This document shows positions 1-64,000 of a DNA stretch of 64,000 bases, piece by piece (the first letter of the stretch is position 1; the number at the start of each line of letters is the position of its first letter). The notes beneath the pieces are model-generated. The model saw nothing but the letters and a program-made list of their open reading frames with translations. It searched no databases and was not told the DNA's origin. The stretch is from Campylobacter showae (GTDB taxonomy: Bacteria; Campylobacterota; Campylobacteria; Campylobacterales; Campylobacteraceae): the NCBI RefSeq assembly GCF_900573985.1, contig NZ_UWOK01000001.1, positions 124,001 to 188,000 of the forward strand, in the 5' to 3' direction. The position numbers and the translations under genes are program-made.

Positions 1-245
1 TTTCTACTGACGGCAAAAATTTCAAGATAAATCGCCTCGATCGCGGCTTTATTTAAAAATGTGGAGTCCTGCCCCTCGAGGCGGTTTAGGATCGCTCTTT
101 CGCGCTCGGGGCGGTAGATCGCACTGCCGCTGGTTTGCTTTAGTTCGCCGATCTTTCTCACGAAATTCATGCGCTCGTTTAGGCGCTTTAGCACCTCATC
201 GTCGATCTTATCTATCTCGCTTCTAAGGTCGTTTATGTTTTGCAT
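1..245 (-). CDS. pheA: Bifunctional chorismate mutase/prephenate dehydratase, N-terminal part
   Basis: Only the first 81 codons lie in the window; the gene runs off the left edge. The start MQNINDLRSEIDKIDDEVLK and the later KIGELKQ and YRPERE segments are those of the AroQ-type chorismate mutase domain that begins PheA. PheA converts chorismate to prephenate and then phenylpyruvate in cytoplasmic phenylalanine synthesis. Its ATG lies 9 bases after the lysA stop, so the two are very likely co-transcribed. The prephenate dehydratase and ACT domains cannot be seen, so a stand-alone mutase is formally possible but unlikely given the usual Campylobacter order. Confidence 0.85.
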   Translation of the reverse strand, partial: MQNINDLRSEIDKIDDEVLKRLNERMNFVRKIGELKQTSGSAIYRPERERAILNRLEGQDSTFLNKAAIEAIYLEIFAVSR

Positions 246-254
246 TTTCGCTCC

Positions 255-1496
255 CTAGCCTAAAAATTCTCGCTCCAGCGCCACTACATCCTCAAAGCTC
301 TCGCGGCGTCTTATCAAAAAGTCTTCGCCGCCTTTTACCGCAACCTCCGCGACGCGCCCACGAGTGTTGTAGTTGCTGCTCATGGCAAAGCCGTATGCAC
401 CTGCTGATTTGATAACGACGAGATCGCCTGGGTTTAGAGGCGGTAAATTTCGGTCTTTTGCGAGGAAATCGCCGCTCTCGCAGATCGGTCCGACCACGTC
501 GCAAGGGCTAAATTTGAGCTCCCGAAGTTGCTCGGTCTTACACTCGCAAAGAGTCTTGCCGCCGCTAATAGCAAAAATTTTATGCCAAGCCTGATAGAGA
601 CTCGGACGGATAAGGTCGTTCATCGCGCCGTCCACGACCACAAAGCGCTTGTTTTTATTAAATTTCTCGTAAAGAACGCTAGTTAGAAAATACCCCGCGT
701 TGCCGACGATAAAGCGTCCCGGCTCGCAAACTACCGTAACGTCCAGGCCGCTTAAATTTGCCAAAATGCCCTGCGCGTATTCGTATAGATCAGGCTCGCT
801 CTCGTCGCCGTAAACGATGCCTATGCCGCCGCCGACGTCAAAAAATTTGATGTCGATTTGCGCGGCTTTTAGCTCTCTAGTCAAATTTGCCACGATCTTT
901 GCCGCTTCGATAACGGGCTTTATGTCGGTTATCTGCGAGCCGATGTGGCTATGGATGCCCACAGGCTCGAGATGCGGCGAGTTTTTAGCGTGTAGATACA
1001 TTTTTTTCGCCGTTTGCAGATCTACGCCAAATTTATTTTCGTTTAGTCCGGTTGAGATGTAGGGGTGCGTCTTGGCATCGATGTCTGGATTTACGCGGAT
1101 GCTGATGCGAGCGGGCTTGCCCAGCTGCTTTGCGATATCCTCCAGGCGGTTCATCTCAGCTTCGCTTTCTAAATTTATCATCAAGATTTCATTTTCCAGC
1201 GCAAATTTGAGCTCGTCGTCGCGCTTGCCCACGCCGCTTAAGATGATCTGATAGCTTTTAGCGCCCGCTAGCAGCGCACGCCTAACTTCACCCACGCTCA
1301 CGCAGTCAAACCCGGCTCCAAGCCCGGCTAAAAATTTTAAAACGCTTAAATTCGAGTTTGCCTTAACGGCGTAGCATACGAGAGATTTTCTAGCGTGAAA
1401 CGCGTTTTTTAGCGCTTCGTAGCGGTGTGCCATGTAGTCAAAATCGTAAACGTAAAGAGGGGTGCCGTATTTTTGCGCTAAATTCGTAAAATCCAT
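255..1496 (-). CDS. lysA: Diaminopimelate decarboxylase
   Basis: Performs the last step of lysine synthesis, decarboxylating meso-diaminopimelate to L-lysine with PLP. The 413-residue length is normal. It is a fold-type III PLP enzyme: the Schiff-base lysine is in CYAVKANSN (about K45), the phosphate-binding glycines follow in DVGGGIG near 220, CEPGRFIVG lies near 257, and the substrate-binding cysteine is in GPICESGDF near 337. The C-terminal SAGAYGFAMSSNYN is typical of LysA. It sits between lptG and pheA in an apparent operon. C. jejuni, as I recall, has a HAD hydrolase between lysA and pheA that is absent here. Confidence 0.97.
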   Translation of the reverse strand: MDFTNLAQKYGTPLYVYDFDYMAHRYEALKNAFHARKSLVCYAVKANSNLSVLKFLAGLGAGFDCVSVGEVRRALLAGAKSYQIILSGVGKRDDELKFALENEILMINLESEAEMNRLEDIAKQLGKPARISIRVNPDIDAKTHPYISTGLNENKFGVDLQTAKKMYLHAKNSPHLEPVGIHSHIGSQITDIKPVIEAAKIVANLTRELKAAQIDIKFFDVGGGIGIVYGDESEPDLYEYAQGILANLSGLDVTVVCEPGRFIVGNAGYFLTSVLYEKFNKNKRFVVVDGAMNDLIRPSLYQAWHKIFAISGGKTLCECKTEQLRELKFSPCDVVGPICESGDFLAKDRNLPPLNPGDLVVIKSAGAYGFAMSSNYNTRGRVAEVAVKGGEDFLIRRRESFEDVVALEREFLG

Positions 1497-1551
1497 AACC
1501 GACCTTGTTTAAAAATAGTTAGATTTTACAGAAATTTTGCCTAAATCTCTC

Positions 1552-2613
1552 TTAACGACTCCCAAAACGCAGATAAAAAGCGTAAGCACCAAGTAAAATA
1601 ATCGGTAAAAGCACGCCGACCTCGGGCGAGACGACGCCGTTTCTAGCAAATCTCATCATCACAAAAAGCGCACCCCAGACGCAAAGCGAGGCGATTGTGA
1701 AGATAAAGCTTTTTAAGGCGAGATTAAAAAATCGTCCGGTAATCGGCAAAAAATAGTAAATAATGAGCACCATAAACGGCGCAAAAAAAGGCGCAAAAGC
1801 GAGGTTATAAAGCGTAGTTTTGGTCGAATTTAGCCCGATACCTTCGTCTTTAAACGCCAAAATATAATCCACTGCATCAGGAATCGTGATCGCCGAGCTC
1901 TCCGCTGACGCGCTTTCTATTGTTTTTGGTTTAAAATTTTCAAGCGTTTTTAGCTCGCTTGGCGTTTTGATATCAAGCCCCTTTTCGCCAAGCTTAATAT
2001 TTTGCGGCAAATTTACGATTTTAGCATTTTTTAAAAGCCACGCATCGTCTATAAACTTCCCGCTTTCGCCAAAGGTAGCGCTGCGCAAGTTGCTGCTGTC
2101 TATGTCAAATATCCGCACGTCTTTTGCCTCGCCGCTAATAGGATTTAGGCTATCCACATAGACAAATTTGCCTTCGAATTTTAAGAAAATATCCGAACTC
2201 GTACGCGATAAATTCGAGAGTTTCACGATGTTTCGCCCATACTCGTAGGCGTAGGCAAAAGGTGTGAAATTTAGCCCGACGTAAATAAACGTGATGGCAA
2301 GCGCGATATAAAAAGGCGGCTTGATCAGGCGATTTTTATCGATACCCAGCGCGTAAAAACTAACTAGCTCGTTACTGCGGATCATGCTAAATTTGCTAGT
2401 TATAAGCGCAAAAATGAGCGCGAGAGGCAGAACGTAGTTTACCGCCGTGAGCGAGGTAAGGCCAAAATAAAGTAGCTTTAGGTTCGCGCTTGCGGGCATG
2501 TCTTTTAGGTTGGTTAGGATGTCGATGCCGATGTAAAAAAGCGTGAGCGCGACGAATAAAATCATGAAATATTTAAAATAAAGCCAGCCGACGTAACGCG
2601 CGTAAAGGTTCAT
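1552..2613 (-). CDS. lptG: LptF/LptG-family LPS export permease, probably LptG
   Basis: Integral inner-membrane protein of the YjgP/YjgQ family (353 residues), a subunit of the Lpt ABC exporter that takes lipopolysaccharide from the inner membrane toward the periplasmic bridge. Three hydrophobic helices lie in the first 125 residues, a periplasmic beta-rich domain spans about 130-255, and three more helices lie at the C-terminus, which is the family layout. The ATG overlaps the stop of the small upstream ORF by 4 bases (ATGA), suggesting translational coupling. The choice of LptG over LptF rests on the N-terminal YARYVGWLYFKYF pattern and position beside lysA, and is less certain than the family assignment. 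Confidence 0.8.
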   Translation of the reverse strand: MNLYARYVGWLYFKYFMILFVALTLFYIGIDILTNLKDMPASANLKLLYFGLTSLTAVNYVLPLALIFALITSKFSMIRSNELVSFYALGIDKNRLIKPPFYIALAITFIYVGLNFTPFAYAYEYGRNIVKLSNLSRTSSDIFLKFEGKFVYVDSLNPISGEAKDVRIFDIDSSNLRSATFGESGKFIDDAWLLKNAKIVNLPQNIKLGEKGLDIKTPSELKTLENFKPKTIESASAESSAITIPDAVDYILAFKDEGIGLNSTKTTLYNLAFAPFFAPFMVLIIYYFLPITGRFFNLALKSFIFTIASLCVWGALFVMMRFARNGVVSPEVGVLLPIILLGAYAFYLRFGSR

Positions 2614-2948
2614 TTGAGGCCTTTTAAATCAAATTTTGCGTACGCGGGGTGGCGGACAAGAGCGACGCTCTCAAAAGTATCAAATCTAAACAGCTCTGTT
2701 TTTTGAGTGAAATTTAATAAAAATACAGCTCTGGATAAAAGGCGAGTCTGTGAAAAAACCGTTTTTTTCGTAAATTTTATAAATTTGCTAGTAAAATTTT
2801 GAAGTAAATTTATAAAATTTGCGGTAAAGAAAATTTGGCGTACGGTTTTAAATTTATGTTTTAAATTTAACCGATTTTTTAGCGCTTTAAAAAGCCGCAA
2901 AATTTGAGAAACCGCAAAAGTCGCAAATACCAAATTTAACCCTCTCAC
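2610..2948 (-). CDS. Small hypothetical protein between pth and lptG
   Basis: A 112-codon ORF that exactly fills the space between pth and lptG and shares ATGA-type 4-base overlaps with both, which argues for a translated, coupled gene. The product is very basic and rich in Phe, Lys, Asn and Leu, with a short hydrophobic N-terminus ([15 protein letters not shown]). I recognise no family. The composition is much more AT-rich than the neighbours, and the middle looks like low-complexity AAATTT-type sequence read as protein. It may therefore be a spacer that happens to be open. Confidence 0.35.
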
Positions 2949-3505
2949 AAAATACCTTTTTTGGTTGAGAATTTTTGCGAAACGGCGTCGATGTCGGTTT
3001 TTATAAGCTCATTTAGCGCGTTTTCACAGTAGTTCAAAATCTTTTCCAGCCCCTCTTTTTCCTCTGCGTTAAATTCGCCAAGCACGTGGCCGGTTACCGC
3101 GCTTTCGCCTTTGTGCGCGCTTCTACCGATACCGATACGTACGCGCTCGTAGTCTGCACCCATTAATGCGTCGATTGATTTTAGCCCGTTGTGTCCGCCA
3201 TTTCCGCCGCCCTTTTTAAATTTAACGACGCCGAAATTTAGATCAAGGTCATCATGAATCACGATAATACGCTCAGGCTTGTAAAAATCTGCGACGGCTT
3301 TCACGCTTCGTCCGCTTAGATTCATAAAAGTAGTTGGCTTTAAAAAAAGTATATTTTGAAATTTAAACAGCTCGCCTTGAAATTTGGCCGAGCTTACATC
3401 CGTAAAATTTGAGTTTTTGAGTCTATCTATCAGCATAAAGCCGACATTGTGTCTTGTTTTGGAGTACTCGGGACCAGGGTTTCCCAGTCCGACTATGAGT
3501 ATCAA
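2945..3505 (-). CDS. pth: Peptidyl-tRNA hydrolase
   Basis: Cleaves the ester bond of peptidyl-tRNAs dropped from ribosomes and so recycles tRNA. It is 186 residues, the usual bacterial length. Diagnostic segments are [15 protein letters not shown] with the catalytic His near position 19, [10 protein letters not shown] near 57, VIHDDLDL with the catalytic Asp near 92, and [12 protein letters not shown] near 107. It follows rplY by 8 bases, the classical rplY-pth pair of bacterial genomes. Confidence 0.97.
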
Positions 3506-3513
3506 GGGTAGCC

Positions 3514-4050
3514 TTATTTAGCTTTTATTACGCCTAGAACCGCTACGCGGTCAGCATCGATCATAGTAACGCCCGCAGGAACGGTTATATCGCGCACTAG
3601 GACAGTGTCGTCTATATCAAGACCGCTAACGTCTATGTCAAATGAATTCGGCAAATTTTCAGCCGTGCATTTTACGGCTAAGCGTCTTTTTGAGACGATC
3701 AAAACGCCTTTATTTTTTAGACCCACAGGAGTTCCGTAAGGTTTAACCGGGATCATATATTTTGAGACGACGCCTGGAAGCGCAACCTTTAAATCAACGT
3801 GTTTTAGCGCGTTTGTCACAGGGTCTTTTTGGTATTCGACTACTACGACTTTTAAGGTTTTTCCGCCTACTTTTACGTCAAACGCAAGGCTCTCTTTTTT
3901 GCGAACCTCTTTTATAAAATCATTGATTTTAAAAGCGGCCTGCACGTTCTCTAATCCCTTGCCGTAAATATTGGCGATTAGATAACCATCTCTTCTCAAG
4001 GCTTTTGACGCCTTTTTACCGATACTCTCTCTAACGATACCTTCTAACAT
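3514..4050 (-). CDS. rplY: 50S ribosomal protein L25/general stress protein Ctc
   Basis: Binds 5S rRNA in the large ribosomal subunit. It is the long Ctc/TL5 form (178 residues): an N-terminal L25 beta-barrel (about 1-90, beginning [20 protein letters not shown]) plus a C-terminal beta domain (about 95-175, with [20 protein letters not shown] and the final [14 protein letters not shown]). It sits directly upstream of pth and downstream of the PilT-like gene, with a 58-base spacer that could hold its own promoter. Confidence 0.96.
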
Positions 4051-4108
4051 CGTTTTCCTTTCTTGAAAAATAGAAGCCGATGATACCCAAATTTATATAA
4101 ATTTCGCC

Positions 4109-6403
4109 TTACTTGATATCTTTGAGCGCAATAACTTCGCTTTGAAATTCTTTTAAGAGATCGGCGTCCTCTTCGATAGAGGCAACCATCGCTCTTTTTT
4201 TAGCAAGGTCGGCGCTCTTGATTTTGATATCGAGGTTTTCTCTTCTGCTAGCGCTTTTTAGCGCTTCTTCTTTTGTAATAATTCCCGAAGTATACATGTC
4301 AAGCAAATGCTGCTCGAAGGTCTGCATTCCGTATGTATTTTTACTTTGTTCTATCGCGTCGTAAATTTCGCTATCTCTATCTTCTAAGATCATATCTCTT
4401 ATTCTTATGTTTTTTACCATTATTTCGCAAGCGACGCGGCGTTTGCCTGCCGTAGTTACGACAAGGCGCTGAGATATAATAGCCTCCGCAACCGAGGCAA
4501 AGGTCATCCTTATGCGGTTTTGCTCCTCTTTAGGAAACATATTTATGACGCGGCCGATAGTTTCTTTAGCATCAAGGGTGTGAAGCGTAGCAAGCACCAA
4601 GTGTCCTGTTTCTGCTGCATTTATCGCGGTTCTAACAGTCTCTAGGTCTCTCATCTCGCCTACAAATATAACATCCGGGTCCTCGCGCAAAGAGGCTCTT
4701 AACGCGTCGGCAAAGCTATCTACGTCTTGGCCGATACCGCGCTGATTTATTACGCTTTTGTCGTCATTGTAGATAAACTCGATCGGATCTTCGATAGTGA
4801 CGATATGGTAGTTTTTCGTGTGATTTAGGTGATTTATCATACTAGCTAACGTCGTAGTTTTACCGCTACCGGTAGGTCCCGTTGCTAGGACGATACCTCT
4901 ATTTACTTTATTGCAAAGCTTTTCAATAACCGGCGGCAATAAAAGCTCGGACATCGTAGGAATTTTCGTCGGAATCGTTCTAAATACGAAAGATACGCCA
5001 TCCATCTGCAAAAAGACGTTTGAACGGAAACGGTAGTCGTCGTTTAATTTATATGTAAAATCCACGCTCTTTCTTTTCATAAGATTGTAATAATTCGCCC
5101 CTAAAATCTCCTTTGCAAGTAGTATCGAGTTGTCGTAATCTAAAATTTTATCGCCCATCGTAAATATCTCGCCGTTAAATCTACCGCGAACTACTTTGTT
5201 GGATTTTACATGCAAGTCGCTACCGCCAAGCTCGATAAGTTTTGCTAGATACCCATCCAGTATAACCTTCATTTCGGCTTTTTTTTCGTTCTCTTCGTCG
5301 CTCTGCGGCACCGTGGTTCTAATCGGCGTCCCGAAAGTTTCATCTTCCATACCGATGCCAAGCTCGGCTAAAAGCGCCGCCCTGTCCTTGTATTTAACCG
5401 GTCGCGCTTCAGGTTTTTTTAACGTATTTGTTTGGTTTTCTTGCTTATCGTTTATAGTTTGCGCTTGCGCCGCAACTTTATTTGCGGCAGTTTGCATTTG
5501 TGCGAAATTCGGCTCTAAATTTTGCGCTTGCGATTCGCGCAAATTTATGGATTCGTCGATATTTTTTTGCTCTTTATTTTGCCGATCGTCTCCAAAACCA
5601 ACGTTTAAATTCGGCTGCGCAGGGATTGCGTTTATCTCGTTTTTGTCGCTGGCGCCATCGTCATTGATTGTGCCGATTTTATCCTCTATATCTTTATTTT
5701 CTTCATCTTGAACTATGCTAAATTCGTTTTGAAAAAAGTCTAAAATTTGATCCTTTTCGCTAGGGTGCTGTTGCATGCCGACCTCTTCTTGCGTAAATTT
5801 AATACCCAAATCATCCAAACTTACGTTATCTCCGCCAAATTTTATATCCGGCGTTTCATCGCAAATCGACTGTTCTTGCGCCGTAGCTTTCGTAGTCTCG
5901 TCAAACTCATCTTTTTTTGGCGACATCTCGTCCAGTGCGTCTATTTCGCTCAGTGCTTCGTTGATAGCTTGGAGATTTTCGCTTAACTCGTGTTTTTTTG
6001 CCTCCAAATCACCGGGCTCGATAAAACCGTCAAATTTGACGGTTTCCGCCGCTTCTTTGATTTTTACGGGCTCGTCGTCTATGGGTTTGAGCGCAGGCAG
6101 GTTCTCAAAATCAAAATTTTGTCCAAATTTAAACACGGGCTCATGATCGCTCAAATTTTTATCTGTAACTTCACCGATCTTCTGCTCATCTTTTTCAGAT
6201 TTTAGCTCTATTATTTGCTCTTCTTGCGAATCTTCTTTATTTTTATCTCTTATTTTTTGTATATCGTTTTTTACCGCATTCGCTCTTAGATTTATGATAC
6301 GCTCAAGTTCGTCGTCTTGAGTGTCAAATTTAATACTAGAACCGATAGGCTCGTAGTCCATTGCATCTTCTTGCTGCGACGAAGTAAATCTCAAAGGCTT
6401 CAT
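4109..6403 (-). CDS. pilT: PilT-type retraction ATPase with long acidic N-terminal extension
   Basis: A secretion/pilus ATPase of the PilT branch. The conserved part covers about residues 378-764: an N-terminal PAS-like domain with GGSDLHVK, Walker [11 protein letters not shown] near 508, an Asp box in VTIEDPIEFI, Walker B in DPDVIFVGEMRDLET, and a His box in GHLVLATLHT. PilT proteins are normally about 345-380 residues; this one is 764. The first 375 residues are acidic, rich in Glu, Asp, Gln and Asn, lack hydrophobic segments and look disordered. No pilin or pilus assembly gene is visible nearby. Its start overlaps the tal stop by 4 bases, tying it to a metabolic and chemotaxis operon. Whether it drives pilus retraction here is unknown. 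Confidence 0.85.
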   Translation of the reverse strand: MKPLRFTSSQQEDAMDYEPIGSSIKFDTQDDELERIINLRANAVKNDIQKIRDKNKEDSQEEQIIELKSEKDEQKIGEVTDKNLSDHEPVFKFGQNFDFENLPALKPIDDEPVKIKEAAETVKFDGFIEPGDLEAKKHELSENLQAINEALSEIDALDEMSPKKDEFDETTKATAQEQSICDETPDIKFGGDNVSLDDLGIKFTQEEVGMQQHPSEKDQILDFFQNEFSIVQDEENKDIEDKIGTINDDGASDKNEINAIPAQPNLNVGFGDDRQNKEQKNIDESINLRESQAQNLEPNFAQMQTAANKVAAQAQTINDKQENQTNTLKKPEARPVKYKDRAALLAELGIGMEDETFGTPIRTTVPQSDEENEKKAEMKVILDGYLAKLIELGGSDLHVKSNKVVRGRFNGEIFTMGDKILDYDNSILLAKEILGANYYNLMKRKSVDFTYKLNDDYRFRSNVFLQMDGVSFVFRTIPTKIPTMSELLLPPVIEKLCNKVNRGIVLATGPTGSGKTTTLASMINHLNHTKNYHIVTIEDPIEFIYNDDKSVINQRGIGQDVDSFADALRASLREDPDVIFVGEMRDLETVRTAINAAETGHLVLATLHTLDAKETIGRVINMFPKEEQNRIRMTFASVAEAIISQRLVVTTAGKRRVACEIMVKNIRIRDMILEDRDSEIYDAIEQSKNTYGMQTFEQHLLDMYTSGIITKEEALKSASRRENLDIKIKSADLAKKRAMVASIEEDADLLKEFQSEVIALKDIK

Positions 6404-7395
6404 TTAAGCGCTTTCATTATATCTTCAAATGCCGTCACAAACTGCTTTAAGCCGTCGTTTAGCAAGTCTTTGTAAACCTTCTCCATGTCTATATCGGCTC
6501 TTTTTACCACGCCGAAAAATTTCTCTATACTATCGTCGCTAACAGCTGTTTTTGGTTCGTTTTTGCCCGCCATAAAGGCCTTGATAGTATCAAGCGGGGC
6601 CGTATTTACCGCGTTTTGATACATAAGCTCTTTTACGTAATAATCCTTTGCCAACTCATCGCCCTTTACGCCCGTGCTAGCAAATAGCGCGCGCGTCGTC
6701 GGCAAGCTTCTGTTTTCTATGATTTTGTAAATTTTAGTCGCGTTCATGATGCCGATTTGACCCGTCGGTAGCGAGTTTTTACGCATTTTTTCATCTAGCA
6801 AGCGATCAAACCTGCTAACAAAAATGCTAATCACGCTTTTTGGTAGCGGCGTTAGCGGAAATTTTTTCTCATAAGCCTTTACGCCCTCTTCAAAAGCATC
6901 CAAACACGCTACGGCTTGCTCCGGCGAGAAAATTAGCGTCGCATTTACCGCGATACCGCGCGCGGTTAATGCGCTCATAGCTTCAAAGCCGGCTTTTGTC
7001 GCAGGGATTTTGATCATGACGTTTGGCATGCCGATTTCTGCGTGCAGTCTAGCGCCCTCATCCACCGTAGCTGCAGCGTTATCGCAAAAGCTAGGATCGA
7101 CCTCGATACTAACAAACCCGTCGTCGCCGTTTGCGTAATGCCTCAAAAGCTTGGTCGCGGCTATCTTGATATCTTGCACCGCGAGCGCCTCGTAAAGCGC
7201 CTTTGGATATTTTTTGCTCATTTGGCCGATGACGTCCTTGTAGGAGTCCGACAAAAACGCGGCTTTAAAGATAGACGGATTTGAGGTCACGCCGTTAATC
7301 GCGCCGATTTGGAGCAAATTTTCAAACTCGTCCTGCAAAAAGTCGCGCTCGATAAAGTCACACCACAATGAAAAATTTATATCGTTATTAAACAT
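6400..7395 (-). CDS. tal: Transaldolase
   Basis: Moves a dihydroxyacetone unit from sedoheptulose 7-phosphate to glyceraldehyde 3-phosphate in the non-oxidative pentose phosphate pathway. The 331-residue protein has the N-terminal GVTSNPSIFKAA motif, VSIEVDPSF near 100, and the Schiff-base lysine in NVMIKIPATKAG near 130. VSIFVSRFDRLLDEK follows near 190. It belongs to the longer transaldolase type usual in Campylobacter. It sits 12 bases after serB. Confidence 0.95.
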   Translation of the reverse strand: MFNNDINFSLWCDFIERDFLQDEFENLLQIGAINGVTSNPSIFKAAFLSDSYKDVIGQMSKKYPKALYEALAVQDIKIAATKLLRHYANGDDGFVSIEVDPSFCDNAAATVDEGARLHAEIGMPNVMIKIPATKAGFEAMSALTARGIAVNATLIFSPEQAVACLDAFEEGVKAYEKKFPLTPLPKSVISIFVSRFDRLLDEKMRKNSLPTGQIGIMNATKIYKIIENRSLPTTRALFASTGVKGDELAKDYYVKELMYQNAVNTAPLDTIKAFMAGKNEPKTAVSDDSIEKFFGVVKRADIDMEKVYKDLLNDGLKQFVTAFEDIMKALK

Positions 7396-7407
7396 TTTCT
7401 CGCCTTT

Positions 7408-8031
7408 TTATATCAAATTTATGATCTCGCGCAAATCTTTTTTATCCACGCAACAAGTTGCCGCTTGCCTCAAAATTTGCTTCGCGCAAAATGCGATTTT
7501 TAAATTTGAATGCTCAAACATTGATAGGTCGTTGGCGCCGTCGCCCACGCTCATCGTCTGCTCTTTTGAGATTCCAAGCAAATTTTGTAAATTTGCAAGC
7601 ATCGCTCCCTTTGAAAAGCCAAACATCATCTCGCCGCCCACAAGCCCAGTTAGGACGCCGTCTTTGTGGTGCAGGATATTGGCGAAGCTAGCGTCAAATT
7701 TGAGCTTTTCTTGCGCTCTATCGGTGCCCGAGTGAAATCCGCCGCTAAAAACTACGACCTTGATGTCTTTGCTTTTTAGATGTGCGATCAGCTCGGCGGC
7801 TCCTGGCATGAGCGGTAAATTTGAGCAAATTTGATCTACTTTAGCGAGCTCAAGCCCCTTTAAAAGCGACACTCGGCGCGTCAAGCTCTCAAAAAAATCA
7901 AGCTCGCCCGCCATCGCTTTTGCAGTTATTTCACTGACCTCATCGCCCACGCCCTTTGCTGCAGCTAGAAAATCTATCGTCTCGCCGTCCATCAGCGTCG
8001 AATCAAAATCAAATACGCAAAGCTTTATCAA
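7408..8031 (-). CDS. serB: Phosphoserine phosphatase
   Basis: Dephosphorylates phosphoserine in the last step of serine synthesis. It is a HAD-superfamily enzyme of 207 residues. Motif I is CVFDFDSTLMDGE with nucleophile D8 and general acid D10, motif II is VVFSGGFHSG with Ser near 95, and motif III/IV is MSVGDGANDLSMFEHS near 165. It lacks the N-terminal ACT region of the E. coli enzyme, as usual for the short SerB form. It lies between cheW and tal with 8- and 12-base gaps. Confidence 0.93.
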   Translation of the reverse strand: MIKLCVFDFDSTLMDGETIDFLAAAKGVGDEVSEITAKAMAGELDFFESLTRRVSLLKGLELAKVDQICSNLPLMPGAAELIAHLKSKDIKVVVFSGGFHSGTDRAQEKLKFDASFANILHHKDGVLTGLVGGEMMFGFSKGAMLANLQNLLGISKEQTMSVGDGANDLSMFEHSNLKIAFCAKQILRQAATCCVDKKDLREIINLI

Positions 8032-8039
8032 ATTTGACC

Positions 8040-8537
8040 CTAGAAATCGCGCTTTAGCAATGTTTCGACTTTTAAAATCGTAAGGATATTGTTGTCTCTT
8101 TTGCCGATACCGTAAATCATACCTTTGTCTTTTAAAAGCGTTTCAGGCGGCGGATCGATCCTGTTTTGCTGTATTCTGATGGCCTCCGTTAGCCTATCAA
8201 TCACAAATCCCGCGACGTTATCGCCCTCTTTCATCACGATATACCTCGTGCTTGGGCTCGGTTTTGCGGCGTTTAGAGAAAATTTCTTTCTCAAGTCGAT
8301 TAGCGGGATGACGCTACCGCGCAGATTAAACACGCCCAAAACATACTCAGGCACGCTAGGTACGCGAGTGTATTCGATGGGCTTAATGATCTCTTGGATA
8401 TTTAAAATAGGTATCGCATACTCCTCGTCGCCAACAATAAAGCCGACTAGCTGGACGATCTCCTCGCGCTCTTTTTCGCTCGGGTCTATCACCTGTCTTT
8501 TTTGTCTTTTTAGAACCTGATTTAGTTTGTCGTTCAT
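8040..8537 (-). CDS. cheW: Chemotaxis coupling protein CheW
   Basis: Couples chemoreceptors to the kinase CheA in the membrane-associated chemotaxis array. A single CheW domain fills residues about 25-160, with VGDEEYAIPILNIQEIIKP, VLGVFNLRGSVIPLIDLR and GFVIDRLTEAIRI as the characteristic strands. The first 25 residues are basic and charged. It starts 3 bases after the cheA stop in the cheV-cheA-cheW run. Confidence 0.96.
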   Translation of the reverse strand: MNDKLNQVLKRQKRQVIDPSEKEREEIVQLVGFIVGDEEYAIPILNIQEIIKPIEYTRVPSVPEYVLGVFNLRGSVIPLIDLRKKFSLNAAKPSPSTRYIVMKEGDNVAGFVIDRLTEAIRIQQNRIDPPPETLLKDKGMIYGIGKRDNNILTILKVETLLKRDF

Positions 8538-8540
8538 GTT

Positions 8541-10901
8541 CTATCCTATTAGTTTGATATTTTTTCTAACTACGTTTTCAAGGTACTCGGACGAATACGG
8601 CTTGGTGATGTACTCAGTCATTCCTACCTCCACTCCTCTTAGCCTGTCGGTCTTTGACGTCCTTGAGGTTACCGCAATAAGCGGCAAATTTCTATATTTT
8701 GAATACTTTCTAATTTCGCCCGCTAGCGTGTAGCCGTCCATCCTCGGCATTTCGATATCGATTAGCATCGCATCAAGCGCGTGTTCGCCCGATTTTACGA
8801 TAGCTAGAGCCTCAACGCCGTTAGTAGCCTCGATAATGGTTACGCCAAGAGGTGCGAGCGATTTTTGCATTATAGTTCTATCCATCTTCGAGTCGTCGAC
8901 GATCAGCACTTTATAATCGCTCGGTTTTTCTTTGACGCTTTTTGAGGATTCCATGCTAGCTTTTATGTCTACTTTTATATCTTTTGCCATCTCCATCATC
9001 ATACCTACGTCGATGATGAGCGTTACGCGGCCGTCGCCTCTTATCGTTGCGCCCGCGATTCCAGGGATATTTTGCAGATAATCGCCCATTGATTTTATGA
9101 CGATCTCCTCTTGCCCTACGAGGCTATCTACGATGATGCCAAGCTTTGCTTCCGCTACGCCGATAACGACCACGTATGTCTGATCGCCGCCGTCAAAGAC
9201 CTGCTTGACGCCGAAGATATCTGAGAGCTTAACTAGCGATAGCACTTCGTCGCGTAGTCTAAGTACGTTTTTACCGTCGATCGTATAGATATCGTCGATC
9301 GGTACGCGCACGGTCTCTAAAACGCTTGCTAGAGGAATAGCGAAAAACTCCTCCTGAGCGCCTACTAAAAGCGACTGGATGATAGCTAGCGTGAGCGGGA
9401 TCTTTAGCTTCATCGTCGTGCCCTTGCCCACTTCGCTTTCGATGTCGATTATGCCGTTTAGCTTTTCGATATTAGTCTTTACGACGTCCATTCCCACGCC
9501 GCGACCGCTTACGTTAGTTACCTTAGCCGCAGTCGAAAATCCCGGCTTAAATATAAGCCCAAACGCCTCTTTATCGCTCATAGTATCGGCTTCGCGCTCG
9601 GTGATGATGCCCTTTTCTATCGAGCGTGCCTTTAGCATATCGGCATCTAGTCCCTTACCGTCGTCGGTGATCTCGACTACGATATGGTTGCCTTCGTTGT
9701 AGGCTTTTAGCTGAATAGTGCCTTTTTCCGGTTTTCCCGCGGCTAGTCTGGTAGGACCGTCTTCGATGCCGTGGTCGCACGAGTTTCTTATCATATGCAC
9801 CAGCGGATCGCCGATTTGCTCGACGATAGATTTATCAAGCTCTGTCTCCTCACCCGTGATTTCAAGGTCGATTTGCTTATTTAGCTCGCGGCTTAGATCG
9901 CGGATCATACGAGGGAATTTATTAAACACCTTCGCGATAGGTAGCATCCTCGTTTTCATAACGGCTAGCTGTATGTCGGTAGTCACTAGGCTTAGGCTAG
10001 ACACTACTTGATTTAGCTCCTCGAGGAATTTCTCGCCTTCGTACCTCTCCTCGACGTCGTCGTAAATTTTGAGCAACCTGTTTTTGCCAAGCACCAACTC
10101 GCCGATCAGGTTCATCAGGTGATCTAGGCGCTTAACCTCGACGCGTATAGTTTGCTCGTCCGCGCTAGCTCCGCTTGATGGAGCGGGTACTTTTTTGTCC
10201 TCTTTTTTGTTGGCAGGCTTTGCTGGAGCGGGCTTTGGAGCCGGAGCTGAATTTGACGGTGCAGAAGCTTGAGGTGCGGCAGGCGCTGCAGGTTTTGGCG
10301 CTTCGCCTGCTGCTGCTTTTTGGGCCCGTCTTGCCTGATCCTCGGCCTTTCTTACTTTCAGCAGTCTTTCTATCTCAGCTTCGACCTCGTCGTCGCTTAA
10401 ATTTGATAAATTCTCATCGCTAACGGGTTCGGGCTCAGGCTCTTTCGGCGTCTCTACCACAGGCTCTGGCGCTGCGGGAGCAGGCTTGCTAGCGGCCGCA
10501 CTCGGGGCTTCGCCTTCAGATATCGCGGTTAGTCTTTTGCAGATATCTTCTATCTCTATGCCTACGTCCGTATCGTTACCGCTATCTCTGATACCGTGGA
10601 GTAGCCCCTTCATCATATCTACGGACTCCAGCACCACGTCCATGATATCCGGAGTTATCTTTAGTTCATTTCGGCGAGCTTTGTTTAGCACGTCCTCCAT
10701 ATGATGAGTAAGCTTAGTAAGGATATCGAAATTTAAAAAGCTCGATGACCCCTTGACCGTATGTGCAACTCGGAAAATTCTATTTAAAAGCTCTAAATCT
10801 TCAGGGTTTGACTCAAGCTCTATAAGGTCATGGTCTATTTGTTCTACTAGTTCGAAGGCTTCAACCAGGAAGTCTTCCATTATTTCTCTCATATCATCCA
10901 T
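8541..10901 (-). CDS. cheA: Chemotaxis histidine kinase CheA fused to a receiver domain
   Basis: Autophosphorylates and passes phosphate to response regulators to control the flagellar motor. Domains in order: HPt (1-105, phospho-His in FRVAHTVKGSS about H47); a Pro/Ala/Glu-rich linker (about 130-245); the dimerisation domain; HATPase with HMIRNSCDHGIE, ITDDGKGLD and GRGVGMDVV; a CheW-like P5 domain; and a C-terminal receiver domain (about 665-786) with phospho-acceptor Asp near 714 in MLIDIEMPRMDGY. The CheA-receiver fusion is the usual epsilonproteobacterial form (CheAY). The low-complexity linker replaces a recognisable P2 domain. Confidence 0.97.
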   Translation of the reverse strand: MDDMREIMEDFLVEAFELVEQIDHDLIELESNPEDLELLNRIFRVAHTVKGSSSFLNFDILTKLTHHMEDVLNKARRNELKITPDIMDVVLESVDMMKGLLHGIRDSGNDTDVGIEIEDICKRLTAISEGEAPSAAASKPAPAAPEPVVETPKEPEPEPVSDENLSNLSDDEVEAEIERLLKVRKAEDQARRAQKAAAGEAPKPAAPAAPQASAPSNSAPAPKPAPAKPANKKEDKKVPAPSSGASADEQTIRVEVKRLDHLMNLIGELVLGKNRLLKIYDDVEERYEGEKFLEELNQVVSSLSLVTTDIQLAVMKTRMLPIAKVFNKFPRMIRDLSRELNKQIDLEITGEETELDKSIVEQIGDPLVHMIRNSCDHGIEDGPTRLAAGKPEKGTIQLKAYNEGNHIVVEITDDGKGLDADMLKARSIEKGIITEREADTMSDKEAFGLIFKPGFSTAAKVTNVSGRGVGMDVVKTNIEKLNGIIDIESEVGKGTTMKLKIPLTLAIIQSLLVGAQEEFFAIPLASVLETVRVPIDDIYTIDGKNVLRLRDEVLSLVKLSDIFGVKQVFDGGDQTYVVVIGVAEAKLGIIVDSLVGQEEIVIKSMGDYLQNIPGIAGATIRGDGRVTLIIDVGMMMEMAKDIKVDIKASMESSKSVKEKPSDYKVLIVDDSKMDRTIMQKSLAPLGVTIIEATNGVEALAIVKSGEHALDAMLIDIEMPRMDGYTLAGEIRKYSKYRNLPLIAVTSRTSKTDRLRGVEVGMTEYITKPYSSEYLENVVRKNIKLIG

Positions 10902-10912
10902 GATTTTCCCCC

Positions 10913-11854
10913 TTATTTCTTGTGCGCTTCGATCACGCGAAGCACCTCGTTATAAAATAGCGATGCGTCAAATTTGGTTAGATATGCTGCGGCTCCGGCC
11001 TCTCTGCTTTGAGCTTCGCTATAGTCGTTGCTTAAAGAAGAGTTAAATATGATAGGAATTCCCGTATATCTCGGATCGTCTTTTATCGTCGATGCAAAGC
11101 GGTATCCGTCCATCTGAGGCATCTCGATATCGCTCAAAATCACTCTTAAAAAGTTATTTAACTTATCGCCGTACATCTCGTAAAGATCCTCCATCCTAGC
11201 AAGCCCCTCTACGCCGTCTTTTGCTTCGACTACTTTTAGTCCCATTTTTTCTAGCATATCTTTTACTAGTTTTCTTGCCGTCGAGCTATCGTCTAGCACT
11301 AGTGCTAAACCGCTCAAAAGCTTACTTTGATCAATCTCTACTTCCATTTTCGGGCTATAAATGCCAAGCTCTTCGACGACGCTTTCAAGGTCTAGTATGA
11401 GCAAAACTTCGTCGTTTTCGATGCGAGTTACGCCTGTTATCTTGCCTTTATCCAGCGTTCCGGCGTTTGAGGCAAAAGTCGCCGCTTCGATATCCGCCCA
11501 GCTTATGCGCCTAATGCGTTTTGCCTCATGGACGATAAAGCCTATCAATATCCCGCTAAATTCGGCGATAATAACGCGAGGCTTGATAGCTCCGCCCTTA
11601 GGCTCGTTTATCTGCATCCATTTGGCTAAATTTATGACAGGTATCACTACGCCGCGAAGGTCAAAAATCCCCTCGATATACTCGGGTACTCCGGGAAGTT
11701 CGGTTAAATTAGGCATCTTGATGATCTCGCGTACCTTAGCGACGTTGACGCCGTATATACCCTCGTATACATTGTCCCCCGACTGCTTAAAGATACGAAA
11801 ATCAACAAGCTCCATCTCATTTGAACCGGTTTTTAATGTGCCGTTGTTAAGCAT
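10913..11854 (-). CDS. cheV: Chemotaxis protein CheV (CheW plus receiver domain)
   Basis: A receptor-kinase coupling protein whose receiver domain is thought to act in adaptation or as a phosphate sink. The CheW domain covers about 15-165 (VREIIKMPNLTELPGVPEYI, GIFDLRGVVIPVINLAK). The receiver domain covers about 185-313, with VLDDSSTARKLVKDMLEKMG at its start, phospho-acceptor Asp near 240 in ILSDIEMPQMDGY, and the conserved Lys in AAYLTKFD. It precedes cheA by 11 bases and follows the LpxH-like gene by a single base. Confidence 0.96.
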   Translation of the reverse strand: MLNNGTLKTGSNEMELVDFRIFKQSGDNVYEGIYGVNVAKVREIIKMPNLTELPGVPEYIEGIFDLRGVVIPVINLAKWMQINEPKGGAIKPRVIIAEFSGILIGFIVHEAKRIRRISWADIEAATFASNAGTLDKGKITGVTRIENDEVLLILDLESVVEELGIYSPKMEVEIDQSKLLSGLALVLDDSSTARKLVKDMLEKMGLKVVEAKDGVEGLARMEDLYEMYGDKLNNFLRVILSDIEMPQMDGYRFASTIKDDPRYTGIPIIFNSSLSNDYSEAQSREAGAAAYLTKFDASLFYNEVLRVIEAHKK

Positions 11855-11855
11855 T

Positions 11856-12599
11856 TTAAACCTTTACGCTCTTTCGAGCAAACTTAATATTTTGGCCGTA
11901 TTCTACTACAAAATAGCTTTGCTCGCATGCAAAAGATGGAACATTTATATATTTTTGTTTACCTATCGTGTACTGTTCGCCTTGGTGATAGTGCCCCTCG
12001 ATGATGATGTCAGCCTCGTAAAATACGTTATATCGGCGCATTTTTGCTTCGACTAAATTCTTAAAATTCGGTATTTTATAATCTAAAATTTTTCGTTTAA
12101 GCTTATTTAAAATTCGTTTCGAGAGTCTAAAATTTAAAAATTTATCGAAAAAATTCATCGTTTTTAAAAAAATTTTGACGCGTAAAAATCTCAAAGCGTT
12201 TTTTGCGACAAAAGGCAAAAATATATCTCCGTGCGCGATAAGCACGCTCTGTCCGCACTCAGAGGAAAATTTAACCGGCTGAGCGCCGATCGGATAGGCT
12301 TTGACGTTTTTAAACAGAGGCGCGAGGTTAAAGTCGTGATTTCCCTCGAAATAATAAATTTCCATTTCCTCGCCCAGTTCGTCGATCGCGCGGACGTATC
12401 GCTCGTAAAATTTGACGAAAAACTCGCACTCGCCCGCCAAAAAATCAAACATATCGCCCATCAAAAATAGCTGTGACGTCTTTATCTCGCCGCTTTTTAA
12501 TGCGCACAAAAAATGCCAGAAATTTTCGCGATTTTCGTTTTCGTGCGAGTCGGCGATAAAGATCGCACCGCTTTTTACGACGATTTGCTCAGGCATCAA
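11856..12599 (-). CDS. lpxH: UDP-2,3-diacylglucosamine pyrophosphohydrolase, LpxH-like metallophosphatase
   Basis: Predicted to cleave UDP-2,3-diacylglucosamine to lipid X, the step before LpxB in lipid A synthesis, at the inner face of the inner membrane. Calcineurin-like metal-binding motifs are clear: IFIADSHENEN, LMGDMFDFL, YFEGNHDFN, IAHGDIF and IIEGHYHQGEQ. The GHYHQGE ending is close to that of E. coli-type LpxH. The length of 247 residues fits. lpxB lies two genes upstream in the same direction, which supports the role. Exact substrate is inferred. Confidence 0.85.
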   Translation of the reverse strand: MMPEQIVVKSGAIFIADSHENENRENFWHFLCALKSGEIKTSQLFLMGDMFDFLAGECEFFVKFYERYVRAIDELGEEMEIYYFEGNHDFNLAPLFKNVKAYPIGAQPVKFSSECGQSVLIAHGDIFLPFVAKNALRFLRVKIFLKTMNFFDKFLNFRLSKRILNKLKRKILDYKIPNFKNLVEAKMRRYNVFYEADIIIEGHYHQGEQYTIGKQKYINVPSFACEQSYFVVEYGQNIKFARKSVKV

Positions 12600-12729
12600 A
12601 TTTTACTTTTTTGTAGCGCCAAATTTGCGGCTATGGATTTTAAATTTAGCAAACGCCATAGTTAAATTTGACGGCTCAAATTTACCGGCCGAGCTCGTAA
12701 ATTTAACGGTTTTAAACGCGCTCATCGGC

Positions 12730-13212
12730 TTAAAATTTGATCGGTTTGTAGCTAACGGATACGATCTCGACGTCGCTTCTGCCGTTTGGTAAATTTAGCG
12801 CGACCTCGTCGCCCTCGCTCTTGCCGATTAGCTGTTTGGCTAGAGGCGAGTTTATAGAGATGAGACCGCGCTCTAGGTTGCTCTCCGGCGTACCCACTAG
12901 CGTGTAGGTCTTTTCTAGCTCGGTTTCTACGTCCATGATGACGACCGTGGAGCCAAATTTTACCTTATCGTGCTCGTACTCTGCAGGGTCGATTACCTTA
13001 GCGCGGCTTACTATGTCGCTAAGCTCGGCGATACGGCTTTCTATAAACGCCTGCTTTTCGCGTGCGGCGTGGTATTCGGCATTTTCTTTTAGGTCGCCGT
13101 GACTGCGCGCGATGTCGATTTCTTCGACGATATTGGGCCTTTCGACCGTCTTTAGGTTTTTTAGTTCGTTCGTGATTTTTTCATACCCGAAAAGCGTCAT
13201 AGGTTCGGTCAT
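12730..13212 (-). CDS. greA: Transcription elongation factor GreA
   Basis: Rescues backtracked RNA polymerase by stimulating transcript cleavage through the secondary channel. It is 160 residues, the normal size. The N-terminal antiparallel coiled coil covers about 1-75, with the acidic tip around [20 protein letters not shown] near 34-53. The C-terminal FKBP-like domain follows, with [28 protein letters not shown] and the closing VSVSYKPI. The first codons overlap the lpxB stop by 4 bases. A 130-base spacer without a gene separates it from lpxH. Confidence 0.96.
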
Positions 13213-14249
13213 TTTTCATCCTTTTTAGTCGTTAAAATTTGCGCTACATTTGCGGCAGAGCCGTGTTTTAAGTACTTTCGCAGCTCCTCGCAGCCGGCGA
13301 TAAATTTCTTTTTATCGCAGCTCTCGTAGGCTTTTATTAGATTGCCGGGCGTTACTTCCTCTTGCAGTAGCTCCTCGTGCAGCGCCTCTTCGCCCATAAA
13401 ATCAAACATTATATTTGCAAGCCCGATGTGGCGCAGCTTCACAAACATCCGCGCGATCATTATATCGATTGCTTTAGCTTTATAGGCTAGCACGAACGGC
13501 GTGCCCACGAGCGCGGCCTGCAGCGTCGCGGTACCTGAGCAGATGAAGGCAAACTCGCTTTGCAAAAGCGCGCGCGGCGCGTCCGTAACCACGCTAAAGT
13601 CGCTCACGTCGCCGTAAATTTGCATATCGTTTGCTAAAAATGGCGGTACGACGAGTAGTTTTTCTTTGTCTTTTATCTGGCTCGCCACCTCGCGAAAAAT
13701 CGGCATCAACCGCGAAATTTCGGCGCGGCGGGATCCCGGCATAAAAGCGATCTTACCGCTTTGTAAAAGCTCGTTTTTTCGTACTCGCAGCTCGTCAAGC
13801 AGCGGGTGTCCGACATAATGTGAGCGATTGTAGTACATCCCGTCAAACGGCAAAATCGACGCCAAATGATCGCAGTAGGCCTCAACCTTCGCCACGCGTC
13901 CGGCCTTCCACGCCCACACCTGCGGCAAGATATAGTAGGTCACGGGCTTTTTGATGCCCGCTTCTTTGATTGCCTTAGCTAGCGGCAAGTTAAAGGCGGG
14001 ACTATCGATAAGTAGCACGGCGTCGCACTGCGCAGCTAGGCGCGTCATCTCTTTTATCGCACGCTTTGCCTTAAAATAAAGCGGCAAAACCTCCACGAAG
14101 CCCATCGCGGAAAACTCCGAGCTTGGCATAAAAGGCTCGCCGAATTTCTCATCAAAAATGCCTTTTAATTCGCACTTTGGCAGGTGCTCTAAAACCTGCT
14201 CGAAGTGCAAATTTGCAGAGGCCTCTAAACAAGAGACGAGTAGCTTCAC
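13209..14249 (-). CDS. lpxB: Lipid-A-disaccharide synthase
   Basis: Joins lipid X to UDP-2,3-diacylglucosamine to form the tetra-acyl disaccharide of lipid A. It is a GT19-family glycosyltransferase of 346 residues. Recognisable segments are [17 protein letters not shown] at the N-terminus, [61 protein letters not shown] near 170, and [20 protein letters not shown] near 235. It overlaps both its neighbours by 4 bases, so it is translationally coupled upstream to the LprI-like gene and downstream to greA. Confidence 0.96.
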
Positions 14250-14701
14250 TGATTGCCCTCAAATTCGCCAACTATATCCGCAAGCTCGGTCGCACGCTCT
14301 TTAGTCATCTGCAAATAGCAATCGGCCGCGTCTAGACGGTGAATCGAGCCTTGCTGAGGATAAAAAGCGCATTTGGCCTCTTTATAAGCAACCCACTTAC
14401 GCTGTATATCTTTTAGGATTTTTTTATTTTCGTCGTTTAGTACGTTCATAGCCTTTTTATAGTTTTCGTTTAAAATTTTATCTTGAACGGCGAATTCGGC
14501 ATTTATACACCCTACCATACCGGCGATGGAGCTATCTTTTTGCATACATTCATCTACGCGTTTTTGCGATTCGTCCCTTTCTTCCAGATTCGTCTCTAAA
14601 TTCGACGGCGAATTTGACGAAGGCTTTGTCTTTATCGCAAGTTCTTGCGCACCAAAAACGAGGCTAGCCGCAAAAGCAGCAAAAATAAATTTTTTAAGCA
14701 T
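14246..14701 (-). CDS. Exported LprI-like (DUF1311) protein
   Basis: A 151-residue secreted protein. An N-terminal signal peptide (MLKKFIFAAFAASLVFGAQE) is followed by a charged linker and then an LprI/DUF1311-type domain (about 50-148) with conserved cysteines in DECMQKD, GCINAEF, KCAFYPQQG and DCYLQM, and the helix pattern NENYKKAMNVL...IQRKWVAYKEAKC. Such domains are periplasmic, and some bind or inhibit lysozyme; that function is not demonstrated for this protein. It ends 4 bases into lpxB, suggesting coupling to lipid A synthesis. Confidence 0.75.
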   Translation of the reverse strand: MLKKFIFAAFAASLVFGAQELAIKTKPSSNSPSNLETNLEERDESQKRVDECMQKDSSIAGMVGCINAEFAVQDKILNENYKKAMNVLNDENKKILKDIQRKWVAYKEAKCAFYPQQGSIHRLDAADCYLQMTKERATELADIVGEFEGNQ

Positions 14702-14818
14702 ATTTTACCCTTTAAATTTAACGGGAATTATCGCCTAAAACGGCTAAATAAACAATAAAATTTAAATTTATAAGAAAAATTCGGATTTAAAAATTTGAAA
14801 GATAAATGCGTAAATTTA

Positions 14819-14848
14819 AAAACCCAAAGCCCGCAGGCCTTGGGTTTT
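14819..14848 (-). terminator. Intrinsic terminator after nrfA
   Basis: AACCCAAAGCC (14821-14831) and GGCCTTGGGTT (14836-14846) pair with one mismatch around a 4-base loop. On the minus strand the hairpin is followed by a run of T, as expected for an intrinsic terminator 6-30 bases past the nrfA stop at 14854. Confidence 0.75.
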
Positions 14849-14853
14849 GGGGT

Positions 14854-16560
14854 TTATTTAAAATTTAGGTTCTTAACGTCTTCGTCGGCTTTTTTCATAG
14901 CTTCGGTAGGCGCTACGCCGATAGGATATTTATGTCCTAAAGAAGCAGGCGCAGGAACCGGAGTAGCCTCTTGAGTTAGCTTGATGCTGATGCCGTAAGG
15001 CGCAAGCTCGTTAACTAGCTCGGTTTGTCCTTGGCGAGCAAATTCTTTACATTGACCTAGGATTCTAGCCGACTCTTCGTCTCCGTGGAAGCCGTAGCTG
15101 TTTTCGCTAAATGCGAAGTCCCAGCGGATGTGAGTTTTGCGGTGCAAGTAAAGAGTCTTTTCAAGAGCCTTACTGATAGCTTCTTTTCTCTCTTTTTCAT
15201 CGGCGATCGAAGCAAATTTCTCATGCTTAGCTAGCTCGGCTCTGGCCGTTTTTACGTCTTGGATCAAAGAAAGTAGCGCATTTTCGCAGTTTCTTAGCTC
15301 GTAAGCGTGGCGATTTTGTACGAATGAAATTCTATCTTTTAGCACTTGTTCGCTTTGCGGGTGGCAAGTTTTGCAAGCCGCGTTTATATCGGCAAGCGGA
15401 GTTAAAATTTCATGCTCGGTGATCTTTTGAGCTCCGGCGCGTTTATACGGCATGTGACAATCAGCGCACGTTACGCCGCTTCTTCCGTGGATACCGGTTG
15501 AGCTTAGCTCAGCCTCTGAGTGCTGCATCTTGATGATTTTAGCGCCGGTATCTTTGTGGATGTAGTCAAATTTAAACCCGTCCTCTTTGGCTAACTGATC
15601 GTCATAGTATTGGTCGAAATTCTCGATCTTAAACGGCTCGTCTTTCTTCCAGAAATTCCAAGGGAAGGTTAAAACGGATTCTTTGCCTGCAGGATAGTAT
15701 TCTACGTGGCACTGCATACAAACATAGCTTCTCATCTCTTGTCTGGTGGCCTTTATACCGCTTTTTGCGTCGGCTTGGTAGCCTCTAGCGACCATTGCGT
15801 TTACGAATGCGGGTCTTGTAACTCTTAGACTCATATCATCTGGCGAGTGGCAGTCTGCACAGGTGCTACCTAAGTGCGAGCCGTGGATACTCTCGCCGTG
15901 TTTAGCCGCGATCTTTTTCATGACGTCAAAATACGGAATAGAGTTCATCTTCGTCCACGCGGCTTTTCTCTTTTCGCCTTCCTCTTTAGGCATTACGTCG
16001 AAAAACGGCATAGGCTTAGTTGCAGCAGGCGTAGGATCGGCAGTTAGGTTATAATCGCCATCAACTTGAAGCGCGGTTAAATATCCGGTGTGGCAATTGA
16101 CGCAATATCCTGGCTGACCCTTAAATGCAGGAAGCCCGTGAGCGTTTAGATACTCTTTATCGTTTCTTTTGGTTTCGATCTGATCTATCTGAGAGTAGTA
16201 GTGAGTTCTAGGTTTGCTGTAATCTACGCCGAATGCATAGCCGTTCCAAAACACTGTAGCCGCAGGCCAGCGAATAATCTTGCTATAAGGTAAATCTCCG
16301 CCGAAAGCCGTTTCTACAAATTCGCTTCCCTTTGGATTTGCGTCGCTTTTATGCTCCATTTTTTTGTAAGCATCGAGCTGATTTGGGAAATTTGCGCCCC
16401 ATTTTTCAAAATCAGGCTCAAGTTCGCTCACTTTATTGAGCATTAGCGGGTAGGTTTTTGACTCTTCTTTTTTATGAGCTATGTCATTATAAAGAGCAAG
16501 TACGCCCGCACCAAGTGCGATAGCTACTAGAAAAGTAACTATATATGACAGTTTTTTCAT
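14854..16560 (-). CDS. nrfA: Ammonia-forming cytochrome c nitrite reductase catalytic subunit
   Basis: Periplasmic pentaheme enzyme that reduces nitrite to ammonium with electrons from NrfH. The protein of 568 residues begins with an uncleaved or cleavable hydrophobic signal (about 7-26). The heme motifs in order are CVNCH, CADCH, CMQCH, CADCH and CKTCH. Most NrfA proteins have CxxCK at the first, catalytic heme; here the lysine is histidine, as I recall for Campylobacter enzymes. The catalytic Tyr is expected in CHVEYYPAG and the catalytic His region is GIHGRSGVTCADCHMPY. It follows nrfH by 21 bases and ends at an intrinsic terminator. Confidence 0.96.
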   Translation of the reverse strand: MKKLSYIVTFLVAIALGAGVLALYNDIAHKKEESKTYPLMLNKVSELEPDFEKWGANFPNQLDAYKKMEHKSDANPKGSEFVETAFGGDLPYSKIIRWPAATVFWNGYAFGVDYSKPRTHYYSQIDQIETKRNDKEYLNAHGLPAFKGQPGYCVNCHTGYLTALQVDGDYNLTADPTPAATKPMPFFDVMPKEEGEKRKAAWTKMNSIPYFDVMKKIAAKHGESIHGSHLGSTCADCHSPDDMSLRVTRPAFVNAMVARGYQADAKSGIKATRQEMRSYVCMQCHVEYYPAGKESVLTFPWNFWKKDEPFKIENFDQYYDDQLAKEDGFKFDYIHKDTGAKIIKMQHSEAELSSTGIHGRSGVTCADCHMPYKRAGAQKITEHEILTPLADINAACKTCHPQSEQVLKDRISFVQNRHAYELRNCENALLSLIQDVKTARAELAKHEKFASIADEKERKEAISKALEKTLYLHRKTHIRWDFAFSENSYGFHGDEESARILGQCKEFARQGQTELVNELAPYGISIKLTQEATPVPAPASLGHKYPIGVAPTEAMKKADEDVKNLNFK

Positions 16561-16581
16561 TATTCTCCTCCTAGAATTATT

Positions 16582-17094
16582 TTAAAAGTTATGTGCGTGT
16601 CCGGCTTGTCTGTGACAAGATACGCATTTTAACGGCTCGTTGGCATTAGCATACTGCCCGTGTTTGCCTGGCAAGCTATCACCTATAGCTCTTGGATCGA
16701 CTGAATTTCCAGCATAATCCTTATGGCACTCTATACAATTGTTTTGTATGATTTCCTTTTGCTCATCGCTTGCTGTAAACGATAAGGGATTATCCAAGAA
16801 AGTAAACGCATAACCGTGCAAGAAGCCGTATTTAGCTTTCGCCAGCCATTTGCTTACGAATTCTTTAGGCATGTGACAATCTATACACGTCGTAACGTGT
16901 TGATGTCCGCCCTTAGACCAGCCTTCATAGACTTGGTTCATGACGTGGCAGTTTATACAGGCTTCGGGATCGCGAGTAAGATGCTGAGGACCGTTAGCAA
17001 AAAAGAATGTGAAAATTCCAAATCCGCCAGTAAGTCCGATAACCGCCAGCAAAGCTATGACCCATTTAGACGCTTTTTTCTTTGCGTTTTCCAT
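16582..17094 (-). CDS. nrfH: Cytochrome c nitrite reductase small subunit NrfH (quinol dehydrogenase)
   Basis: Membrane-anchored tetraheme cytochrome of the NapC/NirT family that passes electrons from menaquinol to NrfA. It has 170 residues, one N-terminal membrane helix (about 10-32), and four CxxCH motifs: CINCHVM near 43, CIDCHMP near 71, CIECHKD and CVSCHRQ. The Met two residues after the first motif (CINCHVM) is the NrfH-type axial ligand. Its ATG faces the divergent surE across a 394-base spacer holding direct repeats. Confidence 0.96.
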   Translation of the reverse strand: MENAKKKASKWVIALLAVIGLTGGFGIFTFFFANGPQHLTRDPEACINCHVMNQVYEGWSKGGHQHVTTCIDCHMPKEFVSKWLAKAKYGFLHGYAFTFLDNPLSFTASDEQKEIIQNNCIECHKDYAGNSVDPRAIGDSLPGKHGQYANANEPLKCVSCHRQAGHAHNF

Positions 17095-17488
17095 AATCGG
17101 CTTTCTAACCTCCTTTGTAAATTTAAATAAAACTTAACTTTATTTATAAGCTGGTATTTTATTATTAGTTCGCTTAAATTCTCATTTATTTTCCTAATAT
17201 AATTAAAATTAAATCTAAAGTTTATTTTTATACTGTGTAAATATAACAGTAGTTGTTATCAACTTATTTCGGCTGATTTCAATCTATTTCGGCATTATAT
17301 AATATAATATATTTACTATCTTAAATTTGAATAAAATTTAAAAACTAAAAAATATAAAGTAAACAATATCTAACATAGGCCAAAACTTTAAATTTAAATA
17401 ATAAAAGCTGTGCTAAAATCATTTCTTTAAAAATTTGAAAGCTATGGGCTCGTCAAATTTGAGCTAATCGTGATAAAAAGGAATAAAT
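17095..17488. promoter_or_regulatory. Divergent control region between nrfHA and surE
   Basis: A 394-base AT-rich spacer without a gene. TATTTCGGC occurs twice in direct orientation at 17265-17273 and 17285-17293, exactly 20 bases apart, a spacing suited to tandem binding of a regulator on one DNA face. Several -10-like elements face nrfH on the minus strand around 17290-17310 and 17198. On the plus strand TAAAAT (17414-17419) is a weak -10 for surE. I do not see a clear FNR-type or C. jejuni NssR-type palindrome. The regulator is unknown. Confidence 0.5.
17265..17293. repeat. Two TATTTCGGC direct repeats, 20 bp period
   Basis: Two perfect 9-base copies separated start-to-start by 20 bases, or two helical turns. 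They lie 171-199 bases upstream of nrfH and about 200 bases upstream of surE, near several -10-like sequences. This is a plausible operator for a dimeric or tandem-binding regulator of nitrite respiration, but that is inference from spacing alone. Confidence 0.55.
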
Positions 17489-18271
17489 TTGAAAGAAATT
17501 TTAATCACAAACGACGACGGCTTCGAGGCTAGCGGCCTTCATGCTTTAGCTAGCGCACTAAGGGAGCTACCTGATACCCGCGTTACGATCGTCGCTCCAA
17601 GTACCGAAAAATCAGCCTGTGCGCACTCTCTAACGCTTACTAGACCCCTTCGCTTTATCAAGCTTGATGATGATTTTTACAAACTCGACGACGCCACGCC
17701 CGCAGACTGCGTCTATCTCGCGCTTCATGCGCTTTATAAAAGACTGCCCGACCTCGTAATCAGCGGCATAAACCACGGCGCAAATGTGGGCGAAGATATC
17801 ACCTACTCGGGTACGTGTGGAGCGGCTATGGAGGGCGTTTTGCAGGGCGTGCCAAGTATCGCGTTTTCGCAGTTTTATAAAAACGACAGTATCGAAAAAC
17901 TCGGCTTTTCGCTCGCGCAGCAAGCCGTCAAATTTATCGTTCCGCGCGTACTAGAGGGTGAAATATCCCTACCGCCGCGCCAATTTTTAAACGTAAATAT
18001 CCCAGCCGTCTCCGTCCGCGAATTTAGAGGCTACCGCATAGTTCCCGCAGGCAGGCGCAGCTACGCCACGCACGCGATGCTCCACCGCAACCCGCGTGGC
18101 GTCGAGTACTACTGGCTCGGACAGCCGTCGAATTTAGACTACGAGCAAAACAGCGAGTCCGACATAAGCGTGCTTAGCGAGAGTTTTGCCTCGCTAACTC
18201 CGATCATGCTAGATATGACCGCGCACGCGAGCTTGCAGGGCCTAAAAACCGCGCTAAAGGATCAAATTTGA
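17489..18271 (+). CDS. surE: 5'/3'-nucleotidase SurE
   Basis: Metal-dependent nucleoside monophosphate phosphatase of the SurE family, linked to stationary-phase survival. It is 260 residues. Metal ligands are in ITNDDGFEASG (D8, D9), and STEKSACAHSLTLT and ISGINHGANVGEDITYSGT carry the active-site Ser, Asn and Gly residues. The start is a TTG preceded by AAAAGGAA. It overlaps the following ThiF-like gene by 4 bases. Confidence 0.95.
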   Translation: MKEILITNDDGFEASGLHALASALRELPDTRVTIVAPSTEKSACAHSLTLTRPLRFIKLDDDFYKLDDATPADCVYLALHALYKRLPDLVISGINHGANVGEDITYSGTCGAAMEGVLQGVPSIAFSQFYKNDSIEKLGFSLAQQAVKFIVPRVLEGEISLPPRQFLNVNIPAVSVREFRGYRIVPAGRRSYATHAMLHRNPRGVEYYWLGQPSNLDYEQNSESDISVLSESFASLTPIMLDMTAHASLQGLKTALKDQI

Positions 18272-18933
18272 GCGAGGAAATTTTGGATCAAAATGACCGA
18301 TTTACGAGATCTCGCTGGCTGTTTGGCGATGATTTTAAAAAGCTTCAAAACGCAAACGTACTAATCTGTGGCGTAGGCGGCGTGGGCGGAGTCTGTGCGG
18401 ATGCGCTAGCTCGCGCGGGCGTGGGTAAAATTACCATCATCGACAAAGATATTTTTGATATAACCAATCAAAACCGTCAGATTTACAGCGAAGTAGTTGG
18501 AGCCGTTAAAGTGGGAGAATTTGCCAAAAGATACGAGTGCGTAACGGCGCTGCAGGAGCTAATGACGCCCGAGCTTATCGCAAATTTTGATTTCTCGCCC
18601 TTTGATCTCGTGATCGACGCTATCGACGACGTACCCGCCAAGATCGCGCTCGCGCTAAAAACGCACGAAAAGCTCATTAGCTCGATGGGCGGCGCAAAGC
18701 GCATAGACCCGACACAGATCAAGGTCGCCTCCGTTTGGCAAACCTGCAACGATCCGTTTGCTAAAAAAATACGCACCGAGCTTAAAAAAGCGGGCTTTAA
18801 AGGTAAATTTGACGTCGTGTTTTCGACCGAACTGCCAAGGTGCGTGAAACTGGGCAGTTTTATGGGTGTAACGGCGTGTTTTGGGCTAAATTTAGCTGCT
18901 TTAGCGGTTAGAAAAATCATCAGCGATAAATAA
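18268..18933 (+). CDS. tcdA: ThiF/HesA-family adenylating enzyme, probable TcdA (t6A dehydratase)
   Basis: An E1-like ATP-dependent enzyme of 221 residues. The nucleotide-binding loop is CGVGGVGGVCADALARAGVG near 31-50, followed by ITIIDKDIFDITNQNRQI with the conserved Asp, Asn and Arg, and DLVIDAIDDVPAKIAL near 110. The pattern fits TcdA/CsdL, which cyclises t6A37 in tRNA. ThiF and MoeB are related alternatives, but the lack of a CxxC zinc pair favours TcdA. The TTG start overlaps the surE stop. Confidence 0.75.
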   Translation: MSEEILDQNDRFTRSRWLFGDDFKKLQNANVLICGVGGVGGVCADALARAGVGKITIIDKDIFDITNQNRQIYSEVVGAVKVGEFAKRYECVTALQELMTPELIANFDFSPFDLVIDAIDDVPAKIALALKTHEKLISSMGGAKRIDPTQIKVASVWQTCNDPFAKKIRTELKKAGFKGKFDVVFSTELPRCVKLGSFMGVTACFGLNLAALAVRKIISDK

Positions 18934-18983
18934 TTTTAATTAGTCTGGGCGAGTTTAACCGCTCGCTTAAAACAAATTTATGC

Positions 18984-18989
18984 TATTAT
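18984..18989 (+). promoter_or_regulatory. -10 element upstream of mobA
   Basis: TGCTATTATACC matches an extended -10 (TATTAT) 24 bases before the mobA start, in the 80-base spacer after the TcdA-like gene. No good -35 is seen, as usual for Campylobacter sigma-70 promoters. Confidence 0.5.
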
Positions 18990-19013
18990 ACCGCACTTAA
19001 ATTAAGGAAAAAA

Positions 19014-19679
19014 ATGAAAACATGCGTCATCCTTGCCGGGGGCAAAAGCTCGCGAATGGGCCGCGACAAAACGCTGCTACCTTTTGGCGGATTTGCGACG
19101 CTCACGCACTACGGAGCGCATAAATTCGGGCGGATTTTTGAGCGCGTATTCGTTAGCTCCAAATTTGAAAAATTTAACCCACCCCTGCCGCTCATCAAAG
19201 ACGCCGACGCAGAGGAAATCTCGCGGTCAAATTTGACCGAGGCGAGCAACAAAGAGGGTGCGCCAAAAAACTCAGCTCAAATTTTCGCGCAAGATACGTC
19301 AAATTTGAGCGAGCTAGCCTTTTCTCCGATGCTAGCGCTTTACAGTATCCTTAAGAACTTCCCTAACGAAAGCGTCTTTATTGTCCCGGCCGATATGCCC
19401 TTTGTTAGCGAAAACTGCGTGCGCGAACTATATAAATTTACCGGCGAATACGACATGGTCATCGCTGCGGACGAGTCGCATACGCACTCGCTTTGCGGGT
19501 TTTTTAGTGGGGATTTAGCGGACGCGGCGGGCGAGCTTTTTGCCGAGGGCGAGCACAAGATCGGGCTTTTGCGCGACCGTTGCCGCTGCAAGATCGTAAA
19601 ATTCGCGCGCGAAGACGAGTTTTTTAACATCAACTATCAAGCCGATTACGAACAAGCTTTAAAAGAAGGAAAAATATGA
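19014..19679 (+). CDS. mobA: Molybdenum cofactor guanylyltransferase
   Basis: Attaches GMP to molybdopterin to make the MGD form of the cofactor for DMSO-reductase-family enzymes. It is 221 residues. The GTP-binding signature is CVILAGGKSSRMGRDKTLLP at 4-22 and the metal-binding Asp is in VFIVPADMPFVSENC. A roughly 30-residue charged stretch (about 65-97) between these is longer than in many MobA proteins and looks disordered. The stop overlaps the pldA ATG by 4 bases, the same mobA-pldA pair I recall from C. jejuni. Confidence 0.92.
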   Translation: MKTCVILAGGKSSRMGRDKTLLPFGGFATLTHYGAHKFGRIFERVFVSSKFEKFNPPLPLIKDADAEEISRSNLTEASNKEGAPKNSAQIFAQDTSNLSELAFSPMLALYSILKNFPNESVFIVPADMPFVSENCVRELYKFTGEYDMVIAADESHTHSLCGFFSGDLADAAGELFAEGEHKIGLLRDRCRCKIVKFAREDEFFNINYQADYEQALKEGKI

Positions 19680-20770
19680 AAAAAATTATCGTTTTACTGG
19701 CGGTTTTGTTAAATTTCGTACCAGCCGGCGAGCCTGCAACGGCGAAGCAAAATTTAGCCGGCCAGCCTGAAAATGCGGCTGAAAATTTGACCGAACCGAC
19801 CGCCAAAGACGAAGCCAAGCGCCTCTACGAAGCCGCCGCAAAGCTCGAGCATGAAGGCGACAAAACAAGAGCCCTTCAGCTTTATAAACTAGCGGCTAAA
19901 AAGGCGATATTTACGGACGAGGACGGCGAAACTGCCGCTATGGAGCGCTCCGTGATCGCACCGTCAGATAGCGTAGCGGACGCGCCCGTAGAGGAGCAAA
20001 AGATCGCCTCTAAAGAGCGCCCGAAAGCGAAATTTGAAAGCGGCGAGGCATACGACGTGGATGAAATTTTGGGCCTAAAAATGCACCACCTAAACTACCT
20101 TTTGCCTGCAACCTACGCATTTAACGACGTTGAAGGCAGGCGCAGATTTGAGACCGCTTTTCAAATCAGCCTGCAAAAGCCGCTACTTTACGACGTGTTT
20201 GATATGAATGAAACGATCTCGGCAGGCTACTCGCAAAGCTCGTGGTGGCAGACAGCTAAGAGCTCTACGCCGTTTCGCGAGACCAACTACCGCCCGGAGA
20301 TTTTCATAACCGTTCCGATGAGATTTGAGGCGCTACCGAGTCTTGACTACCTACGCGCGGGGCTTTTGCACGAGAGTAACGGCCAGGGCGGCGAGAAGTC
20401 TCGCTCGTGGAACCGCGTATATCTCGAGGCTAAACTTTACGCCGGTAGTCTAGTCGTGATCCCGCGAGCGTGGGCGCGCATCCCTGAGAGCAAAGGCAGC
20501 GACGACAATCCCGACATCGAAAAATACCTCGGCAATATGGATATAAATTTCGCTCTGCCTTACCGCGGCCATATCTTTACGGCGATGGTGCGAAACAACC
20601 TGCATTTTGATAAAACAAACCGAGGCGCGGGCGAGCTTGGGTGGCTGTTTCCGTTTGGAAAAAGCGGCGTTTACGGCTACGTGAAGTACTTTACGGGATA
20701 CGGCGAGAGCCTCATCGACTACAACCGCCACACCGATAAAGTCGGTATCGGCTTCGCGATTTTAAAATAA
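19676..20770 (+). CDS. pldA: Outer membrane phospholipase A
   Basis: OMPLA-type outer-membrane beta-barrel that hydrolyses phospholipids. The 364-residue protein has a signal peptide (1-18, MKKIIVLLAVLLNFVPAG), a charged periplasmic segment (about 20-120), and then the barrel. The catalytic His-Ser pair is in LLHESNGQGGEKSRSWNR, with the conserved Asn in FTAMVRNNLHF. The C-terminal strand ends in DKVGIGFAILK rather than aromatic Phe. The longer N-terminal extension is usual in Campylobacter PldA. Confidence 0.9.
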   Translation: MKKIIVLLAVLLNFVPAGEPATAKQNLAGQPENAAENLTEPTAKDEAKRLYEAAAKLEHEGDKTRALQLYKLAAKKAIFTDEDGETAAMERSVIAPSDSVADAPVEEQKIASKERPKAKFESGEAYDVDEILGLKMHHLNYLLPATYAFNDVEGRRRFETAFQISLQKPLLYDVFDMNETISAGYSQSSWWQTAKSSTPFRETNYRPEIFITVPMRFEALPSLDYLRAGLLHESNGQGGEKSRSWNRVYLEAKLYAGSLVVIPRAWARIPESKGSDDNPDIEKYLGNMDINFALPYRGHIFTAMVRNNLHFDKTNRGAGELGWLFPFGKSGVYGYVKYFTGYGESLIDYNRHTDKVGIGFAILK

Positions 20771-20946
20771 AAGCTTGCCGCATTCGGGCGGCGGCAACAA
20801 GGCAAAATCTCAGCAAAAACGACATAAACGAAAGTCAAATTTGCCCGCACAGACAAGCGCGGCGCGATCCTTTAAATTTACGCAAAGTCGCCGCAAAAGT
20901 CGCCGCCGCAATGCAAGCGCAAAATTCGTCAAATTTAGGAAGATAG

Positions 20947-21754
20947 ATGAAAAATTTATTAAAGCTTTTTATCGTTTTAACCTACGCGACCTCGCTGCAA
21001 GCAGGCGGCAAATACGTGCCCGAGCAGCAAAAAGACGAGCGGCAAAATACGCAACAGACTCTACCTCACCTGGCTAGACGCGAGCGGCGCGCAGCTAGAT
21101 CGCTACGTCATCGACGAAGCGGACGAGAAGTACAAGCGCAAGATCCCGGACAACCCCTCCACAAAGCTAAAAATCTCACTCGTCGTCCGCAAAAACGAGC
21201 GCTGGGTGCTGCTAGAAGTCTACTCAAAAGAGCACCGAGACGCGCCTGCGTTCACGGCCGAGAGATGCCCGTGGGGCGGACTAGAAAAGGAGCTACTAGA
21301 ACTTTTTGACGCGGGCGAAGTGCTAAAACTGTACCGAAAAACCAAGCGTTTTGATGCAAATTTAGGCTTTTTCTTCGAAAACAACATAGCCGAATACCAC
21401 AGAGACGGCAAGCCATCGTATAAGGAATTTACCAGCGTCCGAACGGGTAAAAAGGAAACGACTTTTGAAAAATACGACGAGAGCGGTCGCTTGCATAGCC
21501 GCGCATACCAGATAGGCGGCGAGTCTGCGTATTTTGAGTTTTTCTACCCGAGCGGCAAGCTAAAAAGCGTGATAGACCAACGCCAAACGATAGGCAAGCC
21601 GCTTAGCGAAGCGGTTAAAATACAAAAAGAATTTAACGAAAAAGGCGAGCTCGTAAAAGAGGTCGTAACCGACGCAAAAGCGGGCGCGGCGACTACCAAA
21701 TTTTACGGCGAAAACGGCGAAATCGTAAAAACCGAAACAAAAAATCTCAGATAA
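20947..21754 (+). pseudogene. YwqK/MORN-type exported protein, frameshifted
   Basis: Frame 1 starts at ATG 20947 after AGGAAG and gives a signal peptide (MKNLLKLFIVLTYATSLQAG) followed by GKYVPEQQKDERQ, then becomes nonsense. The frame shifted by one base reads SGKIRNRLYLTWLDASGAQL from about 21040 and stays open to 21754, with YwqK-like repeats YDESGRLHSR, FYPSGKLKSV, FNEKGELVKEV and YGENGEIVKT. The switch is best placed at the five-A run 21029-21033, where one base gained or lost joins the two frames. Intact, it would be about 268 residues and periplasmic. YwqK proteins are often annotated as antitoxins, but this is not shown. Real mutation, sequencing error and slippage all remain possible. 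Confidence 0.65.
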
Positions 21755-21773
21755 ACCAAGAGCGGAGAAAAAT

Positions 21774-22382
21774 ATGTTTTTAAAGCTAGACGAGATCGCT
21801 CGCAGACTAGACGAGGTATGCCTGCCTCTGGAACAAGATGGTATAACGGGCATGAGGCTGCTAGCACAAAGCGATGCCGACGCGTCCACGCGGGCGCTAG
21901 AAAATGCGCAAGAGGCTCTAGGCGTCAAATTTCCGCTTGCACTCTCGCGGCTAGTTTGCGAATTTGACTTTGGCGAATTTGAAGTTTGCAACGTACGATT
22001 TGGCGCCGGCGGCGACTACGCTAGCGAGCTAGTGCGGCTAAACAGCACCGACGAATACGGCGGCAAATGGTGGCACGGCGATACGCGTCCTGCAAATTTG
22101 ATAGTTTTTGCCGTCGGCGATCCGTGGATTTTTTTGCTTGATTGCGCGGACGGCGCGATTTATGCGTGGCTGCTCGGGGACGAAGAGCTTTGCGGCAGGC
22201 GCGTTGCGAGCGATTTTGAGAGATTTTTTAGAGCGCTTGCTAGTATCGGTATCGCGCGACTAAGCAAAAAGGCCGTGCCATGCGCGGAAAAATCGCTAAA
22301 TTCGTCCAAGCCGGCGATGATAAAGCGCTTGAGTTTTGGCGAGAAATGGCTGAAATTTGATAAATTTATGCTGGAAAGCTAG
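21774..22382 (+). CDS. SMI1/KNR4-family protein
   Basis: A cytoplasmic protein of 202 residues without signal or membrane segment. The core about 25-155 resembles SMI1/KNR4 (SUKH) domains: an N-terminal ALGVKFPLALSRLVCEFDFG helix-strand element, then NLIVFAVGDPWIFLLDCADG and GAIYAWLLGDEE, where a strand-Asp-G motif is typical. SUKH proteins often serve as immunity proteins to contact-dependent toxins, but no toxin is seen beside it. It begins 19 bases after the YwqK-like gene. Confidence 0.65.
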   Translation: MFLKLDEIARRLDEVCLPLEQDGITGMRLLAQSDADASTRALENAQEALGVKFPLALSRLVCEFDFGEFEVCNVRFGAGGDYASELVRLNSTDEYGGKWWHGDTRPANLIVFAVGDPWIFLLDCADGAIYAWLLGDEELCGRRVASDFERFFRALASIGIARLSKKAVPCAEKSLNSSKPAMIKRLSFGEKWLKFDKFMLES

Positions 22383-22605
22383 GATTTTTGCGCTAAATTT
22401 TAAGCGCAAGCGGCTTTGGCGGCAAATTTGACTGATTTCAAAGGCGCTAAATTTGGCGACAAGCACCGCCAAATTTTAATCTCAAATTTACAAATTATAC
22501 CTCCAAACCAGCTCAAATTTATATTATTTTTTGCATTCGGGTGCTAAATTTGAGCTCAAATTTGCCGTAAATTCGGCGTATAAATTTAACGACAAAAGGC
22601 AAAAA

Positions 22606-23508
22606 ATGATAACCGCAAAGGCTCTTTACGCATCCGCAAGGCTTAGATCGCTACCCCTTAGCGTCTCGGGCGTGTTGCTTGGCAGTGGCGCGGCATACGG
22701 TGCGGGCGCGTTTAGAACGGATATTTTCGCGCTAGCACTGCTTACGACGCTTCTGTTTCAGGTACTCAGCGACTACGCCAACGACTACGGCGACGCAGTA
22801 AAAGGCACCGACGACGATGGCAGGCTGGGGCCGCGCCGCGCGATACAAACGGGACAAGTGAGCGCGACCGAGATGAAGCGCGTCATCGTCGTTACGGCGC
22901 TGCTTTCGGCGCTTTCGAGCCTTGCGCTAAGCGTTTTGGCGTTTGGCGAGCGGTTTTATCTCGTGGCTCTATTTTTGGCGCTAGGCGGCGCGTCGATATA
23001 TGCCGCGATCCGCTACACCGTGGGAGCCGGCGCATACGGTTACCTGGGGCTTGGCGACATTTTCGTGTTTTTGTTTTTTGGACTACTAAGCGTGCTGGGC
23101 TCGTACTTTTTATATGCGCACTCACTTGATGCGGCGCTGCTGCTACCTGCGTGCGCGTGCGGGTTACTAAGCACCGCCGTGCTAAATCTAAACAACATGC
23201 GCGACATCCAAAACGATGCGCTAAAGGACAAGCGCACGGTCCCCGTTCGTATCGGACTGAGCGCAGCCAAGCTCTACCACTACGCGCTGATCGCGGGCGG
23301 AGCGAGCCTGATGCTTTGCTACTCACTTTTGCGCGACGACACGGGCATGAGACTGCTCTACGTAATTAGCTTTGCGCCGCTTATTAGGCACCTATTTTTC
23401 GTTTCGCGGGTGCGGGAGTGTCGCGATTTCGACGGACAGCTAAAGGTCGTCGCGCTCTGTACGTTTGCGATGTCTGCGCTGTTTTTCGTTGGGGAGATTT
23501 TGGGCTAA
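22606..23508 (+). CDS. menA: MenA-like 1,4-dihydroxy-2-naphthoate polyprenyltransferase
   Basis: UbiA-superfamily membrane prenyltransferase of 300 residues with about eight or nine helices. The first Asp-rich motif is DYANDYGDAVKGTDDDGRLG near 62-80, followed by RRAIQTGQVS, which is characteristic of MenA; the second is NNMRDIQNDALKDKRTVPVR near 203. I chose ATG 22606 over an in-frame start at 22531 because it begins at the conserved ARLRSLPLSVSGVLLG region. MenA prenylates DHNA in the classical menaquinone pathway, whereas Campylobacter is known for the futalosine route, so the true substrate is unclear. Confidence 0.75.
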   Translation: MITAKALYASARLRSLPLSVSGVLLGSGAAYGAGAFRTDIFALALLTTLLFQVLSDYANDYGDAVKGTDDDGRLGPRRAIQTGQVSATEMKRVIVVTALLSALSSLALSVLAFGERFYLVALFLALGGASIYAAIRYTVGAGAYGYLGLGDIFVFLFFGLLSVLGSYFLYAHSLDAALLLPACACGLLSTAVLNLNNMRDIQNDALKDKRTVPVRIGLSAAKLYHYALIAGGASLMLCYSLLRDDTGMRLLYVISFAPLIRHLFFVSRVRECRDFDGQLKVVALCTFAMSALFFVGEILG

Positions 23509-23643
23509 ATTTAACCTGATTTTTTATCGCACGATCTTGGGGCGGCAAGCCAAACAACTCAAGTTTTTCTCAAAATGTTGCGAAAAAGTTATATATTTAC
23601 TTTTTTAAAATACACTTTCAAACCTAAATCGCAAGGAGAAAAA

Positions 23644-24213
23644 ATGAAAAAACTAATCAAATTTTCGCTAGCCGCAGCGCTAGTAGCAAGCTTCGCAAGC
23701 GCCGCAGTCTATGAGATCGACCCGGCGCACAGCAGCGTCGGCTTTAAGATCAAACATCTAAGCATCTCAAAAGTGAACGGAAATTTCGGCAAATTTGACG
23801 CCGTGATCGACTACGACAAAAACGCCAAGGAGCTAAAAGCGCTCGAGGCCACGATCGAAACCGCCTCAGTAAATACGCAAAACGACAAGCGCGACGAACA
23901 CCTACGCAGAGCGGATTTTTTCAACGCGGCCAAATTTGACAAAATCACCTACAAAATGGTCAAATTTGAAAAAGAAAGCGACACTGAAGGCAAGGTCGTG
24001 GGCACGCTCACGATGCACGGCGTCACTAAGCCCGTGGTACTGAAATTCGAGCTTGGCGGCTTTACGACGGATAAAAACGGCAAGGAAAAAATCGGTTTTA
24101 GCCTAGAGGGCGAGACCAAACGCAAGCTCTTTGAGATCGGGCTAGACACCTCAGAGATCACGCTATCTGACAAAGTCGAGCTAGAAATCGAGATCGAAGC
24201 GAAGGAAAAATAA
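23644..24213 (+). CDS. YceI-family periplasmic protein
   Basis: A 189-residue exported protein: signal peptide about 1-20 (MKKLIKFSLAAALVASFASA), then a YceI lipocalin-like domain starting YEIDPAHSSVGFKIKHLSIS and including NFGKFDAVIDYD, VNTQNDKRDEHLRRADFF and GTLTMHGVTKPVVL. YceI proteins bind polyisoprenoid-type lipids, possibly isoprenoid quinones. The start at 23644 follows AAGGAGAAAA; an in-frame upstream start at 23575 would spoil the signal peptide. A terminator follows. Confidence 0.92.
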   Translation: MKKLIKFSLAAALVASFASAAVYEIDPAHSSVGFKIKHLSISKVNGNFGKFDAVIDYDKNAKELKALEATIETASVNTQNDKRDEHLRRADFFNAAKFDKITYKMVKFEKESDTEGKVVGTLTMHGVTKPVVLKFELGGFTTDKNGKEKIGFSLEGETKRKLFEIGLDTSEITLSDKVELEIEIEAKEK

Positions 24214-24221
24214 GTCTGGTT

Positions 24222-24245
24222 AAAGCCCGCTTTCGGGCTTTGGCT
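24222..24245 (+). terminator. Intrinsic terminator after the YceI gene
   Basis: AAAGCCCG (24222-24229) and CGGGCTTT (24234-24241) form a perfect 8 bp stem with a CTTT loop, 9 bases past the stop, followed by GGCTTGTTTTT. The rest of the 285-base convergent spacer up to 24498 shows no gene. Confidence 0.75.
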
Positions 24246-24498
24246 TGTTTTTAAATTTTAAGTTTTCGTAAATTTGATAACCCGTACGGCACAAAAACCT
24301 GAACGGCAAAAACTCAAACTAAAATTTGACGCGTCAAAGCACGATGTCAAATTTAAAAAACCGCGAAACAGCCGCGCCAAAAGACGAATTTATAGCAAAA
24401 AACATCCGCTCGGACTCGCTAATCATACCGAGCAAACAAAAAGCTCAAGCCGGCAAATAGATAAATTCGCCGGCACGTCGCCGTAACAAAGCGTAAAT

Positions 24499-25641
24499 TT
24501 ACCCCTTACGCCCTAGCAAATAGAGCCTCAAAGCCTGCTGGGCCGTCATTTTGAGATTGCGCGTCGCAGTTTGCTTATCCATCGCCTCTTCTAGGCTCAC
24601 AGGCTCGTTTAATACGCTAAAAAACGCATCGATGCCGTTTTCGTTACAGCCGCCCGCGCAAGACGACACGCTGCCCGCTAGCGCGATGACGGGTTTGCCG
24701 TATTTTTTGGCGATCTTCGCCACTCCGGTCGGGGTCTTGCCCATCGAGCTTTGAAAGTCCAGTCGCCCCTCGCCGGTGATGACTAGATCGGCGTTTTTCA
24801 CGTCCTCTTCGAGGCGGATTTCCTCCATGATGATGTCGATGCCGGGCTTTAGTTTGGCGTTTAGGTAGCTAACAAACCCGTACCCTAGCCCGCCTGCCGC
24901 GCCCGCGCCCTTAAAGTTCCAAAATTCGCTCGAAAAGTGCTCGCTCGTCGCGCTCGCAAAGCTTATAAGCCCAGCGTCTAGATCCTTTACCATCTGCTCG
25001 TCCGCGCCCTTTTGCGGGCCGTAGACGTAGGCCGCGCCGTTTTTGCCAAACAGAGGGTTATCCACGTCGCAAGCCACGAGGAATTCGCACTCTTGCAGCT
25101 CGGGCACTACGTTTTTGTTCGAGATTTTTGTGATTTTTATGAGGTTTTCGCCTTTGCCCTCGAGCAGCTCGCCGTTTTCGTCAAAAAACTCGTATCCTAG
25201 CGCGCTTAGCATACCCGTGCCCGCGTCGTTCGTAGCGCTGCCGCCGATACCCACGATAAATTTACGCGCACCCTTGCTAATAGCATGCAAAATCATCTGC
25301 CCAAAGCCGTAAGTGCTCGTTTTCATCGGGTTTCGGCGCTCTTTTTCCACCAGCATGAGCCCGCTAGAAGACGCCATCTCAAGGATACCCAGTTCGCCCG
25401 CTAGCGCGTATCTGGCGGGGATCTTTTCGCCGAGAGGATTTTGCACGATGACGTCGATAAACTCGCCATCTAGCGCGTCCGCTAGCGCCACCACGCTACC
25501 CTCGCCGCCGTCCGCGATGGGCTTAACCGTCACCTCATCTATCTCACCTGCTAACGCTTCTATGCCCTCTTTTACGGCATTGCCGGCCTCGAGGGAGCTC
25601 AGAGAGCCCTTAAAAGAGTCGATTGCTATTAGTATTTTCAT
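24499..25641 (-). CDS. garK: Glycerate kinase (GarK/GlxK family)
   Basis: Phosphorylates D-glycerate, feeding it into lower glycolysis. The 380-residue protein begins MKILIAIDSFKGSLSSLEAG, the family signature, followed by PIADGGEGSVVAL near 45, ASSSGLMLVEKERRNPM near 105, FIVGIGGSATNDAGTGML near 140 and VITGEGRLDFQSSMGKTP near 285. I chose CAT 25639-25641 as start because it follows AGGAAGG at good spacing; an upstream in-frame ATG at 25734 adds 31 unrelated residues. It lies downstream of a GntP permease, suggesting uptake and use of glycerate or a related sugar acid. Confidence 0.92.
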   Translation of the reverse strand: MKILIAIDSFKGSLSSLEAGNAVKEGIEALAGEIDEVTVKPIADGGEGSVVALADALDGEFIDVIVQNPLGEKIPARYALAGELGILEMASSSGLMLVEKERRNPMKTSTYGFGQMILHAISKGARKFIVGIGGSATNDAGTGMLSALGYEFFDENGELLEGKGENLIKITKISNKNVVPELQECEFLVACDVDNPLFGKNGAAYVYGPQKGADEQMVKDLDAGLISFASATSEHFSSEFWNFKGAGAAGGLGYGFVSYLNAKLKPGIDIIMEEIRLEEDVKNADLVITGEGRLDFQSSMGKTPTGVAKIAKKYGKPVIALAGSVSSCAGGCNENGIDAFFSVLNEPVSLEEAMDKQTATRNLKMTAQQALRLYLLGRKG

Positions 25642-25883
25642 CCATTTTCCTTCCTGAGAGCTCGCGTCTTGGACGATTTTGACGGAGCTAGTAAAAATTT
25701 CGCTCGATAGACCAAGCGTCTTATCTTCGCTCATTTTTACGTCACAACCCTCAAACTCGCCTCAAGCCGCTTTGCATCTACTTTTCTATTTTACGAGCGC
25801 TAAATTTAACCAAATCAAATTTGGCGTTTTCAAGATGTGGGTCTGGGCGGATAAATTTGAAAATTTACCGCTCTTACCGTAAA

Positions 25884-25915
25884 GAGTGCAGTCTGGTTGC
25901 ACCAAAACCGCACTC
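25884..25915 (-). terminator. Possible terminator after the GntP permease gene
   Basis: On the minus strand GAGTGC pairs with GCACTC, with an inner GGTT/AACC pair, and is followed by TTTA, 18 bases past the permease stop. If real, glycerate kinase would need its own promoter in the 291-base spacer or read-through. Confidence 0.4.
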
Positions 25916-25932
25916 AAATTTAGCCGTCAAAT

Positions 25933-27303
25933 TTACAATAAAATCAACGACGCAACCCAAACCGTCGCCATGCCTACGATACCCATGATAAAGGTAAGCA
26001 TCGTCTGAGTCTTGTAGCCCTGCTCCGGCGACATCTTGCTAAAGTTCGTAACGACCCAAAAATAGCTATCGTTAGCGTGCGAAACCGTCATCGCGCCCGC
26101 AGCTATCGCCATCACCGTTAGCACCGCGCCCATCTCGCTAGTTAGCCCCAACGCGCTCATCATCGAGCCGCTATCGGTGAAAAGCCCCATGATAGAGGCC
26201 GTCGTCGTAAGCGCCACGGTCGAGCTACCCTGAGCGGTCTTAATGATAGCCGAGATAACAAACGGGAAAAATATACCCACGGTGCCGATGAGATGGGCGT
26301 TTGCCTTCATAAACTCGACAAATCCGGCCTTAGCGATGACGTTACCCAGCACGCCGCCCGCAGCCGTGATGAAAAGGATCGGTCCGACGATCTTTAGCGT
26401 TTCGTTGGTCATGAGGTTAAATTCGCCAAGCTTGCCCGTTTTAGCCAGCAAGATGACGGCAAATAGCACGCCCACGCCGAGCGCAATGATCGGATTGCCC
26501 AAAAATAAAACGAAATTTGCAAACGAGCCTTTTAACTTTAGTATCGAGACGACCGAACCCAGCGCCATCAGCAAAATCGGCATAAAAATCGGCGCCAAGC
26601 TCAAAAACGCGCAAGGCAGCTTGCCGTGCTCTTTGATGATCTCGTCGTAGCTCTTGCCCACTTCGGCTAGATCATCTTTTAGGCTCACTTTTGCGCCGAT
26701 AGTTTTAGCAAAAAGATAGCCCGCGATGAGAACCGGTATCGAAACGACCGCGCCCACGGCGATGACTAGCAGTAGGTTGTGACCTACCCCCACGAGTCCG
26801 GCGGCCGCTATCGGGCCCGGCGTCGGCGGTATAAACACGTGCGAGGTGTATAGGCCGCACGAGAGCGCAACGGCCATAGCTACGGGGTTGGCGCCGATCT
26901 TTTCCTTTATCGCGCGGCGGATCGGATCTAGCACGACAAAGCCGCTATCGCAAAAGACCGGGATACCCACGATCCAGCCCATGATGAGCATGGCTAGCTC
27001 GGGGCGCTTGTCGCCTACGCAGCGCACGACCATGTCGGCTAGCTTTAGCGCCGCGCCCGTCTTTTCCAGCGCCATACCGATGAGCGCGCCCAGGATGATG
27101 ACGATGCCTATGCTTTTAAATATCCCGCTAAATCCCTCTCCGATGATCGCGGGAACCTTGACCAAGTCGATACCCGCGACGACGGCTAGAGCTAGCGAAA
27201 CGAGCATGATCGCTATAAAGGGGTGAACCCCGAACTTAGAAATCAGCACGATCATAACGACGACCGCGATGACGAAGCAGACAATGAGAGCAATACCGCT
27301 CAT
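25933..27303 (-). CDS. GntP-family gluconate/glycerate permease
   Basis: Inner-membrane sugar-acid/proton symporter of 456 residues with about 12-14 hydrophobic segments. Family features are VGIPVFCDSGFVVLDPIRRA near 112-131, SHVFIPPTPGPIAAAGLVG near 154, and ANDSYFWVVTNFS near 408. The downstream glycerate kinase gene suggests D-glycerate as substrate; gluconate is the family's classic substrate, and no gluconate kinase is seen. Substrate assignment is by context only. Confidence 0.85.
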   Translation of the reverse strand: MSGIALIVCFVIAVVVMIVLISKFGVHPFIAIMLVSLALAVVAGIDLVKVPAIIGEGFSGIFKSIGIVIILGALIGMALEKTGAALKLADMVVRCVGDKRPELAMLIMGWIVGIPVFCDSGFVVLDPIRRAIKEKIGANPVAMAVALSCGLYTSHVFIPPTPGPIAAAGLVGVGHNLLLVIAVGAVVSIPVLIAGYLFAKTIGAKVSLKDDLAEVGKSYDEIIKEHGKLPCAFLSLAPIFMPILLMALGSVVSILKLKGSFANFVLFLGNPIIALGVGVLFAVILLAKTGKLGEFNLMTNETLKIVGPILFITAAGGVLGNVIAKAGFVEFMKANAHLIGTVGIFFPFVISAIIKTAQGSSTVALTTTASIMGLFTDSGSMMSALGLTSEMGAVLTVMAIAAGAMTVSHANDSYFWVVTNFSKMSPEQGYKTQTMLTFIMGIVGMATVWVASLILL

Positions 27304-27764
27304 AACAGCTCCTTTCGGATAAAATTTTTGCCTAGCGCAATATTACCGAAATTTGTTTTTAAAATATCTAAATTAGATTTGAAATTTTAGTTTCATTTTA
27401 TAAAACGAGTGAATTTGACGGCCGATTACTTTTGCGGTAAGTGTGCGGGCAGCTTTGGCGCGGTTAAATTTTGTTTTGAATTTAGGTTCGAATTTGGAGC
27501 AAATTTATCACAAAAAATGACTTGCGAGGTTAAATTTACGATATTATAATTCGTAAAACAAGCGTCATATTTGACGGCTAGCACTTCCCGAAGCTCAAAT
27601 TTAACTCCGCCTTAAGCCTTACGGCACTATCATTTTATCAATGATTTGCAAAAGACGCTAAGCGGTCAAATTTAAAGCGATTGCGGGATTTATTGACCCG
27701 CAAATTTTAGGCACGAGACAAAACGTATCGTCTCTATTTTGCCGACAACCAAAAAGGATACGCT
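27304..27764. promoter_or_regulatory. Divergent spacer upstream of the GntP gene and an unknown gene
   Basis: 461 bases without a supported ORF. On the plus strand TATAAT at 27545-27550 is a good -10. A 7 bp hairpin TTGCGGG/CCCGCAA (27681-27703) followed by ATTTTAG resembles a terminator or leader structure, and a short inverted pair GAGAC/GTCTC lies at 27715-27734 just before the gene at 27765. On the minus strand a TAATAT near 27342 could serve the permease. Nothing here identifies a regulator. Confidence 0.4.
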
Positions 27765-28646
27765 ATGGGTATGATAATCTTACTTTTTTACGTTATTCCT
27801 TATTTGGCAGTTAGTACTGTAGTTATGGTTATCACTGTAAAATACGCTAAGAAAATTTGGATCAGAGGCATAGTAGCGGCCGCGCTATTTCTAATCCCCA
27901 CTTACGACATCATCATCACAAACATTCTTGGGGCGTATTACTGCGCTACCGCTCCAAAGGCCTTTATAAAGGAGACGGTAGAGTATCCGGAGAGTATATA
28001 CTTTGAGGATAATGTTCGTCCCTTTGAGGATGCAAACATAAACTGGATCAAGGGGAGGTTTGTCGACGGTATCCATATAAAAACTTTGGCTTTAAATTTG
28101 CCCGACGGAAACGTGACCGTTTTTTCATTTAATGAGAATTCCAGCGAATTAAAAGAATATGAAGAAACCGAGAAAGAGCTTGATAAGGCCATGGGCATCT
28201 GCGATACTCTAGAAAAAGAAGTACGCAAAAAGCTTGAAGATGGAATAATAAAATATAAATCGGACGAGCATAGTAGGTATATAAATAAAATTGATATACA
28301 AAAAGAGTCGATATTTAAGCTCATGAATAAATCAAAAGAGATTCGGAATAAAATGATCATACAAACAACTACTACAAAAGATAAAATACCAAAAACGAAC
28401 TATACCGCAAAATTTGACGAGATTAAGCTAGATAAATTTAGCTCAAATTTTCTCATCGCTACCGAATTCAAGCTGATAAACAATAAAACATCCGAGATAA
28501 TCGCATACAAAAGGGAGTATCATAACTATTACTACAATATGTTTCCGAACCTATCGACGGGAGGCAAAATAAATTGGAAATCGTTTTGTGATTGCGAAAA
28601 GTTGGATAAAGAAATAGGAGTTATATTTTTGGATGAATATTTATAA
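27765..28646 (+). CDS. Hypothetical membrane-anchored protein
   Basis: 293 residues preceded by AAAAGGA. Two N-terminal membrane helices (about 2-24 and 34-56) are followed by a soluble, lysine- and glutamate-rich region with a predicted coiled coil (about 125-205, ELKEYEETEKELDKAMGI and LEKEVRKKLEDG). No domain is recognised. The coding sequence is more AT-rich than its neighbours and lies beside a truncated duplicate of the ankyrin-gene 5' end, both signs of an accessory locus. Cysteines near the end are in SFCDCEKL. Confidence 0.6.
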   Translation: MGMIILLFYVIPYLAVSTVVMVITVKYAKKIWIRGIVAAALFLIPTYDIIITNILGAYYCATAPKAFIKETVEYPESIYFEDNVRPFEDANINWIKGRFVDGIHIKTLALNLPDGNVTVFSFNENSSELKEYEETEKELDKAMGICDTLEKEVRKKLEDGIIKYKSDEHSRYINKIDIQKESIFKLMNKSKEIRNKMIIQTTTTKDKIPKTNYTAKFDEIKLDKFSSNFLIATEFKLINNKTSEIIAYKREYHNYYYNMFPNLSTGGKINWKSFCDCEKLDKEIGVIFLDEYL

Positions 28647-28729
28647 ATATCGCCTATCCAAACAAAGCGATTAAAATTAACATCCGGCTCTCGACTCGAA
28701 ATTTATTTGGCAAAGCCAAGTCGATAAAT

Positions 28730-28837
28730 TTAATTGACAAATTTAGCAAACAGTCCGTACTTATCCGCCAAAAGATAAAGTCCTAAAAATAGCGCGGCGT
28801 ACAAAACGGTTTTAAATATTTTTAGCAAGACGTGCAA
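28730..28837 (-). pseudogene. Truncated duplicate of the ankyrin-gene N-terminus
   Basis: A 35-codon ORF with a TTG start, HVLLKIFKTVLYAALFLGL then YLLADKYGLFAKF, nearly identical to the first 33 residues of the full ankyrin-repeat gene at 57929. It ends VN-stop where the similarity stops. About 85 bases of upstream DNA are also shared. It encodes only a membrane anchor. It is best read as a remnant of a duplicated gene, although a small membrane protein cannot be excluded. Confidence 0.75.
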
Positions 28838-28924
28838 ATTTGATCCTTTTGCTTCGTTAAATTTGCGAAATCTTAGCCAAATGGTGGTTAAATTTGAGTG
28901 AAATTTGGATGAGAAATTTGGAAA
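28738..28924 (-). repeat. Inverted copy of 57841-58026
   Basis: The reverse complement of this stretch matches 57841-58026 at about nine bases in ten by eye, from the ATTTCTCATCC upstream block through the shared CAAAAGGATC ribosome-binding region and membrane-helix codons to GGACTGTTT. Beyond those ends the sequences differ. The two copies are inverted and about 29 kb apart. Confidence 0.85.
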
Positions 28925-28947
28925 ATGCAGGAGTAAATTTGAGCAGG

Positions 28948-29370
28948 TTACCTCAATCTTTTTAGTCGAGTTTTTGAAATTTTATATATTTTCGAGCTCG
29001 CGTTTTGGCTGAAATTTTGATCCACGACCTCGTCAGCCGCCGCCCTCGCCCACTCTTCGTCGAAGTTTTGTCCGTTTAAATTTGCACTGCTAGAGTAGAG
29101 CCAGTCAAATTGCCTCAAAAACTCCTCGTGAGCGCACCCTTTGACTACGCGTACAGCCTTGGCGTTCGGATATAAAAACGTCGTTTTTCTCGCACGGCGC
29201 ACTAAATTTTTAAATTTAGCAGGCACGCGAGCGAGATTTTTTAGCTCGCTAAGCTTTGCCGTCGTTATGAGGCAGGGTTTGTCCGCCGCTCGGCGTTTGA
29301 GCGCGTTTATCTCGCAAAAATCCTTACTCAAAAATCCCGCCGTCGTATCGGTCTGCGCCAAATAAATCAT
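28948..29370 (-). CDS. Sua5/YciO/YrdC-type domain protein
   Basis: 140 residues starting MIYLAQTDTTAGFLSKDF, matching the YrdC-fold entry segment (TDT-xxGF). KPCLITTAKLSEL and the later DWLYSSSANLNGQNFDEEWA, with its SSANxxG motif, complete the pattern. The start at 29370 follows GGAGAAAAAT; an upstream ATG at 29478 adds 36 basic residues and no ribosome-binding site. Family members include TsaC/Sua5, which make threonylcarbamoyl-AMP for tRNA t6A, but this short form is divergent and may not be the main t6A enzyme. Confidence 0.7.
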   Translation of the reverse strand: MIYLAQTDTTAGFLSKDFCEINALKRRAADKPCLITTAKLSELKNLARVPAKFKNLVRRARKTTFLYPNAKAVRVVKGCAHEEFLRQFDWLYSSSANLNGQNFDEEWARAAADEVVDQNFSQNASSKIYKISKTRLKRLR

Positions 29371-29634
29371 ATTTTTCTCCGAATTTAATCTCTTAAACAT
29401 CGCTCGCGCCCGGCTTACCACAAATTTTACTACGATTTTTGCCCGAAACGAGCGCATAAAAACGTCGCAAATCAGCACCTAATTTTATCTAAAACTTAGG
29501 CCAAGCCTAGTTTCAATCACACCCGAGCCGCCTCGCTTGCAAAAATTGCTTCTTCGAGCTTTTTCTTCTTTACAAAAAGGATGCGCTTATGATTTGATTA
29601 AATTTAACGCGATTACGCCTTGCCGCGTTAAATT

Positions 29635-30540
29635 TTACGCCTTTTTCCTATCTTTAGCCAGCAAAAATATGCACGAGATTATAAGCGTAAAGCCCGCAAA
29701 ATCAAGAAACACGAACTCCGTCCCCAGCCAAAAATAGGCAAACGCCGCCGCGCTCACCGGCTCTATGCACGCGATCATGCTCGCCCTGCTCGCGCCTATT
29801 ATCTTTAGCCCCGTCATGTAAAAGCTAAACGCGCATATCGTGCCTAAAATCACCACCGCGACAAGCGCCGCAAAGCCGTCTGCGTCGCTCACGCCGCCCA
29901 GCTGCCAAACCCGCGTGTAAAGCGCAAGCGCGCCGCCGCCGATGACCATGCCCCAGCCTAAATTTAACGCGACGGGGTATTTTTGATTTAGCTTAGTCGG
30001 GATGAGACTATAAATCACGACGCCAAGCGCGCTAATGAGGCACCAAACCAGCGCCTCTGCGCTGATAACGAGCGAGCCAAGATCGCCGTGAGTGGCGAGC
30101 AACACGACGCCCAGCACCGCAAAAATGAGCGCGATGAGCTCGACCTTTTTAGGCGCGCGTCGTTCTAAAAAGCAAACGACGGCAAGGATGAGCGCGGGCG
30201 CGGAGTACTGGATCACGGTCGCGACGGCGGCGTTTGAGAGCTCGACACCGCAAAAGTACGAATACTGCGTCATCATAAGCCCAAAAAACGCGTAGATGAG
30301 CAGCTGCGGCAATAGCGCGCGATCTTTTAGCGGTGCGAGGGCTAGGCGCGGCGAACGAGCGATATAATACGCTACCATCGCAAGCCCGGCGAGGCCTAGG
30401 CGGTAGGGCACGAGCCAGTCGGCGCTGACGCCTTTTTGCGTGAACAGATACTGCCCGCAAACACTGCTAAATCCCCATAATACGCCGCCAAGAAGCGTGA
30501 TAAATACGCCAAAAAATTCGCTTTTTACTAGATTTTTCAT
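29635..30540 (-). CDS. EamA-family (DMT superfamily) transporter
   Basis: Inner-membrane protein of 301 residues with ten predicted helices in two EamA repeats (about 10-140 and 155-295). Features are GGVLWGFSSVCGQYLF near 18, VIQYSAPALILAVVCFLERR near 105, and IEPVSAAAFAYFWLGTEF near 263, the usual EamA positions. Substrate unknown; relatives export amino acids or other metabolites. Located between the YrdC gene and the restriction-modification locus. Confidence 0.88.
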   Translation of the reverse strand: MKNLVKSEFFGVFITLLGGVLWGFSSVCGQYLFTQKGVSADWLVPYRLGLAGLAMVAYYIARSPRLALAPLKDRALLPQLLIYAFFGLMMTQYSYFCGVELSNAAVATVIQYSAPALILAVVCFLERRAPKKVELIALIFAVLGVVLLATHGDLGSLVISAEALVWCLISALGVVIYSLIPTKLNQKYPVALNLGWGMVIGGGALALYTRVWQLGGVSDADGFAALVAVVILGTICAFSFYMTGLKIIGASRASMIACIEPVSAAAFAYFWLGTEFVFLDFAGFTLIISCIFLLAKDRKKA

Positions 30541-30571
30541 TGCGCGATTATAGCTAAAAATTTCGGCCTAA

Positions 30572-31369
30572 TCAATCTAACTTATTAATATCCAAAATCC
30601 TACGCCTAAAAAGGTCAAAATTCGCGTCGAGTTCGCTTTTACGGTTTATAGAAATTTCTATAAATTCCCGCTCTTTTTCGATGCCGACGAATTTTCTCCC
30701 GAGTAAATTTGCCGCGATACCCGTCGTCGAAGAGCCGGCAAACGGATCGCAAATCATGCTATTTTCGTTGCTCGCCATCAATATAAGCCTTATCAAAAGA
30801 GAAAGTGGCTTTTGTGTAGGGTGCTTACCGCAAGCCTTTTCCCACGGCGCTATCGCAGGAAAGCTCCAAACGTCTTTCATTTGCTTATCGTCGTTTAGCT
30901 TTTTCATCAGTTCGTAGTTGAAAATATGCTTAAATTTCTCGCTTTTTCTTGCCCAGATTATTTGCTCGGTGCTATGCGTGAGGTATCGGCAGCTGAAATT
31001 TGGCGGCGGGTTGGTCTTTTGCCAAGTGATGATGTTTAAAATTTTATAGTCTAACTTTTGCAAAGCGCGCCCGATCGAAAAAATATTGTGATACGTTCCA
31101 CTTATCATTACGCTACCGTTGTCCGTGAGCGTATCTTTGGCAAGAGCGAGCCATCTGAGATTAAATTTATCTATCTCATCGATGCCGTAGCTTTTGTCCC
31201 ACTCGCCCTTGTTTACGCTTACGATTTGCCCGCTTTGGATGCTAAGCCCGTCGTTTGAGAGAAAATACGGCGGATCGGCAAAAATGAGGTCAAACTCTCC
31301 CTTAAATTTAGGCAAAATTTCAAAACAATCGCCTTTAAAAAGCTTAAAATCATCGGATAGCTTAAACAT
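30572..31369 (-). CDS. dpnA: DpnA-like (beta-class) N6-adenine DNA methyltransferase
   Basis: Predicted to methylate adenine in GATC and protect against the neighbouring DpnII-type nuclease. It is 265 residues. Catalytic motif IV is FADPPYFLSN near 30 and comes before the AdoMet motif I, DPFAGSSTTG near 208, the beta-class order. NIITWQKTNPPPNFSCRYLT and KHPTQKPLSLL match the DpnA type closely from memory. The start overlaps the last codons of the restriction gene by 8 bases, so its translation may be coupled to that gene. No DpnM-like alpha-class partner is visible. Confidence 0.9.
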   Translation of the reverse strand: MFKLSDDFKLFKGDCFEILPKFKGEFDLIFADPPYFLSNDGLSIQSGQIVSVNKGEWDKSYGIDEIDKFNLRWLALAKDTLTDNGSVMISGTYHNIFSIGRALQKLDYKILNIITWQKTNPPPNFSCRYLTHSTEQIIWARKSEKFKHIFNYELMKKLNDDKQMKDVWSFPAIAPWEKACGKHPTQKPLSLLIRLILMASNENSMICDPFAGSSTTGIAANLLGRKFVGIEKEREFIEISINRKSELDANFDLFRRRILDINKLD

Positions 31370-31718
31370 TTTTAAGCTCTTTTACGAAATAATGAAGCGT
31401 GGCAAGATTATAAATTTTAACGCTTTTGTAGGCCTCTTCAATCTTGTTTTTAGCGGCACGCCAGCCCTGTCCGTCCGTTATCCAGACAAATTTATATCCG
31501 CTGCAAAGCGAGATTTTTTGCGCTATTTCGATATAAGATCTTGCGACTTCATTTAGCTTCGAGCCGCCCGTGCTGTAAAAATTAGCTTCTATCAGATACG
31601 TTACGCCGCCCGCGGCTATAACGAAATCAAAAATCTTTTGATCGCTTCCTAAATTTAGAGGGAATTTTTTGCTGCTAACTTCAGTTTGAAAGCAGATATT
31701 TTCACTCTTTTTAAGCAA
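31362..31718 (-). pseudogene. C-terminal catalytic fragment of the DpnII-type endonuclease
   Basis: Open for 118 codons from an incidental ATG at 31718. It contains the PD-(D/E)xK-like core: FDFVIAAGG, then YLIEANFYSTGGSKLNEVAR and KFVWITDGQGW. Its first residues KSENICFQ duplicate the end of the inverted middle piece. No convincing ribosome-binding site precedes it, so separate expression is doubtful. Confidence 0.85.
31685..31715 (+). repeat. Left inverted repeat of the invertible segment
   Basis: Contains the perfect 14-base core CAGATATTTTCACT (31693-31706), extended outward by TTTGAAAG, which matches its partner except for the last base. Inward, CTTTTTAAG has three extra bases, a whole codon, relative to the partner, so recombination keeps the reading frame. 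In coding terms it encodes DIFT or, on the other strand, SENICFQ. Confidence 0.85.
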
Positions 31719-32033
31719 AATAAAGAGTGCTTTGATACGCTAAATTTGCTCATAGCCGTTCGAGATAAAAATACGGACGTAGTCGCGGCAAGCGGCAAAC
31801 TAACGAAGCTTGAAACATATTTTGAAAGTCCCGAAAAAATTTACGAGTTTTGTAAAGAAACGGGACTGGATAAAATTTTTATGGACGCAAAGATAAAGAA
31901 TTTGCACGATTACGTGTTTGGCGTGGAAGTCGGGCTCGATACGAACGCGCGAAAAAATCGCGGAGGCGTAAATTTCGTGCGAACGATTTCAGAGTATCTT
32001 AAAAGTGAAAATATCTGTTTTCAAATCCTTTGA
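31686..32033 (+). pseudogene. Inverted middle fragment of the DpnII-type endonuclease
   Basis: Plus-strand ORF, starting KADIFTLFKQNKECFDTLNL, with KIYEFCKETGLDKIFMD and YVFGVEVGLDTNARKNRGG, the part of DpnII between the N-terminal helical domain and the nuclease core. It ends YLKSENICFQ followed by three stray codons. Its ends repeat, in frame, the broken ends of the two minus-strand pieces (DIFT and SENICFQ). Confidence 0.85.
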
Positions 32034-32183
32034 ACCGAGTAAAAAATCAAGCGTGTGGAGCTTGATAGAAACGGCTTTTAGATTTTTGCCGCATTTTTCA
32101 AAGTCGGTAAAGTAGTCAAGGCTTGCATTTGTTTTTCTAAGCGAACGTAAAAAGTCATCGAATTTCGTTAAATTTGGTTCCAT
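31989..32183 (-). pseudogene. N-terminal fragment of the DpnII-type endonuclease
   Basis: 64 codons from ATG 32183: MEPNLTKFDDFLRSLRKT, YFTDFEKCGKNL, and LDFLLGSKDLKTDIFT, the DpnII N-terminal helical region. After the repeat core it runs into the inverted segment and stops within FKIL. AGGAAATTT before the ATG is a proper ribosome-binding site, so a short truncated peptide may be made in this orientation. Confidence 0.85.
31998..32025 (-). repeat. Right inverted repeat of the invertible segment
   Basis: AGTGAAAATATCTG (32004-32017) is the exact reverse complement of the left core. The outward TTTTCAAA (32018-32025) matches with one difference. The pair defines a segment of about 300 bp whose orientation decides whether the endonuclease frame is intact. 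Confidence 0.85.
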
Positions 32184-32190
32184 AAATTTC

Positions 32191-32382
32191 CTAAATTTCA
32201 GTTTTCGGCTCGTCCGCGATCGTCGCTTTAAAGTCCGCGCAGACGAAGTTCTCTGCACTCAAAACGATCTCACAATTTTCGTAAGCCGCCCGGACGATCT
32301 TACACGCTTCTTCTTTATTTTTCGCTTTAATAACGACTCTTCTCGCCGAGGTTTCGACGATCTCTACTTCAAATTCTTTCAT
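32191..32382 (-). CDS. dpnD: DpnD/PcfM-family small protein
   Basis: 63 residues, beginning MKEFEVEIVETSARRVVIKA, then NKEEACKIVRAAYENCEIVL and FVCADFKATI. This is the DpnD/PcfM pattern, a small domain named from the pneumococcal Dpn cassette, where its function is unknown. It stops 7 bases before the endonuclease start, so both are probably translated from one mRNA. Its presence supports reading this as a Dpn-type locus. Confidence 0.8.
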   Translation of the reverse strand: MKEFEVEIVETSARRVVIKAKNKEEACKIVRAAYENCEIVLSAENFVCADFKATIADEPKTEI

Positions 32383-32420
32383 TGTTTTCTATTTATTTTT
32401 GCACTTATCGCAATAGTCCG

Positions 32421-33056
32421 CTAAATTTTTCTAATCGGCAGTCTAATTATCGTTTTGCATTTTTGCGGGTCGATTTTTCTAGGGTCGCTTAGGTAGATTT
32501 CGTGATGCGCTCTTTGCTCGCCAAAGTCCTTTGCATAGCCGTTTGCGGCGATAAACTCGTCTATTTTAGCAACACTCCCTGGCTCGTCGTCAAAGCTGCC
32601 TATGTGTAAAATTTGCGCACAAAGCCCCTCATCTATCGTCAAAAACTCCGTCGCGCCGCAGTCGATCTTTTTCTTTTTTGCGGCTTGCTCTACCGCCCAG
32701 TCGAAATTTTCTCGCGCGATAAAATCTGGCAGTCTAATCGCGCTAATCCAGCTAAAATCGCTCTTTCTAGCGTAGTCTGCCTCGCCGCAAGCCGAGCCGC
32801 TTTGCCGCCAAAATCCCTCTAACGGCGGTACGACGTATTCAAAAAGGCCATCTATTTTATAATCGGTTTTGTAGCTCATTTTTAGCGCGTAACTCACGGC
32901 GTAAAGTACCTCTATCGCACGCTGATACGCACCGCCGGACTCATTTGGGTCGCCTTCGCCACGGATACAAACGAAATTTGCGGGCGGGACGATTAAAATT
33001 TGCGGCGTCTGCTTTGGCGCATAAAGCTCTTTAAACTCTTTTTTAAAATCAAACAT
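32421..33056 (-). CDS. GyrI-like small-molecule-binding domain protein
   Basis: 211 residues, beginning MFDFKKEFKELYAPKQTPQI, followed by FVCIRGEGDPNESGGAYQRA and YVVPPLEGFW, a GyrI-like (SRPBCC/effector-binding) pattern seen in cytoplasmic stand-alone proteins. Its role is unknown. It ends 38 bases before dpnD on the same strand, so a promoter upstream of it could also drive the restriction-modification genes. Confidence 0.8.
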   Translation of the reverse strand: MFDFKKEFKELYAPKQTPQILIVPPANFVCIRGEGDPNESGGAYQRAIEVLYAVSYALKMSYKTDYKIDGLFEYVVPPLEGFWRQSGSACGEADYARKSDFSWISAIRLPDFIARENFDWAVEQAAKKKKIDCGATEFLTIDEGLCAQILHIGSFDDEPGSVAKIDEFIAANGYAKDFGEQRAHHEIYLSDPRKIDPQKCKTIIRLPIRKI

Positions 33057-33241
33057 TTTCGCTCCTTTTTGCTGGGTAAAATTTAGCTGAAATTTTACTA
33101 TTTCGCATCGCCCAAAACGCTAGAAGTAAAATTTAATCTCATCTAAACAAATTCCAGCCGTGAAATTAGAGAGCTAAATTTAAGCTTTTATTTAACACAA
33201 AAACTGGGCGCGAGGGCAAATTTAACGATTTTAGTTTAGCC

Positions 33242-36200
33242 TCACTTCCCGCCCAGATACTCCTGCAAGCTTTTTACTTCGAGCGCGCTGCCGTCTTGTA
33301 CGCTTTTTAGCGATTTAGCCGCCGCAAGAGCCGCCGACATCGTCGTGAAATACGGAATCTTAAATCGCATGATGTTTTGTCTGATTTTCTTGCCGTCCTC
33401 GCTGTTTGACTTGCTATCGCTGGTGTTGATGACGAGCGCGATGTCGCCGTTTTTGAGCCTATCCTCGACGTTTGGGCGGCCTTCGCTGATCTTATAGACG
33501 AACTCGCTCTCTACCTCCGATTCGTTTAAAATTTTATACGTTCCGCCCGTGGCGATGATTTTAAAGCCTAGATTTATCAGCTCGTGCGCCAAATTTGCGG
33601 CGTATTTTTTATCCGCGTCGGCTAGTGTCAAAAAGACTAGTCCGCTTGTAGGCAACGAGTTGCTAGCAGCGATCTGGCTTTTTGCAAAGCTCTTTGCAAA
33701 ATCACTTGATATGCCCATGACCTCGCCCGTACTTTTCATCTCAGGACCTAGGATTAGATCCGCGCCTGATAGCTTGTTAAACGGAAATACGGCTTCTTTT
33801 ACGCAGACGTGGTTTCTCACGCAAGGCTTGAGTATGCCGCGCTCCTCGTAAACCGTGCCGTAGTTATCGTAAAATTTAAGCGCCTCGCGCAAATTTCCCT
33901 GCCACATCACGCGCGTAGCGACCTTTGCCATCGGCACGCCGGTGGCCTTGCTAACAAACGGCACGGTGCGGCTGGCGCGCGGATTTACCTCGATCATGAA
34001 AAGCTCGTTCCCATAGATGGCAAACTGGATATTCATAAGCCCCACGACGCCTAAATTTAGCGCGATGTCGCGGGTTTGGTTTTCTACCTTTTCGATCATC
34101 TGCGCGGTCAAATTTAGCGGAGGCAGTATGCACGCGCTGTCGCCGCTGTGGATGCCCGCCTCCTCGATGTGCTGCATCACGGCGCCGATATAGACGTCCT
34201 TGCCGTCGCTGATCGCGTCTACGTCGAGCTCTACGGCGTCTTGTAAAAACTTATCGATCAGCACGGGCGAGTGGTTGCTGACCTTGACTGCCTCGCTCAT
34301 GTATAGGCGTAGCTCCTCGTCGCTATGCACTCGTCTCATCGCGCGGCCGCCCAGCACGTAGCTAGGGCGCACTAGTACGGGATAGCCGATAGCGGCGGCC
34401 TTTTCTAACGCCTCTTTTTCGCTTGTCGCAGTGTCGTTTCGCGGCTGTTTGACGCCTATTTTAGAGATAAACTCGCTAAATTTCTTTCTATCCTCGGCGA
34501 CGTCGATCGTGCGCGCGCTGGTGCCGATGATTTTTGCGCCCGCTACGCTTAGGCGTTTGGCGAATTTTAGCGGCGTTTGGCCGCCAAAATGCACTATCAC
34601 GCCGTCCGGGTTTTCGTGCTCGATCACGGCTCTAACGTGCTCGAAATCAATCGGCTCAAAGTACAAAATATCGCTCGTGTCGTAGTCGGTGCTGACGGTT
34701 TCGGGGTTGCAGTTGTACATTATGGTTTTGATGCCCATATCGCGCAGCGCGTAGCTAGCGTGCACGCAGCAGTAGTCAAACTCTATGCCCTGGCCTATGC
34801 GGTTTGGACCGCCGCCGATGATCATCACTTTTTTCTCTTTTTGCGCCGAATTTGAGCTCAAATTTGGCTCTGCGAAATTTGACGCAAGATGCGGCAGCTT
34901 CGTGATATTCGTCGTCGAGTAAAGATACGGCGTGAGCGCCTTAAACTCGCCCGCGCAGGTATCTACCTCGTTGTATTCGAGGTTTATGCCCATTTTCTCG
35001 CGCGCAAAATATATGTCGTTTTGACTCAGATCAAGGTTGTCTTTTAAATTTATGAGATGCGCGATCATCTTGTCCGAAAAGCCCATCGTTTTGGCCTCTC
35101 TTAGCAGCGGCTCGTCGTTTAGGATGTCCATATCGATGCGCTCTTCAAATTTAACTATCTGCCAAATTTGATCCAAAAACCACGGGTCGATCTTGCTCAT
35201 CTCGTGCACTTCGGCTACGCTAAGCCCGTCACGAAACGCCTGCGCGACGTATAAAATGCGGCTTTCGTTCGCGTTTCTAAGCCCGTAAACAAGCGCGTTT
35301 TTCTCCAAATTTACGAAGTTAAATCCGTAATAGTCCTTTTCCATAGAGCAAAGCGCCTTTTGGATGCTTTCCTTAAACGTCCTTCCGATCGCCATCACCT
35401 CGCCCACGCTCTTCATCGCGGTGCCCAGATACGGGTTCGCGCCCGGGAATTTCTCAAACGTAAAGCGCGGGATCTTGGTCACGATATAGTCGATGACCGG
35501 CTCAAAGCTAGCAGGCGTGCCCGTGATGTCGTTTTTGATCTCATCCAGGCTAAAGCCCACCGCTAGCAGCGTCGCGACCTTGGCGATCGGGTAGCCAGTA
35601 GCCTTACTTGCTAGCGCCGAGCTGCGGCTAACGCGCGGGTTCATCTCGATCACGATCATGCGGCCGGTTTTTGGATTTATAGCAAACTGCACGTTGCTAC
35701 CGCCCGTATCCACGCCGATCTCGCGTAAAATTTTAAAGCTAGCGTCGCGCATCGCCTGATACTCTTTATCAGTTAGCGTAAGAGCGGGCGCAACCGTGAT
35801 GCTATCGCCCGTGTGCACGCCCATGGGATCAAAATTTTCGATCGAGCAGACGATGATACAGTTGTCGTTACGGTCGCGGATGACCTCCATCTCGTACTCT
35901 TTCCAGCCTAGCAAGCTCTCCTCGACCAAAATTTCATGTATCGGGCTGGCGTCCAGGCCGGTTTGGGCTAACTCTTTAAATTCGTCGATATTATACGCCA
36001 CGCCGCTGCCTGCACCGCCTAGGGTGTAGCTGGCGCGGATGATGAGCGGAAAGCCGATGTTTGCAGCTGCGGCTAACGCCTCGTCCATGTCGTAGGCGTA
36101 CTGGCTTTGCGGCAAGTCCATGCCGATCTTTTGCATCGCCTTTTTAAACTCCTGCCTATCCTCGCCCTTTTTGATCGCTTGCGGGTTCGCGCCTAGAAAT

Positions 36201-36535
36201 TTGACGCCGCCTAGCATGTCCGCCTCATATAACTGCATTGCGACGTTTAGCGCGACCTGGCCGCCCATCGTAGGCAGTATGGCATCGACTTTTTCTTTAT
36301 CTATGATGCGCTTGATACTCTCTTTGGTTATCGGCTCGACGTATGTAGCATCGGCAAAATCAGGATCGGTCATGATGGTGGCCGGGTTTGAGTTAATGAG
36401 TACGACGCGGTAGCCAAGCTGCTTTAGCGTCTTTGCAGCTTGCGTGCCGCTGTAGTCGAATTCGCACGCTTGGCCTATGACGATAGGGCCGCTGCCGATG
36501 AGTAAAATGGTGCTAATATCGGTTCTTTTTGGCAT
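33242..36535 (-). CDS. carB: Carbamoyl-phosphate synthase large subunit
   Basis: Makes carbamoyl phosphate from bicarbonate, ATP and glutamine-derived ammonia with CarA, for arginine and pyrimidine synthesis. It is 1097 residues, full length. Two homologous synthetase halves are seen: [20 protein letters not shown] at the start and [18 protein letters not shown] near 575, each with ATP-grasp segments ([39 protein letters not shown]). A C-terminal MGS-like allosteric domain covers about 955-1080. It lies directly after mreC. Confidence 0.97.
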
Positions 36536-37290
36536 TATTTTTCCTTTGTTACGACGTATAGATATGAGGGGATGGTGATGCTTACGTAGGGCTTTACGGC
36601 CGCGCTTTTATATAGGCTTTCTTGGATCACGCCAGTGACCTTGCCCACTGAAATCCCGCTGAAAAATATCCCGTCAAGCCCGCTCGTGACGACCTCGTCG
36701 CCCTCCTTTGGGCTGAGCCACTGTGGGATAAATTTCACCGTTATTCCGTCTTTGCTCCCGTGCGCTATGCCTGGGATCTTTTCCTCGCCGATTGATACGG
36801 CGAATATACTTTTTGGATCGTTTTGTAGCAAGGCCATTGGATTTCCGTCCTTGCTCACGACGATGCCAGCACTCTTGCCTTGGTAAATGAGTCCGTAAAT
36901 TTTAGACTCGTCGTAGCCGCTAAATTTATCCAGCCAGACCTTGTCGTAGTCGCTGATATTTACGTAGCTAAGGGCGCGTACGAGCTGGACTCTAGGCTCG
37001 TAGGCAGTCGAGTTTTTATCGACCAAAATTTCATTTAGCTCCTTTGCGAAGCTTGAAAGCAAAGCCGCCGATTTTTCCAGTTCGGCGTTTTGAGCGCGAA
37101 GCTGCTTTATCTCCTCGCGCTGCCTAAAGTGCTCGTTTACGCCGTCTTTTACAAATTTGACCGCGTCGTCATAGGCGGCGACTATGCGGTTGTTTAAATT
37201 TACGACGTATCCCGAGATGAGCGCGCCCCTATCAAGCGAAAAAAATACCAGCGCGCCTATAAGAGCGACGAATAAAATTTTACTCTTCAT
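36535..37290 (-). CDS. mreC: Rod shape-determining protein MreC
   Basis: Bitopic protein linking cytoplasmic MreB filaments to periplasmic cell-wall enzymes. It has 251 residues: one N-terminal membrane helix (about 5-22), a coiled coil (about 45-90, [20 protein letters not shown]), and a periplasmic beta-domain with [23 protein letters not shown] strands and [20 protein letters not shown] near 205. It overlaps mreB by 11 bases upstream and meets carB by one base downstream. Confidence 0.93.
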
Positions 37291-38317
37291 TTACGAGTTG
37301 TTGTAAAAATTTAATCTCCTCAAGAGCCTTACCGGTACCTCTAGCCACGGCCAGCAACGGTTCGTCCGCAACGAAAACGGGAAGCTTAACGATATCGCTT
37401 AGATATTTATCAAGGCCGCGGATCAGCGCTCCGCCTCCGGTTAGCACGATGCCGTTTTCCACGATATCTCCGGCAAGATCCGGCGGCATCATCTCAAGCA
37501 CGGTTTTTAGGGCGTCTGCGATCTCTTTTAGAGGTTCGCGCATAGCCTCGCGCACATCCTCGCTCGTTAGCTCCACGCGGCTTAGCAGGCCGCTGATCTG
37601 GTCTCGACCTTTTACTACTATGCTAAGCTCCTCAGGCAGCTGAATCGCCGAGCCGACGGAGATTTTGATATCTTCGCCCGCGCGCTCGCCGATTAGGAGG
37701 TTGTATTTTTCTTTTATGTAGTTTACGATGCTCATATCGATTTTATCGCCGGCGGTGCGGATAGACTTGCTGATGACTAGGCCGCCTAGAGACACTACGC
37801 CGATCTCCGTCGTTCCTCCGCCGATATCGACGACTAGGTTTCCCTGCGGTTCGCGCACGGGTAAATTTGCCCCGATAGCCGCAGCCATCGGCTCCTCGAT
37901 CAAAAATACCTCTCTAGCTCCCGCGCTTAGCGCGCTTTCACGCACGGCTTTACGCTCGACTTGAGTTAGGCCGTAAGGCACGGAGATGATGATACGAGGG
38001 CGCAGGAAGCTTTTTCTGCGGTGAGTTTTTTCGATGAAATAGCGGATCATCTTTTCCGTCATATCAAAATCCGCGATAACGCCGTCTCTCATCGGACGGA
38101 TCGCCTCGATGTCGCCTGGAGTTTTACCCACCATCTCTTTTGCTTCGTGGCCGACGGCTAAGATTTTTTGCTTGCCGTATTTTTCGCGTTGTACCGCAAC
38201 GACGGAGGGCTCGTTTATGATGATACCTTTATCTTTTACTAGAACTAGCGTGTTTGCCGTGCCTAGGTCGATACCCATATCGCTTGAAAAAAATCCTATT
38301 AACTGGTCTAAAATCAT
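37280..38317 (-). CDS. mreB: Rod shape-determining protein MreB
   Basis: Actin-like ATPase that guides cell-wall elongation. It is 345 residues. Phosphate-1 motif [20 protein letters not shown] near 14-33, [13 protein letters not shown], phosphate-2 [18 protein letters not shown] near 165 and the adenosine motif [17 protein letters not shown] near 292 are all present. It stands between clpX and mreC, the usual Campylobacter order. Confidence 0.97.
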
Positions 38318-38325
38318 CTGTATCC

Positions 38326-39558
38326 TTATGCACTTATTTTATTGTTTTTTACGAAAATCGGCTTTTCTTTACCGTTTACGACCTCTTTGGTGATCACTAC
38401 GTCGTAGCCGGCAAGCTCCGGCAGTTCGTACATTATATCGGTCATCACCTCTTCCATTATACTTCGCAGCCCCCTAGCTCCCGTTTTTCGCTCGATGGCT
38501 AGCCTTGCGATCTCTTTTAGTGCCTCGTCGTCAAATTTTAAATTTGCCCTATCTATCGCGAAAAGCTTTTGGTACTGCTTTAGTATCGCGTTTTTAGGCT
38601 CGGTTAAAATTCGCACCATATCGTCCTGCGTGATTTTATTTAGCGTAGCGACCACGTGAAGCCTGCCGATTAGCTCCGGGATTAGTCCAAAATGCACCAA
38701 ATCATCGCTCTCAAGCGCGTCTAGCAAATTTTCCCTATCGTCTTTAGAGCGTTTATCTTGACCAAATCCCAGCACGTTTTTACCGATCCTGCGCTCGATG
38801 ATGTCGGCCAGTCCGTCAAACGCGCCGCCGCAAACAAATAGGATATTTGAGGTGTCTATCTGGATAAATTCCTGATTAGGATGCTTTCTGCCGCCTTTTG
38901 GAGGGATATTTACGAGGCTACCCTCGATGATTTTTAAAAGCGCCTGCTGCACGCCCTCGCCGCTAACGTCGCGCGTGATCGAGCGGTTTTCGCTCATCCT
39001 AGCGATCTTATCGATCTCGTCGACGAAAACTATGCCCTGCTCGGCGCGCTTTACGTCGCCGTCCGCGGCCTGTAAAAGGCGAGTTAGGATATTTTCCACG
39101 TCTTCGCCGACGTAGCCGGCCTCCGTTAGGCTCGTCGCGTCGCAGATAGCGATAGGCACGTCTAGAAATTTAGCCAGCGTCTGCGCCATCAGCGTTTTAC
39201 CGCTACCGGTAGGCCCCACAAGCAAGATATTTGATTTTGAGATCTCCGTATCATCCTCGATCTCGCCTTTTCTAAAAATTCTTTTGTAGTGGTTATAAAC
39301 GCCGACGCTAAATACCTTTTTGGCTTTATCTTGACCGATTACGTAGTTATCAAGCACCGCCTTTAGCTCTTTTGGCGTCAAATTTTGATAGTCTCTAGTT
39401 CGTTCTTCTTTTTCCTGCTCGCGGTTCTCTTCGCCGTAAAGCACCTTGTAAGCGGCAGTGATGCAGTGCTCACATATAAACGCAGTCCCGTCTATATCGG
39501 CTAGCAGTCTCCTCTCGGCAGACTCTACCTCGCCGCAAAAATTACATTTTCTCGCCAT
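38326..39558 (-). CDS. clpX: ATP-dependent Clp protease ATP-binding subunit ClpX
   Basis: AAA+ unfoldase that feeds substrates to ClpP. It is 410 residues. The N-terminal zinc-binding domain has four cysteines (CNFCGEVE and CEHC), Walker A is [20 protein letters not shown] near 115, Walker B is [13 protein letters not shown] near 175, and sensor motifs follow. The pore loop GYVGEDV is present. It starts within the lpxA stop by one base. Confidence 0.97.
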
Positions 39559-40346
39559 TATTCTCTTCCTTTTGCTAATGGGATACCGCGCTTAGTGCTT
39601 AGGATAAATTCGCACATTTTTCGCACCTGTTCGTTCGCTGCGCCCGCTAAAAGCTCGCTAGCAGCAGCTTTTAGATCCCCACTTTTTCTAAATAAAAATT
39701 TATACGCCTTGTTTATCTCTTCGACCGTGTCTTTATCGAACCTGCGCCTGATACCGACCAAATTTAAGCTTCTGATATAGGCTCGGTTGCCTTCAGCCAG
39801 GCAAAACGGCACGACGTCCTGAGATAGCGCGCTAGCACCCGCGATCATACAGCTCTCGCCGACTCTCACGAACTGATGTATCGGTGTCATACCGCCCACG
39901 ACGCTGTAGTCGCCTAGCTCCACGTGACCGGCTAGAGTCGCGTTGTTTGCTAGGATGACGCTGTTTCCTACGACACAGTCGTGCGCGACGTGGCAGTAGG
40001 CCATGATAAATGCGTTATCGCCGATACGCGTGATCCCGTCGCCTTTGTGCGTGCCCGAGTTTATCGTGCAAAACTCGCGGATCGTCGCGTTTTTGCCGAT
40101 ACGAACGCCCGTGTTTTCCTCGGCGCGGTAGCTCACGTCCTGCGGGATGTCGCCCACGATAGCGTAGCTGTAAATTTTACCGCCCTCGCCGATATGCGTG
40201 TCGCCCACGATCCTAGCGCCCTGTTTTACGAGTACGCCGTCGCCTAGCACCGCGTCTTTACTGACGTAGGCATAGGCCTCGATCGTTACGTCCTCGCCGA
40301 TCTTGGCGCCGTCCTCGACGACGGCTTGCGGATGGATATTTCTCAT
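39558..40346 (-). CDS. lpxA: UDP-N-acetylglucosamine acyltransferase
   Basis: First enzyme of lipid A synthesis, adding a 3-hydroxyacyl chain to UDP-GlcNAc. It is 262 residues. Left-handed beta-helix hexapeptide repeats fill about 1-185, with [20 protein letters not shown] and the catalytic His in [12 protein letters not shown] near 122. The C-terminal helical domain is at about 190-262. It follows fabZ by 10 bases, as in many lipid A operons. Confidence 0.96.
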
Positions 40347-40356
40347 TTTAGCTCGC

Positions 40357-40803
40357 TTATTTATCTACGATCATAGCTTTTAGCTCGGCTTCGCACGATA
40401 GCGTACCATCCACGTAGGCTTCGCCTTTTAGTACCCAGATGTTGCCTTTGTGTTTTAGCACCTCGAGGCGGTATTCGAGCCTGTCGCCGGGGCGTATAGG
40501 ATGGCGAAATTTCGCTCCGTCGATGCTCATAAAATAAACGACTTTATTTTCGATGTTTGCTTGATGCTCGTCGCTCATGCTCTTAAACGCGAGTACGCCA
40601 CCTGCTTGCGCCATACCCTCGATGATCATCACGCCCGGATATATCGGGTGACCCGGGAAGTGCCCCTGAAATACGGGCTCGCCGATCGTTACGTTTTTAT
40701 ACGCGACGATGTGTTTGGCTGGCTCGAGCTCGGTAACTCGGTCGATTAGCAGAAATGGATATCTGTGCGGGAGTATTTTTTGGATTTCAACGATGTCGAT
40801 CAC
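40357..40803 (-). CDS. fabZ: 3-hydroxyacyl-ACP dehydratase FabZ
   Basis: Dehydrates 3-hydroxyacyl-ACP in fatty-acid elongation. It is 148 residues, standard hot-dog fold length. The catalytic His and Glu lie in [20 protein letters not shown] near 48-67, and [13 protein letters not shown] at 11-23 is also typical. It heads the fabZ-lpxA-clpX-mreB-mreC-carB run. Confidence 0.97.
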
Positions 40804-40939
40804 TTTAAACCTTGTGAGTAAAATTTAAAGCCGATTTTAGCTAAATTTTGCTAAGAAAAAGATTATTGATTTGGCCGGGACAAAATTTAGCCGCCAAATT
40901 TTCGCGCCCGCTTTTTATCTCGAGCGCGCTAAATTTAGC

Positions 40940-42016
40940 TCAAATTTGCGTTACCAAAACCTCGCGACTATCGCTATAAAGCTCGTCTTTAGCGTAGATC
41001 TCGTATCTGCCCGCGCGAATTTCGTCCAGCACGATTATGGGATTTTGGCTAAATTCTCCGCACAGCTCGCGGCGGATTTCCAGCTCGCGAGATACGGCGA
41101 TAGGAGCGCGGCAAAGCTCGTTTACGCTAGCGAATTTTTCACCCGAGAGCTCGTTAAATTTAGCTAAATTTAATAGCGTCACGCCGTCTCGCAACTCGTC
41201 GCAAATTTGAGCCGCCTCGCTCACGCTAAATTTGACGTTTTCGCGCTTAAAATGCGAATAAAGCAAAAAATACGACGGCAGGGCGGCACCGCCAAATTTG
41301 ACGTAGGCGCGCAGCAGGCGGTAGTTTAGGAAGTACTTACGCGATAGATGAAACGCCGCGCCATTTTCCTCGCACTCGCGCACCTTTTCGTAGAGCTCCA
41401 GACGCTCCTCGATGCCGCCTGGCATCACGCGCCCGCTAATCTCACTCATAAGCTCGCTAAGCGGCAGTTTTTGAGCCTCGCGCTGCTTGCTAAGCCCGAA
41501 AATACAGCCGCAGTAGTTTTGATGATAGAGTTTATCTTTTTTAGCGAGCTCAAACTGCGCGTTCGTGCCGCCGCCCGCGCGGTAGTCCACGGCAAATGTT
41601 TCGAGGCCGTATTCGCCGGCTGCTTTATCCAGCGCGCTTTTTAGCTGCGAGAAGTCCTTTTTCGGACTCATCAGCAGCGTCGTAGTGATCGATTTTTCGC
41701 CTAGTTCGCGCGCTTTTTGGGCCGAATTTCCCACGCGAAAATCAAAGCAATACGCACAGCGCTTGCCCTTTTCAGGCTCGTTTTCAAGCCCCTTTGCGCC
41801 CCCTAGCCACGCCTCGTATTCGTATTCGCCGCAGATGAGCTCGACGCCTAGCTTTTCGCAGCTTCTTTTTACGTCGCGAAACCTCATCAAAAACTCGCTG
41901 TACGGGTGGATGTTGGGGTCGTAAAAATAGCCGATGAGACGCTCGTGCGGATGGTCGGTGCGTAATCTTTGCAAAAAATAGTGGCTGTCAACCGAGCAGC
42001 AGATGTGAACTAACAT
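40940..42016 (-). CDS. queH: Epoxyqueuosine reductase QueH
   Basis: Carries out the last step of queuosine synthesis, reducing epoxyqueuosine in tRNA; QueH replaces QueG in many organisms. The family domain (about 1-195) has MLVHICCSVDSHYFLQRL with adjacent cysteines, YFYDPNIHPYSEFLMRF, RCAYCFDFRV with a CxxC, and YCGCIFGL, together the iron-binding cysteines. The C-terminal 160 residues are an extension of unknown role and make it longer (358) than the usual 180-250. queE and queD lie at 46.8-48.2 kb. Confidence 0.88.
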   Translation of the reverse strand: MLVHICCSVDSHYFLQRLRTDHPHERLIGYFYDPNIHPYSEFLMRFRDVKRSCEKLGVELICGEYEYEAWLGGAKGLENEPEKGKRCAYCFDFRVGNSAQKARELGEKSITTTLLMSPKKDFSQLKSALDKAAGEYGLETFAVDYRAGGGTNAQFELAKKDKLYHQNYCGCIFGLSKQREAQKLPLSELMSEISGRVMPGGIEERLELYEKVRECEENGAAFHLSRKYFLNYRLLRAYVKFGGAALPSYFLLYSHFKRENVKFSVSEAAQICDELRDGVTLLNLAKFNELSGEKFASVNELCRAPIAVSRELEIRRELCGEFSQNPIIVLDEIRAGRYEIYAKDELYSDSREVLVTQI

Positions 42017-42572
42017 TTTACCTTTCTACGGCTTGTCTCGCGGCGCTATACGTCGTTGTCTTAAAATTTCGCTCGGTCATTACCCACACGGTAACTCCCG
42101 TCGCAAAATTTTCAGCCGCCTAGTCTAGCCGTGCGATACTTCGCCTTTTTCGTTTAAATTCATGACGGTCGCGTGTCTCACTCTTAATTAAAATACGCCT
42201 ATTTTGTCTTGAATAATTTTTGCCGATTTTACTAAATTTAACTGCAAATTTTATTAAAGCTAGGGGCTTAAATTTAAAAACATGCGGCGCGCTAGCGCAT
42301 TCGCGCCTGTTTAACTTCGCTTCGCTCGTTACGAGACGGCGACAAGTCGCCTTTACAAAGAACGTACAGTGGGGCTAGAGAGGGCTTGGGGGAGGAAGGG
42401 GCGACGCTTCGTAAGTAGTCCTGCTTGCAGTTGCGAGCCGCAGGCGAAGTATTTTGAGATGGATTTGAATGTTGCGAAGAAATTTTCGACCGAAGATAGA
42501 ACATATGGTTCATCGAGGGAGAAAATTTCTAGCTCATTCAAAGACGCTCAAAAGACAAGCCGCAAATCAGAA
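42017..42572. other. Gene-free spacer with a GC-rich structured block
   Basis: 556 bases between queH and miaA. The left part (42017-42280) is AT-rich with nothing recognised. The right part (about 42281-42500) is GC-rich with many small palindromes: GCGCTAGCGC near 42290, CTCGT-T-ACGAG near 42325, and GGCGAC-AA-GTCGCC at 42338-42351. No long purine/pyrimidine tracts or tRNA folds are evident. A 62-codon minus ORF (42353-42541) crosses it with no gene-like features. Candidate roles are a dispersed repeat or an untranslated RNA. Confidence 0.4.
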
Positions 42573-43463
42573 TCAATAACTCAAAAATTCTATTATTTTC
42601 TCTTCACACTCCCCGACGCTGCCGCTAAATTTACTCTCAAACTGCGATCTATTAAACGTCCGCTGACGCTTAGCCAGCTGCGCCGTATGCGTGCAGATGA
42701 GCTCCTCCAGCTCGGTCTGGGTTTTGATCTCGCCTCGCAAAAACTCGCCGCACTCTTTTAGACCGACCGAGTTTAGCGGCTTTGGTCGCTGAGGATACCA
42801 TACAAACAGCTCGCGCGCCTCGTCCAACAAACCCTGCTCAAACATCGCCCTAGTGCGCTCTTTGATGCGTCTTCTTAGTTCGCCCCTATCCCAGCTAAGC
42901 TCGAAAATCGCCAAATTTGACGCGACGGGGGCTAGGGTATTTTCGCGTAGATACGCGCTTGGAGTCTCGCCATGCCCGTTAGAGCGCAAAAAGGAGTGGA
43001 TATCAAACCACTTTTGCAAGCGGTAGGTGTCGTTTGCGCTAAATTTGGCGGCAAACTCTGGATCTAGGCTTAAAACTAGCTCGTAAATTTGAGCGTTGCT
43101 TAGGCCACTCTCTACGCGCTCAAATTTAGGCGTGAGTCCCGATAGAAGCGCCTTTAGATAAAATCCGCTGCCGCCGGTTATAAATAAATTTTTACCGTTT
43201 TTTTGCGCAAATTCGCGAGCCGTTTTATAAACATCAAAAAACATCCCGACGTCAAAATGCTCGTCAGGCATCAGCAAATTTACCCCAAAATGCGGCACTG
43301 AGGCTAGCTCGTCCGCACTCGGCTTAGCGCTAGCGATATCGATAAATTTATAAACGCAAAGCGAATCAAGACTCAGAATCACTCCGTTAAATTTGCTAGC
43401 AAGCTTTAGCGCGAGCGCCGTTTTACCGCTAGCTGTGGTGCCGATGATGGCGAGTTCTTTCAT
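42573..43463 (-). CDS. miaA: tRNA dimethylallyltransferase
   Basis: Adds a dimethylallyl group to A37 of tRNAs reading UNN codons. It is 296 residues. P-loop IIGTTASGKTALALKLA near 6-22, LSLDSLCVYKFIDIASAKP near 31, FITGGSGFYLKALLSGL near 95, and a C-terminal NSVGLKECGEFLRGE with the nearby KRQRTFNRSQF match MiaA. It is divergent from mqnP across 90 bases. Confidence 0.95.
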   Translation of the reverse strand: MKELAIIGTTASGKTALALKLASKFNGVILSLDSLCVYKFIDIASAKPSADELASVPHFGVNLLMPDEHFDVGMFFDVYKTAREFAQKNGKNLFITGGSGFYLKALLSGLTPKFERVESGLSNAQIYELVLSLDPEFAAKFSANDTYRLQKWFDIHSFLRSNGHGETPSAYLRENTLAPVASNLAIFELSWDRGELRRRIKERTRAMFEQGLLDEARELFVWYPQRPKPLNSVGLKECGEFLRGEIKTQTELEELICTHTAQLAKRQRTFNRSQFESKFSGSVGECEEKIIEFLSY

Positions 43464-43553
43464 AAAAATACCTTAAAATTCATGAATCTGCTCAAATTTT
43501 ATCACAATTTACGCTTTTATAAGATAAAATAAAGCAAAAATTTCAGGAAGATT

Positions 43554-44420
43554 ATGCAAAAATTTATAAATATTTTAAAAGATATTAACGAACTGATCGT
43601 CTTTAAGCACTCTATTTTCGCGCTACCTTTTATATTTACTGCGATGATAACGGCGAGCGCGCAGGTAAACGGCACGGCTTGGTTTGGCTGGAAGTTGCTT
43701 GTTTTAGGCATTCTTTGTGCGGTTTCGGCGCGAAATTTTGCGATGGCGTTTAACCGCTACAAGGACGAGGACATCGACAAACTAAACCCGCGCACGGCAA
43801 GTCGCCCAAGCGTGGACGGACGTATCGGCAGGACGAATCTGCAAATTTTTATCGCGGCAAACGCCGTCATTTTCGTGCTCGTCGCCTATCTAGTAAACGA
43901 GCTTGCCTTTTGGCTGAGCTTTCCGATCCTAGCCGTACTTGGCGGATATTCGCTTTTTAAGCGTTTTAGTGAGCTAGCGCATTTAGTCCTCGGTCTCTCG
44001 CTAGGGCTTGCGCCGATAGCCGGAGCCGTAGCAGTCACCGGCGAGATACCGCTTTTTAGCGTGCTGCTCTGCCTTGGCGTGATGTTTTGGGTGGCGGGAT
44101 TTGACCTGCTTTATTCGCTTCAGGATATCGAATTTGACCGCGAGCACGGGCTTTTTAGCATCCCTAGCGTTTACGGCGAAAAGGCTACGATGTTTATCTC
44201 GGCGATCTTTCACGCCACGGCCGTGATCTTTTGGTTGCTTTTTGCGTGGGCGGGATGGCTTGGCACGGCGGCCTTTGCGGGCATTTTGCTCTGCGGTGGC
44301 ATCCTAGTAGCCGAGCACCGCATCGTTGGGCGGGATTTTAGCAAGATCGACCGCGCGTTTTTCACACTAAACGGCTATCTTGGCATACTTTTTTTCGTTT
44401 TCGTCTGGGCTAGCTTATGA
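43554..44420 (+). CDS. mqnP: UbiA-family prenyltransferase, probable MqnP of the futalosine menaquinone pathway
   Basis: Integral membrane prenyltransferase of 288 residues with about eight helices. First Asp-rich motif AFNRYKDEDIDKLNPRTASR near 64-83, second DLLYSLQDIEFDREHGLFSI near 182. This resembles the UbiA/MqnP group that adds the polyprenyl tail in the futalosine route used by Campylobacter. GGAAGATT precedes the ATG. It is older literature's ubiA; ubiquinone is not made by these bacteria. Overlaps the next gene by 4 bases. Confidence 0.78.
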   Translation: MQKFINILKDINELIVFKHSIFALPFIFTAMITASAQVNGTAWFGWKLLVLGILCAVSARNFAMAFNRYKDEDIDKLNPRTASRPSVDGRIGRTNLQIFIAANAVIFVLVAYLVNELAFWLSFPILAVLGGYSLFKRFSELAHLVLGLSLGLAPIAGAVAVTGEIPLFSVLLCLGVMFWVAGFDLLYSLQDIEFDREHGLFSIPSVYGEKATMFISAIFHATAVIFWLLFAWAGWLGTAAFAGILLCGGILVAEHRIVGRDFSKIDRAFFTLNGYLGILFFVFVWASL

Positions 44421-44935
44421 GACTGGTTCCGGCAAATTTAGACATAGTTTTTGAGGAAATCGGCGAGCGAGAGAGCGAGTTTTTGCGCGAATTCGACAAA
44501 CTAAGCGGCAACGAGGACGATCCGCTGGGAGCATGGATGAAGCGCGCCAAAGCAAAGGGCGACACAAAGGAAAGCGATCAGGTGATACTAACGCTACTTG
44601 TCGAGCTTCATCGCAAATTTGACGAACTAAACGCCTATATAAAAAATGAAAAATTTATAAAGCTCGAGCTTGCATATTCTAGCGCGCTAGACGGGATAAA
44701 TTTTGAAAATTTTAGGATAAAAGAGGCTAAATTTAAAGAAGGCGTCGGCTACTATGGACGCATTTTTATGCCTATTTTTCCAAAGCGAGATGTGGCGATA
44801 TTTTTTGAAGCGCTAGATGAAAGAACCGCCAAAATCACGCGCATAAACGAGAGCGACGAGAGCGACTACAACGGCTACGTGACGGCTAGAGAGCGCGCTA
44901 TGATAAGAGAACTAAAGGAGATGAACGATGAGTAA
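44417..44935 (+). CDS. Conserved hypothetical protein
   Basis: 172 residues, soluble and highly charged. The N-terminal half is helical (IGERESEFLREFDKLSG, VILTLLVELHRKFDELNAY). The C-terminal half is beta-like (LELAYSSALDGINFENFRIK, GRIFMPIFPKRDVAIFFEAL), broadly like PilZ-type or receptor-accessory domains, but I cannot assign a family. It overlaps both neighbours (4 and 8 bases) in a mqnP-moaA run that I recall in C. jejuni also. Confidence 0.8.
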   Translation: MRLVPANLDIVFEEIGERESEFLREFDKLSGNEDDPLGAWMKRAKAKGDTKESDQVILTLLVELHRKFDELNAYIKNEKFIKLELAYSSALDGINFENFRIKEAKFKEGVGYYGRIFMPIFPKRDVAIFFEALDERTAKITRINESDESDYNGYVTARERAMIRELKEMNDE

Positions 44936-45440
44936 CGATTTGATAATATTTGTTATTTTTGGGCTGATCTTGACGGTGCTTTTCGTGCTGGTTTTTATAA
45001 AAGATCTAGAGGCCTCAAGGAAATTTTCAAGATACGAAAAAGCGATCGAAAGCCTGATACAAGAGCTTCACGCGGTAAAAAAACAGGTTGCAAATTTTAG
45101 CCAAAGCGAGCCGGCCGAATTTGACGTAGTGCAGCTAGAAAGCAACCTCGAACAGCGCCTAAACGAAAAAATCAATCAAAAAATAACCCCGATAATAAAC
45201 ACCCTCCAAGGCATCGAAAGCTCGATAGATAACTTCCAAAGCCAGCAGCAAGATAGGCTATTTACGCTTGAAGAGCGCACCAAAAGCATTAGCAAGATCT
45301 CCGCTCCAAACGGCGAGGACGACGAAAAGCGCATCGTGCAGATGTATAGCGAAGGCAAAAGCGTCGAAAGCATCGCAAAAGAGCTGTGCGTGGGCGTCGG
45401 TAAGGTCGAGCTGACGCTAAAACTGAGAGAGCTGATCTAG
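44928..45440 (+). CDS. Membrane-anchored coiled-coil protein with C-terminal HTH-like region
   Basis: 170 residues: an N-terminal membrane helix (about 5-24, LIIFVIFGLILTVLFVLVFI), a long coiled coil (about 30-120), and a C-terminal IVQMYSEGKSVESIAKELCV near 139-158 that resembles a helix-turn-helix of the type seen in DUF6115-like proteins. Function unknown. Its start overlaps the upstream gene by 8 bases. Confidence 0.8.
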   Translation: MSNDLIIFVIFGLILTVLFVLVFIKDLEASRKFSRYEKAIESLIQELHAVKKQVANFSQSEPAEFDVVQLESNLEQRLNEKINQKITPIINTLQGIESSIDNFQSQQQDRLFTLEERTKSISKISAPNGEDDEKRIVQMYSEGKSVESIAKELCVGVGKVELTLKLRELI

Positions 45441-45521
45441 TGTTAAAACCAAGGCGCGAAATATAAAAAAATAACATTATTTTCATACGCGAATTTTAAA
45501 AAAATTTAAAGCTTAAATTCC

Positions 45522-45527
45522 TATAAT
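45522..45527 (+). promoter_or_regulatory. -10 element upstream of moaA
   Basis: TATAAT at 45522-45527 within TTCCTATAATGCC, 54 bases before moaA in an AT-rich 140-base spacer. It is a good sigma-70 -10 without a clear -35. Confidence 0.6.
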
Positions 45528-45580
45528 GCCTTTTAACCAAATCAAAATTAAATGGTTTTGATAAATTTTAGGGGCGAAAA

Positions 45581-46549
45581 ATGTTAATAGACGGGCACGG
45601 ACGGACGGTTGATTATCTGCGTATTTCGGTCACGCAAAGATGCAACTTTAGATGCAAATACTGCATGCCTAAAACTCCGTTTAGCTGGGAACCGAGAGAA
45701 AATTTACTAAGCTTTGAGGAGCTGTTTTTATTTGTCAAAGTCTGCCTAGACGAAGGCGTAAAAAAGATCCGCATAACCGGCGGCGAACCGCTACTGCGCA
45801 AGGACTTGGACAAATTTATCGCGATGATAAACGAGCACAGCCCAGACGTCGATCTAGCCATCACAACAAACGGCTTTATGCTAAAACACTACGCAAAAGC
45901 CCTAAAAAACGCGGGTTTAAAGCGCATAAACATGTCGCTTGATAGCTTAAAAACAGAAAAAGCCAAATTTCTCGCGCAAAAAAGCGTTTTGCACGAGGTT
46001 TTAGCGGGCCTTGACGCAGCGCTCGAGGCAGGACTAAAAGTCAAGCTAAACACCGTCGCGCTAAGAGGCGTAAACGACGACGAGATTGTATCTTTACTAG
46101 AGTTTGCACGCTCTATGGGCTGTCAAATTCGCTATATCGAATATATGGAAAACGTCCACGCAAATGACGAGCTAAAAGGCATGAAATCGGCTGAAATTTT
46201 GGATGTCATCGCGCAAAAATATCGCTTTGAAGCGGCCGAAAAAATCCCGACCGGCCCAGCCAGCATCTACCGATTAGAGGACGGCTATACATTTGGCGTC
46301 ATCGACCCGCATAAACACGATTTTTGCGAGAGCTGTAACCGCATCCGCCTCACGGCCGAGGGGCATCTCATCCCGTGCCTATATTTCGAGGATGCGATGA
46401 GCATAAAAGATGCCGTTAGAAAAGGCGATATCGCGGGCGCTAGCGAGATATTGCGTCAAGTGTTGCAAAATAAGCCCAAAGAAAACAAATGGGCGATCGG
46501 CGCTCAAAATGAGACCTCAAGCCGCGCCTTTTACCAAACAGGCGGCTGA
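45581..46549 (+). CDS. moaA: GTP 3',8-cyclase MoaA
   Basis: Radical SAM enzyme that, with MoaC, converts GTP to cyclic pyranopterin monophosphate in molybdenum cofactor synthesis. It is 322 residues. The N-terminal 4Fe-4S motif is CNFRCKYC near 22, followed by [15 protein letters not shown] near 66 and the C-terminal cluster [20 protein letters not shown] near 250. The last residues are QTGG, close to the conserved C-terminal GG. It links to mobA at 19 kb in the same pathway. Confidence 0.96.
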
Positions 46550-46555
46550 AATTAG

Positions 46556-46600
46556 GGCTAAATTTACGCTAGATTTGACGTAAATTTAGCCTGCTTTTAT
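46556..46600 (+). terminator. Intrinsic terminator after moaA
   Basis: GGCTAAATTTACG (46556-46568) and CGTAAATTTAGCC (46579-46591) form a perfect 13 bp stem with a 10-base loop, 7 bases after the moaA stop, followed by TGCTTTTATT. Confidence 0.75.
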
Positions 46601-46734
46601 TAAATTTGAATCAAATTTAACTAAGTTCAAATTTTATATTTTTACCCATAAATTTACCGTCGTTTTTTAGCAAAACCCGCTCAAATTTGACGTAAAATCC
46701 GCTTAACTCCGTAAAACTACCCTTCAAATTTTGC

Positions 46735-46740
46735 TATAAT
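46735..46740 (+). promoter_or_regulatory. Extended -10 promoter for the queE operon
   Basis: TTGCTATAAT is an extended -10 (TATAAT 46735-46740) 25 bases before the queE start, after the moaA terminator. It likely drives queE-queD and possibly several genes after them. Confidence 0.7.
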
Positions 46741-46764
46741 CGACCAAAATTTAAAAGGCGAAAT

Positions 46765-47529
46765 TTGAGTTTAAACCTAGTCGAGAGTTTTTTAAGCATC
46801 CAAGGCGAAGGCGCAAGTAGCGGCCGTTTGGCGATTTTCCTGCGATTTGCGGGCTGCAATCTAAACTGCGCGGGCTTTGGAGTGCGAACCGTCTCGCCCA
46901 AAACCGGCGAAACGCTAACTGGCTGCGACACGATACGCGCGGTTTTTACGGGACATTTTTCGTATCAAAAAATCACCCGCGCCGACGAACTTATAAAAAT
47001 CACTCAAAATTTGAGCGCAAATTTACGCCGCAAACCTATCGTCGTCATCACCGGCGGCGAACCGCTACTACATCACAAAAACCAAATTTTGCTAGATTTT
47101 TTAAATTTTGCGATCAGTGAGGGCTACGAGCCGCATTTTGAGACGAACGGCACGATCGAGGTAGATTTCGCCAAATTTGAAATTTATAAAAAGTGCCGCT
47201 TTGCCGTCAGCGTCAAGCTCGAAAACAGCGGCGAGAGCGAGGCTAGGCGCATAAATCAGGCCGCACTAAAAGCCATAAAACAAAACTCCACAGGTAGTTT
47301 TTATAAATTCGTCCTGGATAAAAAAAGCGTAGAAAACGGCTCGGCAATAGCGCAAATTTCGCGTATTTTAGAGCTTTGCAACGCGGAAGTCTTTTGTATG
47401 CCGCAAGGTTATGATAAAATAAGCCTTGAGCAAAACGCCCTATCCGTCGCGCAGTTTGCGATCAAGCACGGTTTTAGCTACTCCGATCGCCTGCATATCA
47501 GGCTTTGGGGCGCAAAAGAAGGGGTTTAA
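46765..47529 (+). CDS. queE: 7-carboxy-7-deazaguanine synthase
   Basis: Radical SAM enzyme making CDG, the ring-contracted precursor of queuosine. It is 254 residues. FLSIQGEGASSGRLAIFLRF and FAGCNLNC are the QueE opening, and [11 protein letters not shown] near 96 is the radical SAM GGE motif. The cysteine motif is unusual: C31-x3-C35 and then the next cysteine at C54, an insertion relative to the usual Cx3Cx2C. This longer-spaced form also occurs, as I recall, in other Campylobacter. Start is a TTG preceded by AAAGGCGAA. Confidence 0.88.
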   Translation: MSLNLVESFLSIQGEGASSGRLAIFLRFAGCNLNCAGFGVRTVSPKTGETLTGCDTIRAVFTGHFSYQKITRADELIKITQNLSANLRRKPIVVITGGEPLLHHKNQILLDFLNFAISEGYEPHFETNGTIEVDFAKFEIYKKCRFAVSVKLENSGESEARRINQAALKAIKQNSTGSFYKFVLDKKSVENGSAIAQISRILELCNAEVFCMPQGYDKISLEQNALSVAQFAIKHGFSYSDRLHIRLWGAKEGV

Positions 47530-47601
47530 AGCGTAAATTTAGGCGGCATCACCCGCATCTTTACGGCGCGAAACTGTAAAAATTTAATAAACGGAGCTAA
47601 G

Positions 47602-48183
47602 ATGATAATAAGAAAAATGTTTAAATTTGAAAACGCTCACATCGTTAGATTTTGTAGCTCGAAACGCTGCAAAACGAGCATCCACGGGCACTCTTACAGG
47701 GCTGAAATTTTACTCGAGTCAAATTTTCTCGATAACGCAGGGATGGTGTATGATTTTGGTCTGATGAAGCGCGACATCGGCTGCATTATCGATAGCTTTG
47801 ATCACTGCACGACGATATTTAGCGGAGATGGTGCCGAGTATAAAAACGATCTCAAAAAGCACTCTGCGCGCTGGATCGAGATCCCGCTAAATCCCTCCGC
47901 AGAGCAGTTTTGCAGGATATTTTTCGTGATGATCGATAGGCTTTTAAAAACCACGCAGATGCAAAACGGCGAGCGCGAAGTGAAGCTTCACAGCGTCATC
48001 GTCCACGAGACAGACACTGGCTATGCGCAGTGCTTTAGAGAGGATGCGTATAACGCCAAAATGGGCGAGGTAAATTTGAACGAGATCGTCTTTTCCGAGG
48101 GAGTGAGAGCCGAGTGGGAGGACGCGGAGCTGTTTGAGAAAATCAAGCTAGGCAAAAAAATAGTAAATCCAAAGGAGGTCTAG
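47602..48183 (+). CDS. queD: 6-carboxytetrahydropterin synthase
   Basis: Converts dihydroneopterin triphosphate to CPH4, the substrate of QueE, in queuosine synthesis. The protein of 193 residues has FKFENAHIVRFC with the zinc His, CKTSIHGHSYRAEI with the paired His, and the catalytic FDHCTTIF and VHETDTGYAQC segments. It is longer than E. coli QueD (about 120) owing to loops at about 85-115 and a C-terminal tail. Confidence 0.92.
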   Translation: MIIRKMFKFENAHIVRFCSSKRCKTSIHGHSYRAEILLESNFLDNAGMVYDFGLMKRDIGCIIDSFDHCTTIFSGDGAEYKNDLKKHSARWIEIPLNPSAEQFCRIFFVMIDRLLKTTQMQNGEREVKLHSVIVHETDTGYAQCFREDAYNAKMGEVNLNEIVFSEGVRAEWEDAELFEKIKLGKKIVNPKEV

Positions 48184-48188
48184 CGCAA

Positions 48189-48371
48189 ATGAGGAAAATT
48201 TTTGCGATTTTGACGCTGGCGGCGCTGTTTTTTAGCGGCTGCGAGGAGAAAAAGGAGCCCGCATCACTGGATCTTGGAGGCACCGTGCCTAGCGACGTAC
48301 CCATCGCGCAAAGCGACGCAAACGTAAGTATCGACGAAAATATGCCGCCAGAGCCGGTGCCTGAAAAATGA
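48189..48371 (+). CDS. Small lipoprotein
   Basis: 60 residues. A lipoprotein signal ends in the lipobox FFSGC with Cys at 18, leaving a 42-residue acidic, Pro-rich tail (VPSDVPIAQSDANVSIDENM). The lipid anchor is the only clear feature. It starts 5 bases after queD and overlaps the next ORF by 4, so it is translated within the operon. Confidence 0.7.
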   Translation: MRKIFAILTLAALFFSGCEEKKEPASLDLGGTVPSDVPIAQSDANVSIDENMPPEPVPEK

Positions 48372-48781
48372 AATTTAACGAGCATCTCTCGGAGCTCTAC
48401 GAGCTAGCGCGCTCCATCCACATCGGGCTTGCCTTTACGCTTTTAGCGTTAGTTGCGGCGAACTTTTGCCTGATAAATTTCGGTATAAATTCGCCAGCCT
48501 ACGCTAAACGCATCAGGCTATTTTTGCCTACCTACTACGCATTTTTGGCCGCAATGATGCTTGCGGGGCTGCTTTTGATGAGCGTTTTTTACTTTTATCC
48601 GAGCTTCAAAGCTCTCGTTATGATCGCTGTTTGGGCGCTGCTTATCGGGCTTGGGGCGACGGAGTTTAAGCAGCTAAAAAAGGCGATAAAAACTAAAAAT
48701 TTCGCCGCCTTTAGAGCCAAAATGCGCCTAAAAATCGCGGCTGATTTTGTTTTGATACTCATTGCAAGCGGGGTGAGATGA
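48368..48781 (+). CDS. Small integral membrane protein
   Basis: 137 residues with four predicted membrane helices (about 20-40, 55-76, 82-100 and 118-136) and basic loops. No family assigned. It overlaps its neighbours by 4 bases on each side in the queD-to-rsmE run, the order I recall in C. jejuni. Confidence 0.8.
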   Translation: MKFNEHLSELYELARSIHIGLAFTLLALVAANFCLINFGINSPAYAKRIRLFLPTYYAFLAAMMLAGLLLMSVFYFYPSFKALVMIAVWALLIGLGATEFKQLKKAIKTKNFAAFRAKMRLKIAADFVLILIASGVR

Positions 48782-49434
48782 AATTTTTATATTCAAAAGA
48801 GGCCAAAAACGAGCAAATTAGGCTTGATGGCGAGGCGTTTTTACACCTGAAGGCGCGGCGCGCAAAACTTGGCGAGCGCATCGACGTGCGAAATTTGACC
48901 GACGGACAAAACCACATCTATGAAATCGTAAATTTGGACAAAAGGGGCGCGGAGCTAAATTTGATATTTTCGCACGATGTTGAGGCGCGAAATAGCAATC
49001 TAACGCTAGCCTGGGCCGTCGTCGATCCAAAAACGATCGAAAAAACCTTGCCAAGCCTAAACGAAATGGGCGTTGGGAAGATCATCTTTTTTTTCGGCGA
49101 GTTTTCGCAAAAAAACTTTAAGCTCGATTTTTCGCGCCTAGAGCGTATTTTGATAAGCTCGTGCGAGCAGTGCGGGCGAAACGACTTGATGAAATTTGAA
49201 ATTTACAAAAGCCTGGACGAGCTAGTCAAATTTTATCCAAACGTCGCTCTCATCGACTTTGACGGTGGAAATTTGGACGGTTACGCGGGCAAGGAAATTT
49301 TAGCAATCGGACCCGAGGGTGGATTTAGCGGAAGCGAGCGAGAAGCAGTCGCGAAAAAATACGGGCTGAGAGCAAAAAATATTTTGCGCTCGCAAACGGC
49401 GATTTTAGGCATAGCGGCTAAAATTTTAATTTAA
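48778..49434 (+). CDS. rsmE: 16S rRNA (uracil-1498-N3)-methyltransferase
   Basis: SPOUT-class enzyme methylating U1498 of 16S rRNA. It is 218 residues. An N-terminal PUA-like domain (about 1-65) is followed by the SPOUT domain with SSCEQCGRNDL near 125, ILAIGPEGGFSGSEREA near 176 and ILRSQTAILGIAAKIL near 202, the trefoil-knot AdoMet loop. Confidence 0.93.
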   Translation: MKFLYSKEAKNEQIRLDGEAFLHLKARRAKLGERIDVRNLTDGQNHIYEIVNLDKRGAELNLIFSHDVEARNSNLTLAWAVVDPKTIEKTLPSLNEMGVGKIIFFFGEFSQKNFKLDFSRLERILISSCEQCGRNDLMKFEIYKSLDELVKFYPNVALIDFDGGNLDGYAGKEILAIGPEGGFSGSEREAVAKKYGLRAKNILRSQTAILGIAAKILI

Positions 49435-49459
49435 ATTTGATTTTTTACGAAGTTTTTTG

Positions 49460-49465
49460 TATAAT
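49460..49465 (+). promoter_or_regulatory. -10 element upstream of rpmE
   Basis: TATAAT at 49460-49465 in TTTTTTGTATAATCTCG, 53 bases before the rpmE ATG. It gives the ribosomal protein gene its own promoter inside the operon. Confidence 0.65.
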
Positions 49466-49517
49466 CTCGCCTTACTTTAAATGAAAATTAAAAAATCAGA
49501 CGATAAAAGGACAAAAA

Positions 49518-49718
49518 ATGAAAAAAGAAATTCATCCGGAATTTGTTGAGTGCAAAGTAACTTGCGCTTGCGGCAACACCTTCACTACGAAGTCAAACAA
49601 AAACGAGATCAGAGTGGATATCTGCTCAGAGTGCCATCCGTTTTTCACGGGCAGCGAAAAGATCGTAGATAGCGCGGGCCGCGTCGATAAATTTAAGAAA
49701 AAATATAACTTAAAATAA
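49518..49718 (+). CDS. rpmE: 50S ribosomal protein L31
   Basis: 66 residues. It carries the zinc-binding cysteines of the C+ form (CKVTCACG and CSECHPF), so it depends on zinc. [17 protein letters not shown] is the conserved C-terminal L31 segment. GGACAAAAA precedes the ATG. Confidence 0.97.
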
Positions 49719-49722
49719 TCCT

Positions 49723-50535
49723 TTGCTATATTTCGTTCCTACGCCGATAGGAAATTTAAGCGATATCTCGCTTCGCGCTTTGAGCGTTTTGCGCGAATGC
49801 GAGGTACTCTTTTGCGAAGATACCAGAGTCGCAAAATCCCTCACAAACCTGCTAAATACGCGTTTTGATGCAAATATAAATATCCAAAAATTTATCCCGC
49901 TACACACGCACAACGAAGATGAAATTTTATCCAAAATCGAGCTTGAAATTTTTGATAAAAACGTCGCGTTTTTAAGCGATGCGGGCATGCCGGGCATCAG
50001 CGACCCTGGAGCTGCGCTCGTAAATTTCGCGATAAAAAACAACATCACATACGAAGTGCTAAGCGGATCAAACGCTGCACTCTTAGCCGTCGTCGCAAGC
50101 GGTCTTTGCGAGAAAGAATTTTGCTTTCTAGGATTTTTGCCAAACAATGGCAAAGAGCGAGCCGCAGCGGTACAAAATGCGCTAAATTCGCCGTTTCCCG
50201 CAGTCATCTACGAAAGCCCAAAACGTATACTTTCGCTCATTTTAGACTTTGCTAAACTTGAGCCGGATAGAGAAGTTTTTGCCATAAAAGAAGCGACAAA
50301 AAAATTTGAAACCAAATTTAGAGCCACGGCAAACGAACTCGCGCAAAAGCTACAAGAGGCAAATTTAAGCGGCGAGTGGTGCGTCGTTGTGCAGAAAAAT
50401 CCAAATTTTACCTTTGAGAAAATCACTCAAAACGATATTTTGGAACTTGAAATTTCGCCCAAAGCCAAGTCTAAACTGCTAGCCAAAATCACGGGCCGAA
50501 ATGTCAAAGAAATTTACTCCGAGCTCACGCGCTAA
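49723..50535 (+). CDS. rsmI: 16S rRNA (cytidine-1402-2'-O)-methyltransferase
   Basis: Tetrapyrrole-methylase-fold enzyme that 2'-O-methylates C1402 in the ribosomal decoding centre. It is 270 residues. The start LYFVPTPIGNLSDISLRALS is diagnostic, followed by EDTRVAKSLTNL, HTHNEDEIL and LSDAGMPGISDPGAALV near 85. TTG start 4 bases after the rpmE stop. Confidence 0.95.
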   Translation: MLYFVPTPIGNLSDISLRALSVLRECEVLFCEDTRVAKSLTNLLNTRFDANINIQKFIPLHTHNEDEILSKIELEIFDKNVAFLSDAGMPGISDPGAALVNFAIKNNITYEVLSGSNAALLAVVASGLCEKEFCFLGFLPNNGKERAAAVQNALNSPFPAVIYESPKRILSLILDFAKLEPDREVFAIKEATKKFETKFRATANELAQKLQEANLSGEWCVVVQKNPNFTFEKITQNDILELEISPKAKSKLLAKITGRNVKEIYSELTR

Positions 50536-50617
50536 AACTTACTCGTAGACTCAAACAAACAGCGAATTTATCCAAAAATTTAGCTAAATTTTACCGATTT
50601 TTAGCTATTATCAGGCG

Positions 50618-51298
50618 ATGATAATATACGGAAAACAGCTATTTTTGCACATCATAAAAAACTACAAAAAAAGCGTCAAAACAGTCTATCTCGCCAAAGA
50701 GTGCGACAAGGCGCTATTTTCACAGATCGTAGGCGTCGGCGCATCGATAAAGCGCGTGGATAATCAAAAAGCCCAAGCTCTTGCGCGCGGCGGCAATCAC
50801 CAAGGCTTTTTAGCCGAAGTCGAAGAGTTTGAGTTTAAAAGTATCGACGAGATAAAAAAACAAAATTTTATAGCTATTTTATACGGACTTAATGATGTCG
50901 GAAACATCGGTGCCATAGTCCGAACGGCGCATGCGCTGGGCTGCAGGGGTATCGTAGTCGTCGCTAAAAATTTGGCGATGGAAGGCGTACTGCGAGCTAG
51001 TAGTGGAGCGGCCTACGAGGCAAATATCGCTCTTGTTGAAGACGGTCTTAGCTTGCTGAACGAATTAAAACAGGTCGGTTTTAAAATTTACGCCACGGCA
51101 AGCGGCGGCAAAAACGCTCATGAGGTCAAATTTAACCAAAAAGTCGCGCTCGTGATGGGTAGCGAGGGCGAAGGCTTACACAAAAAAGTCCTCGCCAAAA
51201 GCGACGAAATAGTAGGAATAAAAATGAAAAACGACTGGGACAGCCTAAACGTCTCGGCTGCGTTTGCCATACTTTGCGATAGGATTATAAATGAATGA
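50618..51298 (+). CDS. rlmB: TrmH/SpoU-family RNA 2'-O-methyltransferase (RlmB-like)
   Basis: 226 residues: an N-terminal substrate-binding domain (about 1-70, IIYGKQLFLHIIKNYKK) and a SPOUT methyltransferase domain. ILYGLNDVGNIGAIVRTAHA near 88, ASSGAAYEANI near 130, VALVMGSEGEGLHKKVL near 172 and WDSLNVSAAFAIL near 207 are TrmH motifs. RlmB (G2251 of 23S) is the most likely match. A TATTAT -10 at 50606-50611 lies only 6 bases before the ATG, so a nearly leaderless transcript is possible. Confidence 0.8.
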   Translation: MIIYGKQLFLHIIKNYKKSVKTVYLAKECDKALFSQIVGVGASIKRVDNQKAQALARGGNHQGFLAEVEEFEFKSIDEIKKQNFIAILYGLNDVGNIGAIVRTAHALGCRGIVVVAKNLAMEGVLRASSGAAYEANIALVEDGLSLLNELKQVGFKIYATASGGKNAHEVKFNQKVALVMGSEGEGLHKKVLAKSDEIVGIKMKNDWDSLNVSAAFAILCDRIINE

Positions 51299-52316
51299 CA
51301 TAAGTTTGCTAAAAGAATTAGGGCTTAGCGAGGTCGCCAGAAGAACGCACATCGAGGCAGAATATCTGGGCTATATCGCCGATAAAAATTTTGAAAAGTT
51401 GGCACGTTTTAACGTCAAGGGTTTTGTTAAAATTCTGGAGCGCGAGCTTGATATCGACTTTTCGTCGTGGATGCGAGAATACGAGACGTTCATGGCCGAG
51501 CACGAGAGCGAGTTAAAGCACAAAACCATAACCATATCGCCTAAAATTCCGGCCTATACCGCAAACGATAAATCGTCTTACGGCGGTATGCTGGGCGGCA
51601 TCATCGCTATTTGCGCGATCGGCGCTTTAATTTACTTTTTCGAGCCTCAAAAATACATCGGCGACCTCTCGAGTTTCTTTGAGGACAAAAACAAAAGCGT
51701 GACTTACTCCGATACAAACGTAGTGCAACAGGCGACTAAAAATTTAGACTCTATCAAAGACGCAAATATCACGATAAGTGTCTCCTCTGCCCCTAAGCAA
51801 GAAGACGAGATAAATAAAATCGAAGAGAACGCTTCAAATTTTGCCGTTACCCAAGTAGAGCAACCCCTGCCAGAGTTTAACGTGACGGTTTCTACAAGCA
51901 CGCAATCAAAACCCGCAGAGCAAAACGTAAGTCAAAATTTGCAAAGCGAGCAAGTTTCAAATTTGACCGACGAAAATGCATCCACCGCAGTCCAAGTAAC
52001 GCCTAAAAGCGGCGATGTATACCAACTAAACGGACTAAGCGAGATAAAAGTCGTTCCGCGCAGAAAAGTTTGGCTCGGCGTGATAAATTTGGACGACAAC
52101 AAAAAGAAATCTCAAAATGCCTCAAATGCCGTGTCTATCGAAATAGGCAAAAAACAACTCATCGTCACCGGACACGGAGAGATAAATTTAGAAATCGGCG
52201 ATCAAAATATCAAATTTAGCGGCGATAATCCAAAGCGCTTTTTGGTAGAAAAAGATAAAGTTACGCCGCTCACATACGACGAATTCGTAGCTCTAAATAA
52301 GGGTAAATCGTGGTAA
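51291..52316 (+). CDS. RodZ-like HTH-membrane-periplasmic protein
   Basis: 341 residues in three parts: an N-terminal HTH-like region (about 5-60, LGLSEVARRTHIEAEYLGYI), a membrane helix near 100-117 (GGIIAICAIGALIYFF), and a long periplasmic region rich in Ser, Thr, Asn and Gln ending in a beta-domain (about 245-341, KVVPRRKVWLGVINLDDNKK). The layout matches RodZ, which binds MreB, but sequence evidence is weak. It overlaps its upstream neighbour by 8 bases. Confidence 0.65.
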   Translation: MNDISLLKELGLSEVARRTHIEAEYLGYIADKNFEKLARFNVKGFVKILERELDIDFSSWMREYETFMAEHESELKHKTITISPKIPAYTANDKSSYGGMLGGIIAICAIGALIYFFEPQKYIGDLSSFFEDKNKSVTYSDTNVVQQATKNLDSIKDANITISVSSAPKQEDEINKIEENASNFAVTQVEQPLPEFNVTVSTSTQSKPAEQNVSQNLQSEQVSNLTDENASTAVQVTPKSGDVYQLNGLSEIKVVPRRKVWLGVINLDDNKKKSQNASNAVSIEIGKKQLIVTGHGEINLEIGDQNIKFSGDNPKRFLVEKDKVTPLTYDEFVALNKGKSW

Positions 52317-53107
52317 AAAAGCTTTTACTTTTGACTGCTAGTGCGGCTTTTTGCTTTGCGGCTAGCGTGGTGGATATAGCAGGCGGACTGCTAGGTCAAA
52401 ATAGTGCAAAAGCGACTCAGCTCTTTGGCGATGGCTCGGCATATCTAAACGCAAACGGCAAGCCCGACATCGCTAAAATTTCAAACGTTTTAAAGTCAAA
52501 TTCGCTCCTACGCCTATCCTACAAGCAAAATGTCAAGGTAAATATCAAATTTATCTCGCGCCAAAATAACCCGCTACTAATCATGAAAATCGCAAAAGAC
52601 GCTCTCAACGGCCTTGGCTACAACAACATCCTAACGAGCGAATTTTCTAACGCCGGCGGCGCTCTTTGGGGCGTAACGATCGACACCAAATTTATCCCAG
52701 ATCCCGGCTCGCTCTACGCCGCGCTTAAAGAAAGCGGCACCGAGATAACGGACATAAATAGACCCGGCGAGCTATCCTACGAGTACGTCATCGACGCGTC
52801 AAATTCATCTATAAACCAAACTCCGGTGCAGTTTTCGCAAGAAGTTCAGCTCTCAAAGCCACTCGAACCCTATCTCGTCGACGTTAGCGGCGCAAAGAGC
52901 GCGACGATAAGCGCTAGCGCAGAGGATCGCTGGTCCGCCGTCGTGAGAATTTTGGATAAAAATCTAAATTTGATCGACGAAAAGCAAAGCAACAAGGCCG
53001 TAAATAGCCTAAAAGTCTCGCTCCCTCAAAATACAAAATACATAATGATCGACGATGCGGTCAGCCTAGAAAATATCAAACGGGGACTCAAAATCTACCT
53101 AGAGTAA
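52310..53107 (+). CDS. Periplasmic protein of unknown function
   Basis: 265 residues. A signal peptide about 1-18 (MVKKLLLLTASAAFCFAA) is followed by a mixed alpha/beta region with LRLSYKQNVKVNIKFISRQN near 60 and a C-terminal beta-rich part (SAEDRWSAVVRILDKNLNLI). No family recognised. It overlaps the RodZ-like gene by 7 bases, so the two may act together at the envelope. Confidence 0.8.
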   Translation: MVKKLLLLTASAAFCFAASVVDIAGGLLGQNSAKATQLFGDGSAYLNANGKPDIAKISNVLKSNSLLRLSYKQNVKVNIKFISRQNNPLLIMKIAKDALNGLGYNNILTSEFSNAGGALWGVTIDTKFIPDPGSLYAALKESGTEITDINRPGELSYEYVIDASNSSINQTPVQFSQEVQLSKPLEPYLVDVSGAKSATISASAEDRWSAVVRILDKNLNLIDEKQSNKAVNSLKVSLPQNTKYIMIDDAVSLENIKRGLKIYLE

Positions 53108-53117
53108 GGAGAAATTC

Positions 53118-54326
53118 ATGTTTGACGAGATTAGATTTAATACCATAGAACGACTTCCAAACTACGTATTTGCCGAGGTGAACGCGATAAAAATGGCGGC
53201 ACGCCGAGCGGGCGAAGATATCATCGACTTTTCGATGGGAAACCCGGAAGGCCGTACGCCTCAGCACATAGTCGATAAACTCTGCGAAAGCGCGCAAAAA
53301 GACAAAACTCACGGCTACTCGGCGAGCGCCGGTATCTACAAACTGCGCCTAGCCATCTGCAACTGGTACAAGCGTAAATACGGCGTAAATTTAGACCCCG
53401 ACACCGAAGCCGTCGCGGTTATGGGTAGCAAAGAGGGTTTCGTCCACCTAGCCCAGGCCGTGATAAACCCGGGAGACGTCGCCGTGGTGCCAGATCCTGC
53501 ATATCCGATTCACACACAGGCGTTTTTATTTGCCGGCGGTAGTGTGGCGAAAATGCCGCTAAAATACAACGACAAATTTGAGCTTGACGAAAATAAGTTT
53601 TTCGAAGACCTGCTTCACACTATCCGCTCAAGCTCACCAAAACCTAAATACGTCGTCGTAAATTTCCCGCACAATCCAACTACCGTAACCGTACAAAAGA
53701 GCTTCTACGAGCAGCTAGTGGCGATGAGTAAACAAGAGCGCTTTTACGTAATCTCCGACATCGCCTACGCCGACCTCACGTTTGACGGATACAAGACGCC
53801 GAGCATCTTCGAGGTTGAGGGCGCAAAAGACGTCGCCGTAGAGTGCTATACGCTATCAAAAAGCTACAATATGGCGGGCTGGCGCGTAGGATTTTTATGC
53901 GGAAACAAGCGCCTTTGCGCAGCTCTTAAAAAGATAAAATCATGGGTAGACTACGGTATGTTTACTCCGATCCAAGTCTCAGCAACCGTCGCGCTAGACG
54001 GCGATCAAAGCTGTGTCGAGGAGATTCGTCAAATTTACGAAAAACGCCGCGACGTGATGTTAGAAGCCTTTGATAGTGCGGGCTGGGAGATGCATAAGCC
54101 AAGCTCGAGTATGTTTATCTGGGCGAAAATCCCGCCGCAAGTCGGAAACATCGGTAGTCTCGAGTTTTCAAAGCAACTTTTAACTAAAGCTAGCGTCGCG
54201 GTGAGCCCGGGTATCGGCTTTGGCGAAGGCGGCAACGACTACGTGCGCCTTGCTCTCATCGAGAACGAAAACCGCATCCGCCAAGCAGCGCGAAATATCA
54301 AAAAATACTTGAAAGAATTTGCATGA
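53118..54326 (+). CDS. alaC: PLP-dependent aminotransferase, AlaC-like
   Basis: Class I aminotransferase of 402 residues. The PLP lysine is in CYTLSKSYNMAGWRVGF near 240. The start FNTIERLPNYVFAEVNAIKM, DFSMGNPEGRTPQHIV, MGSKEGFVHLAQ and VSPGIGFGEGGNDYVRLALI closely follow E. coli AlaC as I remember it. The likely reaction is pyruvate/alanine transamination. It is often annotated as aspartate aminotransferase in Campylobacter, and because hom follows by overlap an aspartate or homoserine-related role is also possible. Confidence 0.8.
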   Translation: MFDEIRFNTIERLPNYVFAEVNAIKMAARRAGEDIIDFSMGNPEGRTPQHIVDKLCESAQKDKTHGYSASAGIYKLRLAICNWYKRKYGVNLDPDTEAVAVMGSKEGFVHLAQAVINPGDVAVVPDPAYPIHTQAFLFAGGSVAKMPLKYNDKFELDENKFFEDLLHTIRSSSPKPKYVVVNFPHNPTTVTVQKSFYEQLVAMSKQERFYVISDIAYADLTFDGYKTPSIFEVEGAKDVAVECYTLSKSYNMAGWRVGFLCGNKRLCAALKKIKSWVDYGMFTPIQVSATVALDGDQSCVEEIRQIYEKRRDVMLEAFDSAGWEMHKPSSSMFIWAKIPPQVGNIGSLEFSKQLLTKASVAVSPGIGFGEGGNDYVRLALIENENRIRQAARNIKKYLKEFA

Positions 54327-55585
54327 ATATAGCCATTTTAGGCGTCGGCACGGTCGGAGAAGCCGTAGCTAAAATTTTACTCCAAAACAAAAAACTGATC
54401 ACAGCAAGATGCGGCGAAGAGATAGTTCCCCTTATCGGCGTCGTTAGAAATTTAAGCAAAAAAAGAGACGTCGAGATCCCACTCACGAACGATATCGATG
54501 GCGTCATAAAACGCGACGATATCGACGTTTTCGTCGAGCTTATGGGCGGCGTAGAGGAGCCGTTTAGGGTCGTCAGCCAAATTTTAGAGCGTAAAAAGGC
54601 CGTCGTAACGGCAAACAAGGCGCTACTAGCCTATCACCGCTACGCCTTGCAAAATTTGGCGCAAAACACGCCGTTTGGTTTCGAGGCTAGCGTCGCGGGC
54701 GGCATACCTATCATCAGAGCCCTTCGCGAAGGCCTTAGTGCCAATCACATCCTAAGCATCAACGGGATTTTAAACGGTACTAGCAACTATATCCTAACCT
54801 CAATGATGAGCAAGGGTTCAAATTTCGCGGACGCTCTAAAAAAAGCCCAGGAGCTAGGCTACGCCGAGGCCGATCCGACCTTTGACGTAGGCGGCTTTGA
54901 CGCGGCGCACAAGCTACTGATCCTAGCTAGCATCGCATACGGCGTGCACGGCAACCCCGAAGACATCCTGATAGAAGGCATCGAAGGCATCACGCCCGAG
55001 GATATCTTTTTTGCTAACGATTTCGAGTACGTCATCAAACTACTCGCCATCGCCAAAAAAACGGGCGACAAAGTCGAGCTACGCGTACATCCCGCACTCG
55101 TACCAAAAGACAAAATGATAGCCAAAACAGACGGCGTGACAAATGCAGTAAGCGTAGTGGGTGATGCAGTCGGCGAGACGATGTTCTACGGTCCGGGCGC
55201 GGGCGGTCCGGCGACGGCAAGCTCGGTCATCAGCGATCTTATCGACATCGCTAGAGACGGCAAATCCCCGATGCTAGGCTACAAGGCGCCGTTTGAGCTA
55301 AATGCGCTCGAGCTTTTAGATCCGAGCGAAATTCGCACGAAATATTATTTTAGGCTTAGAGTCGAGGACAAGGTCGGCGTGCTGGCTAAAATCACGAATT
55401 TAATGAGCGAAAACAACCTCTCTATCGATAGCTTGCTGCAAAAGCCAAAGGACGAAAGTCCGTATGCGACGCTATTTTTCACGACTCACACGAGCGTAGA
55501 AAAAGACGTAAGGCGCACTATGGAAATTTTGCAAGAGCAAGAGTTCGTAAAAGAAAAGCCTTTTATGATGAGGATAGAAGAGTAA
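54323..55585 (+). CDS. hom: Homoserine dehydrogenase
   Basis: Reduces aspartate semialdehyde to homoserine for methionine and threonine synthesis. It is 420 residues. An N-terminal NAD(P) fold begins NIAILGVGTVGEAVAKILL, VTANKALLAYH near 93 is the substrate region, GILNGTSNYIL near 147 and EADPTFDVGGFDAAHKLLIL near 188 complete the catalytic domain, and an ACT domain is at about 345-420 (LRVEDKVGVLAKITNLM). Overlaps alaC by 4 bases. Confidence 0.96.
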   Translation: MNIAILGVGTVGEAVAKILLQNKKLITARCGEEIVPLIGVVRNLSKKRDVEIPLTNDIDGVIKRDDIDVFVELMGGVEEPFRVVSQILERKKAVVTANKALLAYHRYALQNLAQNTPFGFEASVAGGIPIIRALREGLSANHILSINGILNGTSNYILTSMMSKGSNFADALKKAQELGYAEADPTFDVGGFDAAHKLLILASIAYGVHGNPEDILIEGIEGITPEDIFFANDFEYVIKLLAIAKKTGDKVELRVHPALVPKDKMIAKTDGVTNAVSVVGDAVGETMFYGPGAGGPATASSVISDLIDIARDGKSPMLGYKAPFELNALELLDPSEIRTKYYFRLRVEDKVGVLAKITNLMSENNLSIDSLLQKPKDESPYATLFFTTHTSVEKDVRRTMEILQEQEFVKEKPFMMRIEE

Positions 55586-55588
55586 AAT

Positions 55589-55927
55589 TTGGGCCTTATA
55601 GCGTATCTTTTCGGCAAGAGTTCGGAGGATCTGGCTTGCGAGTTTTTGCTAAAAAACGGCTGCGAGATACTGGCTAGAAATTTTAGCTCCAAATTCGGCG
55701 AGATCGATGTCATCGCCAAAAAAGACGGCGTTTTGCGCTTCGTTGAAATCAAAGCTACGCAGGCCGACTACGAGGCAGAGTACCGCCTCACGCCCGCTAA
55801 ATTTAATAAAATTTTAAAAACTATCGACTTTTATCTGCTACAAAACGGCGCTAACGCCGATTTTCAGGTCGATTTGATCGCGATAAAAAAGAGCGAGATA
55901 AAGTGGATAGAAAATATTAGTTTGTAA
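55589..55927 (+). CDS. YraN-family (UPF0102) endonuclease-like protein
   Basis: 112 residues. It has the YraN signature: GKSSEDLACEFLLKNGCEIL, NFSSKFGEIDVIAKKDGVLR with the active-site-like E-D, and FVEIKATQADYEAEYRLTPA with the ExK pair. The fold is a small Holliday-junction-resolvase-like nuclease; biological role is unsettled. TTG start, 3 bases after hom. Confidence 0.85.
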   Translation: MGLIAYLFGKSSEDLACEFLLKNGCEILARNFSSKFGEIDVIAKKDGVLRFVEIKATQADYEAEYRLTPAKFNKILKTIDFYLLQNGANADFQVDLIAIKKSEIKWIENISL

Positions 55928-55963
55928 AAATTCTTATTTAGCTAAAATTTAAATACTTTCGTG

Positions 55964-55969
55964 TATAAT
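55964..55969 (+). promoter_or_regulatory. -10 element upstream of trxA
   Basis: TATAAT (55964-55969) in TTTCGTGTATAATTACG, 29 bases before the trxA ATG in a 70-base spacer. Confidence 0.65.
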
Positions 55970-55997
55970 TACGACTATCTTTAAAAAGGAGAATAAA

Positions 55998-56312
55998 ATG
56001 GGAAAATACATAGAACTAACGACTGCGAATTTCGACGTCGTCAAAGAGGGCGTTGCGCTAGTAGATTTTTGGGCGCCTTGGTGCGGACCTTGCCGTATGC
56101 TTGCTCCGGTCATCGACGAGCTAGCCGAGGAGTTTGAGGGCAAAGCTAAAATTTGCAAAGTAAATACCGACGAGGTGCAAGACCTAGCCGTAGAATTCGG
56201 CATCCGCTCGATCCCTACGATTTTGTTTTTCAAAAACGGAGAGCTAGTCGATCAGCTAGTAGGCGCGCAATCCAAGCAAGTCCTATCCGATAAGCTAAAT
56301 TCGCTGCTTTAA
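55998..56312 (+). CDS. trxA: Thioredoxin
   Basis: 104-residue cytoplasmic dithiol protein. The active site [11 protein letters not shown] is at about 27-37, with the cis-proline in [26 protein letters not shown] precedes the ATG. It stands upstream of trxB, with one ORF in between. Confidence 0.97.
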
Positions 56313-56761
56313 TGGCGCTAAAAAATCGGGGAAGCTTGCTTCCCCTAACGTACGTTTTCGCTTCGTTTATCGGTGCAGCGCTGGTAGCAGGCGTATTTGC
56401 TTACAATAATTACAGATTTTCGCGGTATAAATTCGTAAATTTTAACGAGCTGGTTTTTTACGAGCAGGCTCAAATTTTTGCACCCAAAGACGATAAATTT
56501 TTACTCGTGGTTTTTAGCTCCAACCAATCAGATTGGAAGGAAATTTTAAAAACTTCGACTAAGGATTTAAAAATCGTCGCCGTGGACTTGCTCCAAAAAC
56601 GCGCGCCAAGCGAGGAAAATATAAATTTCGTCGCTTCGGATATAAATACGATTTTAAAGCTGATGCACGTCCTAAATATCACGGCTTTGCCCGCAAGCGT
56701 GGAGCTAAAGGCACAAAAGGGCGGCGCTTATAAACAAGATTCAAAAATAAATAAAATTTAA
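56312..56761 (+). CDS. Membrane-anchored thioredoxin-fold-like protein
   Basis: 149 residues: an N-terminal membrane helix (about 10-30, [20 protein letters not shown]) and a soluble domain with [20 protein letters not shown] and a later [17 protein letters not shown] in thioredoxin-like positions. The usual CxxC is missing, as SSNQSDW replaces it. Location between trxA and trxB suggests a redox link, but no function is established. Confidence 0.6.
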
Positions 56762-56772
56762 AAGGAAAAAAT

Positions 56773-57711
56773 ATGTTAGATTTAGCGATCATCGGAGGCG
56801 GTCCTGCCGGACTTAGCGCGGGACTTTACGCCACTAGAGGCGGATTAAAAAACGTCGTAATGTTTGAAAAAGGAATGCCCGGCGGCCAGATTACGAGCAG
56901 CTCCGAGATAGAAAACTATCCGGGCCAAAAAGCGCCCGGCGAGAGCGGTATCGACTTCATGAGCACGTGGGTCGCGCAGTGTACTCATTTTGGGTTAAAG
57001 CATGAGATGGCGGGCGTCGAGCGCGTGGTAAAAAACGCCGACGGCAGCTTTACGGTCAAGCTTGAAGGCGGTAAAGAAGAGCACGCCAAAGCAGTCATAG
57101 TAGCCACAGGCTCCACTCCGCGCCGCGCGGGCTTTGCGGGCGAGGACGAGTTTTTCGGCAGAGGCGTGAGCACTTGCGCGACTTGCGACGGATTTTTCTA
57201 TAAAAACAAAGAGGTCGCGGTTCTAGGCGGCGGCGACACGGCGATCGAGGAGGCCCTATATCTAGCCAACATCTGCTCGCGCGTCTACATCATCCACCGC
57301 AGAGACGAGTTTCGCGCCGCTCCAGTAACGCTAGAAAAGGCTCGCGCTAACGCCAAAATCGAGTTCATCACAAGCGCCACGATCAAGCAAGCTTACGGCG
57401 ACAAAGCAGGCCTCGCAGGTCTAATCATAAACACGAAAGATGGCGAGCGCGATCTAAAAGTGCCGGGCGTTTTTGTATTTGTCGGGCTTAACGTAAACAA
57501 CGGCGTTCTCCGTCAAGAAAACGGCGAATTCGTATGCCAGACCGAGGACGGCGGCCAAGTGAGCGTCGATCTAAAGATGCAAACTAGCGTGCCGGGACTA
57601 TTTGCCGCGGGCGACATCAGAAAAGACGCGCCAAAGCAAGTCATCGTAGCCGCAGGAGACGGCGCAGTAGCGGCCCTTAGCGCACTTAGCTACATCGAGA
57701 ACCTTCACTAA
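56773..57711 (+). CDS. trxB: Thioredoxin reductase
   Basis: NADPH-dependent flavoenzyme that reduces thioredoxin. It is 312 residues. FAD motif [20 protein letters not shown] near 5-24, redox cysteines in [10 protein letters not shown] near 135, NADPH motif [20 protein letters not shown] near 150, and [20 protein letters not shown] near 273 close the FAD domain. A strong terminator follows. Confidence 0.97.
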
Positions 57712-57719
57712 GATCTATC

Positions 57720-57755
57720 AAATTTAGCCGAGTTTTTCGGCTAAATTTTCTCTTT
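57720..57755 (+). terminator. Intrinsic terminator after trxB
   Basis: AAATTTAGCCGA (57720-57731) and TCGGCTAAATTT (57737-57748) pair perfectly around a GTTTT loop, followed by TCTCTTTATAT, 9 bases past the trxB stop. Confidence 0.85.
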
Positions 57756-57840
57756 ATATTTCAAATTTACTCAAATTTACCGAGTTTTGCCTTATCCTTT
57801 CAAATTTAGTCAAATTTGCCTTTATTTAAATTTCCCCGCT

Positions 57841-58026
57841 TTTTCAAATTTCTCATCCAAATTTCACTCAAATTTAACCGCCATTTGGCTAAGATTTCGC
57901 AAATTTAAGAAAAGCAAAAGGATCGAATTTGCATGACTTGCTAAAAATATTTAAAACTATTTTATACGCCGCACTGTTTTTAGGACTTTATCTTTTGGCG
58001 GATAAGTACGGACTGTTTTCTAAATT
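57841..58026 (+). repeat. Direct partner of the inverted copy at 28738-28924
   Basis: This copy contains the upstream region, ribosome-binding region and first 33 codons of the ankyrin gene. Differences from the reversed 28.7-28.9 kb copy are few and scattered, mostly single bases, including synonymous codon changes. The full gene here looks like the source. Confidence 0.85.
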
Positions 58027-59257
58027 TAGCTCGCCTACCCGCTTCGTCGTTACCGCCGATACTAAAATAATCCCGGGTTCGGAGCTAAGCAAATACGTAA
58101 CGCAAGAGGAGATAGACGATTTTGCTTTTAGATACTGGGATATAGATAAGCAGATAAAAGACGACGCATTTGCTGAAAATTTCCGCAAGCTTTTAAAATC
58201 AAAGCAAACGGATCAAATTTTAAAATTTATGCAAGATAATAACATTAGCATAGACTCCCCCGTCATAGACGGCGTTACTCCTTTGATGTACGCTAGCTTT
58301 TACGACGACGAAGTCACGGCAAAAAGACTTATAGATATGGGCGCAAACGCTCATGCGAAAGATAATTACAAACTCTCGCCCCTGGCCTACGCCATAGAAA
58401 ACAACTCTACAAAGACCGCTAAGCTCTTGCTTGATAGCGGGGTTAAATTTGATGAAGTAAAGGCGGTGCAGTGGTATAGAAAAACTCCTTTTTACTACAA
58501 TATCGAAAAACTTATCATAGACGGAGACGACGTAGAGATAGTATTTCGAGATAATTACCAAGTCAATAAAGAATCCAAAGACGTAAACGATCCGATAGGA
58601 TATATAGTAACCCATAACTACGTAGAGATGACCGAGCTTGCCCTTGCTAGCGGATATAGACCAAAACTAGACGATCATCACAATACGTTTTTTCACGGGC
58701 TAAGAGACGATTCTAATTTTATGCGATCTTTATATATCTTGCTAGATACCATCCCAAACTACGAACCTATGCTAAAGCTTCTTTTAAAATACGACGTCGT
58801 AGGGCAACCTACGAAAGAGGAACTAAAGAAGGCGTATGAGGAGTGCTATAAAAAGCGCAAGGGATGGATTGATTATAAAGAAAACTATATCTATAAAATG
58901 AATCAAGGTAGAGACGAAGAGGCCGAAGAAAAGATACAAAGGACCAATAATAAATACAAACATGCTCCTTACTGGCACATATATCAAGACGGCCTTTTAC
59001 AATACAAACCAAAGCCGATAGACCCGAAAAAGATAGAAGAATTTGACAAAGAAATAAATTTCTATAATCCGCATTGCCCTGATCAAAATGCTACGTTTAA
59101 AGACATTAGAACTTTCATCAAATGGGCAAATGAAATGGAAAAACGAGACGGGATAAATAGCGCTATAGGTAGAGCCGAAAGCGGTATGGCCCAGGTGATT
59201 TACGTAGATAGCAACCGAAGTAAATCAGACTCAAACTCAAATTTACAAAACAAATAG
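57929..59257 (+). CDS. Membrane-anchored ankyrin-repeat protein
   Basis: 442 residues with a TTG start preceded by AAAGGATCG. An N-terminal membrane helix (about 8-24, ILYAALFLGLYLLADKYGLF) is followed by ankyrin repeats (about 98-175): GVTPLMYASFYDDEVTAKRL, DMGANAHAKDNYKLSPLAYA and IENNSTKTAKLLLDSG. The remainder is charged with no recognised domain. Ankyrin proteins with a membrane anchor are often protein-interaction or immunity factors; no partner is visible. Somewhat AT-richer than its neighbours. Confidence 0.75.
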   Translation: MHDLLKIFKTILYAALFLGLYLLADKYGLFSKFSSPTRFVVTADTKIIPGSELSKYVTQEEIDDFAFRYWDIDKQIKDDAFAENFRKLLKSKQTDQILKFMQDNNISIDSPVIDGVTPLMYASFYDDEVTAKRLIDMGANAHAKDNYKLSPLAYAIENNSTKTAKLLLDSGVKFDEVKAVQWYRKTPFYYNIEKLIIDGDDVEIVFRDNYQVNKESKDVNDPIGYIVTHNYVEMTELALASGYRPKLDDHHNTFFHGLRDDSNFMRSLYILLDTIPNYEPMLKLLLKYDVVGQPTKEELKKAYEECYKKRKGWIDYKENYIYKMNQGRDEEAEEKIQRTNNKYKHAPYWHIYQDGLLQYKPKPIDPKKIEEFDKEINFYNPHCPDQNATFKDIRTFIKWANEMEKRDGINSAIGRAESGMAQVIYVDSNRSKSDSNSNLQNK

Positions 59258-59272
59258 ATAAAAGGAGATAAA

Positions 59273-59305
59273 ATGTCAGGGGAATTTGAGTTAAATTTGA
59301 GATGA
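59273..59305 (+). CDS. Possible 10-codon minigene after the ankyrin gene
   Basis: AAAGGAGATAAA is a strong ribosome-binding site, followed by ATG and MSGEFELNLR-stop. The reading frame ends within an inverted repeat at 59283-59318. It may be the beginning of a decayed gene rather than a functional peptide. Confidence 0.2.
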   Translation: MSGEFELNLR

Positions 59306-59318
59306 TTTAACTCAAATT
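59283..59318. repeat. 13 bp perfect inverted repeat between convergent genes
   Basis: AATTTGAGTTAAA (59283-59295) and TTTAACTCAAATT (59306-59318) flank a 10-base loop between the ankyrin gene and the M16 peptidase gene. It could act as a bidirectional terminator, although the T-runs are weak. Confidence 0.45.
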
Positions 59319-59430
59319 TCGTTTGGCGAGAGGTAAATTTAGCTTCAAATTTAACAGCCCTCAGCCAACTAAAGCCAAATTTTACTCGTCGCCCGGGCAG
59401 CAAATCAAATTTACCGCCAGGGCTTAAATT

Positions 59431-62274
59431 TTACTTCGCCGAGGCGGGATTATTTACGCTTATCACGACGTTTTTCTCGTTTAGATAGAGCTTCGCCGCG
59501 TCTTTTACGTCCTGCTCGGTGAGCGCATTTACCGCCTTTTCGTACTCGTCCAGGCTCAAAACCTCATCGCCAAAAACCAGCTCGCGCATGACCGCGCGCG
59601 TCCAAAACTCGCCCTGAACGTAGGATTGGCGCATTTTTACGAGCGCTGATTTTTTGAAATTTTGCAGATAGCGCTGGATGTCCGCGCCGCCTTTTAGCTC
59701 GGCGATGTTTGATTTTATCTCGCCTAGCACGGCGTTTACGTTATCAGGCGCAGCCGTAAAGCCAAAATGCGCGGCGAAGCTTTCGTACGGGTATTTTGCG
59801 AGATTCATATGCACGCCCAGGCCGTAAACCTGCCCGCGGTCCTCGCGCACGTCCTCGCGCAGCATCATCGAAAGCACCGCAGATAGGGCGTTTACGCGCA
59901 GTAGCTCCGGGCGCGAGTATTTGATGTTTTCGTTTTTCATTATCATCGCGGCGTCGCTTCGCTGCGTGGTTTGGTAATTACGCTTAAACTCCCGCTCGCC
60001 CGCGATCGATCTTACGCCGTCATCTACGAAATTTTCGCGTCCTGCGCGCGCCGGCAAATTTGCCAGATATTTTTGCAAGAGCGGCTCGGCGGCGGTCAAA
60101 TTTATATCGCCGACTACGATAAAATCATACGAAGCCGCGTTGGTAAATTTATCCTTCACTATCTTTTTTACGTCGTTCATCTGCAGCTCGTTTATATCCG
60201 CAGCCTCGAGCGGGTTCGTTCGCGGGTTGTTTTCGTAGAAAAATCTCGCAAACTCGTCGCTAAATTTGCGCTCGGGCAGATTTTTGGTTTTTTCCAGCTT
60301 TTCAAGTTCGTTGATTTTTGTCTTTTTTAGCGCGTTTTCGTCAAATCTAGGCTCGCTAAACTCCAAAAACAGCGCACGCAAAAGCCACTCAAAGTCCGCG
60401 CTCGCCGAGCTTGCGCTATATCCTTGCGAAAGCTGATCGATAAATTTGCTATAGCTTAGCTGCTTGCCGCTTAGGATTTTAGCCAGGTCGTAGTTGCTAA
60501 ACTCCCCTGCCCCACTCTCGTTTGAGACCTCTACGGCTAGCGCGCCCTGCTTTGGCTTGGCCAAATTTGACATGCCGCCGCGACTAACAGCGCTTAGCCA
60601 GACGACGTCTTTTTTAGTTTTTATCTCCTTAAATGCGATGCGCGCGCCGTTTGGCAGCTCATAAAGGTAAAAATCAAGCTTCTCGTTATGTTTTTTGGAG
60701 ATGAAATTTTTAGGTTTTAGCGCGCCATAGTCGAAAAGCTCGCTCTTTGCCTGCTTTGCGGCCAGCGTATCGTATGGCTTTGCCTCTGCCCAAATTTGAT
60801 CAAATTTAGCCTCGCTTAGCTTCGCCCCTTTGGCGCTAATCACATTTAAAGTTTTTGCGTCGATGCCCAGTATCCGCCTAAATTCAGCGTTTACGTCCTC
60901 AAGGCTGATCTCATCAAGCAGCGCCAAAGTAACGTCGCGCAGGTCTTTTTCACCAAGCAACACGCCGCCGATCCTAGTCGTCTCCTCGATATTTGCCGCG
61001 ACCGCGCTTGAGCGCTTGTTGCCAGCTTGCAAATAAGCATTTTTAGCCGAGTTTATAAAATCTTTTTTTGCGCTTTCAAAGTCCGCCCGACTAAAGCCGA
61101 ATTTTTCTACGCCCTTTAAAACGCCCGCCAGATCGCTAAGCGCGCCGCTAAAATCATCTTCGACGGCGTTTATCTCAAAGGCGTAAAGCACGTTTTGGTC
61201 TTCGATTATCGGCGAGTAAAATCGCCCGCGCAGAGCTAAATTTCGCTGCTCGTATATCATGGCGACTAGGTCTGAGATGTAGTTTACGAGCAAATTTTGC
61301 CTGAGCCTTTGGATCTCGCCGTCAAATTTGTACTTTTGCGTGAAGATCAAATTTAACGAGTTTAGCCCGATCTCGGCGGAGTCGTAGTTGTTTACGCTAA
61401 AGCCGCTTTTTATAGGGATAGTTTTACCCGGGCTCGCATAGTCGTTCGTGTTTTTAGCCGAGCTAAAGCTTTGCTTTATCATCTCCTCGATGCGCTTTTT
61501 ATCAAAGTCGCCGACCGCGATAAATTTCATAAATCTAGGCTGGTACGTCCTGCCGTAAAAGCCCTTTATGGTCGCTACGTCGACGTTTTTTACGATATTC
61601 ATATCGCCGATGGGCGACCTTTTGGCGTAGATGCTATCGCCATATAGCTCTGGCACGCGGTTTTTGATGTAAAACCTATACGCGGGCGTGTTTCTGGCGC
61701 GCTCCTCCTCGACGATGATGCCCCGCTCTTTATCCAGCTCGGCCGCGTCAAAGCTCACGCCGTCGATCCAGTCGCGAAAAACGCGGAAAACGTCCTTTAA
61801 ATTTTGCTCGTTTACGTGGATTTCTAGCAGATAGCCCGTCTGATCGTAGCTAGTCTGCGCGTTTAGATCCGCGCCAAAGGCCACTCCAAGGCTCTCTAGT
61901 TTTTTCACCAGCTCGTTTTTACTAAACTCGCGGCTACCGTTAAAGGCCATGTGCTCGGTAAAGTGCGCCAGCCCCAGCTCGTTTTCGCGCTCGTCGGTCG
62001 AACCGATGTTTACGACTAGATAAAAATAGGCCGAATTTGCGGGCTGCTTGTTTTCCTTGACGTAGTATTTTAGGCCGTTTGCTAGCTCGCCGCTCGCTAT
62101 AGCGGGATCTTGGGCCAAATTTAGCTTTTGCGCGGTTTTATCTTTCGCCGTTAAATTTAACGCGCTCAAATTCGCGTCCGCCTGCTGCGTTTTAGCCACC
62201 TGTCCGACCGGCGCTTGTTTAGCAAAAACGCTCGCTGCAAAAACGGCTAGAAATAAAAATAAAATTTTTCTCAT
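59431..62274 (-). CDS. M16-family zinc metallopeptidase (PqqL-like)
   Basis: Exported peptidase of 947 residues. Signal peptide about 1-18 (MRKILFLFLAVFAASVFA). The zinc motif HxxEH is HFTEH at 104-108, with the third ligand in DKERGIIVEEERARNT near 180. Four M16-type domains follow: an active N-terminal pair and inactive copies (DFIVVGDINLTAAEPLLQKY near 715). The general pattern, including LAHFTEHMAFNG, is like E. coli PqqL. Predicted periplasmic. It likely degrades peptides; the substrate is not indicated. Confidence 0.88.
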   Translation of the reverse strand: MRKILFLFLAVFAASVFAKQAPVGQVAKTQQADANLSALNLTAKDKTAQKLNLAQDPAIASGELANGLKYYVKENKQPANSAYFYLVVNIGSTDERENELGLAHFTEHMAFNGSREFSKNELVKKLESLGVAFGADLNAQTSYDQTGYLLEIHVNEQNLKDVFRVFRDWIDGVSFDAAELDKERGIIVEEERARNTPAYRFYIKNRVPELYGDSIYAKRSPIGDMNIVKNVDVATIKGFYGRTYQPRFMKFIAVGDFDKKRIEEMIKQSFSSAKNTNDYASPGKTIPIKSGFSVNNYDSAEIGLNSLNLIFTQKYKFDGEIQRLRQNLLVNYISDLVAMIYEQRNLALRGRFYSPIIEDQNVLYAFEINAVEDDFSGALSDLAGVLKGVEKFGFSRADFESAKKDFINSAKNAYLQAGNKRSSAVAANIEETTRIGGVLLGEKDLRDVTLALLDEISLEDVNAEFRRILGIDAKTLNVISAKGAKLSEAKFDQIWAEAKPYDTLAAKQAKSELFDYGALKPKNFISKKHNEKLDFYLYELPNGARIAFKEIKTKKDVVWLSAVSRGGMSNLAKPKQGALAVEVSNESGAGEFSNYDLAKILSGKQLSYSKFIDQLSQGYSASSASADFEWLLRALFLEFSEPRFDENALKKTKINELEKLEKTKNLPERKFSDEFARFFYENNPRTNPLEAADINELQMNDVKKIVKDKFTNAASYDFIVVGDINLTAAEPLLQKYLANLPARAGRENFVDDGVRSIAGEREFKRNYQTTQRSDAAMIMKNENIKYSRPELLRVNALSAVLSMMLREDVREDRGQVYGLGVHMNLAKYPYESFAAHFGFTAAPDNVNAVLGEIKSNIAELKGGADIQRYLQNFKKSALVKMRQSYVQGEFWTRAVMRELVFGDEVLSLDEYEKAVNALTEQDVKDAAKLYLNEKNVVISVNNPASAK

Positions 62275-62416
62275 CGTCGTCCTTTAAATTTAAAAAGCCG
62301 ATTATATAGCGCGATTTTTAATATTTTTGCCCGCACGCGGCGAAGACGGCGGCCGTGCTAAATTTATTTTTTATAAAATTTATGCTAAATTTAGGCCAAA
62401 TTTTAAAGGATAAATT

Positions 62417-63184
62417 TTGGTAAAAATAGGAATCCACGGCGCAAGCGGTAAAATGGGACGTATGATCATCGAGTGCCTAAAAAACGAACCAAACGCGAAA
62501 CTCAGCGCGGCTTATACGATAGAGCCGCTTGACTTTGCGCTGCCCCAGGACGCCATCCTCACGGATAAATTTGACGAGCTTTTCGCAAATTGTGACGTCG
62601 TTATCGACTTTACGATCAAAGATGGCGCGATAAACCTGCTAAACTACGCCCGCACCGACCCAAAACCGCTAGTTATCGGCACGACGGGTCTTGGCGAGGA
62701 CGGCGCGAACCTGCTCAAGCTCGCAAGCGCGGCGATGCCGATACTCTACGCCACCAACATGAGCCTTGGCGTAGCGGTTTTAAACCGATTGACAGCGCTT
62801 GCGTCAAAGGCATTGCGCGAATTTGACGCCGAGATCGTCGAGCAGCACCACAGGCACAAAAAAGACGCTCCAAGCGGCACGGCGCTGACACTTGGTGAAC
62901 GCGTAGCAGCGGCTAGAGGATTAAATCTAAAAGACGTTTTAGTAACGGGCAGAGACGGGCTAGTCGGAGCTCGCAGCAAGGACGAGATCGCGATCCTAGC
63001 CGCGCGAGGCGGCGACGTCGTGGGCAGGCATACGGTCGGATTTTACAACGAGGGCGAGTTTATCGAGCTAAATCACACCGCAACTAGCCGTGCGACCTTT
63101 GCCAAGGGTGCTATAAAGGCGGCTATTTGGGTTGCAGGACAGCAAAGCGGGTTGTACGGGATAGATGATTGCCTTGGGCTGTAA
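62417..63184 (+). CDS. dapB: 4-hydroxy-tetrahydrodipicolinate reductase
   Basis: Reduces HTPA in the diaminopimelate/lysine pathway, the same pathway as lysA at the left edge. It is 255 residues. NAD(P) motif [15 protein letters not shown] near 3-17, GTTGL near 95, and the catalytic [19 protein letters not shown] near 146-164. TTG start preceded by AAAGGATAAA. Confidence 0.96.
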
Positions 63185-63494
63185 CGATAACGGCTTATCT
63201 CGCGAGCGGCCTTTGAAAGAGCTTGAAAATTCGGGCTTGCGGCAGACCGCACGTCTAGCCTCGCCCAAATTTTCTGCGCAACTTTCAAATTCATCTCGCG
63301 ATATTTCACCTTATTTTTTATGTTAAATTTTAATATTTTCTTGAAAATTACAGAAAATCGGCGGCGATATTTTTGACTTAGGCGAGGCGAAATTTAAATT
63401 TTAAGCGCAGGCTAGACATAAAGTCTGCCGAGCTTGAAATTTAAATTTTAACGAAGTATAAGACAGAAAATAACACCCCTAAAAAAGGAAAAAA
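63185..63494. promoter_or_regulatory. Spacer upstream of purF with inverted and direct repeats
   Basis: 310 bases without an ORF. CGGCAGAC-N5-GTCTAGCC (63240-63260) and its exact reversed form GGCTAGAC-N5-GTCTGCCG (63410-63430) face each other about 150 bases apart. GCCTCGCC (63258-63265) is mirrored by GGCGAGGC (63381-63388). GAAATTTAAATTTTAA occurs twice in direct order (63389-63404 and 63436-63451). Just before purF, AAAAAAGG precedes the start. The structures could be a transcriptional attenuation element or a dispersed repeat pair; I see no known purine riboswitch. Confidence 0.45.
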
Positions 63495-64000
63495 ATGTGT
63501 GCGATAGTTGGAGTGATTAATTCTAAAGATGCGGCAAAAACGGCATATTATGCGCTATTTGCCATGCAACACCGAGGCCAGGAAGCAAGCGGCATCAGCG
63601 CATGCGAGAACGGCCGTATAGAAACCGTCAAAGGCCGCGGGCTAGTTACCGAAGTCTTTGACAAGACGAACCTCGAGAGTCTAAAAGGCGATATGGCGAT
63701 CGGCCACAACCGCTACGCCACCGCAGGCAAAAACTCCGCCGCCGATGCCCAGCCCATCGCGGCAAACTACTCGCTAGGCCAAGTCTCTATCGTGCACAAC
63801 GGCAACCTCGTAAACAAAGACGAAGTCCGCAACGCGCTGATCGCCGAAGGCGCGATATTTCAGAGCAATATGGACACCGAAAACATCGTGCATCTCATCG
63901 CTAGAAGTCGCAGCGAACATCTACAAGACCGCATCGTAGCGGCGCTAAAACAGATCAAAGGCGCCTACTGCCTACTCATCCAGTCGCGACATAAAATTTT
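63495..64000 (+). CDS. purF: Amidophosphoribosyltransferase, N-terminal part
   Basis: First committed enzyme of purine synthesis, forming phosphoribosylamine from PRPP and glutamine. The window shows 168 codons; the gene continues past the right edge. It has the nucleophile Cys2 (MCAIVGVINS) exposed after Met removal, AMQHRGQEASGISA near 23-36, IGHNRYATAGKN near 70, VHNGNLVN near 99 and SNMDTENIVHLIARS near 122, the Ntn glutaminase domain. AAAAAAGGA precedes the start. Confidence 0.95.
   Translation, partial: MCAIVGVINSKDAAKTAYYALFAMQHRGQEASGISACENGRIETVKGRGLVTEVFDKTNLESLKGDMAIGHNRYATAGKNSAADAQPIAANYSLGQVSIVHNGNLVNKDEVRNALIAEGAIFQSNMDTENIVHLIARSRSEHLQDRIVAALKQIKGAYCLLIQSRHKI

Follow-up and report, generated by a model that had tools for sequence, protein, structure and literature searches.

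In this Campylobacter DNA, 313 bp in the middle of a gene for a DpnII-type restriction endonuclease appear to form a naturally invertible segment, whose flipping likely switches the nuclease off (the state found here) and on, and which is most probably turned by the recombinase XerH. We give this reading a probability of about 0.8. The window, by which we mean the whole 64-kb stretch of DNA that was analysed, most likely holds the OFF phase of an intragenic inversion switch.

The interrupted endonuclease gene and its neighbours

The whole endonuclease gene extends on the minus strand from 32183 to 31362, and only its middle piece lies on the plus strand. The features of the locus, in the direction of the gene, are as follows.

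32191..32382, minus strand: gene for a DpnD/PcfM-like small protein (PF14207), directly upstream of the endonuclease gene
32018..32183, minus strand: N-terminal piece of the DpnII-type endonuclease gene, with its ATG at 32183; it reaches the outer half of the N-side site
32006..32023, minus strand: N-side dif-like site, read on this strand as TGAAAA-CAGATA-TTTTCA; spacer 32012-32017
31699..32011, plus strand: inverted 313-bp segment between the spacers; the plus strand encodes the DpnII middle, in an open frame at 31686-32033
31687..31704, plus strand: C-side dif-like site, TGAAAG-CAGATA-TTTTCA; spacer 31693-31698
31362..31692, minus strand: C-terminal piece of the endonuclease gene, which carries the conserved D..ExN residues of the family
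30572..31369, minus strand: intact DNA methylase gene (PF01555), with an 8-bp overlap with the end of the endonuclease gene

The earlier note, made from the letters of this DNA, had described an endonuclease homologue in three pieces with the middle on the opposite strand, and had called it close to DpnII. Each piece alone matches the DpnII family, PF04556 (E = 1.8e-12 for the start, 2.1e-32 for the middle read on the plus strand, and 5.8e-34 for the end), so that the likeness is borne out as family membership of all three. Translated separately, the pieces contain no internal stops, and residues D186, E199, and N201 (numbering of the protein of genome G004) are invariant across 29 aligned proteins. 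The locus has the DpnII/MboI-type pairing of a PF04556 nuclease with an adjoining methylase, and methylation and cutting of GATC would be the specificity predicted from the family. Sequence searches of the PDB with two of the endonuclease gene pieces gave no match, nor did a search of the plasmid collection, and a scan for promoters and terminators stayed at chance level. An hsdS-type specificity shuffle was also considered and is ruled out, since no S subunit was found in the six frames scanned at the locus and a single DpnII gene is interrupted.

By eye, a gene similar in size and sequence to the DpnD/PcfM-like gene (32191-32382) stands at the same place in two other loci, L007 and L172. There, a gene of 234-237 aa lies upstream of it (137-841 in L007; 435-1148 in L172, where it falls between the DpnD-like gene and carB), and the window has a GyrI-like gene at the corresponding place (32421-33056) instead. 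At E 0.001, the L007 copy of the 234-237 aa gene matched nothing in Pfam or NCBIfam.

The structure predicted for the G004 ON protein is of moderate confidence (pLDDT 77, pTM 0.50), and its matches in the PDB are weak, the best being to BstEII (E = 3.8e-5). In this moderate model, one junction falls within a helix, near residue 57, and the other immediately precedes a strand near residue 164. The segment makes up the mostly helical middle of the protein (about residues 58-162) and does not include the conserved D..ExN region. If the model is right, the places of the junctions imply that the OFF arrangement would part the helical middle from the part bearing D..ExN.

Both orientations occur among close relatives

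With the intact G004 protein as query, the endonuclease gene was found in 12 of 48 genomes of the genus Campylobacter. Eight of these are OFF (G003, G017, G020, G023, G025, G031, G064, and G028, which is partial), three are ON and carry the sites (G004, G066, and G065), and one, G012, is ON without sites. The locus of G065 is split over two contigs and is ON at both junctions. Counting the window, there are thus 12 site-bearing Campylobacter loci, nine OFF (one of them partial) and three ON (two intact, one split); two further Campylobacter loci, L027 and L028, are ON without repeats.

Partners of opposite orientation can be nearly identical. Between G004 (ON) and G025 (OFF), the segment is the same at 311 of 311 positions in opposite orientation, with 147/166 in the N-terminal and 362/368 in the C-terminal piece; between G066 (ON) and G003 (OFF), the three pieces agree at 163/163, 310/313, and 369/370 positions. 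Such near-identical relatives, with the opposite orientation and an intact gene, indicate that the segment is naturally invertible. The earlier note had proposed that an internal coding segment flips to turn the nuclease on and off, the methylase being kept, and had named the lack of an intact form in relatives as an observation that would speak against it. The comparison of related Campylobacter assemblies shows that an intact form does exist and supports the proposal well. On a tree of the methylase (12 rows), the ON tips are scattered and require three changes of state, two of which are forced by well-supported branches, most inner branches being weak. This tree leaves aside G012 (188 residues aligned), L027 (no methylase in the DNA examined), and G028. 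The methylase can be aligned over 258-265 of its 265 residues in all 11 site-bearing loci examined.

Outside the site-bearing group, the arrangement is uniform: all 73 homologues in which three pieces could be recognised have them in colinear order. These were drawn from the best 80 of 383 confirmed stretches together with two homologues on viral contigs, both distant and colinear; L025, L040, and L091, in each of which one piece was not found, stand outside the 73.

Protein collections hold both forms too. Searched with the middle frame, they yielded 82 proteins, 28 of which have OFF-type ends (26 recognised by pattern; P0126 and P0132 by eye). Among the best 120 matches listed, both repeat-coded motifs are present in four ON proteins of full length (P0001-P0004), with P0006 as a fifth, incomplete one. 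These numbers should not be read as rates, since the length of a protein decides whether a given search admits it. The OFF-type P0132 is identical to the G004 ON protein at 112 of 113 positions. OFF genes appear in these collections as separate small fragments, some of them named DpnII-family nucleases.

Two proteins, P0122 and P0130, are ON/OFF hybrids; P0122 has the first 60 residues of the window's gene (60/60) joined to the middle as in ON (101/106), and an end as in OFF. A metagenomic contig, L023, ends (1-12) at a site with the letters of the N flank, and its inner N-side site is an OFF junction. Mixed populations or assembly may each account for the two hybrids and the L023 end, which are taken only as hints of mixed orientations, for L023 within the sample behind that contig.

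The repeats resemble dif sites, and exchange maps to the spacer

The segment is bounded by inverted repeats, for which the perfect core of 14 bases and the extension to 22 bases with one mismatch reported earlier are confirmed in the letters. The full arms, 31685-31709 and 32001-32025, are 25 nt long and 92% complementary. A chance repeat is ruled out, as the best inverted repeat at the locus scores 19 and the maximum in 600 dinucleotide shuffles is 15. The scores of G023 and G064 are 13 and overlap the top of the 73 control homologues (3/73 at 13 or more, the highest being 14).

In the site-bearing loci, every repeat reads TGAAAA-N6-TTTTCA, with at most small departures, and this architecture is that of chromosomal difH. 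Three of the four half-sites in the window match TGAAAA/TTTTCA fully, and the fourth, in the C-side site, has one change; one half-site is degenerate (TTAACA) in the group of G025, G004, G017, and G020. Two inverted half-sites around a six-base centre constitute the layout of the XerH/difH site (PMC5241119, PMC2731167), and XerH specifically reads the inner five bases of each arm (PMC5241119). The repeats described here have the two inverted half-sites, the 6-bp centre, and the inner GAAAA/TTTTC. Their outer arms differ from those of difH, GATTTGAAAA versus GTATTGAAAA in difH; the outer difH letters are thus absent, and the sites are therefore called dif-like and not difH itself. Chromosomal difH proper, TGAAAA-CTATAA-TTTTCA, is present in 10 of 13 genomes; two more have a CTGTAA centre, and the incomplete G028 has neither. 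The difH core found here is the same as in the sequences that Carnoy and Roten give for C. concisus and C. curvus (PMC2731167).

Allowing up to one mismatch, the dif-like pattern is matched in the 64-kb window by these two sites only, a count that is not significant alone because 16 of 100 shuffles also gave two or more (mean expectation 0.68). The exact motif coincides with one of the two DpnII sites in all eight site-bearing genomes searched. On the complete G004 chromosome (1.95 Mb), searched at three or fewer mismatches in total and a spacing within 5 kb, the DpnII-gene pair is the only inverted pair with equal spacers, and 55 control motifs with shuffled half-sites gave no inverted pair. 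One direct pair is also present at three mismatches. The uniqueness of the inverted pair depends on the cut-off, as four mismatches give four inverted pairs (three beyond the DpnII-gene pair) and three direct ones.

The exchange itself can be placed from the spacers and half-sites. Four spacer versions were seen, CAGATA, CCGATA, CAAATA, and CGGATA, none of which is the difH spacer, and the two spacers of one locus are equal in all 11 unambiguous loci (12 of 12 with G028, which was set aside from the count, its second site being at a contig end with the letters of the N flank). At the second spacer base, a substitution is silent (Thr) in one reading and in the other changes Cys to Gly or Arg. 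That spacer equality is kept despite an amino-acid change is as expected if the sites recombine. When ON loci are set beside their OFF partners, each flank is seen to retain its outer half-site (TGAAAA on one side, TGAAAG on the other), and the inner half-site (TTTTCA or TTAACA) moves with the segment. This places the crossover in a stretch of approximately 8 bp containing the spacer.

A second conserved dif-like site was observed near 1330-1400 of L181-L186 (genomes G025, G031, G023, G020, G003, and G001). It reads TTGTATTGAAAAC(T/C)AAACTTTTCAT in most of the six and TTATATTG in L184, and its outer left arm is that of difH. In L182 it lies between a gene for an iron-sulphur fumarate/succinate reductase-like subunit and a small phage-like gene (both by eye), and all six genomes have an integrase match about 8.5-12 kb away; perhaps it marks the end of an element that uses Xer. 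Exact dif-like motifs were also seen on small extra contigs, at G004:C3:10834 and 16166 (a contig of 36.9 kb) and at G020:C3:3083. Plasmid dif modules occur in other bacteria, and these motifs are possibly of that kind.

Coding constraint and possible decay in OFF copies

For nine chosen OFF-OFF pairs, from which the frameshifted G025 and G020 were excluded, dN/dS was calculated over the whole gene. Seven pairs gave ratios of 0.08-0.17 and two gave none (saturated dS). These values suggest that OFF lineages keep coding constraint, at a dN/dS of about 0.1, with the qualification that dS is saturated in several pairs and that the ratio averages over past ON time as well. Two of the nine OFF loci have frameshifts in the segment, length changes of 2 bp in L002 (G025) and of 1 bp in L004 (G020). 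The copy in the window has neither. With such frameshifts, some OFF copies would no longer be restored by flipping alone, which fits an OFF state that can decay or become permanent. The two length changes could be decay, a second layer of switching, or sequencing error.

The probable recombinase and alternative explanations

What, then, flips the segment? The dif-like character of the repeats points to XerH, the housekeeping recombinase of chromosome dimers, as the likely agent. A search of the site-bearing relatives for recombinases, as the earlier note had advised, detected XerH in 10 of 11 genomes, its copies being 89-93% identical to that of G017 (itself apart), and the G017 protein matches H. 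pylori XerH (5jjv) over its full length (E = 6.8e-95). XerH was not found in G028, a genome 68% complete, and comparison with the G017 copy revealed no XerH gene within the 64-kb window. Serine recombinases were detected in two of the eight site-bearing genomes tested, and a serine invertase is thereby ruled out as the common factor. In G004, G025, and G020, about 700-770 kb separate the locus from difH. The action of FtsK in E. coli is believed to centre on the region of the terminus, and the distance might therefore be raised as an objection to XerH. This objection is answered by H. pylori, in which displaced difH repeats far from the terminus were still recombined by XerH in an FtsK-dependent manner (PMC3325230). 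From its sites and its distribution, XerH is most probably the flipper of the segment.

An unlikely alternative flipper would be another tyrosine recombinase, XerT-like or a phage integrase, carried by mobile elements and able to recognise dif-like sites. Matches to PF00589 do number 2 to 17 in the eight site-bearing genomes searched, and the second conserved dif-like site has its integrase at 8.5-12 kb in six genomes. The number of such matches varies from genome to genome. However, XerH is present in 10 of the 11 site-bearing genomes, and G017 (91% complete) has the sites yet possesses only XerH and one short integrase unlike XerH; the rarity of serine recombinases speaks against that other class of flipper as well. 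It is very doubtful that the inversion reflects rare RecA-type or replication-slip recombination between short inverted repeats, without any dedicated recombinase. Any recombination between inverted repeats inverts, and such events could homogenise the arms, but the runs of perfect homology in the loci compared are about 9-17 bp, which is short for RecA. Moreover, the inverted pair of dif architecture is unique on the G004 chromosome at three or fewer mismatches, and the exchange maps to the spacer. XerH acting at dif-like sites is thus the reading that we retain.

Two other explanations concern the state of the gene. That the window holds a dead remnant, inverted once in the past and now locked OFF, would agree with the excess of OFF among site-bearing loci (9/12) and with the frameshifts in two of these; we regard it as quite improbable, given the purifying selection in OFF-OFF pairs, the existence of near-identical ON/OFF pairs, and the equality of spacers kept within loci. 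As for an intact gene wrongly assembled, assemblers can be misled where inverted repeats are short, and the P0122 and P0130 clusters and the L023 contig end do look hybrid. Eight other genomes nevertheless carry this inversion with identically placed sites, two of them assembled in few contigs (three for G020, two for G025), and we reject such an error, whose probability is negligible.

The proposed switch and its consequences

In the proposed mechanism, XerH, perhaps with FtsK, would bind the TGAAAA/TTTTCA half-sites and exchange strands in the six-base spacer; the outcome would be inversion because the two spacers point towards each other. The sites would double as codons, so that the gene and the sites could both work. 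OFF cells would make no complete endonuclease, and with it would probably lose cutting, but would keep the downstream methylase. A flip back to ON would then meet an already methylated genome, and since the methylase is untouched by the flip, the switch would act on the barrier against foreign DNA and leave the pattern of methylation as it is. It is reasonably probable that XerH, likely together with FtsK when the cell divides, has come to serve as a phase-variation invertase through dif mimics embedded in nuclease codons, turning cutting on and off with the methylome unchanged across oral and gut Campylobacter.

If this is true, a DNA defence is phase-varied without touching the epigenome, and OFF cells, in which the methylase stays, are open to foreign DNA and safe to switch back. 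A widespread cell-division recombinase would double as a phase-variation enzyme, with sites that are both codons and recombination sites. And because ON differs from OFF by one 313-bp flip, the costs and benefits of restriction in natural populations could be counted from reads.

Comparison with known systems

Inversion inside genes, inversion in type I specificity genes, and phase variation by Xer in Mycoplasma were all known already, going by the accessible parts of that literature. The titles and abstract openings in the literature on phase variation and Xer, a set with most subscription papers outside it, contain neither a type II nuclease gene split by a dif-like inversion nor a use of XerH for phase variation, and the accessible part of the Xer review (PMC5357621) mentions neither. 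A dif-like intragenic inversion in a type II nuclease is thus absent from the literature searched, to the extent just given. The earlier note's statement that it knew of no described case in this family agrees with that literature, with the reservation that the case may overlap the lists of Chanin et al. 2024 and Milman et al. 2023.

Those two studies reportedly describe intragenic invertons and gene-altering programmed inversions. The likeness is that the flipping segment, bounded by inverted repeats, lies entirely within a gene and its inversion alters the protein; the difference, so far as other papers' references to these studies allow a comparison, is that here the gene codes for a type II restriction nuclease and has dif-like repeats. 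The inversions of type I hsdS genes in pneumococcus and of hsd in Mycoplasma pulmonis, in the parts of that work available, likewise vary a restriction-modification system by DNA inversion. However, they exchange specificity subunits and change the methylome, whereas in Campylobacter one nuclease is split and the methylase is untouched.

Among Xer systems, dimer resolution by XerH at difH in Campylobacter and Helicobacter differs in how the sites are placed and in their letters: here two of them lie inverted within a gene, at a long distance from the terminus, and neither their spacers nor their outer arms are those of difH. Closer in purpose is the Vpma switching of Mycoplasma agalactiae by Xer1, in which, going by the part of that literature available, a Xer-type recombinase serves phase variation. 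The Vpma system has a recombinase of its own, which shuffles surface lipoprotein genes; here, in contrast, a housekeeping Xer is proposed, and it is a coding segment that would flip. Finally, the locus resembles other members of the DpnII/MboI family in having the PF04556 nuclease beside a methylase (PF01555) and a DpnD-like gene, and departs from the colinear order of the homologues outside the site-bearing group in that its nuclease gene is broken by the inverted segment.
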